Shown here: positions 1 to 48,895 of the stretch, piece by piece
How positions within the stretch are numbered: position 1 is the stretch's first letter
How the letters are laid out: each line of letters opens with the position of its first letter
From: Hormoscilla sp. SP12CHS1
GTDB lineage: Bacteria > Cyanobacteriota > Cyanobacteriia > Cyanobacteriales > Desertifilaceae
Assembly: GCA_014324065.1 (NCBI GenBank)
Contig: JACOMV010000002.1
Coordinates: 1-48,895 of the forward strand
Reading direction: 5' to 3'
DNA: 48,895 bases
Position numbers and translations under genes: made by a program
The notes under the pieces: generated by a model
What the model was told of the DNA's origin: nothing
What the model saw: the letters and a program-made list of their open reading frames with translations, nothing else
The model's database searches: none

Positions 1-105
1 TATCGTAAAAATATCTGGCCTTCACTCCCTCTGGACATCATGATTTTATCCAAAATCTGTTCTACTGAACTGGCGATCGAGCATATACACAGTTTCATTT
101 TTTTG

Positions 106-339
106 TCAACCCCCTCTACTGGACCGACGCTCTAGTCGCAAAAGGGTATTTGTTTCTGCACTGATCTGTTCTAACTCAGCAGTTTTCATCCACTCTAGCG
201 GTTCGTTGATCTCGTTAAAGATGCGCTGATTTTCAAACTTATTTTTATTCCCGACCCAAGGACGTTTTTTGTCATTGGGTCGATCGCGATCTGTATTTGT
301 GCGTAGAGATGTACCTACAGTCATAATGATAGTCTGCAT
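106..339 (-). pseudogene. N-terminal part of a CARF-like CRISPR-associated protein (TIGR02619/APE2256-like), apparently truncated by a frameshift
   Basis: MQTIIMTVGTSLRTN start and ...ISAETNTLLRL match the N-terminal pattern I know for this family. The ORF stops in a GGGGG run; the +1 frame continues open (VDKKMKLCICSIASSVEQILDKIMMSRGSEGQIFLR) to the window edge. Confidence 0.5.
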
Positions 340-615
340 GATTTTAACGTCTTCGTTGTCGATTACTTTACTTTGTTTTTTTCTGATTTAAAGGAAAACT
401 TTCTCTTCTCGATCGGATGCTGTGCGATCGGGAAGAGAAAGTTTTTGACCTTCTCGTTCGTTCTCCCTATTCATTCTAGATTACCAGCATTTACTATATC
501 ATGTCCGCTGGCATGTTGATATACATTGTCGTTGAGTACCCAGAAACCCGGTTTCGCAGGAGTTACCGGGTTTCTTAGTCCTTGCAGTCGAGAAAGACAC
601 CAATTTAGCCCATTA

Positions 616-858
616 TTAATACATATCCTCCCTTCTCAGAGAAAGATCGGCAGGCCAAGTTCCTACCGTAATCGCAGGAAAGTCTAGCGGTGGACGTTCT
701 TTATTTGTGGTTGGTTTCTCTGCCACCGCTTTCTCTGTCACTAACTTTTCCCCGATCGCCAACCGTATTTGATATGTTCCTGGCGAAATATCCGGCGGCA
801 ATTGCAATGTGATTTTACTGTCTGCATTCACCGTGGCAATGGTTTCAATTGTTTTCAC
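616..858 (-). CDS. Small antitoxin-like hypothetical protein
   Basis: 80 aa, MKTIETIATVNADSKITLQLPPDISPGTYQIRLAI; resembles small cyanobacterial antitoxin-type proteins. No toxin ORF adjacent. Confidence 0.45.
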   Translation of the reverse strand: MKTIETIATVNADSKITLQLPPDISPGTYQIRLAIGEKLVTEKAVAEKPTTNKERPPLDFPAITVGTWPADLSLRREDMY

Positions 859-994
859 AATATTCTTCCTCTAACAAACTGTACCTCATCAGCGCCGAAT
901 ACGCTATATTCCTTGTCGTCGAATATCCAGAAACAGGGTTTCTTAGTCCTTCTACGTTACGTTCCGAACAGGCCATACGCCCAAGCGCGTTTCC

Positions 995-1105
995 TAGGGA
1001 AGGACTAAAGTCCTTACTACAAACCTACCGCTAGGGAAGGACTAAAGTCCTTACTACAAACCTACGGCTAGGTAAGGACTAAAGTCCTTACTACAAACCT
1101 ACGAT
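995..1105. repeat. Three tandem copies of a 37-bp repeat with palindromic core AAGGACT-AA-AGTCCTT and tail ACTACAAACCTAC
   Basis: Units at 995-1031, 1032-1068, 1069-1105, nearly identical; the last ends a few bp from the rne stop codon. Confidence 0.95.
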
Positions 1106-1108
1106 TCT

Positions 1109-3220
1109 TTATTCAATGGCAGATGAACGACGCCGACGCCGACGCCGAACATCTGGCTCACTCTTGACCTCACTATCGGCATCTTCGGCTTCAGAATCTC
1201 CTTGACCAGTTTCTGATTCCGTGCTTTGCTCCGTAACTATCTCAGAACTAGGCGTTACCTCGGCATTTTCTACCTCGGGCATCTCCCCTGAAGCTACTTC
1301 ATCATCAGTTACAGATTCCTCTATTGCTGGAGCTGATGATGTGATATTCTCATCAGAGCCTGTTTCCATTTCCGTCAAATCTGCTTCACTCCGATCGCTC
1401 TCTGAGGCGGTACTGCGTCCGCTTCGCCCTGGCAGGGTTACGGAAACGATCGCAGATTTAGGATTCTTCACCTCATTGCGGTCCTTTAACATTAGGGGCG
1501 AAATCCCCATCAAGGCATACACATCCTGTTCCAAGGGTGTCATTTCTACTTCTATCACCTGTTTGGGTTCCACCGTAGCTTTATGCAGTTGACGCCTCAG
1601 CCTCGGCGATAACCGTTCCGTAGAAATAGCTTTCTCTTCCCAGTCATCTTTAGCCTCCTGGAATTGGTCATCTTCACGCTCAGAGGCCCGCCTATCCAGC
1701 AACGGCGGTGCGGGAGCTTCTGATTCACCATTCGCCCCGATGCGACGACGACGACGGTTGAGAACCCCACGCTCTTGATAGTTGGGATGATTCGTCAGAT
1801 CTAGTTCTTGTGCATCATAGGCATTGTTCGGAGCCAGTCGGAGGCCAAGATCGGACAAATTCTCCTGAGGGACTCGATCTCCTGGCAAGATAGGTGCCCC
1901 ATTCCCCGCCCGGCGCAGTTCTGGAACTGCTTGGCTAGCTGGCATCGCAGAACGATCGATAATAGCCTGTGGGGAACTCTCAGATTCACCCGGTAGACGC
2001 AGCAAGTGACCTAACCCATTACAACTGGGGCAAGTCTGACCAAAAATCTCGTAAATATTTTGACCTTGGCGCTTGCGAGTCAATTCCACCAAGCCCAGTT
2101 CGGAAAGTTGGGCGATCTGGGGCCTGGCCTTGTCCGCGTTGAGAACCTTATTGAAATGCTCCAGCACTTGCAACTGGTCCCGCCGCGAGTCCATATCAAT
2201 GAAATCGACAACTATCACCCCAGCTATATTCCGCAGGCGCAACTGACGAGCGATTTCCGTTGCCGCTTCGCAGTTCGTCCACAGCACTGTTTCCCTGGCA
2301 GTACTAGACTTGGTGAAGGAACCTGAGTTCACATCAATTACTGTCAGCGCTTCCGTGGGCTCGATGATAATGTAGCCACCTGATGGTAAATCGACTCTGG
2401 GTTTGAGGGCTTCCCGAATCGCCGCATTGACCCGGAAATATTCCAGGATGTTAGCCCTCTCCCGGTGATGGTCAACCAAAATGCCTTGGGGTGCTTTACC
2501 CCCATTCCACATCATGACTTGTTGCTTCACCCGCTTGACGGCGGTCTGGGAGTCCACCACAATGCGATTGACATAACTACTGTACATATCCCGCAGCACC
2601 CGCTGAATAAAATCATCATCGCGATTGAGTAGCGCTGGGGGCTTAGTGGCACTCGCTTCGAGTTGAATAGTTTCCCATTGCTTTTGCAGAAACTCTAAGT
2701 CATCCATGATGGCTTCTTCTGCCATCCCTTCAGCTTCCGTTCTCACTAGCAAACCCATACCCGCAGGTTTGATCAAGATTGCTAGTGCTCTCAAACGGTT
2801 GCGTTCGTTCTCAGAAACAATCCGCCGGGAGAGATTTACACCTCGCCCATAAGGCATCAGCACTAAATAGCGACCGGGCAAGGTAACATTACCTGTCAGC
2901 CGGGGACCTTTGTTTCCCGTCGGCTCTTTCATCACCTGGACTAGGACTTTTTGCTGCGGCATTAATAATTCCGTAATCGCACCGGAGGTCCGCCTTAGTC
3001 GTAAAGGTCCTAAGTCGGTGACATGAATAAATCCATTCCGTTCGGCATCTCCAATGTTCACAAAGGCGGCATCTATTCCAGGCAAGACATTCTCGACAAC
3101 GCCCAGATATATGTCACTTACTTGATGGCTACCCGTAGCCACTACCAGTTCTTGAATTTGATCTGAACTAAATACAGCAGCAAGACGATGCTGCTCAGCG
3201 ATTATGATTTGCTTCGGCAT
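1109..3220 (-). CDS. rne: Ribonuclease E/G
   Basis: 703 aa, MPKQIIIAEQHRLAAVFSSDQIQELVV..., VDFIDMDSRRDQ, C(P)SCNGLGH zinc-link motif, C-terminal RRRRRRRSSAIE as in cyanobacterial RNase E. Confidence 0.96.
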   Translation of the reverse strand: MPKQIIIAEQHRLAAVFSSDQIQELVVATGSHQVSDIYLGVVENVLPGIDAAFVNIGDAERNGFIHVTDLGPLRLRRTSGAITELLMPQQKVLVQVMKEPTGNKGPRLTGNVTLPGRYLVLMPYGRGVNLSRRIVSENERNRLRALAILIKPAGMGLLVRTEAEGMAEEAIMDDLEFLQKQWETIQLEASATKPPALLNRDDDFIQRVLRDMYSSYVNRIVVDSQTAVKRVKQQVMMWNGGKAPQGILVDHHRERANILEYFRVNAAIREALKPRVDLPSGGYIIIEPTEALTVIDVNSGSFTKSSTARETVLWTNCEAATEIARQLRLRNIAGVIVVDFIDMDSRRDQLQVLEHFNKVLNADKARPQIAQLSELGLVELTRKRQGQNIYEIFGQTCPSCNGLGHLLRLPGESESSPQAIIDRSAMPASQAVPELRRAGNGAPILPGDRVPQENLSDLGLRLAPNNAYDAQELDLTNHPNYQERGVLNRRRRRIGANGESEAPAPPLLDRRASEREDDQFQEAKDDWEEKAISTERLSPRLRRQLHKATVEPKQVIEVEMTPLEQDVYALMGISPLMLKDRNEVKNPKSAIVSVTLPGRSGRSTASESDRSEADLTEMETGSDENITSSAPAIEESVTDDEVASGEMPEVENAEVTPSSEIVTEQSTESETGQGDSEAEDADSEVKSEPDVRRRRRRRSSAIE

Positions 3221-3784
3221 TCAATTTCCTCAAAAATCCTTGGTAATTTGTTATTGGTAATGGGTTCCTCTGTCTTCTTACTCATTACCAAAACCCAAAG
3301 AAAGCTCTAGTGCTACCCACACTTCCTATAAGCACTTAAGCACTCTGTAAAGCATTCCGATGGGAAACTATTTACAGTTTCCTCATTCCACATAATTATT
3401 AAAAACCGAGGTTGGCGGAGAAGCATCCAGCCCTGTCATATCCCCCTAAATCCCCCTTCAAAAGGGTGACTTTGAGTTCGGTTCCTCCCCCCTTCAAAAG
3501 CTATGCCTTACTCACATATTTCTTAACATTTGTCAGGGAGTGGGGGAGTGGGGGAAGGGGGAGTGGGGAGAATGTCAATCGGTATTTGTTATATTTAGAC
3601 AGATGTTCACAAATATAACAAATTAATCTGGTTCCCTGATTATTTCCTGGTGAGTAATTCTCCATAAATTGAAGTATTTATCGAGAAAGAGAGCGGCAAA
3701 AAAGTCAATCCCCAGGCAAATGTTAACCCTTGCACCATCAGGATGAGCAAGATTGTTTTGAATTATGTGAGTAATGGTAAGCTT

Positions 3785-3873
3785 CAAAAGGGGGGCTTTG
3801 AGTTCCGCTCCCTTTCTTCAAAAGGGGGGCTTTGAGTTCGGTTCCCCCCTTTCTAAGGGGGGCTAGGGGGATC
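3785..3873. repeat. Dispersed CCCCCTT/AAGGGGG palindromic repeat cluster (related copy at about 3437-3500)
   Basis: Repeated 'ttcaaaaggggggctttgagttcsgytcccc' and 'cccccctttctaaggggggctagggggat'. Confidence 0.8.
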
Positions 3874-4125
3874 CTTCAGTGCCGCACAACATCTCCTGAT
3901 TTTATTACTCCCCCCAAAGATTGGATGCGCCCCTTAAACATCTCTCAGCTATCACCTGTAACTCATACCTTTTTGGAAAAACAATGCTACAACGCAGCTT
4001 AATCTAAATGCTATTAGTCGGTTTTAACTCATATCTTGCACCATTCTCAACTAGAGGCGGAGCCTCAATAGCTCGTTCCCAGGCGGAGCCAGGGAACGAG
4101 GGGAAAAAACACTTTATCCACAAGG

Positions 4126-4192
4126 CTTTCAGTCGGTTTTCAACCGACTTTAGCTATTAGCCGTGGGTTTGAACCCACGGCGGGCCATGAAG
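4126..4192. repeat. Paired hairpin repeat: AGTCGGTTTTCAACCGACT then GCCGTGGGTTTGAACCCACGGC
   Basis: Two adjacent perfect or near-perfect palindromes joined by TTAGCTATTA. Confidence 0.75.
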
Positions 4193-4471
4193 CTAATCGA
4201 GAATTGTGCAAGATGCCAGTTTTAACCTACTGACGCCAGGGTTTTAACCCCGGCGGGATGACAGCAAAGTGAGGGAATTTCTCCGCACAGAATTTTAGCA
4301 ACCTTTTTTCCAAAATGGTATCACACATTTCCAGTCCCGAATTGGTAGCAGACAAGATTTGATGAATTAATTTTTGCAATTCTTTGCGAGGCTTTGATAA
4401 CTTGCCATTATAGCCTGTCGATTACCTTTGCCAATGATTTTAGGCTAATGGATCGCGAATCAATTGGCAAG

Positions 4472-7066
4472 TTATGAGGCCGTCCCACCTAGTATCAACC
4501 GACTGCGATGAATGTGCAGTAGAGAAAAGCTGCGGTGGGTAACTTGTTCGAGCATATAAATTACCTCAGCGGGTCGCAACAAGGTGCCGTCATTGCGGCA
4601 GGATCCTCGGTAGCGGAAGACTGCGCTATTCTCTGGGCCTGTCTCGGATATTTCCAATGCTTCCAGGCGCGATCGTAGATTCACCCTTTTGAGCTTACCA
4701 GATTTTGTAGTGCCCTCCAACCATATTACCTCAGTTGCTTTCACCGCCTCAATCCATTCTCTCCAACTTGAACCCGATGCTGCATCTCCAGCATCTTTAA
4801 CGTAACAAAGATATTCTGCTTGGTCCAACTCTCTCGTTGCCAAGAGCATCTTCAAATCTACATCCAATACCTCGTAAACTGGAATCTCCTCAGGTAGTTG
4901 CGCTACCAACTTTTCGCGGAAAGTTTCCACCGACATGGGTTCTGTCAGTTCAAACTCCACGATCTCGCCAGTGCTAGTTGCCCCCAAAGGCAACGCAGAA
5001 GCGATCATAATCCTCGGTCCCGGATGGTATCCCCCAGTATAGGAGATCGGGAGTGAGGCTCGTCGCACCGCCCGATCGAACATGCGCACCAAATCTAGAT
5101 GGCTAACCATGGCCATACCTCCCTGCTTGCCAAACCAGACCCGCAACCGCTGTTGTTTTTCTTGGTTGGGAGTATAGTGGCCAGCAAATTCCGGTATTGG
5201 TGGGGGCTTGATAACAATATTATGACCAAAATCTGTGCCACAAACACCACAGTGAGAACATCCCTCAAAGGAACAGTCTGGAACAGTCGCTGCGGCCAAA
5301 GCTTTTTGGAAATCAGCTTTTAACCATTGCTTATCTATCCCCGTATCTATGTGATCCCAAGGCAACCGAATGTCGAGATCCCCTTGTTCCCCCTCGCAGG
5401 CATTCCATTCCCCCCGTTCCACCTGCCGGTATTTCCAACTCAGACCCGCCTCATCTATCGCTTCCGTCCAAGCTGCGAAAGCGCGGTCTAAGCTTTCCCA
5501 CCAGGCATCCATGCCAGCGCCCAGTTCCCAAGCCCGACGTACTACCGGTCCTAAGCGGCGGTCGGCCCTACCGAGAAAATCTTCCATGGCCGAGAGTCTG
5601 ACATCGGTGAAATTCACCTTCAGGCCCTTCATGGACTGAAACTCTGCCCGCAGTAACTCCTGCTTCCGTTCCAACTCAGCGGTTGACACTGAATGCCACT
5701 GAAAAGGCGTATGGGGTTTGGGGGTAAAGTTAGAAATCGTCAGATTAACCAGTAGGCGTTTTCTACCCCGACCGCGACATTCCTGCTGTAACCACCGGAC
5801 CGTCTCGGCAATTCCCAATACATCTACATCCGTTTCACCGGGCAACCCGATCATAAAGTATAGCTTAACTTTATCCCAGCCTTGCTCGTAGGCAGTTTTC
5901 ACCCCTCTAAGCAATTCTGCATTAGTCAAGCCTTTGTTAATGATATCCCGCATCCGCTGGGTGCCTGCTTCCGGGGCAAAGGTCAGGCCGCTAGTCCGGG
6001 TACCCCCGATGATTTTAGCAATGTTTTCGTCAAATCTGTCTACCCGTTGACTGGGCAGGGACAGGGAAATATTTTTATCTTTGAGCCGATTTTTGATTTT
6101 CATGCCCACTGCTGGCAATGCCAGATAGTCCGAACAACTGAGGGACAGGAGGGAAAACTCATTGTAACCCGTCTTGAGCATGCCCTGTTCTACTGCCTCT
6201 ACTACCTTGTCCGGTTCCACATCTCGCGCCGGTCTCGTCAGCATCCCCGGTTGGCAGAAACGACAGCCCCGAGTACAGCCCCGCCGCACCTCGATCGTCA
6301 GCCGGTCATGGACTGTTTCTCCATAGGGAACCAGTCCTATTGAGTATTCTGGCATGGGAGTAGCTACTCGCCGCAGGATCTGTTTGGGTACATCCGGACG
6401 GTTGGGATGGACCGAACCATCTGCGGCCATGTCATAAAACTCAGGTATATATACACCCTTTACTTGGGCCAAGTCTAGCAATAGTGCTTCGCGGTCGAGA
6501 GATCGAGTTTTACCTGCTGCTAATACATTACCTATTTCTGGTAGCAGTTCTTCCCCATCTCCCAGGGCGATGAAGTCCAGGAAGTCTGCGTAGGGTTCTG
6601 GGTTAGAGGTTGCCGTTGGGCCACCGGCAAAGATTAGGGGATAGTTCCCCTCTCGCCGTTCTTGCCAGGTGAGGGGTATGCCCGCCAGGTCCAGCATTTC
6701 CAGGATGTTCGTGGCACCCAGTTCGTAGCTGAGGCTAAATCCGATAATATCAAAGTCTGTCAGCGAACGGCGGGACTCCACTGCAAATAGCGGTGTTTGG
6801 GTGCTGCGCAGTTTTGCTGCTAGGTCTGGTGCCGGCAGATATGCCCGATCGCACAGTTGGCGAGGCATAGCATTCAAAATATTGTAGAGGATGACATGCC
6901 CGAGACTGGAAGCGCCCACCTCATATAGATCTGGGTAAGTCAGCACCCAGTACACATCTGCCGAGTTCCAAGGCTTGTGAACTGAGTTTAATTCATTTCC
7001 CAGGTAACGACTTGGCTTAATTATCTCTGGGGCCAATAACTTTTCGACTGGGACTACCACGAACAA
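4472..7066 (-). CDS. TIGR03960 family B12-binding-domain radical SAM protein with C-terminal DUF2344
   Basis: 864 aa; RRGCTRGCRFCQPGMLTRPARD radical SAM cysteines; C-terminal RVWFGKQGGMAMVSHLDLVRMFDRAVRRASLPISYTGGYHPGPRI. Confidence 0.93.
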   Translation of the reverse strand: MFVVVPVEKLLAPEIIKPSRYLGNELNSVHKPWNSADVYWVLTYPDLYEVGASSLGHVILYNILNAMPRQLCDRAYLPAPDLAAKLRSTQTPLFAVESRRSLTDFDIIGFSLSYELGATNILEMLDLAGIPLTWQERREGNYPLIFAGGPTATSNPEPYADFLDFIALGDGEELLPEIGNVLAAGKTRSLDREALLLDLAQVKGVYIPEFYDMAADGSVHPNRPDVPKQILRRVATPMPEYSIGLVPYGETVHDRLTIEVRRGCTRGCRFCQPGMLTRPARDVEPDKVVEAVEQGMLKTGYNEFSLLSLSCSDYLALPAVGMKIKNRLKDKNISLSLPSQRVDRFDENIAKIIGGTRTSGLTFAPEAGTQRMRDIINKGLTNAELLRGVKTAYEQGWDKVKLYFMIGLPGETDVDVLGIAETVRWLQQECRGRGRKRLLVNLTISNFTPKPHTPFQWHSVSTAELERKQELLRAEFQSMKGLKVNFTDVRLSAMEDFLGRADRRLGPVVRRAWELGAGMDAWWESLDRAFAAWTEAIDEAGLSWKYRQVERGEWNACEGEQGDLDIRLPWDHIDTGIDKQWLKADFQKALAAATVPDCSFEGCSHCGVCGTDFGHNIVIKPPPIPEFAGHYTPNQEKQQRLRVWFGKQGGMAMVSHLDLVRMFDRAVRRASLPISYTGGYHPGPRIMIASALPLGATSTGEIVEFELTEPMSVETFREKLVAQLPEEIPVYEVLDVDLKMLLATRELDQAEYLCYVKDAGDAASGSSWREWIEAVKATEVIWLEGTTKSGKLKRVNLRSRLEALEISETGPENSAVFRYRGSCRNDGTLLRPAEVIYMLEQVTHRSFSLLHIHRSRLILGGTAS

Positions 7067-7513
7067 ACCTCACTAAGCAATTCAAAATTCTCTCATTCAA
7101 AATTGGGAAAGCCTCTTAGAGCCAGGGTTTCAGCTCTTGGGCCTATGCACTTTCAATGCGCTACAGCTTACTCTCTCACTATCATAGCTGCACCGAACGA
7201 GCTGCACCTACCGGTTCTACCTGACTTGGTGCTTTTGGTCCAGTTTAGCTATTCTAGTCTATTTTCTACGGCCTGGGCCCTGTTTATCGGCAAGGGGTCT
7301 GCCGACCAGTCATGAGGCCCTCCTGCCGATGTCTTGTATTGCATGCTACTGCAACTCCCTCCATTTTACCACATAATCTTCTTTAATTCTCTGTTTTCGG
7401 TGATGAACATCACTTTATATCTCCGCAATAGATCACTTTTACTGGCAATTATTCAGGAGATAATTTAAGTATAGCAAGAAGATTATTTTAGTAAATGAGT
7501 TGGGATTTTTACC

Positions 7514-7708
7514 ATGAAAGCGACAAATGTTATTCGTCAGCTAGTAGAACGAGTCCTTTACATCAAGAAACTTACCCCTGAGATCGAAAATGAAATTAAT
7601 ACCGAACTGACGCGACTGGGTTATATTTCTGATGTTGATTACGAGGCCCTGGAACTGATGATGGCTGAGATGGACGCTGGTCGGATTCAATTAGTACCTA
7701 GCCCATAA
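7514..7708 (+). CDS. Conserved cyanobacterial small hypothetical protein
   Basis: 64 aa ORF with ATG and upstream intergenic leader; family recognised only loosely. Confidence 0.6.
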   Translation: MKATNVIRQLVERVLYIKKLTPEIENEINTELTRLGYISDVDYEALELMMAEMDAGRIQLVPSP

Positions 7709-8186
7709 GCTAGATAGCATGTAATATTGGTGAGAGTTTTGGGTGGGAAATTAATTTCGCTCTCAAGCAATCAGGGTGCTTAAACATAGTGATGTCTGGC
7801 GGGAAAAATATTGTGAATATAATTATTTTCATGCTGGCAAATATGGGTAATTATTAGGTAGAGGATTTGGTGTGGCTGAAATTCGCGGTTCATATTCACT
7901 GGCTCTGATGTCTGCCTCTATCGGGGTTACCCCCTGTCTGATTTCAGTATTGACAAATGTACCCCAGATGTCTGTCAGATCGAATAATTGAATGCTATAA
8001 AAAATATTAACACTCAATGGCGATCGCCAGGGTAATTCGGCCTACTAGTTGTCAATTGTGGAGGTGGAGAAAAGCAGTAGCATAAAAATATTATTCTGTC
8101 AACTGCCAAAATATGGCCAGCAGCAGGGTGGAATTAGCCCGATGGCGCGATAGCATGACATTTGAGACAGAAAGAGGTGAAGCAAT

Positions 8187-8468
8187 ATGTCCGTACAAAC
8201 TCTAGATAAGCCAAAGACTACTCGTAAACTAGCCCCTCGCTATCGGGTGCTACTTCATAACGACGACTTCAATAGTATGGAGTTCGTGGTGGAGGTGTTG
8301 CTGAAGACGGTCAGCAGTCTGACGGAACCCCAGGCTGTCAGTATTATGATGGAAGCCCACAATAATGGGATTGCTTTGGTGATAGTCTGTGCCCTGGAAC
8401 ATGCTGAGTTCTATTGCGAAAATTTGAAGCTTCACGGCCTGACCAGTACCATTGAACCAGAGGACTAG
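8187..8468 (+). CDS. clpS: ATP-dependent Clp protease adaptor ClpS
   Basis: APRYRVLLHNDDFNSMEFVVEVLLKTV...A..IMMEAHNNGIALV typical ClpS motifs. Confidence 0.95.
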   Translation: MSVQTLDKPKTTRKLAPRYRVLLHNDDFNSMEFVVEVLLKTVSSLTEPQAVSIMMEAHNNGIALVIVCALEHAEFYCENLKLHGLTSTIEPED

Positions 8469-9312
8469 CCATTTAGCTGGCTATCCGGCCCCAGTCCGGA
8501 TGGCTATCTTCCTATTGATTTTATTGTTGCTTTGGGTTCCCCTGGCAGCACCAATCTATTTGTGGGTGGGCGATCGCAATGCGGTCAGCATCATCACGAT
8601 GGCCCTGCTGTACGGGGAATTTATCTTTCTAGTCAGGCTGTGGGGTAAGAGGGTTTACGGACAACCCCGAGTATTGCAGGGCTATGGTCTGAAATTAACT
8701 AGACAGAATGGTTTAGAACTGCTAGCAGGACTCGGCCTGGGCCTGGTTAGCATCCTGTCTATGTTGACTGTCCAGGAACTTCTGGGTTGGCTTGACTGGC
8801 GGCTACCCGGTGCATTCCGGCCAGTAATAATTCCCGAAGGGTTACTGGTGGCTTTGGCAGTGGGCTTTGCAGAAGAGTTGTGCTTCCGAGGCTGGCTGCT
8901 GGATGAGTTACAGAGAGATTATACGATCGAGGCGTCACTCTGGCTTGACGCTTTTTTATTTGCCCTGCTGCACTTTATTAAACCTCTTCTGGAAATGATC
9001 CGGACAGCGGCTCAGTTTCCGGGTTTGCTGCTGCTGGGGTTGAATTTGGTTTGGGCTAAACGTTCTACTCGCGGACGCCTCGGTTTCCCGATCGGTCTCC
9101 ACGGGGGGTTAGTTTGGGGCTATTATATCGTTAATGTCGGTCAGTTGCTGGCCTATTCTCCACAAGTCCCTACCTGGGTAACTGGTATTGATGGTAATCC
9201 TTTGGCTGGGTTGGTGGGGTTGATCTCTTTGGGCGCGATCGCTGTTTTTCTGAGGATGATTTCTCGGCGATACAATGTCACCCACACACCGCCGCCGCCG
9301 CCCCAACCCTAA
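8452..9312 (+). CDS. CPBP family intramembrane glutamic endopeptidase (ATG start more likely at 8500)
   Basis: Hydrophobic; AEELCFRGWLLDELQ (EExxxR) and ALLHF motifs. The track start at 8452 is a TTG; an ATG occurs in frame at 8500. Confidence 0.85.
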   Translation: MNQRTSHLAGYPAPVRMAIFLLILLLLWVPLAAPIYLWVGDRNAVSIITMALLYGEFIFLVRLWGKRVYGQPRVLQGYGLKLTRQNGLELLAGLGLGLVSILSMLTVQELLGWLDWRLPGAFRPVIIPEGLLVALAVGFAEELCFRGWLLDELQRDYTIEASLWLDAFLFALLHFIKPLLEMIRTAAQFPGLLLLGLNLVWAKRSTRGRLGFPIGLHGGLVWGYYIVNVGQLLAYSPQVPTWVTGIDGNPLAGLVGLISLGAIAVFLRMISRRYNVTHTPPPPPQP

Positions 9313-9331
9313 AGGGTCGGGCTACATGAAC

Positions 9332-9353
9332 AAAGCCCGCCTGCGCGGGCTTT
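9332..9353 (+). terminator. Hairpin AAAGCCCGC-N4-GCGGGCTTT downstream of the CPBP gene
   Basis: Perfect 9-bp arms ending in TTT; flanked by the recurrent cyanobacterial repeat 'ggctacatgaacaaagcccg'. Confidence 0.7.
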
Positions 9354-9415
9354 ACGTTATGATTACCACCTGATATAATTGACAGTAAATATCATATTTA
9401 CGCCTAGAGGATAAG

Positions 9416-9706
9416 ATGGAAGAAGTTAAGCTAATCTCCAAGCACCCTAACTTACGGTCTCTAATAGAAGGGGCGATCGCCGCTGCACTGCAATCTACGG
9501 AAGCAGGTATCCGGCGCACGTCCGATAGCCTGTAAGAATTTGAAGCTAAGTATGAGTTATCTACAGAGGATTTTCTGCGTCGCTTCAACAATAATGAGTT
9601 TCAGCATACATTAGATTTTGACGAGTGGATGGGAGAAGCTTGGATGCTGGAAAGTATACTCAAAGACAAAGATAGAATCAAGGAGATCGAATACCATAGA
9701 GGATAA
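9416..9706 (+). pseudogene. Small antitoxin-like protein interrupted by an in-frame TAA
   Basis: MEEVKLISKHPNLRSLIEGAIAAALQSTEAGIRRTSDSL*EFEAKYELSTEDFLRRFNNNEFQHTLDFDEWMGEAWMLESILKDKDRIKEIEYHRG* : both halves read in the same frame across TAA at 9533-9535. Confidence 0.7.
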
Positions 9707-9756
9707 CATGAAATGGAGATTGAGATTTAAGCTGCGGGCCTATTCACCAGTAGACC

Positions 9757-9791
9757 AGAAACCAGGTTTTGCCGGCAAAACCTGGTTTCTT
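9757..9791. repeat. Dispersed hairpin AGAAACCAGGTTTTGCCGGCAAAACCTGGTTTCT
   Basis: Near-perfect palindrome; related AAACC(C/A)GGTTT hairpins near 543-577, 18958-18993, 39370-39402 and 43039-43069. Confidence 0.85.
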
Positions 9792-9798
9792 AACAATA

Positions 9799-10161
9799 TC
9801 AGAGATTACCCAATCCAGAAATAATCCGCCTACCCAAGGTTAAGGACTCCCGAGTCTTATTAGCTAAGTCGGGAAATGTATTATCATAATCAGATTGATT
9901 GCGATAAAGGCGCAATCTGTTCAACCTGTTACCGATATTTTTCCGCACTTGTTCTTCGCTATTCCTGAATTGGTCGATCACATACTGGTGGGTGTTTTGG
10001 GTGGGAATTGTCAAACCTTCCCGTTCTTGCAAATAATTTCGGGCTTTGATGAAAGCAGCATAATAGGCGCGACTAATAGCCGATCGCATTTTGGCTTCAT
10101 CTGTAGTTTTTTCTGCAAGTTCCCGTGCTAGATGTAAATATTGCGACCAATCAAAACTCAT
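9799..10161 (-). CDS. HEPN domain-containing protein
   Basis: 120 aa; SRAYYAAFIKARNYL, helical; RNxxxH-like region modified (YRNQSDYDN). Confidence 0.8.
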   Translation of the reverse strand: MSFDWSQYLHLARELAEKTTDEAKMRSAISRAYYAAFIKARNYLQEREGLTIPTQNTHQYVIDQFRNSEEQVRKNIGNRLNRLRLYRNQSDYDNTFPDLANKTRESLTLGRRIISGLGNL

Positions 10162-10164
10162 GTT

Positions 10165-10775
10165 CTACTCAAAACAGATAATCATTTTTCCTTGAGAGCG
10201 AGGTTCAGCATCGAACCACCAATCATAGTCAATGCGTTCCAGCAGATCGATCCTTTCTTCCGCATCAAGATTTTCCGGTCTGGTAAGAAAGACTGCTAGC
10301 TGCGGGTTATAAATTTCCGGATCGGTGATATATTGCAGAAACAGCCGTGAGTTGGGAAAATGTTTGCGAATTGGACCGTGGGCTTCTTGTAATAGGGGAA
10401 CCAGAAATGGATTTGACTCCAGAAAATCATAGACTGCTTGGGGTTCCTTGAAGCTGTACAACTTTTCTAGAGATTCTATTTCATTTCTAGAGATTCTATT
10501 TCAGTTCGATCGAGAGTTGAATTTGCTACGCTGGCGCTTTTTTGGCCGCCGTCCCCCGGTTTTTTTACAGCTTTTGCCAGGTTATGCAACTGAAACAGTG
10601 CGTTCTCTTTATCATCTTTGTCTAGGTTCGACTCCGATGCGATCGCGTCTTGCAACTGGGCCAGCAATTCCTTGATTCCAGGTTTATGTTTACTCGGTTC
10701 TGGGGAGTCTGGCAATGAGGCGATCGCCACCGTTCCTGTCCCGCCTAAGCCTGTGCTTGTTTGCGTGTTTGTCAT
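10165..10775 (-). pseudogene. Unit A: MTNTQTSTGLGGTG helical-domain protein (10476-10775) plus HEPN-partner domain (10165-10461), probably one ancestral ORF split by a 20-bp tandem duplication
   Basis: Copy C reads ...EIESLEKLYSFKEPQAVY through without interruption. Copy A has an extra 'ttctagagattctatttcat' (10465-10484) that introduces TAG and a frame change. The 'M' of the partner ORF in the track is a TTG. Confidence 0.7.
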
Positions 10776-10813
10776 ATCTCACCTCTTAGATATCTCTTTC
10801 TCACCATTATATC

Positions 10814-11355
10814 AGTTCCCGTGCTAGATGCAAATATTGCTATTCAAAATTGATAAACATTTTTCCTTGCGATCGGGGTTCAGCATCAAGCCACCAATCA
10901 TCATCAAGGCGTTCCAGGAGATCGATCCTCTCTTCGACGTCCATATTTTCCGGTCTGCTAATATAGATTGCTAGTTTCGGGTTATAAATTTCCGGATCTG
11001 TGACGTATTTCAGAAACAGCCGTGAATTGGGAAAATGTTTGCGAATCTCTCCGTGGGCTTCTTTTGGCTACGCCGGTGCTTTTTTGGCCGCCGTACCCCG
11101 ATTTTTGTACAACTTTTGCCAGGTTTTTCAACTGTGAGAGCGCGTTCTCTTTATCATCTTCGTCTAGGTTCGACTCCGATGCGATCGCGTCTTACAACTG
11201 GGCCAGCAATTCCTTGATTCCGGGTTTATGTTTACTCGGTTCTGGGGAGTCTGGCAATGAGGCGATCGCCACGGATACTGTACCGCCTAAGCCGGTGCTT
11301 GTTTGCGTGTTTGTCATATCTCACCTCTTTGATATCTCTTTGTCACCATTATATC
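10814..11355 (-). pseudogene. Unit B: degenerate second copy of the helical-domain / partner module
   Basis: High identity to unit A on both sides; CAA>TAA nonsense near 11192-11194; partner N-terminus deleted (junction around 11062). Confidence 0.8.
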
Positions 11356-11938
11356 AGTTCCCGTGCTAGATGCAAATATTGCTATTCAAAATTGATAAAC
11401 ATCTTTCCTTGCGATCGGGGTTCAGCATCCAACCACCAATCATCATCAAGGCGTTCCAGGAGATCGATCCTCTCTTCGACGTCCATATTTTCCGGTCTGG
11501 TAATATAGATTGCTAGTTCCGGGTTCTAAATTTCCGGATCTGTGACGTATTTCAGAAACAGCCGTGAATTGGGAAAATGTTTGCGAATCTCTCCGTGGGC
11601 TTCTTATTATAGACTGCTTGGGGTTCCTTGAAGCTGTACAACTTTTCTAGAGATTCTATTTCAGTTGGATCGAGGGTTGAATTTGCTAATCCGCCGTCCC
11701 CCGGTTTTTTTACAGCAGTTGCCAGGTTATGCAACTGTTTCAGTGCGTTCTCTTTATCATCTTCGTCTAGGTTCGACTCCGATGCGACCGCGTCTTGCAA
11801 CTGGGCCAGCAATTCCTTGATTTCGGGTTTATGTTTACTCGGTTCTGGGGAGTCTGGCAATGAGGCGATCGCCACCGATCCTGTCCCGCCTAAGCCGGTG
11901 CTTGTTTGCGTGTTTGTCATATCTCACCTCTTGGATCT
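11356..11938 (-). pseudogene. Unit C: third copy; helical-domain ORF 11552-11920, partner domain broken by about 37 bp net deletion
   Basis: Same start block 'agttcccgtgctagatgcaaatattgc', same end 'gtttgtcatatctcacctctt'; deletion near 11605-11610 relative to unit A. Confidence 0.78.
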
Positions 11939-12848
11939 ATTGAATATAGAAATGCCAACTGCTGCTATCAATCCAATTCCCGATCCGATCAAAACCTTCC
12001 ACAGTGGAGATTTAAGAGATTGCCACGCCTCTAACGCCTCTGCTGCATCCCGGTAACGCTGGCTAAAATGATAGCGCACCATTTTGTCTAAAATATCTGC
12101 TAGCTCGGGATTAACCTGTGCCCGATCGCGCCAAATGACTTCCAACGTGTTAGGATCTTTTTGTAATCTGTCAGGCGTTACGCCTATAATGGCTTGAATA
12201 CCAATCATTCCCACAGCATAGACATCGCTGCAATATTTGGGCACACCCGATGCTTGTTCACCCGGCATATAGCCAGGAGTGCCAACAGCAACCGATACTA
12301 CCGTTTGCCCCTGATGATTAGGCATTAAGGTGGTAATTTCCTTAACCGCCCCAAAGTCAATCAGTACAATCTTGCCATCTTTCTGGCGACGCATTAGATT
12401 TTGGGGCTTGATATCTCGGTGGATGACATTGTTCTCATGGACAACCTTCAAAACTTCCAGGATGTCCTGCAACAGTTTAACCACTTCCTTCTTACTCGAC
12501 CGTTTACCTGGGGTGAGTTCTTTGCTGAGCTCCTGCCCATCAACGAATTCCTGGACGAGATAAAATTCCCCATTTTCTTCAAAGTGGGCGAAAAGTCGGG
12601 GAATTTGGTAGCTGTCATTGCCTAACTTGTACAGAACCTGTGCTTCCGAGTCGAAAAGGTGTCTAGCAACTGACAAAACTTTTGGATTGGGAGGATTTCG
12701 GCTTCAGGTGTTTGACCACACACTGAGGATTTCCAGGTAAATCTCGGTCTTCAGCCAGGTAGGTGTCCCCAAATCCCCCGCTTCCCAGCTTTTTGATGAT
12801 GTAATAGTGATTCCGCAGTGTTATTCCCGGCACCAGCATGATATTCAC
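11924..12848 (-). pseudogene. Serine/threonine protein kinase, frameshifted in the N-lobe, C-terminal TM segment
   Basis: 12663-12848 carries the GSGGFGDTYLAEDRDLPGNPQCVVKHLKPKSS P-loop/VxK; 11924-12676 carries HRDIKPQNLM, DFGAVK, GTPGYMPGEQ. The frames join if one A is removed from the AAAA run near 12682-12685. Confidence 0.85.
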
Positions 12849-13297
12849 CTTTAGTAGTAGCTTTATTTATTTTGCCATAAGCGATCGGGCGCTCTTCTGT
12901 GACCAGTGACCAGTGACTGAGGCCAATTGACAGGTTGTCTACTACCGGTAGCGTTCAGGTGGACTGTCTCCTCTACACTGGACTCTTGTGAACCGGATAT
13001 AAGCAGCTATTTCTCCAAATTTTGACAATAGGGACGAAGCACTTGCGCCTTTCGGACCGGGCGATCGTATCCTACCGGTAGCACTACCGGCGATCAGAGG
13101 GAAAATTTTTCACTCCCAACCTGGCAAAATGTGGTTATACTGTTTTAAGTAAGCTACAATAACTCAAGTTGCTACCTATAAAAAATTATACGTCCGAAAC
13201 AGCCATTTTTGGCAATTGAATCCACCCAAATGCCATTTTGGGGTAAATTACAAGGCGATCTGGGATGATTTTGGTTGATCTTGACCTTGATTTTCGT

Positions 13298-13369
13298 GGG
13301 TGACTAGCTCAACGGTAGAGCACTGGACTCTTAATCCATTGGCTCAGGGTTCGAATCCCTGGTCACCCA
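13298..13369 (+). tRNA. tRNA-Lys (anticodon CTT)
   Basis: GGGTGAC...GTCACCC acceptor, GCTCAACGGTAGAGC D-arm, CTCTTAA anticodon loop, CAGGGTTCGAATCCCTG T-arm. Confidence 0.92.
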
Positions 13370-13412
13370 TAGCCCCAAACCTTTGATATCTAAGGCATTG
13401 CCGGAAGTCGCC

Positions 13413-13979
13413 TCAGCGATTTCCGGCTACTTTCAGCCAACCGAACATCTGGTCTACCGTCAACTCTAAGCTAACTTCCTCCAGACAAGGCAGTAGCATA
13501 TCGCCGGTGAACTCGGAGGGCAGCCGATCTCCCCGATAGGCTAGCACCACCCGATCGATCGGGTCAATTAGCCAACCAATCTCGCATCCATGACGCAAGC
13601 AATGCAAAATCTTGCAGGTGACTCGGGTGAGACTCCGGTCTGGAGAAAGAATTTCTATTACCCAGTTGGGCGCAAAATCAATTCCCGTACTGATGATTTC
13701 TCCATGTTCGTCGATCGGGATGCGGATGCTAGCAAGCACTGCTATATCTGGCACGATCGATCTTCCTCCAAAGGTACAGCGCAGTTCGGGAAATGCTTCA
13801 TAGCTTCGATCTATATTAATAGCACTTGCCAAGCGCGATCGCAGGCGACTGTGTTTTCCACCTGGCATGGGTTTGGTCCAAACAACTCCTTCTATAAACT
13901 CCCAAGCAGGGGATGAGTCAATATCTGGTAGTTGTAAGAAATCTACCAAGCTTCCACAGTTAGGAAGTGCGATCGTCAT
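13413..13979 (-). CDS. Uma2 family endonuclease-like protein
   Basis: FGGRSIVPDIAVL, VIEILSPDRSLTRVTCKI, GCEIGWLIDP typical Uma2/PD-(D/E)XK pattern. Confidence 0.88.
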   Translation of the reverse strand: MTIALPNCGSLVDFLQLPDIDSSPAWEFIEGVVWTKPMPGGKHSRLRSRLASAINIDRSYEAFPELRCTFGGRSIVPDIAVLASIRIPIDEHGEIISTGIDFAPNWVIEILSPDRSLTRVTCKILHCLRHGCEIGWLIDPIDRVVLAYRGDRLPSEFTGDMLLPCLEEVSLELTVDQMFGWLKVAGNR

Positions 13980-14052
13980 AACAATATCCCATAGTGATAT
14001 TAGATATTCTTACCAAATACATTTCATAGCAAATACCTTTGTGATAACATTT

Positions 14053-14176
14053 TTTGCTCGTTCCCTGGCTCCGCCTGGGAACGCACACCCAAGGCTCTGC
14101 CTCCAGGTGGGCCCGCTGTCATCAACTGGAGGCTCTGCCTCCCAATGTTCGTTCCCAGTCTCTGGCTGGGAACGAG
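14053..14176. repeat. GAGGCTCTGCCTC / CGTTCCC..GGGAACG palindromic repeat cluster
   Basis: ctcgttccctggctccgcctgggaacg, aggctctgcctcc, ggaggctctgcctccc, cgttcccagtctctggctgggaacgag. Confidence 0.85.
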
Positions 14177-14193
14177 GTAACGATGAACATTTA

Positions 14194-14835
14194 TTAGGAA
14201 GCTAGCTGGGTGACATTTGTGCCAATTACGCAAGCCCGATCGAGATTAACGCCAGTCAAATTAGCGCCTTCCAACTCAGCACAGAGGAGATTTGCCCCCA
14301 TCAAAGCAGCACCTGCGAGATTAGCACCCCGCAAATCAGCTTCCTCTAGATTAGCTTCACTCAAAGAAGCCCCCTGCAAATCAGCGTAACTCAAATCCGC
14401 ACCTTTGAGGTTAGCATTATTGAGATTTGCCCCCCGCAACTCCGCACCTCGCAAGTCAACTCCCTGCAAGTTAACGCCCATTAAATTCGCACCACTCAAA
14501 AACGCACCTGCTAAAGATGCCTGAGTCAGTTTTGCCCCCATGAAATTAGCGCCCCGCAGGTTACTACCCCGCAAATCAGCAGTTGTTAAATCCGCTTGCA
14601 TCAAATTAGCACCCAGCAGATTTGCTCGTAAATCTGCCGATTCCAACTGGGCCCCAATCATGTTAGCACCATCTAGACGCCCCCCTTTCAGGTTACAACC
14701 AGAAAGATCCGTCCCCACTAGGGTTGCACCTGCCAGATTAACCCGTTCCATCTGACTTCCCGAAAGAGCTTCGTCTTCTAAATCAGCCCCGGCTAGCTGC
14801 TTGATTTTACCCGATCGTATTGCTTCAATATCCAT
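14194..14835 (-). CDS. Pentapeptide repeat protein
   Basis: Many A(D/N)LxG/xA repeats across 213 aa. Confidence 0.95.
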   Translation of the reverse strand: MDIEAIRSGKIKQLAGADLEDEALSGSQMERVNLAGATLVGTDLSGCNLKGGRLDGANMIGAQLESADLRANLLGANLMQADLTTADLRGSNLRGANFMGAKLTQASLAGAFLSGANLMGVNLQGVDLRGAELRGANLNNANLKGADLSYADLQGASLSEANLEEADLRGANLAGAALMGANLLCAELEGANLTGVNLDRACVIGTNVTQLAS

Positions 14836-14878
14836 TAGACCTGTTAAAAGAGAATCTCAATTCACAACTTTTTATCCT

Positions 14879-15916
14879 TTAGCCCTTAGCTGAGGGGATG
14901 CCAAGCAAGCTACCCGTGCCCGCAACTACTTCCCCGATCGCCCAAGCATTAATATTATACTGGGCAAACCAGGAAATTGCCCCGTTTACTTGGTCAGGTG
15001 GTACCAGCAGCACGAACCCGATGCCCATATTAAAGGTATTAAACATGGCATCGGGACTAACCCGACCCGCCTGGGCGATTATATCAAAAATTGCCGGGAC
15101 GGTCCAACTGCTGGCGTCAATGCGGAGGGACTGGTCTTTACCCAGACAGCGGGGCAAGTTTTCTGGTAAACCGCCCCCAGTGATGTGGGCCATGCCGTGA
15201 ATTTCCAGTCCTACACGACGGGCCTCTAACACTGGTTTAACATAAATCTGAGTCGGTGTTAATAAAACTTCCCCTAAGCTGCGACCAGATAGCATTTCTG
15301 GGGAATGGTCCCAGCCCAGGCCAGACTCTGCTACTATTTTTCTCACGAGACTAAAGCCATTACTGTGGACGCCACTACTTGCTAAGGCGATCGCCCGATC
15401 GCCCAGCTTTACCTGAGAGGGATCGACAATCATACTTTTTTCCACAATGCCCACCACAAAACCCGCCATATCGTAATCTCCTGGGGAATAAAAACCGGGC
15501 ATTTCTGCGGTTTCGCCCCCCAGTAAAGCACACCCGGCCTGCTGGCATCCTGCCGCGATGCCTGCGACTACCTGAGTTAACTGGGCTTGATTTAATTTCC
15601 CAGTTGCCAAATAATCCAAAAAAAACAGCGGTTCCGCCCCTGAAGTCAGCACGTCATTCACGCACATAGCGACTAGCTCGATGCCCACAGTGTCGTGGAT
15701 ATCGAGTGCCGTTGCCAGTTTCAACTTGGTGCCGACTCCATCCGTGCCCGAGACTAAAACCGGTTCTTTGTAGCCGCTGGGAAGGGCGAATAACCCGCTA
15801 AAACCTCCCAGTCCACCTAACACTTCCTTTCGCCGGGTGCTTGACACCATCGATCTGATGAGATCGACAAACTCGCGACCAGCTTCTACATCAACACCTG
15901 CTTGTTTGTAGTCCAT
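14879..15916 (-). CDS. purM: Phosphoribosylformylglycinamidine cyclo-ligase
   Basis: [46 protein letters not shown]. Confidence 0.96.
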
Positions 15917-15977
15917 ATTTTTTTCTATCTATGTTTATTATTCTAGATACACTGCATATTTACAAAAATATTAATCT

Positions 15978-16066
15978 CGTAGGTTGGGTTGAGGCACGAA
16001 ACCCAACCCGCGAGATGTTGTTAGCGAAGCCTGTTGTCCTTGTTGGGTTTCAGTCAACCCAACAAA
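15978..16066. repeat. GTAGGTTGGGTT...AACCCAACC palindromic repeat
   Basis: gtaggttgggttgaggcacgaaacccaaccc...gttgggtttcagtcaacccaac; related copies at 18805-18897 and 39058-39095. Confidence 0.8.
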
Positions 16067-16571
16067 GAGATGTCATGCATCTTCGTTGCACCCATTATTC
16101 TTTTCTTTCCCTCTGTCTCCCTGGGAACGCTTATTAGAGAATCTGCCTCCCAATCCTGTAATAGTAAATAAAACTATCTTTTTCACGCTTTTCTCCGTGT
16201 CATAATTGACTCGTAAATCATCTTTTATTACTTAATACCTCGCCAACACATAATAACACATTTACTGCCTCGACATGATAACTATAACTAATGATCGTGA
16301 TAATCGAGGTTTATCATTTTTCCATAACGGCTCTGGCAAGAGCGCAGTATTTTGTATTGGTTTTAGTAAAAATATTAATGAATGCCAAATATCTATCTAA
16401 AGATAGAACCAAAAAAAGATTTAATGGTCAATCATGACAGGTGTTTTCCGCAAAGTGGAAACAGAAAGAGAAAGAACTAGCAGTTGCATCTACAGCAATT
16501 CGCAGATTTGCTGCGATCGTAAATAGCGTTTTCAGATAACTTTAACAAAGGATAGGGAAGCAGCAAAGCCT

Positions 16572-17114
16572 ATGCATCAAAAAGTTGGAAAGAGGATCGC
16601 AACTGCCCTGATCTTAACAGGGATAGGATTATCAAATCACCTGGAACAAACAAAACTAACTTCTGTTCGCGATGTGGAGAAAATTCCAGCAACTGCGCCT
16701 CGCCTTTTATCTGACTTAGCCGATCGCTTGACAGATATAGTCAAAGTGGAATCGTCCGCTTGGGCCACGGAGAAGATCGGAAGTGCGATCGGGCGATCGG
16801 GGGAAAAGCAGTGGCACGGTTATAGCCAGAAGGGTTGGGCTTCCTGGTATGGTCCAGGGTTACATGGCAATCTTACCGCTAGTGGTGAAAGATTCAACCA
16901 GTACGATCTGACAGCTGCTCATCGGAACTTGCCCTTTGGCACCTGGGTGAGGGTGACAAATCTGAATAATAACCTCAGCGTCGTGGTTCGCATTAACGAT
17001 CGGGGTCCATATATACGAGGTCGGATCATCGATGTTTCCGCTGCGGCGGCGCAGGAGGTAAGGATGCGACAGTCTGGGGTGGTTCCAGTGCGTGTAGATG
17101 TTCTGGGTAGGTAG
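16572..17114 (+). CDS. rlpA: RlpA-like septal ring lytic transglycosylase / DPBB domain protein
   Basis: GWASWYGPGLHGNLTASGERFNQYDLTAAHRNLPFGTWVRVTNLNNN...VVRINDRGPYI. Confidence 0.92.
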   Translation: MHQKVGKRIATALILTGIGLSNHLEQTKLTSVRDVEKIPATAPRLLSDLADRLTDIVKVESSAWATEKIGSAIGRSGEKQWHGYSQKGWASWYGPGLHGNLTASGERFNQYDLTAAHRNLPFGTWVRVTNLNNNLSVVVRINDRGPYIRGRIIDVSAAAAQEVRMRQSGVVPVRVDVLGR

Positions 17115-17186
17115 CCTCTTTCAACTATCATCTATCATGAAAGCAGGTACACTTCTGTATACCTAGGAAAGTCGATCGGTCATTAC

Positions 17187-18758
17187 TTGACAGGGAGAAA
17201 AAAAGTGCGCCTGTATAGGACGGTTGCGGCACTGCGCTGTTACTTAGAACAGCAGCGATGCCGAGGCGAAAGCAAAGATAATGAGTTAAAAGGGCATAAA
17301 TCGATCGGCCTAGTACCGACGATGGGAGGATTACATGCTGGTCATCTGAGCTTGATCGAACGGGCGAGGCGAGAAAATGATATCTGTGTAGTCAGCATCT
17401 TTGTCAACCCTCTGCAATTTGCCCCGACGGAGGATTTGCAACAGTATCCCCGCAATTTGGAAGGGGACCAGCAACTATGCGCCCAAGCAGGGGTGGATGT
17501 AATTTTCGCCCCCACTGCTGTGGAAATGGAAGTCGAAAATGGCATCGCGATAGCGGTGGTTCCGCCTGACTCTATGATTAAGCGGTTGTGCGGTCTCTCT
17601 CGATCGAGTCATTTCCAGGGCGTAGCTACGATCGTGACTAAACTATTTAACATCGTCAAGCCTCAGCGGGCCTATTTTGGTCAGAAAGATGCCCAGCAAC
17701 TGGCAATTATCCGCCGTCTGGTAGCCGACCTTAACTTAGAACTGTCCGTTGTTGCTTGTCCCATCGTCCGAGAAGAGTCGGGACTGGCATATAGTTCCCG
17801 CAATCAATATCTGACAGCGTCGGAAAAAGAAGTCGCCTCAGTATTATATCGCGGCTTGCAGCAAGCCGAACGGCTATTTAAAGGAAAAGAGCGATCGCGC
17901 CAAGTTTTGCTCTCAGCATTTCAGTCCATTGTAGCAGTGGAAAAACAGGTACAGTTGGAGTATGTTGATTTGGTTGACCCAGATACCCTGAGCCCTTTGG
18001 ACAAAATAGAGGATAAAGGACTGTTAGCCTGCGCCGCCCTGGTCGGTTCCACTCGCTTGATCGATAATATAGTCCTGGGGGTACGCCAACCAATAGTGGC
18101 GATCGATGGTCCAGCGGGGGCCGGAAAATCCACTGTCGCCCGTCTGGTGGCTGAGGGTTTAGGATTACTTTATCTTGATACTGGGGCCATGTACCGGGCT
18201 GTAACCTGGTTGGTGCTGCGATCGGGCATCAATGTGACAGATGAACCAGAGGTAGCAGAATTAGTCAGCAACTGTCAAATTCAACTAACTCCTACAGAAG
18301 TATGGATCGATAGTCATAACGTCACCCAAGAAATTCGTAGCAGAGAAGTGACATCCCATGTATCCGCGATCGCCGCCCAAAAAACCGTGCGTCGAGTCAT
18401 GGTTAAAGAACAGCAGCGCTGGGGCGAAAAAGGAGGCATAGTTGCCGAAGGGCGGGACATTGGTACTAATGTATTCCCTGATGCGGCACTGAAAATCTTT
18501 TTAACAGCTTCTGTCGGAGAACGGGCACGCAGGCGTCAGCAAGATTTGGCCAAACAAGCAGCCGATAATATTAGTATAAAACAGTTGGAGAAAGAAATAG
18601 GAGATCGGGACTTATTCGACAGCAGTCGCAGCATAGCGCCGTTAAGAAAAGCAGTTGACGCCATTGAAATCCAAACAGATAATCTCAGCATTAATGAAGT
18701 AACGGAGCGAATTATTAGCCTCTACCGCCAGAAAGTAACACCCCAGTCAGTTGCTTAG
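17187..18758 (+). CDS. panC/cmk: Bifunctional pantoate--beta-alanine ligase / (d)CMP kinase
   Basis: N-terminal VPTMGGLHAGHLSLIERA, FGQKDAQQL; C-terminal AIDGPAGAGKSTVARLVAEGLGLLYLDTGAMYRAVT. In-frame GTG ~18 bp after the track start is a possible start. Confidence 0.95.
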   Translation: MTGRKKVRLYRTVAALRCYLEQQRCRGESKDNELKGHKSIGLVPTMGGLHAGHLSLIERARRENDICVVSIFVNPLQFAPTEDLQQYPRNLEGDQQLCAQAGVDVIFAPTAVEMEVENGIAIAVVPPDSMIKRLCGLSRSSHFQGVATIVTKLFNIVKPQRAYFGQKDAQQLAIIRRLVADLNLELSVVACPIVREESGLAYSSRNQYLTASEKEVASVLYRGLQQAERLFKGKERSRQVLLSAFQSIVAVEKQVQLEYVDLVDPDTLSPLDKIEDKGLLACAALVGSTRLIDNIVLGVRQPIVAIDGPAGAGKSTVARLVAEGLGLLYLDTGAMYRAVTWLVLRSGINVTDEPEVAELVSNCQIQLTPTEVWIDSHNVTQEIRSREVTSHVSAIAAQKTVRRVMVKEQQRWGEKGGIVAEGRDIGTNVFPDAALKIFLTASVGERARRRQQDLAKQAADNISIKQLEKEIGDRDLFDSSRSIAPLRKAVDAIEIQTDNLSINEVTERIISLYRQKVTPQSVA

Positions 18759-18804
18759 AATTATATCATGTCCGGATGATTAACCGTAATAAAAAAGATC
18801 TCTG

Positions 18805-18897
18805 CGTAGGTTGGGTAGAGCGGCTACGCCTTCGCTAGCGAAACCCAACAAAGCGCGGCACGGGGTTGGGTTTCGTGCCTCAACCCAACCTACAGAT
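18805..18897. repeat. Inverted repeat element GTAGGTTGGGT...ACCCAACCTAC
   Basis: Terminal GTAGGTTGGGT / ACCCAACCTAC; a downstream stretch also matches 39096-39130. Confidence 0.8.
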
Positions 18898-19032
18898 GCG
18901 ACAATTTTTATTATGGGCATTCAACCCGACATGATATTAGAACAGATTGAGAAGTTTAGAAACCCGGTAACTTCTGCGAAACCGGGTTTCTGGGCATCTT
19001 TTAGTTCGCAAATCAAATCGGATCGCTAATAG

Positions 19033-19614
19033 CTAATAGCTAATTGCTGATAGCTTCTCTTGGGGAGAATAGACAGATCCCGTCGCCTGAGAGCGTGCCC
19101 ACTGGCGATAATGCAATAACAGTTGGTTCATCAATCGTTGTTTAATCGTCAATAGAACACTTGCGAGTAGAGTATTTCCCGATGCCTCCATAATTGCCGC
19201 AGGCGTGAGATTCAAGGGAGGAGGCACTTCTACCTTCACCTCTAGGTCCGCCTTTCCACTCAAGTAAGTGAGGCCATGTCGCTCTTCAGAATAAAGTTTC
19301 CCTACCAGGTTAAAAGCAAATCGTTGATTGATATACTTGATCCCACGAATTTCACAGGCTACTGACTGCAAGTGAATCGTTCCATTGTCCCCCGCCCACA
19401 CTCTCATATCGACCGTTGGTTGTAACGAGAAAATCATGAAGGTCAACGGGCGCATTTTCAGGCGAAAATATTCCTCGCTCAGCTGCAATATCTGACTAGA
19501 ACAGGTCAAGGCATCCACCAAGCGCTTCGGCTTGCGCAGATAATGCCGAATCGAAACCGACTCATCCGGTACCGCCAGTTCAACCGATTGGGAAGCAAAA
19601 AACCTGGTATACAT
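19033..19614 (-). CDS. DUF1997 family protein
   Basis: 193 aa; PLTFMIFSLQPTVDMRVWAG...LASVLLTIKQRLMNQLLLHYRQWA typical of the cyanobacterial/plastid family. Confidence 0.8.
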   Translation of the reverse strand: MYTRFFASQSVELAVPDESVSIRHYLRKPKRLVDALTCSSQILQLSEEYFRLKMRPLTFMIFSLQPTVDMRVWAGDNGTIHLQSVACEIRGIKYINQRFAFNLVGKLYSEERHGLTYLSGKADLEVKVEVPPPLNLTPAAIMEASGNTLLASVLLTIKQRLMNQLLLHYRQWARSQATGSVYSPQEKLSAISY

Positions 19615-19895
19615 GAGAGATATGTTAAAGTAAGTTACCTTGTGTAAATATATTTTACAATTTTTAAGCTTATCTCACCCAGTGTCAGTTGTGGGTTTGA
19701 TTTTATGTCAAAAAATATATGTCAAAAGATATATCTTAGCTATCCAATGGTATAATAATCCAGGGGACATTAACCATTAATCTGATTTAGAATGACAATA
19801 GTAGCGAGCGTGGGTTCCAAATCGCCCACCCTCGCAGATAATCAGCCAATTTGCAATTTGCAATAAGTAATATAAAATTCGAGCGCAATAATTCT

Positions 19896-20765
19896 ATGGC
19901 AGTATCGATCGCCCATTTAGGCCCCACAGGGACTTATTCAGAAGCAGCGGCGCTCTCTGTTGCCCGATCGCTGCAATATCTAGGAGAGGAAACACTCTTA
20001 GTTGCTTGTCCCAGTATTGCCCGGGCGATCGAGACAGCAGCAGAAGATGGGGCCCAGCTTGCAGTTGTGCCAGTAGAAAATTCTCTCGAAGGTACTGTCA
20101 CGATTACCCTAGATACCCTATGGCAACTGGACAAGCTGCAAATCCAGCAGGCTTATGTCTTGCCAATTTCTCATGCACTGCTATCACTTGCTAGCAACCT
20201 GTCGGAAATCAAAACAGTTTATTCTCATCCCCAGGCCCTAGCCCAGTGCCACGGGTGGTTGAAAAAATTCCTCCCAGAAGTGCAGTTAATTCCCACTAAC
20301 TCGACCACCGAAGCATTAAAGTATCTAGACTCCGATCGTCAAGCAGGCGCCATCGCCTCTCGAAGGGCAGCGGAACTCTACCAGAAACCAGTATTAGCCT
20401 ACCCCATCAACGACCATCCCGACAACTGTACCCGCTTCTGGGTGCTCAGCCTACAACCATCTCCCTTCTTCGGTTCCCCCGAAGAGGATAAAAGTCATAC
20501 CTCCATCGCCTTCAGCGTTCCTGCCAATGTTCCGGGATCCTTAGTCAAACCCCTACAGGCTTTTGCCAGTCGGGGTATCAACCTCAGCCGCATAGAATCC
20601 CGTCCCAGCAAGCGATCGCTCGGAGACTATGTTTTCTTTCTGGACCTGGAAGCCGACGCCAAAGCCCCATCAACCCAAGCCGCACTTGCCGAACTAACAG
20701 CTTACACTGAAGTCCTGAAAATCTTTGGCAGCTACAACATTCAATTTTTTACCAATGATCGATGA
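19896..20765 (+). CDS. pheA: Prephenate dehydratase
   Basis: [77 protein letters not shown] at 19896 is a better start than 19851. Confidence 0.95.
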   Translation: MAVSIAHLGPTGTYSEAAALSVARSLQYLGEETLLVACPSIARAIETAAEDGAQLAVVPVENSLEGTVTITLDTLWQLDKLQIQQAYVLPISHALLSLASNLSEIKTVYSHPQALAQCHGWLKKFLPEVQLIPTNSTTEALKYLDSDRQAGAIASRRAAELYQKPVLAYPINDHPDNCTRFWVLSLQPSPFFGSPEEDKSHTSIAFSVPANVPGSLVKPLQAFASRGINLSRIESRPSKRSLGDYVFFLDLEADAKAPSTQAALAELTAYTEVLKIFGSYNIQFFTNDR

Positions 20766-20871
20766 TGAATTATGAATTACTAATTGCTAATCGAGAATTG
20801 TTAATTGACTATGCAACCATTCTCCATTTTCCTCGTTCCCTGGCTCTGCCTGGGAACACGCTGCGCTATGC

Positions 20872-21549
20872 TCAATTTTGTTCGTTATTATTAAAGTCAT
20901 TGAACGTGTCCTTGAGCGCCGTGCGGGCCGCTAACTGATTGCGAGTGTTATTGAGAATTTCCGCTTCCCGTTCCAGTCTATCCGACGTAGATTGCATTTC
21001 TAGTAGGGCTTGTTGTTCTCCCGCCGCACCATATAGATTGCTAGCCACCCAATAAGACAATTCTTTCGGTAAGTCAGGAATCTTGTCGGGCAATTCTATT
21101 TCTTTATCAGTCAGCTTTGCCGATAGATGAACCACATCCTTTAGCAGCTGATTTACCGAAGACGCCAGCGGTCTCAAATCCTTTACTGGCGGCTCATCCG
21201 AAATCCACTCTACCAACCCTACCCGATAGGGCTTTTCCCTAACATACTCCAACACCCGGAATCGCTGCTGTCCGAGGGTCAACATTTTCATCCGATCGTC
21301 TGGCAACCGTTGATATTGTAAAATTTCTGCACAGCACCCCACCGCTGCGGCTTTCTCTTCCACTGGAGTCCACATCAACACTCCAAAGCGGCGATCCTCC
21401 TCTAGGATCGTGTTCATCATCATCCGGTAGCGAAACTCGAAGATGTGCAGTGGCAGGGGTCTGCCGGGAAACAGCACAACTTCCGGTAGGGGAAACAGCG
21501 GCAGTTCTCGAACACCTATAGATGAAGAGGATGTCATTTTTCTTTCCAT
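20872..21549 (-). CDS. LON peptidase substrate-binding domain protein
   Basis: ELPLFPLPEVVLFPGRPLPLHIFEFRYRMMM. Confidence 0.93.
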   Translation of the reverse strand: MERKMTSSSSIGVRELPLFPLPEVVLFPGRPLPLHIFEFRYRMMMNTILEEDRRFGVLMWTPVEEKAAAVGCCAEILQYQRLPDDRMKMLTLGQQRFRVLEYVREKPYRVGLVEWISDEPPVKDLRPLASSVNQLLKDVVHLSAKLTDKEIELPDKIPDLPKELSYWVASNLYGAAGEQQALLEMQSTSDRLEREAEILNNTRNQLAARTALKDTFNDFNNNEQN

Positions 21550-21744
21550 CCCGGGTAATGGTTTATCATGAATTGTAATTTTAACAAAACTAAACGGGAC
21601 ACTACATTTGGGAGCATTTCACTTTGGTATTTGCCAATGGAAAATGGCTAATTGCGAATTCTGAATTTTCAATTTTCCATTTTCCCATTCTCAGTTCTCA
21701 ATTTTCCATTTTCCATTCTCAATTTTCCATTCCCAGATGCATCC

Positions 21745-22062
21745 CTACAGTTTTACCTCAATATCCACACCTGCCGGTAAATCCAGCTTCATTAGCGCGT
21801 CTATCGTTTTCGATGATGGCTGGTATATATCTATAATCCGCCTATGGGTCCGAGTCTCAAAGTGTTCCCGGGAATCCTTATCCACATGGGGCGATCGCAG
21901 TACGCAGTATATACGACGCTTCGTTGGTAGCGGTATTGGCCCTATTGCCGTCGCATTAGTGCGATTTGCTGTATCTACTATTTTTTCGCAACTCGTATCT
22001 AATAAACGCTGATCGAATGCTTTCAGACGGATTCTTATTTTCTGCTGCCCTATTGCTGCCAT
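21745..22062 (-). CDS. rpsJ: 30S ribosomal protein S10
   Basis: [72 protein letters not shown]. Confidence 0.98.
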
Positions 22063-22176
22063 TTTCTCACTCTGATTAACTTTTCAAGGTTCTGTTCGGT
22101 GGGTACTGCCAGTGAGCGAAGCATTTGCCGAGATTATTCTGCGCCAATACTCCGCCCAGTACCCTATTCTTGCGGT

Positions 22177-23406
22177 CTACTTTACGATTTTCGAGACCAC
22201 TCCCGCACCGATCGTGCGACCGCCTTCCCGAATCGCAAACCGCATCCCTTGCTCGATCGCGATCGCATTTATCAGTTCCACGTTCATCTTGATCCGATCG
22301 CCGGGCATCACCATTTCTGCCGCACTGCCATCATCTGCCGTAAAGGACTTGATCATACCCGTTACATCCGTAGTCCGCACGTAGAACTGAGGACGATAGT
22401 TAGAGAAGAAAGGAGTGTGCCGACCACCTTCTTCCTTTTTCAGCACGTACACCTCCGCCTCAAATTCCGTGTGAGGATTGATCGAACCGGGTTTAGCTAT
22501 CACCATACCCCGTTCCACCTGTTCCTTCTGAATCCCCCGGAGCAACAGTCCCACATTATCCCCGGCCATCCCTTCATCCAGGGTTTTCTGGAACATTTCC
22601 ACACCTGTCACAGTGGTACTGCGGGTGTCCTTGATGCCCACCAGTTCCACTGTTTCGCCTACCTTTACCTTGCCCCGTTCGATCCGACCGGTTGCCACCG
22701 TTCCCCGACCGGTGATCGAGAATACATCTTCCACCGCCATCAGGAACGGCTTATCCACCTCCCGCTCTGGGGTGGGGATATTAGCGTCTACTTCATCCAT
22801 GAGTGCCAGGATTTTATCTACCCACTCATTTTCACCCTTGCCAATGCTCGGGCTTTTTGTCAGAGCCTCCACTGCCTCTAATGCTGACCCCGCGACAATG
22901 GCAATATTATCACCATCAAATTGATAATCACTCAACAGTTCCCGGACTTCCAATTCCACTAGCTCCAGCAGTTCCTCATCGTCCACTTGGTCTTGCTTGT
23001 TCAAAAACACCACCAGGTTAGGAACTCCTACCTGACGTGCCAGGAGGATGTGCTCCCGGGTCTGGGGCATTGGCCCATCTGCCGCTGACACCACCAGGAC
23101 CGCCCCATCCATTTGAGCCGCTCCAGTGATCATGTTTTTCACGTAGTCAGCATGACCGGGGCAGTCCACGTGAGCATAGTGCCTACCCTCTGTCTCATAC
23201 TCAACGTGAGCCGTATTGATCGTGATACCCCGGGCTTTTTCCTCCGGTGCTGCATCTATCTCTGCGTAAGCTTTCGCCTTTGCCTTTCCTTGGGCCGCCA
23301 GGGACATGGTTATTGCGGCGGTTAGTGTTGTTTTCCCGTGGTCAACGTGACCAATGGTACCTATGTTTACGTGAGGCTTATTCCTTTCAAACTTTGCGCG
23401 TGCCAT
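22177..23406 (-). CDS. tuf: Elongation factor Tu
   Basis: [33 protein letters not shown], full length. Confidence 0.99.
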
Positions 23407-23522
23407 ACTGATGAATTAACCAATGTATAATCATTATGCTATCGAGCGGGATTTTTTCCCGGGGATGAAGTCTTATTTTACTTTTTTTCTAGCAAAAATC
23501 CTTCATCCCCAGAGCCTTTACC

Positions 23523-25598
23523 CTAGGCCGAACCTTTATTCTTAGCGATTATCGCTTCTGCCACATTCCGAGGCACTTCCGAGTAGTGGCTAAACTCCAT
23601 TGAGAATATACCACGACCTTGAGTTTTCGACCTGATATCTGTCGCATAGCCAAACATCTCTGCCAATGGTACTTTAGCAGATACCTTGCTAATCCCGTCT
23701 TCTGTACCCATGCCTTCTACTTGGCCCCTACGAGAATTCAAGTCTCCAATCACATCCCCAATAAAGTCTTCGGGTACTTCTACTTCCACCTTCATCATCG
23801 GCTCTAACATCACCGGCGATCCCTTGATCACTGCCTCTTTGAGAGCCATCGAGCCAGCTATTTTAAATGCCATTTCCGAGGAGTCTACTTCGTGGAAAGA
23901 CCCGTCTACCAGAGTCACCTTCACGTCTATCACTGGATACCCTGCCAAAACTCCCGATTCGCAAGCTTCTTTCATCCCTTGTTCTGCTGGGCCTATGTAC
24001 TCTTTCGGCACTGCCCCCCCAACTATTTTAGAGACGAATTCAAAGCCGCTCCCTGCCTCTGCTGGTTCCAATTCGATCTCCACGTGACCGTACTGACCTT
24101 TTCCACCACTCTGGCGGATAAATTTACCCTCAGCCTTGACCGCCTTGCGAATTGTTTCCCGGTATGCCACCTGAGGAGCCCCTACGTTTGCTTCCACCTT
24201 AAATTCTCGCAGCATCCGGTCTACCAGAATTTCCAAGTGTAGTTCGCCCATCCCCGCAATCACGGTTTGGTTGGTTTCTCCATCCACGCTTACCCGAAAT
24301 GTGGGGTCTTCTTCCGACAGAGATTGGAGTGCTTTCGATAGCTTCTCCATATCTTGTTTGGTTTTGGGCTCCACTGCCACCGATATTACTGGTTCTGGGA
24401 TGTACAGAGATTCCAGGATCGCTGGGGCCTTCTCCTCGCAGAGGGTATCTCCTGTAAAGGTGTCCTTCAACCCCAAAGCTGCTCCCAAATCTCCTGCCCT
24501 CATTTCGTCTACCTCTATGCGATCGTCTGCTTTCAAGATAATCAGGCGGGAAATTCGCTCTTTCTTGTTTTTGGTTGAGTTGAGGACGTAGCTGCCTTTC
24601 TTCAACACGCCGGAGTATACCCGGATAAAGGTCAGGCGACCATAGGGATCTGCCATGATTTTGAACGCCAAAGCCGAGAACGGCCCTTCATCGTCTGCTT
24701 GGCGAGCTACTACTTGCCCGTCTGGCAAGGTTCCCTGAATTGCTGGCACGTCTATTGGCGCTGGCAGGTAGTCTACCACTGCATCCAGCAGTAATTGCAC
24801 CCCCTTGTTTTTGAAAGCAGAACCGCACAGCACGGGCACGATCGTACCGTCTATGGTACCTTTCCGCAGGGCCGTCGCTATTTCTGCTTCCGTCAGTTCT
24901 TCCCCTTCCAGATACTTTTCTGTGAGGGCATCATCTGTTTCTGCTACCGACTCGATCAGCTTGGCACGATACTCTTGGGCCACTTCCATAATTTCTTCTG
25001 GAATTTCCGCGTCTTCGATATCTGTGCCCAGGTCATTCGTGTAGATCTTGGCTCGCATTCGCACCAAGTCTACAATGCCTCTGAATTCCCCTTCGCTGCC
25101 GATCGGCACCTGAATGGGTACTGCATTGGCACGGAGGCGATCGCGGATCTGCTCGTATACCTTAAAAAAGTTTGCCCCTGTTCTATCCATTTTGTTGACA
25201 AAGGCAATCCGAGGCACACTATACCTATCTGCCTGCCGCCACACCGTTTCTGATTGGGGCTGAACGCCTCCCACCGAACAGAATACAGCGATTACGCCAT
25301 CTAGCACCCGCATGGAGCGTTCCACCTCGATCGTGAAGTCTACGTGACCGGGGGTATCAATAATATTGATTTGATGATCCCTCCAGTTCGTGCTGATTGC
25401 CGCCGCCGTGATGGTAATCCCTCGCTCTCGTTCTTGGGCCATCCAGTCTGTTACTGCTGTGCCATCGTGGACTTCACCAATTTTGTGAACCACCCCCGAA
25501 TAAAACAGAATTCTCTCTGTTGTCGTCGTTTTGCCCGCATCTATGTGGGCGGCAATTCCCATATTCCGCACTCGCTCCAGCGGTACCGTTCGTGCCAC
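23523..25598 (-). CDS. fusA: Elongation factor G
   Basis: [31 protein letters not shown], full length. Confidence 0.99.
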
Positions 25599-25726
25599 AA
25601 TTACCTCCTTCGATAGCGTTCTTTCTTACTGTTTATTTACAATTCTATACTTTTTTCACCAAACTGGTACTTGGGGATTTGTTATTTTGCATTTCTCTGC
25701 GACACATTCACCAGTCCCCTTCCGGT

Positions 25727-26197
25727 TTAGTACCGATAATGGGCAAAAGCCTTATTTGCCTCAGCCATTTTGTGAGTTTCTTCCCGCTTCCGAATGGCAT
25801 TCCCGGTTTCTTTAGCGGCATCCATCAGTTCGTTTGCCAATTTGTTGACCATTGATTTGCCCGATCGGGCCCGAGAGAATCTGATCAACCAGCGCAGGGC
25901 AAGACTTGTGCCCCGGTCAGCACGCACTTCCATCGGCACTTGGTAGGTAGCACCACCCACCCGCCGCGCCTTTACTTCCACCAGAGGCGTCGTATTCCGC
26001 ACTGCCTTTTCAAACACTTCTAGAGGATCTGTCCCCATTTTTTCTTCAATGGTCTTCAAGGCCCCGTATACTATTCTGGAGGCCAAGGACTTCTTGCCAT
26101 GCTTCATTATCCGCCTGATCGTCATACTTACCAGGCGGGAATTGTACACAGCATCTGGGGGTACTGTACGTTTTTTCGTTACTCCACGACGAGACAT
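25727..26197 (-). CDS. rpsG: 30S ribosomal protein S7
   Basis: [47 protein letters not shown]. Confidence 0.99.
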
Positions 26198-26339
26198 AAT
26201 TAGCCTTTCTTTTTTCTCCCTAATACAGTTTGAACCTACCTGCTCACAATTTACCGGACCATTTTACATTTTGGTCCGGCAGACCTGGCGTTTCCTACAG
26301 GCCCTCGGCGCTATTTTGCCAGCAACCCTGTAGTACCGT

Positions 26340-26711
26340 CTATTTCGGACGCTTAGCTCCATATTTGGATCTCCCCTGACGGCGATCCTTCACTCCTGCC
26401 GTATCCAGGGTGCCGCGAATGATGTGATATCTTACACCGGGCAAGTCCTTCACCCGACCTCCCCTAATCATCACCACTGAGTGTTCTTGCAAGTTGTGAC
26501 CTATTCCTGGGATGTATGCTGTCACCTCAAATCCCGATGTCAGGCGCACCCGCGCTACTTTGCGGAGGGCCGAATTTGGCTTTTTCGGAGTTGTTGTGTA
26601 AACTCTGGTGCAGACGCCGCGACGCTGAGGACAACTCTTCAGAGCCGGGGATTTCGTCTTCTTTTCGACTTTCTGGCGTTCGCTACGAATTAATTGTTGT
26701 ATAGTGGGCAT
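26340..26711 (-). CDS. rpsL: 30S ribosomal protein S12
   Basis: [60 protein letters not shown]. Confidence 0.99.
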
Positions 26712-26788
26712 GTGTTACGCCGTATCTGGCTTCTTTTCGGTAAATCATCACGACAATTGCTTATTATAACGATTTCCTCGGCGCTGTG

Positions 26789-27124
26789 TCAAATCTTTTT
26801 TTCAATGGAAAAAGAGTTCCCACAGCCGCAGGTTTGCGTCGCCTTCTGGTTGTGGAAGCGAAAGCCTCCCCCCATCAGGTCTTCCGAGTAATCTAGAGTC
26901 AGGTCATCTATGTATTCTGTCCCGCCGGCATCTACTACCACTTGCATCCCCTCACATTCATATAGCTTGTCTGACTCTTGCATCTGGTCGGATAACTCCA
27001 TTGTGTAAACCCAGTCCTGACAACCGCCAGCTATTACTCCCAGCCTCAAGAACGCCTTCTGGCTGTTATGCTTTGATTTCATCCGCTTTATTTCTACGGC
27101 TGCTGCTGGACTCAATTTTATCAT
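26789..27124 (-). CDS. Iron-sulfur cluster assembly accessory protein (HesB/IscA/SufA type)
   Basis: MIKLSPAAAVEIKRM, LRLGVIAGGCQDWVY, CGCGNSFS. Confidence 0.93.
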   Translation of the reverse strand: MIKLSPAAAVEIKRMKSKHNSQKAFLRLGVIAGGCQDWVYTMELSDQMQESDKLYECEGMQVVVDAGGTEYIDDLTLDYSEDLMGGGFRFHNQKATQTCGCGNSFSIEKKI

Positions 27125-27323
27125 GATTTCTATATTTTTCGCTACATTTGATTTATTATACCTTTAACCTTGCGCTCCATCTAGCTTGGCGCAAGGTCTA
27201 ATAAGAGCGAGTTCTATCTGTAAGTACATAGGCAAAATTATTTTTATATAAACTCCTCACATAACATAACAAGGGTTTGACGTAGAGTAAATATAAAAAT
27301 AATTTTGCACAACTACTTAGCTT

Positions 27324-27391
27324 CGCGTCCGGAGACACCCACCCATGTCGTGCGCGGTCCCGACACGACAGGGTGGGTGCTCCCGGACGCG
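27324..27391. other. Long near-perfect hairpin (about 25 bp paired), candidate terminator or structured element
   Basis: CGCGTCCGG-aga-CACCCACCC-a-TGTCGTG / 11-nt loop / CACGACA-GGGTGGGTG-ctc-CCGGACGCG. Confidence 0.85.
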
Positions 27392-27401
27392 ACCTTGTTG
27401 T

Positions 27402-27833
27402 TTATTTGCTGGTTTTGGACTCGGTGCGGGCGTAGTCATCTTGGAAGCGAATGATGTCGTCTTCTCCGAGGTATTCACCATTCTGGACTTCGATCAGTAC
27501 CAAGGGTATGACTCCTGGGTTTTCTAAGCGATGTGCTGTACATTGGGGCACGTAGGTAGACTGATTACTGCCGATCATCATCTCTTGCTCGCCGCAGGTC
27601 ACTTTGGCCGTACCTGAGACTATGATCCAATGTTCGCTGCGATGGTGGTGCATTTGCTGGCTCAGCCGGTGACCTGGCTTGACTTCGATCCGCTTAATTT
27701 TATATCCCCGTCCTTCTTCTAGCACTGTGAAGGAGCCCCAAGGCCGCAGTTCTGTGGCCGCAACTCTTTTGGGCGTTGCTGCTGCTGGTAATGGTAGGGC
27801 CTTATGAAGAGTAGTTTCTTGTAGTTTGCTCAT
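27402..27833 (-). CDS. Cupin domain protein, mannose-6-phosphate isomerase type
   Basis: RPWGSFTVLEEGRGYKIKRIEVKPGHRLSQQMHHHRSEHWIIVSGTAKVT. Confidence 0.9.
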   Translation of the reverse strand: MSKLQETTLHKALPLPAAATPKRVAATELRPWGSFTVLEEGRGYKIKRIEVKPGHRLSQQMHHHRSEHWIIVSGTAKVTCGEQEMMIGSNQSTYVPQCTAHRLENPGVIPLVLIEVQNGEYLGEDDIIRFQDDYARTESKTSK

Positions 27834-28249
27834 CTATATGTCTCCTTGAGATAATCTGGTGACAATGGCATCAGATTGATGCCATATCCGCCATGATTTC
27901 CATTCCACCACCCGCTTGTACCGGGTCTACTAACCCAAACATAACAGACGATCCCGGCCGGGTGTCATCCGCGATCCTGCTCTGGAAGCCATTCCACATC
28001 AAATCTTCATATTATACCATTTTACCTTTACATCACCCTTACAGTACAACAGCTTGCACCGGTTCAACCCAAACGGCAACGAACTGATTGAATTTGACTA
28101 ACCGCCCCTACAGCAAGTTGTACCATAGTTAGTCTGTTCCTACCGGTGGGGTTCTCGGCTGATCGCGCAGCGTGGCGCAGCCATGTTCTAGACGATCGGG
28201 CCATTAATAAAACCCTGATATTTTAACTTCTCTGTGAATCTACTGCCAA

Positions 28250-28269
28250 GTGGCACTTGATTGTGCCAC
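28250..28269. other. Perfect 7-bp hairpin GTGGCAC-TTGATT-GTGCCAC upstream of the TnpB-like gene
   Basis: Read directly; could be a transposon-end hairpin. Confidence 0.6.
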
Positions 28270-28399
28270 GAGCGAACGGGTAAGAATAGTTGACTAAAAT
28301 CTTGTATAAATCTGTAGATTGATATTGAAAATTAGTGAGCACCTTGCTATACTATAGAGGTGTAAGAAAAACAAGAAGCCTTTGGAGGTGGTGTAGAGC

Positions 28400-29881
28400 A
28401 TGGGAAGCGCAACCTATCAGACCCGATTGCCTGACAATTTAATACCGTTTGGGGTAGCCATGGGCAATCTAATGTCTGAGGTTGAGCGCAGCCTCTATGT
28501 TGACCTGCAATCAGGTGAGGCTTTGAAAGACTTAAAGCGTCGCTACCAGGTAGAGTTCGGCATAAATGCGCGTCAGTTCAACTCTGTTCATGCTGTTCTC
28601 AAAGGCAAAATTAAAAGCCGCAAGGAATGTCACAAGCGACAAATCAAGGAACTGAAGCAGCGTATCACTGGACTTAAAAAGAAAATCAAGTCCCTGACCA
28701 AGGGAATCAAGAAAGCTCCTAAGGCGTGCCCTATCAAGCGCAAAGGCTACACGGTCAAGCAGTGGTTGAAGTTCCAGCAACACCTGAAAAAACGTCATCT
28801 AGTAACTTGTGAGTCGCGCCTCAAGAAACTGCAAGAGACTGAGCCTACTATCATTTTTGGTGGCCGTAAGCTTTGGAATGCACAGTTTAACCTTGAGGCC
28901 AATGGATACGCTAATCACTCCGAATGGCTGAAGGATTGGCAACAGCACCGTAACTCTCAATCGTTCTACCTCGGCTCTAAGGACGAAACTGCTGGTTGTC
29001 AGATTTTCCAATTAGATACCGAAGGGAACATCAAGATTCGTGTTCCCAAAGCACTAGAGGGAGCTTTTGGACAATATGTGACCGCTTCCGGTATCAACTT
29101 CAACTGGGGGCAGGATGATGTGATCGCCGCTCTCAACAAAGACGGTGGTCAAGCGCTGTCCTACCGGATAGCCCAGAAAAACGACAAATGGTACTTATTC
29201 GTTACTACCGACCGTCCTGAAGTCCCGTTTATTTCTTCTAGGCGTAACGGTGCCATTGGTGTTGACCTTAACCCAGGTGTTGTTGGTTGGGCCTACTGTG
29301 ATGCTGAGGGTAATCTTGTAGATATTGGTCAGTTCAAAGTCAATCTACAAGATCAAACTTCCGCGCAAACAGAAGCAATTTTAGGTGATCTAGTTAAGCA
29401 TATTGTTCAGCGAGCTGAAACTTGGGGGTGCCCCATAGTTGTAGAAACACTAGATTTTTCCAAAAAGAAAGCAACGATGAAAGAGCAAGGCACTCGCTAC
29501 AGCCGTATGCTCTCGAACTTTGCTTATTCCAAGTTTGACCAAATGTTGTTGAGTCAGTGCGACCGCTTCGGCGTTCAGTTGATGCATCGCAATCCGGCTT
29601 ATAGCAGCACCATAGGCATGGTGAAATTCATGTCAATGTATGGTCTATCTTCCGACACCGCAGCAGCTCTAGCCATTGCTAGACGTGGTTTAGGACTTAA
29701 GGAGCGCATTCCTTCCAGGAACGCCTTAGGGGGACAAGTTGACACCTATAAGCACGTCTGGTCGCATTGGAATGCGCTACGAAAAGGTCTGCCGTTCCGT
29801 CGTCATGATCTTTTCACCTCCAGAGTCGCAAACAGCGAACCAGTGGTCAAGCTTTCAGTTGATCCGTCCCCCGAGCTGTAG
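28400..29881 (+). CDS. TnpB/Cas12-like RuvC nuclease (IS200/IS605 accessory-protein type) lacking the CPxCG zinc finger; no tnpA nearby
   Basis: IGVDLNPGVVGWA (RuvC-I D), VVETLDFSKKKATMKEQ (RuvC-II E), NPAYSSTIGMVKFMSMYGLSSDTAAALAIARRGLG (RuvC-III D). Confidence 0.85.
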   Translation: MGSATYQTRLPDNLIPFGVAMGNLMSEVERSLYVDLQSGEALKDLKRRYQVEFGINARQFNSVHAVLKGKIKSRKECHKRQIKELKQRITGLKKKIKSLTKGIKKAPKACPIKRKGYTVKQWLKFQQHLKKRHLVTCESRLKKLQETEPTIIFGGRKLWNAQFNLEANGYANHSEWLKDWQQHRNSQSFYLGSKDETAGCQIFQLDTEGNIKIRVPKALEGAFGQYVTASGINFNWGQDDVIAALNKDGGQALSYRIAQKNDKWYLFVTTDRPEVPFISSRRNGAIGVDLNPGVVGWAYCDAEGNLVDIGQFKVNLQDQTSAQTEAILGDLVKHIVQRAETWGCPIVVETLDFSKKKATMKEQGTRYSRMLSNFAYSKFDQMLLSQCDRFGVQLMHRNPAYSSTIGMVKFMSMYGLSSDTAAALAIARRGLGLKERIPSRNALGGQVDTYKHVWSHWNALRKGLPFRRHDLFTSRVANSEPVVKLSVDPSPEL

Positions 29882-30281
29882 CTCCAGCGGTGGGATTGTT
29901 GGCAAGTCCGCGTGACACTTCTGGTCAAAGGCGAGATTCCTTTGCTCGAATCGTAGATAAGACTGTTCGATCTACGTGCCTAAGTTTCTATAGGTTTTCA
30001 GGAACGGTACATGAGCTATGATTGATAAACATAGAGCACGACGATCCCACGCTGCGTGAAAAATCTGAGTTGCTGTCTGCAGGTAAACTCCTGAAGGCTG
30101 TGATGGGGCGATCGCTCCTTTAACTTTTCTAGTCCTGCCCCTAGCATGCTCGACGAACGCCATTATTTATCTTCTCTCCTTAAGTCACGACAAGAGAGTA
30201 AACTGTAATGACTCGGTACATTATTTATCTAAAAATGAAGTAAAAAAGAAGAGCGTATTATCATGAATTGGTAGAAAAAAA

Positions 30282-33200
30282 ATGAATAAACAGCAAATAT
30301 TCAGGATAAATACAATGATGAATAAGGTTCAAAAGCACAGGGCTGCGTGTCCTGCGCGAAAAATAGATCGGGATACAGCAAATGAAACGGAACGAGATGC
30401 TTGTGGGGTGGGTTTAGTGGCTAACCCCCAAGGTGGGGCTCGGCATGATATAATAGTAGAGGCATTGTCGGGTCTGATTTGCATAGAACATCGGGGTGCT
30501 TGTAGTGCAGATAATGATTCCGGTGATGGTGCGGGACTGATGACGGCTATCCCTTGGGAGTTGCTGCAAGCTTGGTTTGCACGGGAACAGTTGGAAATGC
30601 TAGCAAAAGAACGTCTGGCGGTGGGGATGATGTTTCTGCCTCAAGACCCGGCATTGGCTACCAAATCACGGCAGGCGATCTCCGAAATAATTACTTCGGA
30701 AGGGTTGCAGGTGCTGGGATGGCGAGTAGTGCCAACGCGATCGGAGTTACTGGGGGTGCAAGCGCGGGAAAATGAACCTCAAATTGAACAGGTTGTGGTT
30801 GAGTCACCGAACAGTAAGGGGGAAGATCGGGAACGGTTGTTGTATATAATTATGAAGCGGATTAGCAATGGGATTCCTGATTGCTATGTTTGCTCTTTCT
30901 CTAGTCGCCAAATTGTTTACAAGGGCATGGTCAGATCGGCTGTGCTGGGTGAGTTTTATCTGGACTTGAAAAACCCTGCCTATAAGAGTCCCTACGCAAT
31001 TTTCCACCGCCGCTTCAGCACGAATACTATGCCAAAATGGCCCCTGGCTCAGCCCCTACGGATGCTGGGACATAATGGGGAGATTAATACCCTGCTGGGC
31101 AATATTAATTGGATGAAGTCCCGCCAAGGCGATCTTGACAGTGATGTGTGGGGCGATCGCCTCTCGGAACTGCTGCCCATTGTCAATAAGGCCCAGAGTG
31201 ATTCGGCGAATTTGGACAATGTCATGGAGTTGCTGGTGCTATCGGGTCGTTCTCCTACAGAAGCGATGATGATACTGGTGCCGGAAGCTTACAAAAATCA
31301 GCCAGAATTGGCAGATCGTCAGGAAATTGTGGATTTCTATGAATATTACAGCGGCATGCAAGAGCCTTGGGATGGCCCGGCCCTGATCGTTTTCAGTGAC
31401 GGACATACGGTGGGGGCGATGCTGGACCGGAATGGCCTGCGTCCGGCACGCTATTGCATGACTCGCAATGGCTATCTGCTGGTATGTTCGGAAGCAGGAG
31501 CAATTCCTTTACCGACGGCTGATATTGTGGAAAAGGGTCGCTTGGGTCCCGGACAGATGATTGCGGTGGACTTAGAGTCCCATGAGGTGCTGAAAAATTG
31601 GGAGATTAAGCAGCGGGTCGCACGCAAACAGCCCTATGGTGAGTGGCTGAAACGCTACCGTCAAGCCTTACCTGCTGGATCTTTTGTCTCGGGGAAGCAG
31701 ATGGAAACGGCAGATATCCTGCGCCAGCAGATGGCTTTTGGCTATACCTCTGAAGATGTGGAGATGGTAATTCAGGCCATGGCCCAGGCGGGGAAGGAAC
31801 CGACTTTCTGTATGGGAGATGATATTCCTCTAGCGATACTTTCTTCTAAGCCTCATGTCCTCTATGACTATTTTAAGCAGCGCTTTGCTCAGGTCACTAA
31901 TCCCCCGATCGACCCCCTGCGGGAAGGTTTGGTGATGTCTTTGCATATGCTACTGGGTTTTCGGGGAAATTTGTTAGCCGAAAAGCCCGAATTTGCCCGT
32001 CATTTGGAACTGGAAACCCCCGTTCTGAATGAGGCGGAGTTGGAAGGGCTGTTGAATGGTTCTTATTGTGTGGGAAATGGTTCTGCACCAGATGTATTTA
32101 AGGTGGCAACCCTCTCTACTTTGTGGAACCCTCAGGCGGGACCTGATGGTTTGGCAACTGCGGTAGATAAGCTTTGTCAAGAGGCGGCCCAGGCCGTGCG
32201 CGAGGGCGCTGAGATCCTGGTTTTGAGCGATCGCTTTGATGGTCGGGAAAACGCTAAAGCGTTTACTACGAACCCGGAAAACGCTAAAGCGTTTACTACG
32301 AACCCGGAAAACGCTAAAGCGTTTACTACGAACCTTACGAACCTGATGACTTACATTCCGCCGCTGCTAGCTGTGGGTGCGGTTCACAATTATCTCAACC
32401 GGGAGGGTTTGCGCTGTCGGGCATCCATTATTATTGATACGGCCCAATGCTGGAGTACCCATCATTTTGCCTGTTTGATTGGTTACGGGGCTTCTGCTGT
32501 TTGTCCCTACCTGGCCCTGGAAACGGTGCGCCATTGGTGGAGTGACTCCAAGACCCAAAGTATGATGCAGCGCGGCAAGATCCCAGCTATGAGTATGTCC
32601 GAGGCCCAGCAGAATTACCGTAAGGCCATTTGTGCGGGTTTGCTGAAGATTATCTCTAAGAAGGGCATTTCTCTCCTTTCTTCTTACCACGGATCCCAGA
32701 TCTTTGAGGCGATCGGCCTAGGACAGGACTTGTTGGCCCTGGGCTTTACGGGGACGACTTCCCGCCTGAGGGGTCTTTCTGTACGGGAGTTGGCCGAAGA
32801 GGTGATGGCTTTCCACAAGCGGGCTTTCCCAGAACTGACCGTGAAGAAACTGGAGAATTTTGGCTTCGTTCAGTACCGCGTGGGCCTGGAATATCACATG
32901 AATAGCCCGGAAATGGCTAAGGCCCTCCATAAGGCCGTGACTGGTTCGGAATACGACCATTATGAGGTATACAAGCGGCATTTGGCGGAACGCCCGGTGA
33001 CGGCCCTGCGAGATTTACTGGACTTGAAGGGCGATGGCACTTCTATTCCTATTGAAGAGGTAGAACCTGTAGAGGAAATAGTCAAGCGGTTCTGTACCGG
33101 GGGCATGTCTTTGGGATCCCTGTCCCGGGAGGCCCACGAAACCCTGGCCATCGCCATGAACCGCATGGGGGGTAAATCTAATTCTGGTGAAGGTGGGGAG

Positions 33201-35045
33201 GATCCGTTGCGCTTCCGGGTTCTGGATGATGTTGATGTTACAGGAAAAGGTTTGTCCCCGACTTTGCCTCACCTACGGGGTTTGCGGAATGGGGATACGG
33301 CATCGAGTGCCATTAAGCAGGTAGCTTCCGGTCGCTTTGGGGTGACGCCGGAGTACCTGATGAATGGCAAGCAGATTGAAATTAAGATTGCCCAAGGGGC
33401 GAAACCCGGAGAAGGGGGCCAGCTACCGGGCAAGAAGGTGAGTCCCTATATTGCTTCCCTGCGCCGATCGAAACCGGGCGTCCCCCTGATCTCCCCTCCT
33501 CCCCATCACGATATCTATTCGATCGAGGACTTGGCCCAGTTGATTTTTGACCTGCACCAAATTAATCCCCAGGCCAAGGTATCGGTGAAGCTAGTTGCGG
33601 AAATTGGTATTGGCACTGTCGCTGCTGGGGTGGCCAAGGCCAATGCTGATGTTATCCAGATTTCCGGTCACGATGGCGGTACCGGTGCTTCCCCTCTCAG
33701 TTCGATCAAGCATGCGGGTGCGCCTTGGGAGTTGGGCGTGACTGAGGTCCATCAGACCCTGATGCAAAATGGTCTGCGCGATCGGGTTATCCTGCGTACC
33801 GACGGGGGCTTGAAAACTGGTTGGGATGTGATGATAGCGGCCCTGATGGGGGCGGAAGAATATGGTTTTGGTTCCATCTCCATGATCGCGGAGGGCTGCA
33901 TTATGGCCCGGATTTGCCATACCAATAATTGCCCGGTGGGGGTGGCGACTCAGCAGGAAAAACTGCGGAAACGCTTTACGGGTATGCCCGAACATGTGGT
34001 CAATTTCTTCTATTTCGTGGCCCAAGAGGTGCGGCAGTTGTTGGCGCGACTGGGATACCGCAGTCTGAAGGAAATTATCGGTCGGGCGGACCTGCTACAA
34101 GTAAGGGAAGGGGTGCAGTTGACCAAGACTTCGGCCTTAAACTTGAATTGCCTGTTGGAGTTGCCCGATAGCCGTTCTGATCGCAGTTGGCTAAACCATG
34201 AAGATGTTCACAGCAATGGCCCCGTTTTAGATGACCAGTTGCTAGCAGACGCGGACATTCAAAAAGCTATTAGCAACCAAGGTTCTGCGACCAAGCAGTT
34301 GGCAATTGTGAGTACGGACCGGTGCGTCGGGGCCCGCCTGGCAGGGGCGATCGCCAAAAAGTACGGCAACAGCGGTTTTGAAGGCGAGATTAATCTTAAC
34401 TTTACTGGCAGTGCGGGTCAAAGCTTTGGTGCCTTCAATTTATCGGGAATGAAGCCGATCTTAGAAGGAGAAGCGAATGATTATGTGGGCAAAGGGATGC
34501 ATGGTGGGGAAATCGTCATTAAACCGCCAGCAGATGCTCCCTACAACCCAGCGGAAAATGTGATTGTGGGCAATACCTGTCTGTACGGGGCTACTGGGGG
34601 GATCCTGTTCGCGAATGGCACGGCGGGAGAACGGTTTGCCGTGCGCAACTCCATGGGTAAAGCGGTAATTGAAGGCGCTGGGGATCATACCTGCGAGTAC
34701 ATGACTGGCGGTGTAGTTGTAGTCCTGGGTAAGGTGGGACGGAATGTCGCTGCTGGCATGACTGGCGGTATGGGCTATTTCTTGGATGGAGATGGCAGTT
34801 TCCCGGAAAAGGTTAATCTTGAAATTGTCAAGATTCAGCGGGTGTCTTCCCCTGTTGGCCAACGACAACTGCAAGAGTTGATTCAAATGCATCGCGATCG
34901 CACGGGCAGTCAGAAAGCGAAGATGATTTTGGAGAATTGGGAGAAGTTTTTACCTCTATTCTGGCAAGTAGTGCCCCCAAGTGAAGCGGATAGTCCAGAA
35001 GCTACTGCTGAGGCGGTTACCGAAAAAGTTGCTGTGAAGGCGTAG
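30282..35045 (+). CDS. glsF: Glutamate synthase large subunit, probably ferredoxin-dependent (GlsF/GltB type)
   Basis: [12 protein letters not shown]-terminal Cys; [70 protein letters not shown]. No gltD in the window. Confidence 0.95.
32246..32335 (+). repeat. Three tandem copies of a 30-bp palindromic repeat inserted in frame in the glutamate synthase gene
   Basis: GGAAAACGCTAAAGCGTTTACTACGAACCC at 32246-32275 and 32276-32305, third copy (last base T) 32306-32335; encodes ([10 protein letters not shown])n. Confidence 0.97.
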
Positions 35046-35122
35046 GGTGGGCACCGCCCACCATCTGCCACAGGTTAAAACCTGTGGCGGTTATAATTTT
35101 GTAGGGTGGGCACCGCCCACCA
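35042..35122. repeat. Two copies of GTAGGGTGGGCACCGCCCACC flanking CCACAGGTTAAAACCTGTGG
   Basis: Copies around 35043 and 35101; the CCACAGG palindrome recurs at about 36351-36370. Confidence 0.9.
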
Positions 35123-35150
35123 TCTGTGTCTTTCCAGGAGGAACAAACAG

Positions 35151-35393
35151 ATGTTAGGATTTGACAGGATTACATTTAATCCCCGGATAATGACAGGACA
35201 AGCTTGCATTCGGGGAATGCGAATACCCGTTTCTTTGGTGGTGAATTTGGTGGCTAATGGTAAACCGGTGGAGGAGATTTTAGAAGAGTACCCCGCGCTA
35301 GAACCAGAAGATATTAAACAATCTTTGTTGTATGCTTCCTGGTTGACAAAAGAGAAGGTTTATGCCATCGGAGGGGCTGCTAAAATCGGATGA
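35151..35393 (+). CDS. DUF433 domain antitoxin-like protein
   Basis: MLGFDRITFNPRIMTGQACIRGMRIPVSLVVNLVANG..EEILEEYPALEPEDIKQSLLYAS. Start moved from 35106 (inside a repeat) to ATG 35151. Confidence 0.9.
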   Translation: MLGFDRITFNPRIMTGQACIRGMRIPVSLVVNLVANGKPVEEILEEYPALEPEDIKQSLLYASWLTKEKVYAIGGAAKIG

Positions 35394-35752
35394 AATTATT
35401 GGCAGATATGGGAATTTATCTGCGGACGGTAGCGTGGCTGCGGGATGCAGGTTATGAAGTGGTGCATCTTTACGAAGAAGGGTTAGAAACCCTGCCAGAT
35501 GATGAAATTTTGGTTAAGGCGCGTGCTGAAGGACGAATTGTGTTAACCTTAGATTTGGATTTCGATCAGTTGTTAGCGATGAGTGGGGAGTCTTTGCCAA
35601 GTGTGATTTTATTTCGCCTCGGGAATGAGAATTACAATATGATTAATGAACGGTTGGCCACCGTGTTGCATCAATGTGCTGCGGATTTAGAAGCAGGGGC
35701 AATTGTTTCTGTGAGTGATGAGGTGTTTCGGGTGAGGCGATTGCCAATTTAA
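35390..35752 (+). CDS. DUF5615 family PIN-like toxin
   Basis: MKLLADMGIYLRTVAWLRDAGYEVVHLYEEGLETLPDDEILVKARAEGRIVLTLDLDF; ATGA overlap with the DUF433 gene. Confidence 0.9.
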   Translation: MKLLADMGIYLRTVAWLRDAGYEVVHLYEEGLETLPDDEILVKARAEGRIVLTLDLDFDQLLAMSGESLPSVILFRLGNENYNMINERLATVLHQCAADLEAGAIVSVSDEVFRVRRLPI

Positions 35753-35840
35753 GCTGGGTGTGGTCAAAAGTAGTTGTATTAGTGGGGAACTATTCACATA
35801 AAACGGTGAACGGTTGCCAACGGGCGCAAGACCACACCCG

Positions 35841-36029
35841 TTTAAAACCTCAACCGAGAGGTTTAAAACCTCAACCGAGAGGTCCAAAACCCCAACCGAG
35901 AAGTCCAAAACCCCAACCCAGAGGTTTCAAACCCCAACCGAGAGGTCCAAAACCCCAACCGAGAGGTCCAAAACCCCAACCGAGAGGTCCAAAACCCCAA
36001 CCGAGAGGTTTCAAACCCCAACAGTGGGG
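35841..36029. repeat. 21-bp tandem repeat array, about 9 units
   Basis: (T[TC][TC][AC]AAACC[CT]CAACCGAGAGG)n at 35841-36008 plus a degenerate ninth unit. Confidence 0.96.
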
Positions 36030-36450
36030 CACCGGTTAGATTGTGTGCGCTCACTTGTAGTTGATAGCCGGGTGCATCTGGTGATGCATGTAATATAGCT
36101 CGCGCAGGCAGGCAATGTTGCGGAGTAGCCGGACTATGCACGGGTTCGGTCTGTGTCCCTCCGGAGATATCGACCCACCATCGGTTTAAATTTGAGGCGT
36201 TGCACATTTTGGGGATGATACTCTTTTTGCACCAGCAAAACGCTACTGAAAGTCGCTTGTAGTCTAGGTTTAAAACTATTGCAACTATGCTCATCATCCC
36301 GTCCGAAGTGCAACGCCAAATTTGATGCTCCCGTTCGCGGTAGAAATCTGCCACAGGTTAAAACCTGTGGCTACACAAACAAAGGCCGCCTGGGGAGGCT
36401 ATAATTGAGGGCGATATCATCGCTCATCTGCTATACTTGATTATCAAATA

Positions 36451-37077
36451 ATGACAGTACAATCTCTAGGTATAATCGGGGTTTTCTATGATGGGAACTT
36501 TTTTGTCTATGGTCAAATGTACTTTTATAAGCGAGATTTAGGTTGGTTAATTTTTGGACCATTTCACTCTTTGTTAGAAAACTTGCTCAGAGAAAAAGAA
36601 CAAGGTTTCACGAGTTACAAAGTAGTTTATTCAAAATGGTATCAAGGCTTACATAGCTCTAGTCAATCTAACGACCATCAACGGAGAGTAGATCGAAATC
36701 GTCATTTAGATTTAATCCATGCCGGAGTAGAACCAAAGTATGTGCCGATGTCTCAATCACAGGGAGAAAAAGGAGTAGACGTAGCAATGGCTGTTGATGC
36801 TCTCCAAGTAGGACTTGAAGGACATATAGATCTTGCAGTATTGGTAACAGGTGACGGAGATTTTATACCGTTAGTAAGAGCATTGATGAAGCAAGGAATT
36901 AGAGTGGCGGTAGCGTATTTTGAATATGAAACCGAAAATCACCGCAGTTTTATAAATGACAGATTACTTACGGTTTGTAATTATGCAATAAACATAAATG
37001 CTTTGGAAAGGGATAAAAAGTATCAACCAATGTTTAAAAGTTTGTTTAGAGCGAACCAGCCCAAAAGTATTGATTAG
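36451..37077 (+). CDS. NYN (LabA/DUF88-type PIN-like) domain protein
   Basis: IGVFYDGNFF, KGVDVAMAVDALQVGLEGHIDLAVLVTGDGDFIPLVRALMKQGIRV. Confidence 0.92.
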   Translation: MTVQSLGIIGVFYDGNFFVYGQMYFYKRDLGWLIFGPFHSLLENLLREKEQGFTSYKVVYSKWYQGLHSSSQSNDHQRRVDRNRHLDLIHAGVEPKYVPMSQSQGEKGVDVAMAVDALQVGLEGHIDLAVLVTGDGDFIPLVRALMKQGIRVAVAYFEYETENHRSFINDRLLTVCNYAININALERDKKYQPMFKSLFRANQPKSID

Positions 37078-37232
37078 AGAACTTATTATGACAGGAGGGC
37101 AATCTAACGATCGCAATAGCGCGTACAATACTAGGACAAACCCATTTAATGTAAAACGTCCTCACAGGAGGCAGAGCCTCTGGAGGGCGTTACCTGCCAG
37201 AGTCAGGGAACGAGACAAGAGGTATAATTAAG

Positions 37233-37364
37233 ATGAAAACGATCGAACTTTCAACAGCTTCTAAGCCTTTATCTGCTTATGCAGAAGAATTCAGTCAATA
37301 TCTGGTTGTTTTAACATTACATGGGTTCGCGATCGCAACTATCACTCCGGGGGGTATAAGGTGA
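37233..37364 (+). CDS. 43-aa Phd-like antitoxin (below ORF-track cutoff)
   Basis: MKTIELSTASKPLSAYAEEFSQYLVVLTLHGFAIATITPGGIR*; TGA overlaps the GTG start of the next gene. Confidence 0.6.
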   Translation: MKTIELSTASKPLSAYAEEFSQYLVVLTLHGFAIATITPGGIR

Positions 37365-37693
37365 AACTTACCAACTCAGAAAAAGCCGTCATCGAGCCTC
37401 GCAAACTTACAGGTTATTGTCTCAACCAAAATCATGCAGATGGTCAACACAAAGCGCGTGTATTTAAAGCAGCCCTCGATCTTGATGTAGATAATGTGGA
37501 AGAACTCAAAGCCGCGTTATTAAATGCGGTAAAAAGTTATGATGCAATTCCAGATAAAGCGAACCAGTACGGACAAAAATACATTATTGATTTTTCCATG
37601 AATCGCGGAAATAAAACGGCTATTATTCACAGCGTCTGGATAGTAAGAAACTCCGACAAACTTCCGCACTTAGTCACTTGTTATGTTCTTTAG
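37361..37693 (+). CDS. DUF6883 domain protein
   Basis: MKLTNSEKAVIEPRKLTGYCLNQNHADGQHKARVFKAALDL; GTG start. Confidence 0.75.
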   Translation: MKLTNSEKAVIEPRKLTGYCLNQNHADGQHKARVFKAALDLDVDNVEELKAALLNAVKSYDAIPDKANQYGQKYIIDFSMNRGNKTAIIHSVWIVRNSDKLPHLVTCYVL

Positions 37694-37710
37694 ATTAGAA
37701 GGTTACAAAA

Positions 37711-37938
37711 ATGAAATTACTCGATATCGTTGCTTTGCTGGATGATATGCCAGATATAGGTTTATATTGCGGTCAAGTCGGAACTATTGTTGAAGAATAC
37801 GAACCGGGTGTTTTTGAAGTGGAATTTAGCGATACTACGGGACGTTCCTATGCTATTGAAACATTAACTGAAAATCAATTAATGCTTTTACATTATCAAC
37901 CTTTGTCAACCGAAAAGTTGGCAGGGAGTGTTAGATAA
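37711..37938 (+). CDS. DUF4926 domain protein
   Basis: MKLLDIVALLDDMPDIGLYCGQVGTIVEEYEPGVFEVEFSDTTGRSYAIETLTENQLMLL. Confidence 0.8.
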   Translation: MKLLDIVALLDDMPDIGLYCGQVGTIVEEYEPGVFEVEFSDTTGRSYAIETLTENQLMLLHYQPLSTEKLAGSVR

Positions 37939-38038
37939 TACATCTCGTAGTCCAAAAGCTGGATTTCATATACCGATTTCCTCGATCGCTGCACTCTGCT
38001 TCTTGTTATTAACAATTCTCCATTGACAATTCACAATT

Positions 38039-38911
38039 ATGATAGAACCTCAACAGAAACCACGCTACAAAATCTATCAAGGTTTTCGGATACCGATGGA
38101 ATTTTATGTAGATAATTTTGCATCTGCTTTGAACTATCAAGCTCAACCGGAAGATACCTTTATTGTCACTTATCCTAAGTGTGGAACCACTTGGACTCAG
38201 CATATTGTTTGGATGCTCCACCATGATGGGCAACCCTTACCTGTGGGCAAGAATATTCAGTTGGAAATTCCTTTTTTGGAAAAAGTAGGTGCTGAATTTG
38301 TTGCAAATTTACCGGCTCCCAGATTTATCAAAACCCACTTTTCCTATGAATTAACACCCTTTCATCCTGATGCAAAATATATCTATGTGGCTCGGAATCC
38401 TTTTGATTGTGTGGTTTCTTTTTACTATCACACCCAGGGATTCGTGAAACTCTATGACTTTGCAGCAGGAACATTTGAGCAATTTTTTGAATGCTTTATA
38501 CGAGGAGAAGTAGATGGGGGAGATTACTTCGATCATCTCCTTGCTTGGTACGCTCGTAAAGCGGATAAAAATGTCCTTTTCCTCACTTATGAACAGATGA
38601 AGGCAAATACTCGGCAAGCAATTATTGAAATTGCTGATTTTTTAGGATCTGAATATTCGTCAAAAGTTAAAGATGGAGAAATTCTCGATCGGATACTACA
38701 TCATAGTAGTTTTGAACAGATGAGCCAAAATCAAAGTCGTTGGTCGAGCAAACGTCCTGCAGATATTCCTTTCATTCGTAAAGGTCAAGTGGGAGATTGG
38801 CAAAACCATTTCTCTGAAACCCAAAAGGCGAGATTACTGAAAAAATTTATTGCCAGGACAGCAGAAACGGGTATCGGACAACTATGGCCAGACTCCATCC
38901 AGATCGGGTAA
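38039..38911 (+). CDS. Sulfotransferase domain protein
   Basis: FIVTYPKCGTTWTQHIVWML (5'-PSB loop), YIYVARNPFDCVVSFYYH, RKGQVGDWQNHFSETQKARL. Confidence 0.93.
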   Translation: MIEPQQKPRYKIYQGFRIPMEFYVDNFASALNYQAQPEDTFIVTYPKCGTTWTQHIVWMLHHDGQPLPVGKNIQLEIPFLEKVGAEFVANLPAPRFIKTHFSYELTPFHPDAKYIYVARNPFDCVVSFYYHTQGFVKLYDFAAGTFEQFFECFIRGEVDGGDYFDHLLAWYARKADKNVLFLTYEQMKANTRQAIIEIADFLGSEYSSKVKDGEILDRILHHSSFEQMSQNQSRWSSKRPADIPFIRKGQVGDWQNHFSETQKARLLKKFIARTAETGIGQLWPDSIQIG

Positions 38912-39656
38912 TTTTTACAGTCGATAATCTGAGATGACGGGGCGATCGCCTGTATATTACCATGGTAAGTGCATAAAAATGATTTGTCATATCAAGTAGC
39001 AGCAAATTACCCACAATTAATAACTTCGGACTTTTACCATCTCAAATGGAACGCAAAACGTTGGGTTTCGTGCCTCAACCAAATCTACAGCTGATGCAAT
39101 TTTTATTATGGGCATTTAATCAGACATGATATTTTTTTCCAGGTTTTTCTAACTTTCTGCTTTTTTGTGTTCTCCCATTCAGTAATTTAACCGTCAAAAC
39201 TGTTGCTTTATAGTAAGCGGTGATGCATCATTCATTGCATATTTGCCTATCGGATTAAATCGTGGCAACCTTCTATAAATAAGCGTTTCAGCCATAATAG
39301 CTATTTTTGACTATGCAGTTTAAATGCGCGACAGCTTATTGTCTCAATTCCCAATCTGGTTTAAAAATTGATAAACCAGGTTTATTCAATAAACCTGGTT
39401 TATGGGCATATTTGATTTCACAAATAAAAAACTTGCTATAGTTAATTTGCAGTATTTTTCCTATGTTTAATGTAACGATCAGCGACCCCAAATATCATTA
39501 TCTGCCTAGATGACGATCGCAGTAATGAAAAAGCAATAAAAAGACAGAATTTAAATAGATCGCTTGACAGGAAAAATATAATTGTCAAATTCACAACTAT
39601 TCGTCATTTGCCAGTACCAATTAATCAAGGATATCTTCTTCTACCACCGAATATTT

Positions 39657-40019
39657 CTAGAATATTTGACCCAGGAGAAAATTAGATGGAATTTGACTTG
39701 GTTCGTAGTTCATCGCACGGTAAGCGGACTGTTTTTCAGCGGGCACAAAGCAAATGGCGGTTTGCTTCACTCCCACAGTGATCCGGGATACTTGGTTAAC
39801 AATGCTGTCAATCTCTTCGACCAGTTCCTCGGCCAGTTCCTGGTCGGGAGCAATGATAAAAAAGGTTCTATGTCCGCCCTCGCTGGGAGCAATGCCAAAG
39901 GTACAGAATTTCAAAAGTCGCTGAATGGAAGCTTCGCAAGACTCATAGAACAGATTAAATAAAGCTCGATAAAAGTCTTGAGCTAGAACTCGATCGTCTT
40001 GACTTGATTGGGACAACAT
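39657..40019 (-). CDS. Conserved cyanobacterial hypothetical protein
   Basis: 120 aa ORF with plausible codon usage; no family recognised. Confidence 0.5.
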   Translation of the reverse strand: MLSQSSQDDRVLAQDFYRALFNLFYESCEASIQRLLKFCTFGIAPSEGGHRTFFIIAPDQELAEELVEEIDSIVNQVSRITVGVKQTAICFVPAEKQSAYRAMNYEPSQIPSNFLLGQIF

Positions 40020-40206
40020 GGCAACTATCTCCTAGAGCAACTCTGGTGTTTTCTCGAACGATCTTTATATTTTTAAGTATGGGCTCTTGCTCTAGATCTT
40101 TCCGTGATCGCAGTATTAATATTGCGTGACAATCTTCGAGGAGTAAGGTGATCGACAATCTCGAACAACTGCGAGCGCCATCACGTAACTGCCGGCGCTC
40201 GTCAGG

Positions 40207-42978
40207 CTAGGTCGATTCTTGCTTGAGGGGAATCTCAACGATCAACTCAGCTCCCAAGTCCGGTGCAGACACGCAGCTCAGATGGCCATGATGCTGTTCC
40301 ACCACCGTCTGGTAGCTGATTGACAACCCCAGACCGGTGCCCTTGCCTACCGGTTTAGTGGTAAAGAAGGGGTCAAATAGGCGTAGCTGCACTTCCGAGG
40401 CCATGCCCGGGCCATTGTCAGCGATCGAGATGTGGGCCCGTTCCCCCTGTATCAGTTGAGTGGTAATCCTGATCTGGGGGTTGGGGATGTTCTGGGATTC
40501 CTCTAAGGCATCGATGGCATTACTGAGGATATTCATAAATACCTGATTGAGCTCTCCAGGGTAGCATTGCACCGGCGGCAGGTCGCCATACTCTTTAATC
40601 ACCTGAATTGTCCGACCTGCTACCCCATGCAGTCGGTGCTGCAAGATCAGCAGGGTACTCTCTAGACCTTCGTGGAGATCGACTTCCTTGAACTCAGCTT
40701 CATCCAACCGCGAGAAGTTGCGCAGACTCAGGACGATCTGGCGGATCCGTTCCGCCCCGACCTTCATCGAGTCCATTAATCTGGGAAAGTCTTCTGTGAG
40801 AAAATCTAGTTCTATGTCGCAGGCGATCGCCTCTATTTCGGGTTCCGGGTCGGGGTAGTGCTGCTGATAAAGCTGTAGGATCTCCAGCATATCCCGAGCA
40901 TAGACCTCCGCATGGGAGAGGTTGCTGTAGATAAAACTGACGGGGTTATTAATTTCATGGGCAACTCCCGCAACTATCTGACCCAGGCTGATCATTTTTT
41001 CATTTTGCACTAGCTGGGTTTGAGTGCGTTGCAGTTCCCGTAAAGTCCTCTCCAGTTGCAAAGCTTTTTCCCGTTCCCTTTGAGAAGCTTCCCGTAATGC
41101 TACTTCTGCCCGCTTGCGTTCTGTAATATCATTATTAATTTCCAGAATGGCGAAAGGATCTCCGTTCTCGTCTCGTTGCAGGGTCCAGCGACTGGCAACC
41201 GTTATTTGCTGGCCATCCCGTCTAGTATGTAGCAGTTCCCCTTGCCAATATCCTCTCTCTATACATCCCTTTTGCGCCGCCTGGAGGGAATCTTCTGGCC
41301 AGACTGTTTGTAATAAGCTGTGAACATTCGCCCCGATCGCCTCTTTTTTCTTCCAACCATACAGCTGCTCCGCACCTTGATTCCAGTAAACCACCGTGCC
41401 ATCCAGCTCTTGAATCATAATCGTATCATTAGCCAGATCCAGCATCTGAATATGTTGCCACAAAGCTGCTTCTGTCTGTTTGCGTTCTGTGATATCCAGA
41501 ACCGTGCCAAACAGCTTAGTCACCTGACCTTCTGCATTTAATGTCGGTTTTCCTTTAGCTTGCACGTATCTGATTTGGCCGTCCGGTCGGATAATTCTCA
41601 CGTCCAGTTCGTAAGGTTTTCCCTCTGTCAAACCTTGCTGCATCGTTTCTATCCACAACTCTCTGTCCGCTGGGTGAATTTGTTGGTCTGAGAATGTTGG
41701 TACTGCTGCCATTTGGTCTAGTCCGAAAATGCGGAACATTTCTGCCGACCAAGTCACTGCTTCTGTCGCCACATCTAATTCCCAGCTGCCGATATGTGCT
41801 ACCATTTGCGCTTCTGCCAGACTCGCTTCGCTTTTGCGCAGCTTCTCTTCTCCCAGGATGCGATCGCTAATATCGATCAACAAACCATCCCAAATTATAT
41901 CTCCATTAGCTTGCTTTTCTGGACGGGAAGCAGCTTGCAGCCACTTAAGCTTACCGCTGGGGGTAATGAACCGTCCTTGCCAGCACCAGGGTGCCAGGGT
42001 AGCAGCGGAGACTGCTACAGAATCATCAAAACTTTGGCGATCGCTCGGATGAATTACATCTAGCATTAGAGATATATTAGACTGGCCTACTGTTGGCTCT
42101 ATTTCCAATAGTTCCAGGCAACCAGGACTCAAGTAAGGGAAAGACATTGACCCATCCGCATTGAGTCGGAATTCATAAATCATGCCCGGTACGTTAGCTG
42201 CTAGTCTTTGGAATCTTGCTTCACTTTTGCGCAGTGCTGCTTCTGCTTGCTTGCGGGCGGTGATATCTTTTTGCACGCCAATAAAGTGAGTCACTTGACC
42301 GCTCTTATCTCGCACTGGCGAAATCATCAGCTCATTCCAAAACTGCGTGCCATCTTTGCGATAATTCTTTAGGACTACTCTCCCGTCCTTGCCTTCCCGG
42401 ATGCAGGCGCGAATTTTATCTACTTCAGTTTGGTCCGTATCCGGTCCTTGCAAAAATCTACAGTTGCGTCCGATAATATCTGACGGTCCATAGCCTGTTA
42501 GCTGTTCAAAAGCCGGGTTACAATAGATGATCGGCTGGTCTGCTGCTAACATGTCGCTAATCACTACTCCGTTACTGCTAGCTGCGAGCGCTGCTTCTAA
42601 TAACTCTAGTCGTGCTAAATTCTGCTTGTGCTCTGTGATATCCTGAAGGAAAACTGATAACCCAGATTCACTGGGATAAGCGCGGACCTCAAACCATTTG
42701 GCTGTCGGGGCATGAAAAGCTGTAAATTCTGCCACAGATCGAGTGGTAACTGCTTTTTGATATGCTGTAAAAAACGGGTCTTCGGCATCAAAGACATCCC
42801 ATACTTTCTTGCCCAGCAACTCTTCGTGCCTTTGCTGTAATGCTATTTCTGCTTGATGATTCAGATAGGTAAACCGCCATTGCTTGTCCAAGAGGAAAAA
42901 TGCATCTGCCATCCTCTCCAGGATCTGGACAATTTCCGATTCCAGTTCTCTTGGGCTATCTTGATATTGCATAATCAT
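40207..42978 (-). CDS. Multi-PAS/PAC sensor histidine kinase
   Basis: Several PAS/PAC repeats including GRNCRFLQGPDTDQTEVDKIR; VAGVAHEINNPVSFIYSNL H-box; NAIDALEES, DNGPGMASEVQLRLFDPFFTTKPVGKGTGLGLSI. Confidence 0.96.
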   Translation of the reverse strand: MIMQYQDSPRELESEIVQILERMADAFFLLDKQWRFTYLNHQAEIALQQRHEELLGKKVWDVFDAEDPFFTAYQKAVTTRSVAEFTAFHAPTAKWFEVRAYPSESGLSVFLQDITEHKQNLARLELLEAALAASSNGVVISDMLAADQPIIYCNPAFEQLTGYGPSDIIGRNCRFLQGPDTDQTEVDKIRACIREGKDGRVVLKNYRKDGTQFWNELMISPVRDKSGQVTHFIGVQKDITARKQAEAALRKSEARFQRLAANVPGMIYEFRLNADGSMSFPYLSPGCLELLEIEPTVGQSNISLMLDVIHPSDRQSFDDSVAVSAATLAPWCWQGRFITPSGKLKWLQAASRPEKQANGDIIWDGLLIDISDRILGEEKLRKSEASLAEAQMVAHIGSWELDVATEAVTWSAEMFRIFGLDQMAAVPTFSDQQIHPADRELWIETMQQGLTEGKPYELDVRIIRPDGQIRYVQAKGKPTLNAEGQVTKLFGTVLDITERKQTEAALWQHIQMLDLANDTIMIQELDGTVVYWNQGAEQLYGWKKKEAIGANVHSLLQTVWPEDSLQAAQKGCIERGYWQGELLHTRRDGQQITVASRWTLQRDENGDPFAILEINNDITERKRAEVALREASQREREKALQLERTLRELQRTQTQLVQNEKMISLGQIVAGVAHEINNPVSFIYSNLSHAEVYARDMLEILQLYQQHYPDPEPEIEAIACDIELDFLTEDFPRLMDSMKVGAERIRQIVLSLRNFSRLDEAEFKEVDLHEGLESTLLILQHRLHGVAGRTIQVIKEYGDLPPVQCYPGELNQVFMNILSNAIDALEESQNIPNPQIRITTQLIQGERAHISIADNGPGMASEVQLRLFDPFFTTKPVGKGTGLGLSISYQTVVEQHHGHLSCVSAPDLGAELIVEIPLKQEST

Positions 42979-43129
42979 ACCTTAATCTTCTACCCTACTC
43001 TGCCCTGCCTCTGGGGATCATCTCAATTGTAAATTAAGAAACCCGGTTTTTTGGAAAAACCGGGTTTTTGGCCTACTGGTGAATGGCCGCTGACCATTCA
43101 CCATTGACTTACAATTGACCATCGCCATT

Positions 43130-43858
43130 TCAGGCTTGTTCGCGAGGCGATCTGGACTTCGGTGCTGAATTAGGGTTGAGAATTTCCTGATTGAACCGAT
43201 AGCCGACTTTGCGTACTGTCTGGATCAGAGTCGGTTGCCGGGGGTCTGCTTCCACTTTCTTACGCAGGGACAGTATGTGAGTATCGACGGTGCGGGGGTT
43301 ATCAATGGCCTCTGGCCAAGCTCTTTCCAGCAATTCTATACGACTTAGAGGCAGTCCGCCCACCTGAGCTAGGGCATAGAGGAGACTGAATTCTTGGGGC
43401 GTCAAATCAATCAACTCTCCTTTTAAACATACGCGCCTCTGCACTAAGTCAATTTTCAGGTGGCCATAGTCGAGCACTGCCGGTGGTACCGGACTTTTCT
43501 GGCGTCGTAGCAACGCTTCTACCCTCGCGAGAAACTCTTGAATGCCAAAAGGCTTGGCTAGATAATCGTCTGCCCCTGCCTTGAGGCCGGTGACAATATC
43601 TGTTTCTGTGCTCCGGGCAGATAGGATCAAAATTAATGATTCTTGCTGCTGGTGCAGCCACTGGCAAAACTTTAGGCCATCGCCATCGGCATCAGAGTCG
43701 AGAATTACCAGAGTCGGTTGGTACTGTTTGTATGTCTCTCTGGCCTGACGCAATTCAGCTGATTGATGCACCCGGTGCCCGGCTTGCTGCAAGTGCCAGG
43801 CTATGAGCGATCGCAGCATCAGATTTCCTTCTATTATCTGAATACCCAGAGATCCCAC
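43130..43858 (-). CDS. OmpR-family response regulator
   Basis: Receiver (VILDSDADGDG, GADDYLAKPFGIQEFLARVEALLRR) plus winged helix (LTPQEFSLLYALAQ..VDTHILSLRKKVE..IQTVRKVGYRF). Confidence 0.94.
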   Translation of the reverse strand: MGSLGIQIIEGNLMLRSLIAWHLQQAGHRVHQSAELRQARETYKQYQPTLVILDSDADGDGLKFCQWLHQQQESLILILSARSTETDIVTGLKAGADDYLAKPFGIQEFLARVEALLRRQKSPVPPAVLDYGHLKIDLVQRRVCLKGELIDLTPQEFSLLYALAQVGGLPLSRIELLERAWPEAIDNPRTVDTHILSLRKKVEADPRQPTLIQTVRKVGYRFNQEILNPNSAPKSRSPREQA

Positions 43859-44010
43859 AATAGCGACTTCCCTTCAATTTTTCCTGGTATGTTAACAATT
43901 TTTTTTCCGAATATTGTATCTGTTGCTACAGTTATATTTCGGAATTCGTAGTATATATTTCCTAGTTATTTTTTCTTGGGTATATATACATATTAAATTT
44001 GATAATTTCT

Positions 44011-44039
44011 CTAGTTCCCAGGGAGACCATGGGAACTAG
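44011..44039. repeat. Perfect inverted repeat CTAGTTCCCA-N9-TGGGAACTAG
   Basis: 10-bp arms read directly; related to the GTTCCC...GGGAAC palindrome family. Confidence 0.8.
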
Positions 44040-44661
44040 GACATCGGTCAAGTATTGTCAGAAACTGGGTTTGGACTGAGGCGAGCAACGAAATATCGGT
44101 ATTTTCCCAAAAAGAAACCCGGTTTCTTGACCGACGAACTAGGAGGCTCTGCCTCCATTCCGGCCACAGGAGGCTCTGCCTCTGGAATTTCGTTGAGGGC
44201 TCCGGGTAAGTCATATCAAGCTCTCGTTCCCAAGGCAGACAACAGTAGGTAAAGTTTCGTTACAATGGGATCGAGTAGCCAGGGTTGATCTAATGACCTA
44301 TTTTTCCAGAACTATACCTTCTATTGACAACCAGTCCCGAACGGGCCTGGGGAACCCGAATGTCCCCACGGCCTGCTCGCATCGGCTCTGCGGTGGGCTG
44401 CTGCCTGACAGGAGTATAACTTGAAAGTAAAGGTCGGGGCTGGGAGGTATGCCTCGACTTCTATTTTATGGCATGGCATCCGGTCGGCAGTACCAGGAGT
44501 TGTAACAAGATCCAGACTACGTGAAGTAGATATAGAAGGATTTAGCTATGGGTTGGGTAGATGTTGGTTCTCGCTGCAAGAGCCTTTCTGGACAGTTGGT
44601 CAGCTTTTTACTCCCCCTGACAATTAACTCAGTAACTAATTCTAATTAGGAGATTCCTACA

Positions 44662-44916
44662 ATGCTTCAAAATGCTCAAACCATCCGCCTCTACCAAAAA
44701 CTAACTGACGCCTTCGTCCAAATGTGGAACCAGGGTTATCGCTTTGATGATTTGCGCCTATATTTGGATGGCTATTTAGCTGCCTTGAGGCACTCTAGCA
44801 CGCTCGAACCATTTCATCTGCATCGATTAGAGGAAGAAGCTATTCGCTTTCTGTACGATCACTCTAATTTTGACATGCCTATGCTGCAACCACAACCAGA
44901 ATCTAAATATTACTAG
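44662..44916 (+). CDS. Cyanobacterial small conserved protein (DUF6761-like)
   Basis: MLQNAQTIRLYQKLTDAFVQMWNQGYRFDDLRLYLDGYLAALRHSSTLEPFHLHRLEEEAIRFL. Confidence 0.7.
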   Translation: MLQNAQTIRLYQKLTDAFVQMWNQGYRFDDLRLYLDGYLAALRHSSTLEPFHLHRLEEEAIRFLYDHSNFDMPMLQPQPESKYY

Positions 44917-44998
44917 CTAGTCTGAGATTTCAATTTTAGCATCGGTGGGTTTCAATCCACCTTTTCTTGATAATTGAGAATTTCTACCAGAATTGGTA

Positions 44999-45988
44999 TT
45001 ATTTGGTCTGAAAGATGTTTTGCACTATCTTTTTATCTACTCTGGCAGCTTCTCGATCTAATTCCGCGATCTCGCCAGAGTCTAATTGCCAACCTAGGGC
45101 TCCAATATTCTCCTGGGCCTGTTCTAGGTTCTTGGCCCCGGGAATGGGAATTGTGTCTTTACTAATGCACCAGTTAATTGCTACTTGCGACATGGTCTTG
45201 TTTTTTGACTGGGCGATCGATCGCACTGTTTCTAAAAGGGTTTTAACTTTGGGCAATAGTTGCCGAAACAGCAGACCCCGAATACCTTTGGGCAAGGGCC
45301 CATTCTCGGAATATTTGCCGGTCAATAGGCCCAAGGCTAGGGGACTGTAGGCAATTAGTTTGATTCCTAGTTCGTCGCATACTTGTTTAATTCCCAGTTC
45401 GGTGACGGGATAGGTGGATAGCAGGGAATATTGGACTTGCAGGGTGGCGATCGGCACTCCCCGATCGCGAAACTTTTGCTGTACTTTTTGCAGCCGTTTT
45501 GGTCCATAATTAGATAGACCGACTCCCTTGACCAATCCTCGTTGGTAGAAATCGGCAAGGCCATCCAATAGGGGACCTTCTTGCCAGGGAGCATAGTTTG
45601 CCGTAGACCAATGCATTTGTACCAGATCCACATTTTTTCCCAGACGTTGAGCAGAGGCATTGCCAGCAGCAACCATTGACTTTCTGGTCAATCTCCAGGG
45701 ATAAGCGGCCAGTTTGGTAGCAATACAAATATTGTCTTTGTTGACACCAAGATATTCCCGAGAAAAGCGTCCCAGCAACATTTCACTGCGTCCGTTGAGT
45801 CTCCCGGTGCCATAGGAATCACCGGTATCGAATAGGGTAACGCCCTTTTCAACACAAAGGTTAAAGACCCCTTGTAATTGGTCGTCCATGCTTTCATCAT
45901 ATCCCCATAGCAGCCTGTTTCCCCAGGCCCAAGTCCCGCACCCCATGATGGGCAGGGAGAGTGCTTGCTTTGTTTGTTCCATATTCAA
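44999..45988 (-). CDS. Aldo/keto reductase
   Basis: FDTGDSYGTGRLNGRSEMLLGRF, VQMHWSTANYAPWQ, GVGLSNYGPKRL, INWCISKDTIPIPGAKNLEQAQEN. Confidence 0.95.
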   Translation of the reverse strand: MNMEQTKQALSLPIMGCGTWAWGNRLLWGYDESMDDQLQGVFNLCVEKGVTLFDTGDSYGTGRLNGRSEMLLGRFSREYLGVNKDNICIATKLAAYPWRLTRKSMVAAGNASAQRLGKNVDLVQMHWSTANYAPWQEGPLLDGLADFYQRGLVKGVGLSNYGPKRLQKVQQKFRDRGVPIATLQVQYSLLSTYPVTELGIKQVCDELGIKLIAYSPLALGLLTGKYSENGPLPKGIRGLLFRQLLPKVKTLLETVRSIAQSKNKTMSQVAINWCISKDTIPIPGAKNLEQAQENIGALGWQLDSGEIAELDREAARVDKKIVQNIFQTK

Positions 45989-46017
45989 TCTTTCCTGTTT
46001 TTACGATCTCTCGTTTG

Positions 46018-46199
46018 GGAGGCTCTGCCTCCATTGGGAGCACAGGAGGCAGAGCCTCTGGCAGAGTATCTTCTCTTTTGTTTTACTATCTCTGGTTCCC
46101 AGGGTCTCCCTAGGAACGCAGTTGGGAGGCTCTGCCTCCATTCCGGCCACAGGAGGCAGAGCCTCTGGCATTTCGTGACCAGGCTCCGGCCTGGTCACG
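46018..46199. repeat. Nested palindromic repeat cluster: GGAGGCTCTGCCTCC...GGAGGCAGAGCCTCTGG twice, then CGTGACCAGGC-TCCG-GCCTGGTCACG
   Basis: Read directly; the first motif pair at 46018-46061 and 46125-46168, the last hairpin at 46174-46199. Confidence 0.92.
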
Positions 46200-46244
46200 A
46201 GGGGAATGTCTAGCATGGGTACGTCGCCGCCGCCAGAACCAATT

Positions 46245-46988
46245 TCACACAATTAGCCAAGTGGCCAGACCCCAGAAGGGAATAAATCTTAACCAACGTT
46301 TTCCACTACCTTGTGGCTCAATTTTGCCAATCAGCATAGCTTGGAAGAGGCTAAAGAGCAATATATCTACACAGAAAGCAACTGTCAGTCTGTTTGTATG
46401 AAGGGACTGGATAAAGTATTGTGCTCTCTGGGTCAAGTCCCCAAATTCCGGTCGGCCCAGCATTCCCCAAATTAAGGCTCCCGTCCCCACGATCAGTCCC
46501 GTCCAACCAAATATGCGAGCTAATAAACCCTTGCTAGTCTGATTTTCGGTTTCCTCGGGGGTAGCAGTTGTCAGCACTGCCATATAAGGAGCAAGAAAAC
46601 TATTGGTGAAGAACATTGCGAAACCCCAAATTAAGATCTTAGAAAATTCCCGACCGCGACTATCGGCCAGCAGCAGTGGCAAAAACATGAATATCCAGGC
46701 TTCAGCGAAGTTAAATAGGGCTTCGGATGCCGGATGTTCTACTGGCGATTCCATGTATTTAATGCCCACAGCATTTAAGATGGGCAGAATGAAAAATAAA
46801 TTGATTGATTCATCGAGCACCTCTTTAATTGTATGGGGTTGAATTGCCCAGACCGGTTCCCCGGGAACTAGCTGCCCCGGTGGCGATAAAAACAGGATAT
46901 AAATGTAGAGGGCTGACAGGATCCAAAGGGATGCTGAGAGCAGACGCTGATTATTTTCTTGTTCTTTGGGTTGGTTTGACTGTGCCAT
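46245..46988 (-). CDS. Multi-pass membrane protein, cyanobacterial hypothetical
   Basis: 247 aa with several hydrophobic segments; no family named with confidence. Confidence 0.75.
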   Translation of the reverse strand: MAQSNQPKEQENNQRLLSASLWILSALYIYILFLSPPGQLVPGEPVWAIQPHTIKEVLDESINLFFILPILNAVGIKYMESPVEHPASEALFNFAEAWIFMFLPLLLADSRGREFSKILIWGFAMFFTNSFLAPYMAVLTTATPEETENQTSKGLLARIFGWTGLIVGTGALIWGMLGRPEFGDLTQRAQYFIQSLHTNRLTVAFCVDILLFSLFQAMLIGKIEPQGSGKRWLRFIPFWGLATWLIV

Positions 46989-47337
46989 GTTTTTCTTGTT
47001 GAACGTTTAGGAGCGCGGGTGCATCTCATATTTGCCTCGCCGCCCGAACCCGTTCCCAGGCAGAGCCGTGGGAACGAGGGGCCCGGCTACACGAACAAAG
47101 CCCCAGCTCCCCGGGTAACGCCCCCTCCTCGCAGCGTAAGGGGCCTGGAGCGTGCAGGGGCTAGATTACAAAAGTGAGATGCACCCCGACGGCGGGCCAT
47201 GGGCCATGGTACCTTTGAGGCGATTTAACTGTACTCGTCTTCATGCTGAAATTGTGGAGTGGGGCGAATTCCTGGCAGTTTGTTAGCGATCAATAAAGTG
47301 ACAGGTTGAGTGATCCACCAATTGACTGTACAATATC

Positions 47338-48123
47338 TTGAAATCCGAAACTAGAACTCACGCGCGCACTAAACGAGAACTTTTACCCGATTATTGTTAC
47401 CACGTCACCTCTCGTTGCAACAACCGCGAGTTTAAGCTGACTAATCATAAATGTAAGCAGGTATTCATATATGCCCTCAAAAAGGCTATTGAAAAGTACC
47501 AGTTCAAACTCTATGGACTCTGCATTATGTCCAACCACGTTCATTATCTCCTGGAACCGGCTCTACCAGAAGATTTACCCAAAATCATGCACTGGCTCAA
47601 CTGGTATACCGCCATGTGCTTCAATCGGATGTTAAATCGCACCGGTCATTTCTGGGAGAAGCGCTATTTTAGTGAAGGTTTTCCTAACTCTGATTCCCCA
47701 AGGGTGTTAAATACTCTCCGCTACATTCACGCCAATCCTAAAACTGCTGGGATGCAACAAGGTTTTTTCTATGACTTTTCCAACTATGGATCCTATGCAC
47801 GATTGACCGATGATGGATTGACTCAATGGCATCCTTGTTTTCTGGAACTTGGCTTAACTTTAGATGGTTGTGCTGAAAAATATAAAAGCTTTTGTAGCCG
47901 GTATAAACCCCGGGCTAAGTCCGATCGCCGTTCCCATTGGGGCTGCAATTTCTTGCCAAAGATTCTCAAACTTAAGCCTCAGCAAGAATCAAGAGGGCAG
48001 ATGCTTTTGCCTTGGGTCCAGAGGGCGCAAACTCTCGATCTTGACGATATTGTGACGGCGGCCCTCGATTTTGTCCGTGCTAATAGTTACGCCTATGAAG
48101 TCGCCACCGAAAATTTCTATTAG
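47338..48123 (+). CDS. REP-associated tyrosine transposase (RAYT, Y1_Tnp/TnpA_REP)
   Basis: LLPDYCYHVTSRCNNREF, YGLCIMSNHVHYLLEP (HuH), WYTAMCFNRMLNRTGHFWEKRY, LRYIHANPKTAGM; TTG start in the track. Confidence 0.9.
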   Translation: MKSETRTHARTKRELLPDYCYHVTSRCNNREFKLTNHKCKQVFIYALKKAIEKYQFKLYGLCIMSNHVHYLLEPALPEDLPKIMHWLNWYTAMCFNRMLNRTGHFWEKRYFSEGFPNSDSPRVLNTLRYIHANPKTAGMQQGFFYDFSNYGSYARLTDDGLTQWHPCFLELGLTLDGCAEKYKSFCSRYKPRAKSDRRSHWGCNFLPKILKLKPQQESRGQMLLPWVQRAQTLDLDDIVTAALDFVRANSYAYEVATENFY

Positions 48124-48262
48124 CCTCGTTGCAAGTCAAACAAGGGATAGAACTGTCCGATCGCCGTTAGGGAAGTGCTAATGGAGCTTTTTGCTCTGTC
48201 AGATAGTAATTTTCTCAATTATCTGCAAATATTGACATGGATTTTGAGATTTGTGGAGTACC

Positions 48263-48311
48263 CGATACCTGTCGGGGCCCTGGGAGGGAAATGGGGGGCT
48301 GACAGGTATCG
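48263..48311. repeat. Perfect 11-bp inverted repeat CGATACCTGTC-N27-GACAGGTATCG
   Basis: Arms at 48263-48273 and 48301-48311, about 140 bp after the RAYT gene. Confidence 0.85.
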
Positions 48312-48673
48312 AATTACTGAAAAAAGAAAAAAACTTGACTCTTTGTCCGGCTTGGTGAATAATTGGTCAGAACGTCTCGCTTCCTCCCTTATCATGTGCC
48401 CACACCACCTTAACCTTACTTCTTCTCCCTCTCTACTTTTTTCTTTTTATCTTTCCTGTGTTTATTATCACCTGGCAGCTACTAGAAAAAAAAAGAAATG
48501 TTTTCCTTTGGTCATTCCGACGATACACGTTTTAGTCTGGGTCTCAGAGTCTCATAAGTCTCATACGTGTTGTCATCTTAGTCCGCATCTTACATCATTA
48601 TGATAGCATCTCTTCACGGTAATTTTCAGACAATAATATTTGCATATCTTATATATGTGATTAAGAAAACTTA

Positions 48674-48841
48674 TTAATTGGCATACATGAACCCTAGGGC
48701 TGGAGGTTCCGTCTTGTCTTCAGTAGCTGTCGGGTAGCGCTCGTTGGTAGCCGGGGCCGGTGTGGCAGACTGTGGCTGAGATTCTTGCTGTGCCGGTGTT
48801 GAGGCAGTTTGAGTTTGGCACTGATCGCAATTGTCAGACAT
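48674..48841 (-). CDS. 55-aa small protein (below ORF-track cutoff)
   Basis: MSDNCDQCQTQTASTPAQQESQPQSATPAPATNERYPTATEDKTEPPALGFMYAN*; clean ORF near the window edge. Confidence 0.5.
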   Translation of the reverse strand: MSDNCDQCQTQTASTPAQQESQPQSATPAPATNERYPTATEDKTEPPALGFMYAN

Positions 48842-48895
48842 TGTATGCAATTATTTGGTTATCTCCGATCTCAGCCACAGCATCGGAGAGCTGAT

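Follow-up and report, generated by a model that had tools for sequence, protein, structure and literature searches.

The GTAG-tagged REPs represent a known class of repeats that includes the cyanobacterial families GTAG-12, -15, and -16 and whose copies are located both within genes and in the vicinity of stop codons (Di Nocera et al. 2013, PMC3733652). Among the TnpA_REP proteins, or RAYTs (REP-associated tyrosine transposases), subclass 2.8 was found only in cyanobacteria in the sample of Quentin et al. (2018, PMC6006769); its members have a mean length of 199 residues, an NHYH motif, and a proline-rich N-terminus, and they have GT[AG]G REPs on their flanks, a REP being present within the gene as well in some cases.

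The stretch of DNA analyzed here (48,895 nucleotides, hereafter the window) comes from the draft genome of Hormoscilla sp. SP12CHS1, a cyanobacterium of the sponge-symbiont type, and embeds two tandem arrays, one beside rne and one inside gltB (Table 1). According to the data reported below, the two arrays very probably belong to a single GTAG-tagged REP family, which has a dedicated RAYT elsewhere in cyanobacteria and whose Hormoscilla copies behave as orphans. The family is well-defined, and it would be new within a known class of mobile repeats.

Table 1. Positions of the two arrays, of their elements, and of the associated genes in the window.
Feature	Position	Strand	Evidence
Whole rne array, 3 x 37 bp, head to tail	994-1103		TRF, 37 bp x 3.0, 97% matches
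REP element 1, rne array	1000-1024	- (GTAG tag on rne sense strand)	Exact pattern, 37-bp tandem unit
REP element 2, rne array	1037-1061	-	Exact pattern, 37-bp tandem unit
REP element 3, rne array, closest to the rne stop codon	1074-1098	-	Exact pattern, 37-bp tandem unit
rne (ribonuclease E)	1109-3220	-	ORF; NCBIfam RnaseECyano NF052586, 1017 bits
gltB (glutamate synthase large subunit), insert in central region	30282-35045	+	NF008730, 1726 bits
Whole gltB array, 3 x 30 bp	32246-32334		TRF, 30 bp x 3.0, 100% matches; in frame
REP element 1 in gltB	32249-32273	- (GTAG tag antisense to gltB)	Exact pattern
REP element 2 in gltB	32279-32303	-	Exact pattern
REP element 3 in gltB	32309-32333	-	Exact pattern

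A previous sequence-only reading of this DNA had proposed that the two arrays share the same palindrome architecture. This was confirmed by the arrays retrieved with TRF and by the six exact matches of CTAAAGNNNTTACTACRAACC in the window, three per array, versus 0.1 expected from shuffles. The strand common to both arrays reads AA-NNN-CT-AA-AG-N'N'N'-TT-ACTAC-RAAC, and its complement reads GTTYGTAG-T-AAnnnCT-TT-AGn'n'n'TT. On the latter, the GTAG tag is located one base 5' of a 7-bp stem with a 2-nt loop (AA or TT) and is preceded by GTTY, the core being 25 bp long. Since a GTAG tag lies 5' of the palindrome on the opposite strand, the repeat is a REP element; the sequence-only reading missed this tag, which marks a REP whose RAYT partner occurs in other members of the phylum. 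As expected, one unit of each array folds as single-stranded DNA, at -6.2 and -4.7 kcal/mol for the two arrays.

The two arrays differ in unit length (37 vs. 30 bp), arms, and spacers, and their similarity might therefore be ascribed to chance, the arrays being unrelated. However, a pattern search of the draft genome with CTAAAGNNNTTACTACRAAC (AA loop) retrieved 224 exact copies scattered over many contigs, whereas the reversed control did not retrieve any; moreover, graded complementary arm types connect the rne-array type with the gltB-array type in the set of 97 copies described below. These data refute a chance resemblance, to which we assign practically no probability. The version with the TT loop accounts for 81 further exact copies in the same genome, that is, about one quarter of the exact copies.

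The same reading had also depicted one hairpin-forming family with interchangeable arms and had proposed collecting its copies genome-wide and checking the covariation of the arms. This analysis was carried out on 97 of the 224 copies, corresponding to 64 independent arrays when one copy per array is taken, and the arms do covary. The three variable base pairs are fully complementary in 84 of the 97 copies and in 56 of the 64 arrays, and the Watson-Crick counts at the three pairs (63, 58, and 63 out of 64) each exceed those of all 2000 shuffles. The arms of the rne array (AAGGACT/AGTCCTT) and of the gltB array (AACGCT/AGCGTT) differ, as previously noticed, and within each array they are perfect complements of each other. 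G-T pairs occupy only two of the 192 variable cells (one copy per array), and this scarcity suggests that the constraint acts on the DNA and not on the RNA.

The element resembles the published GTAG families (PMC3733652) in most of its features: the GTAG tag 0-2 nt 5' of the palindrome, the 2-nt loop, the complementary arm variants, the stem (6-13 bp in the published families, 7 bp here), the small size with high and dispersed copy number (20-40 bp there; a 25-bp core with 224 + 81 copies here), the location next to stop codons and in genes, and the association with a RAYT. The main difference concerns the arrangement of neighboring copies. In the SP12CHS1 genome close neighbors, spaced from 28 to 67 bp, are head to tail in 39 cases out of 44, whereas in the published families this arrangement is absent or rare and dimers are mostly inverted, a feature that is common there but does not define the class. 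Identity with GTAG-15 was excluded, the loop of that family being 9-15 bp long; for GTAG-12 and GTAG-16, the comparison covers the class features listed above (PMC3733652). REPINs likewise consist of short palindromes linked to a RAYT (Bertels and Rainey 2011, PMC3116915), and head-to-head pairs of our element, 37-39 bp apart, do occur in some other genomes (G033 and G104); the Hormoscilla-type neighbors, being mostly head to tail, differ from such inverted pairs.

In the case of the rne array, the stop codon is located 5 bp beyond the end of the array, in agreement with the few base pairs previously indicated. The sequence-only reading had gone further, proposing that the array would form the rne 3' UTR. 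More generally, hairpins in this UTR and elsewhere might act at the RNA level, by controlling the stability of mRNAs or their processing by RNase E, the arms covarying for the sake of RNA structure. The array does lie in the 3' flank of rne on the sense strand, it folds as RNA better than shuffles (z = -3.67), and it is kept in Hormoscilla GM7CHS1pb; furthermore, transcription and proximity to stop codons are frequent among published REPs (PMC3733652). However, it is not present after rne in Hormoscilla GUM202, although the rne genes share about 97% identity as far as the stop codon, just past which the sequence diverges; the array is therefore not conserved as a part of the rne 3' UTR. The rarity of G-T pairs is also unlike typical RNA covariation, other copies lie within gltB with the tag antisense, no terminator-like or intrinsic terminator site was found at the rne array, and Rfam retrieved only a tRNA from the window, with no match to the repeats. 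The UTR role thus appears weak, RNase E processing at the array found no support in these data, and we consider an RNA-level function of the family very improbable. In GUM202, different tandem repeats (units like AACAGGGG) replace the REP array after the rne stop codon.

The gltB array demonstrates that the family sits in coding as well as in intergenic DNA, as previously proposed. The insert splits the Pfam Glu_syn_central match of GltB and reads as a unit repeated three times, in the NAKAFTTN frame. It is in frame in all three Hormoscilla genomes, with three copies in SP12CHS1, three in GUM202 (whose gltB region is nearly identical to that of SP12CHS1), and two in GM7CHS1pb (89% identical). 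The insert is not present in the readable outgroups, in which this loop has a varying length; in the comparison with the Synechocystis structure, it falls between the residues aligned at positions 606 and 609. A further putative coding case, judged from its translation, is an open frame (locus L063) with matches to glycosyltransferase-9 and TPR, which would harbor two in-frame REP copies (EEALKRLL). Palindromic repeats in frame in housekeeping proteins, with about 20-30 encoded residues, are also known from the Rickettsia palindromic elements and from published intragenic REPs; the Rickettsia elements, however, are CGTC-tagged or longer and do not flank a transposase, while the present family is GTAG-tagged and has a RAYT partner in relatives. 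Two other kinds of repeats were observed in this part of the window: GTAGGGTGGGCACCGCCCACC hairpins, similar to the GTAG repeats of NYRR-type RAYTs, at positions 35042 and 35101, just past gltB, and a separate 21-bp unit (AAAACCCCAACCGAGAGGTCC) repeated 8.5 times at positions 35844-36022.

The partner of the family was found in other cyanobacteria. P0005, a RAYT of 199 residues from genome G042 (NCBIfam RAYT NF047646, 96.8 bits vs. a cut-off of 80), is located between REP copies of the same family, and its clade is represented in 14 of the 388 sampled genomes. REP hairpins occur at 12 of the 15 loci of this clade (79 matches in 52 kb) and, according to the identical criterion, at one of the 49 other RAYT loci (one match in 165 kb). 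At the genome level, hairpins are present in 11 of the 14 genomes with a clade RAYT and in 35 of the 374 without it; within the order, the figures are 10 out of 13 and 34 out of 92 (p = 0.013, genomes being counted without correction for relatedness). Moreover, several RAYT genes of the clade embed an in-frame REP (SAEALTTN), read in the same frame as the gltB insert.

The alignment of nine clade sequences revealed that NHYH and GYPPHxPPH are invariant or nearly so. Together with the HYH version of the HuH motif, the clade shares with subclass 2.8 (PMC6006769) the proline-rich N-terminus, the length of about 199 residues, the flanking GTAG REPs, and the intragenic REP; it would therefore fit that subclass by its features. 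Differently from the published subclass, for which long REPs are listed, the elements described here are short single hairpins, and in Hormoscilla the REPs occur without the RAYT. One clade RAYT, on contig G358:C113, has no flanking element, and upstream of its start an open N-terminal frame made of SEAQLRAFR repeats was observed. The canonical RAYTs of the NYRR type were rejected as partners, since the GTAG palindromes on their flanks in REP-rich genomes are of another kind (GTAGGGTGCGTCAGC, for example); at L105-L107, L110, and similar loci, long GTAGGGTGCGTCAGC or GTAGGGTGGGCATTGCCCACC inverted repeats, which represent a different GTAG repeat set, enclose cyanobacterial RAYTs of the NYRR type.

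These data also bear on the possibility that the element is a MITE or the end of another insertion sequence (either of the IS200/IS605 type or a transposon with terminal inverted repeats), its proximity to a RAYT being incidental. The ends of IS200/IS605 elements bear subterminal hairpins too, and a MITE-like insert in one GUM202 element indicates that the lineage harbors active elements of this kind. An incidental proximity, however, is hard to reconcile with hairpins specific to one RAYT clade (12/15 vs. 1/49); the 25-bp unit has neither a second terminal repeat nor any internal sequence, and in the three Hormoscilla genomes no other Y1 gene lies between intact elements. No insertion sequence with the hairpin at both ends was found among the inspected Hormoscilla and REP-rich loci. 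We thus regard this origin as very unlikely and retain a REP family with a RAYT of its own.

The situation in Hormoscilla is different. No RAYT of the P0005 clade was found in SP12CHS1, GUM202, and GM7CHS1pb, though these three genomes are the richest in REP copies (294 and 273 exact AA-loop copies in GUM202 and GM7CHS1pb, respectively), so the flanking of a RAYT by the same element, observed in other cyanobacteria, does not hold within Hormoscilla, where the elements look like orphans. The REP-rich genomes G045, G344, G002, and G119 also lack a close member of the clade, which implies that the RAYT is not required for the present large size of the family. The Y1 transposase of the window (P0001) was rejected as a partner, since no hairpins lie beside it and it is absent or weakly matched in most REP-rich genomes; the remaining Y1 genes in these genomes, none of them bracketed by intact elements, did not provide a candidate either. 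The Y1 (HuH) gene of the window (47338-48123, + strand) codes for 261 residues with an NHVH motif and scores 61.8 bits against the NCBIfam RAYT cut-off of 80; motif and length fit the tail-bearing, REP-free subclass 2.1, and the gene has no intact element beside it.

Ten further element sites of SP12CHS1 were compared with GUM202 and GM7CHS1pb by BLAST, omitting the element from the query. At seven sites one or both sister genomes have an element in the corresponding position; one site has unrelated or degenerate sequence, and two have no paired flanks. No clean empty site was seen among the sister genomes at these ten sites. Two sites differ in copy number, with one, two, and three units at L010 and one unit versus two or more at L012; together with gltB (3/3/2), they reveal the copy-number polymorphism whose mapping had been suggested by the sequence-only reading. 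The loop flips between AA and TT from one genome to another at L012, L029, and gltB, the palindrome being otherwise unchanged. In GUM202, the REP orthologous to that of locus L011 is interrupted by a MITE-like insert about 159 bp long, whose ends are inverted (AGTTGCTACCTA...TAGGTAGCAACTT).

The following scenario can be depicted. The RAYT would have spread the element after recognizing, in single-stranded DNA, both its hairpin and its GTAG tag; because it is the hairpin that matters and not the arm sequence, the arms would change as complementary pairs only. The RAYT would then have been lost in the Hormoscilla lineage, where most of the elements occupy sites shared among genomes and vary in head-to-tail copy number and by AA/TT loop flips, the probable present mode of change being slippage, or else template switching, at the hairpin. 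Copies persist beside stop codons and, where the frame remains open, within proteins such as GltB. As a tentative and rather doubtful extension, the Hormoscilla REPs might persist without any transposase, hairpin-driven slippage or template switching multiplying the units head to tail, flipping the loops, and keeping the arms complementary; this would make them a fast-changing, RAYT-independent repeat, able also to diversify loops in proteins, GltB among them.

The strong positional specificity by which a repeat abundant in cyanobacteria is linked to a single RAYT clade provides a defined RAYT-REP pair for biochemistry, and the gltB insert shows that a whole genus tolerates an in-frame REP in an enzyme of central metabolism. 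Lastly, Hormoscilla offers a natural example in which no RAYT was detected despite a large REP family, and in which RAYT-dependent spread can be separated from the RAYT-independent dynamics of the palindromes, that is, copy number and loop flips.
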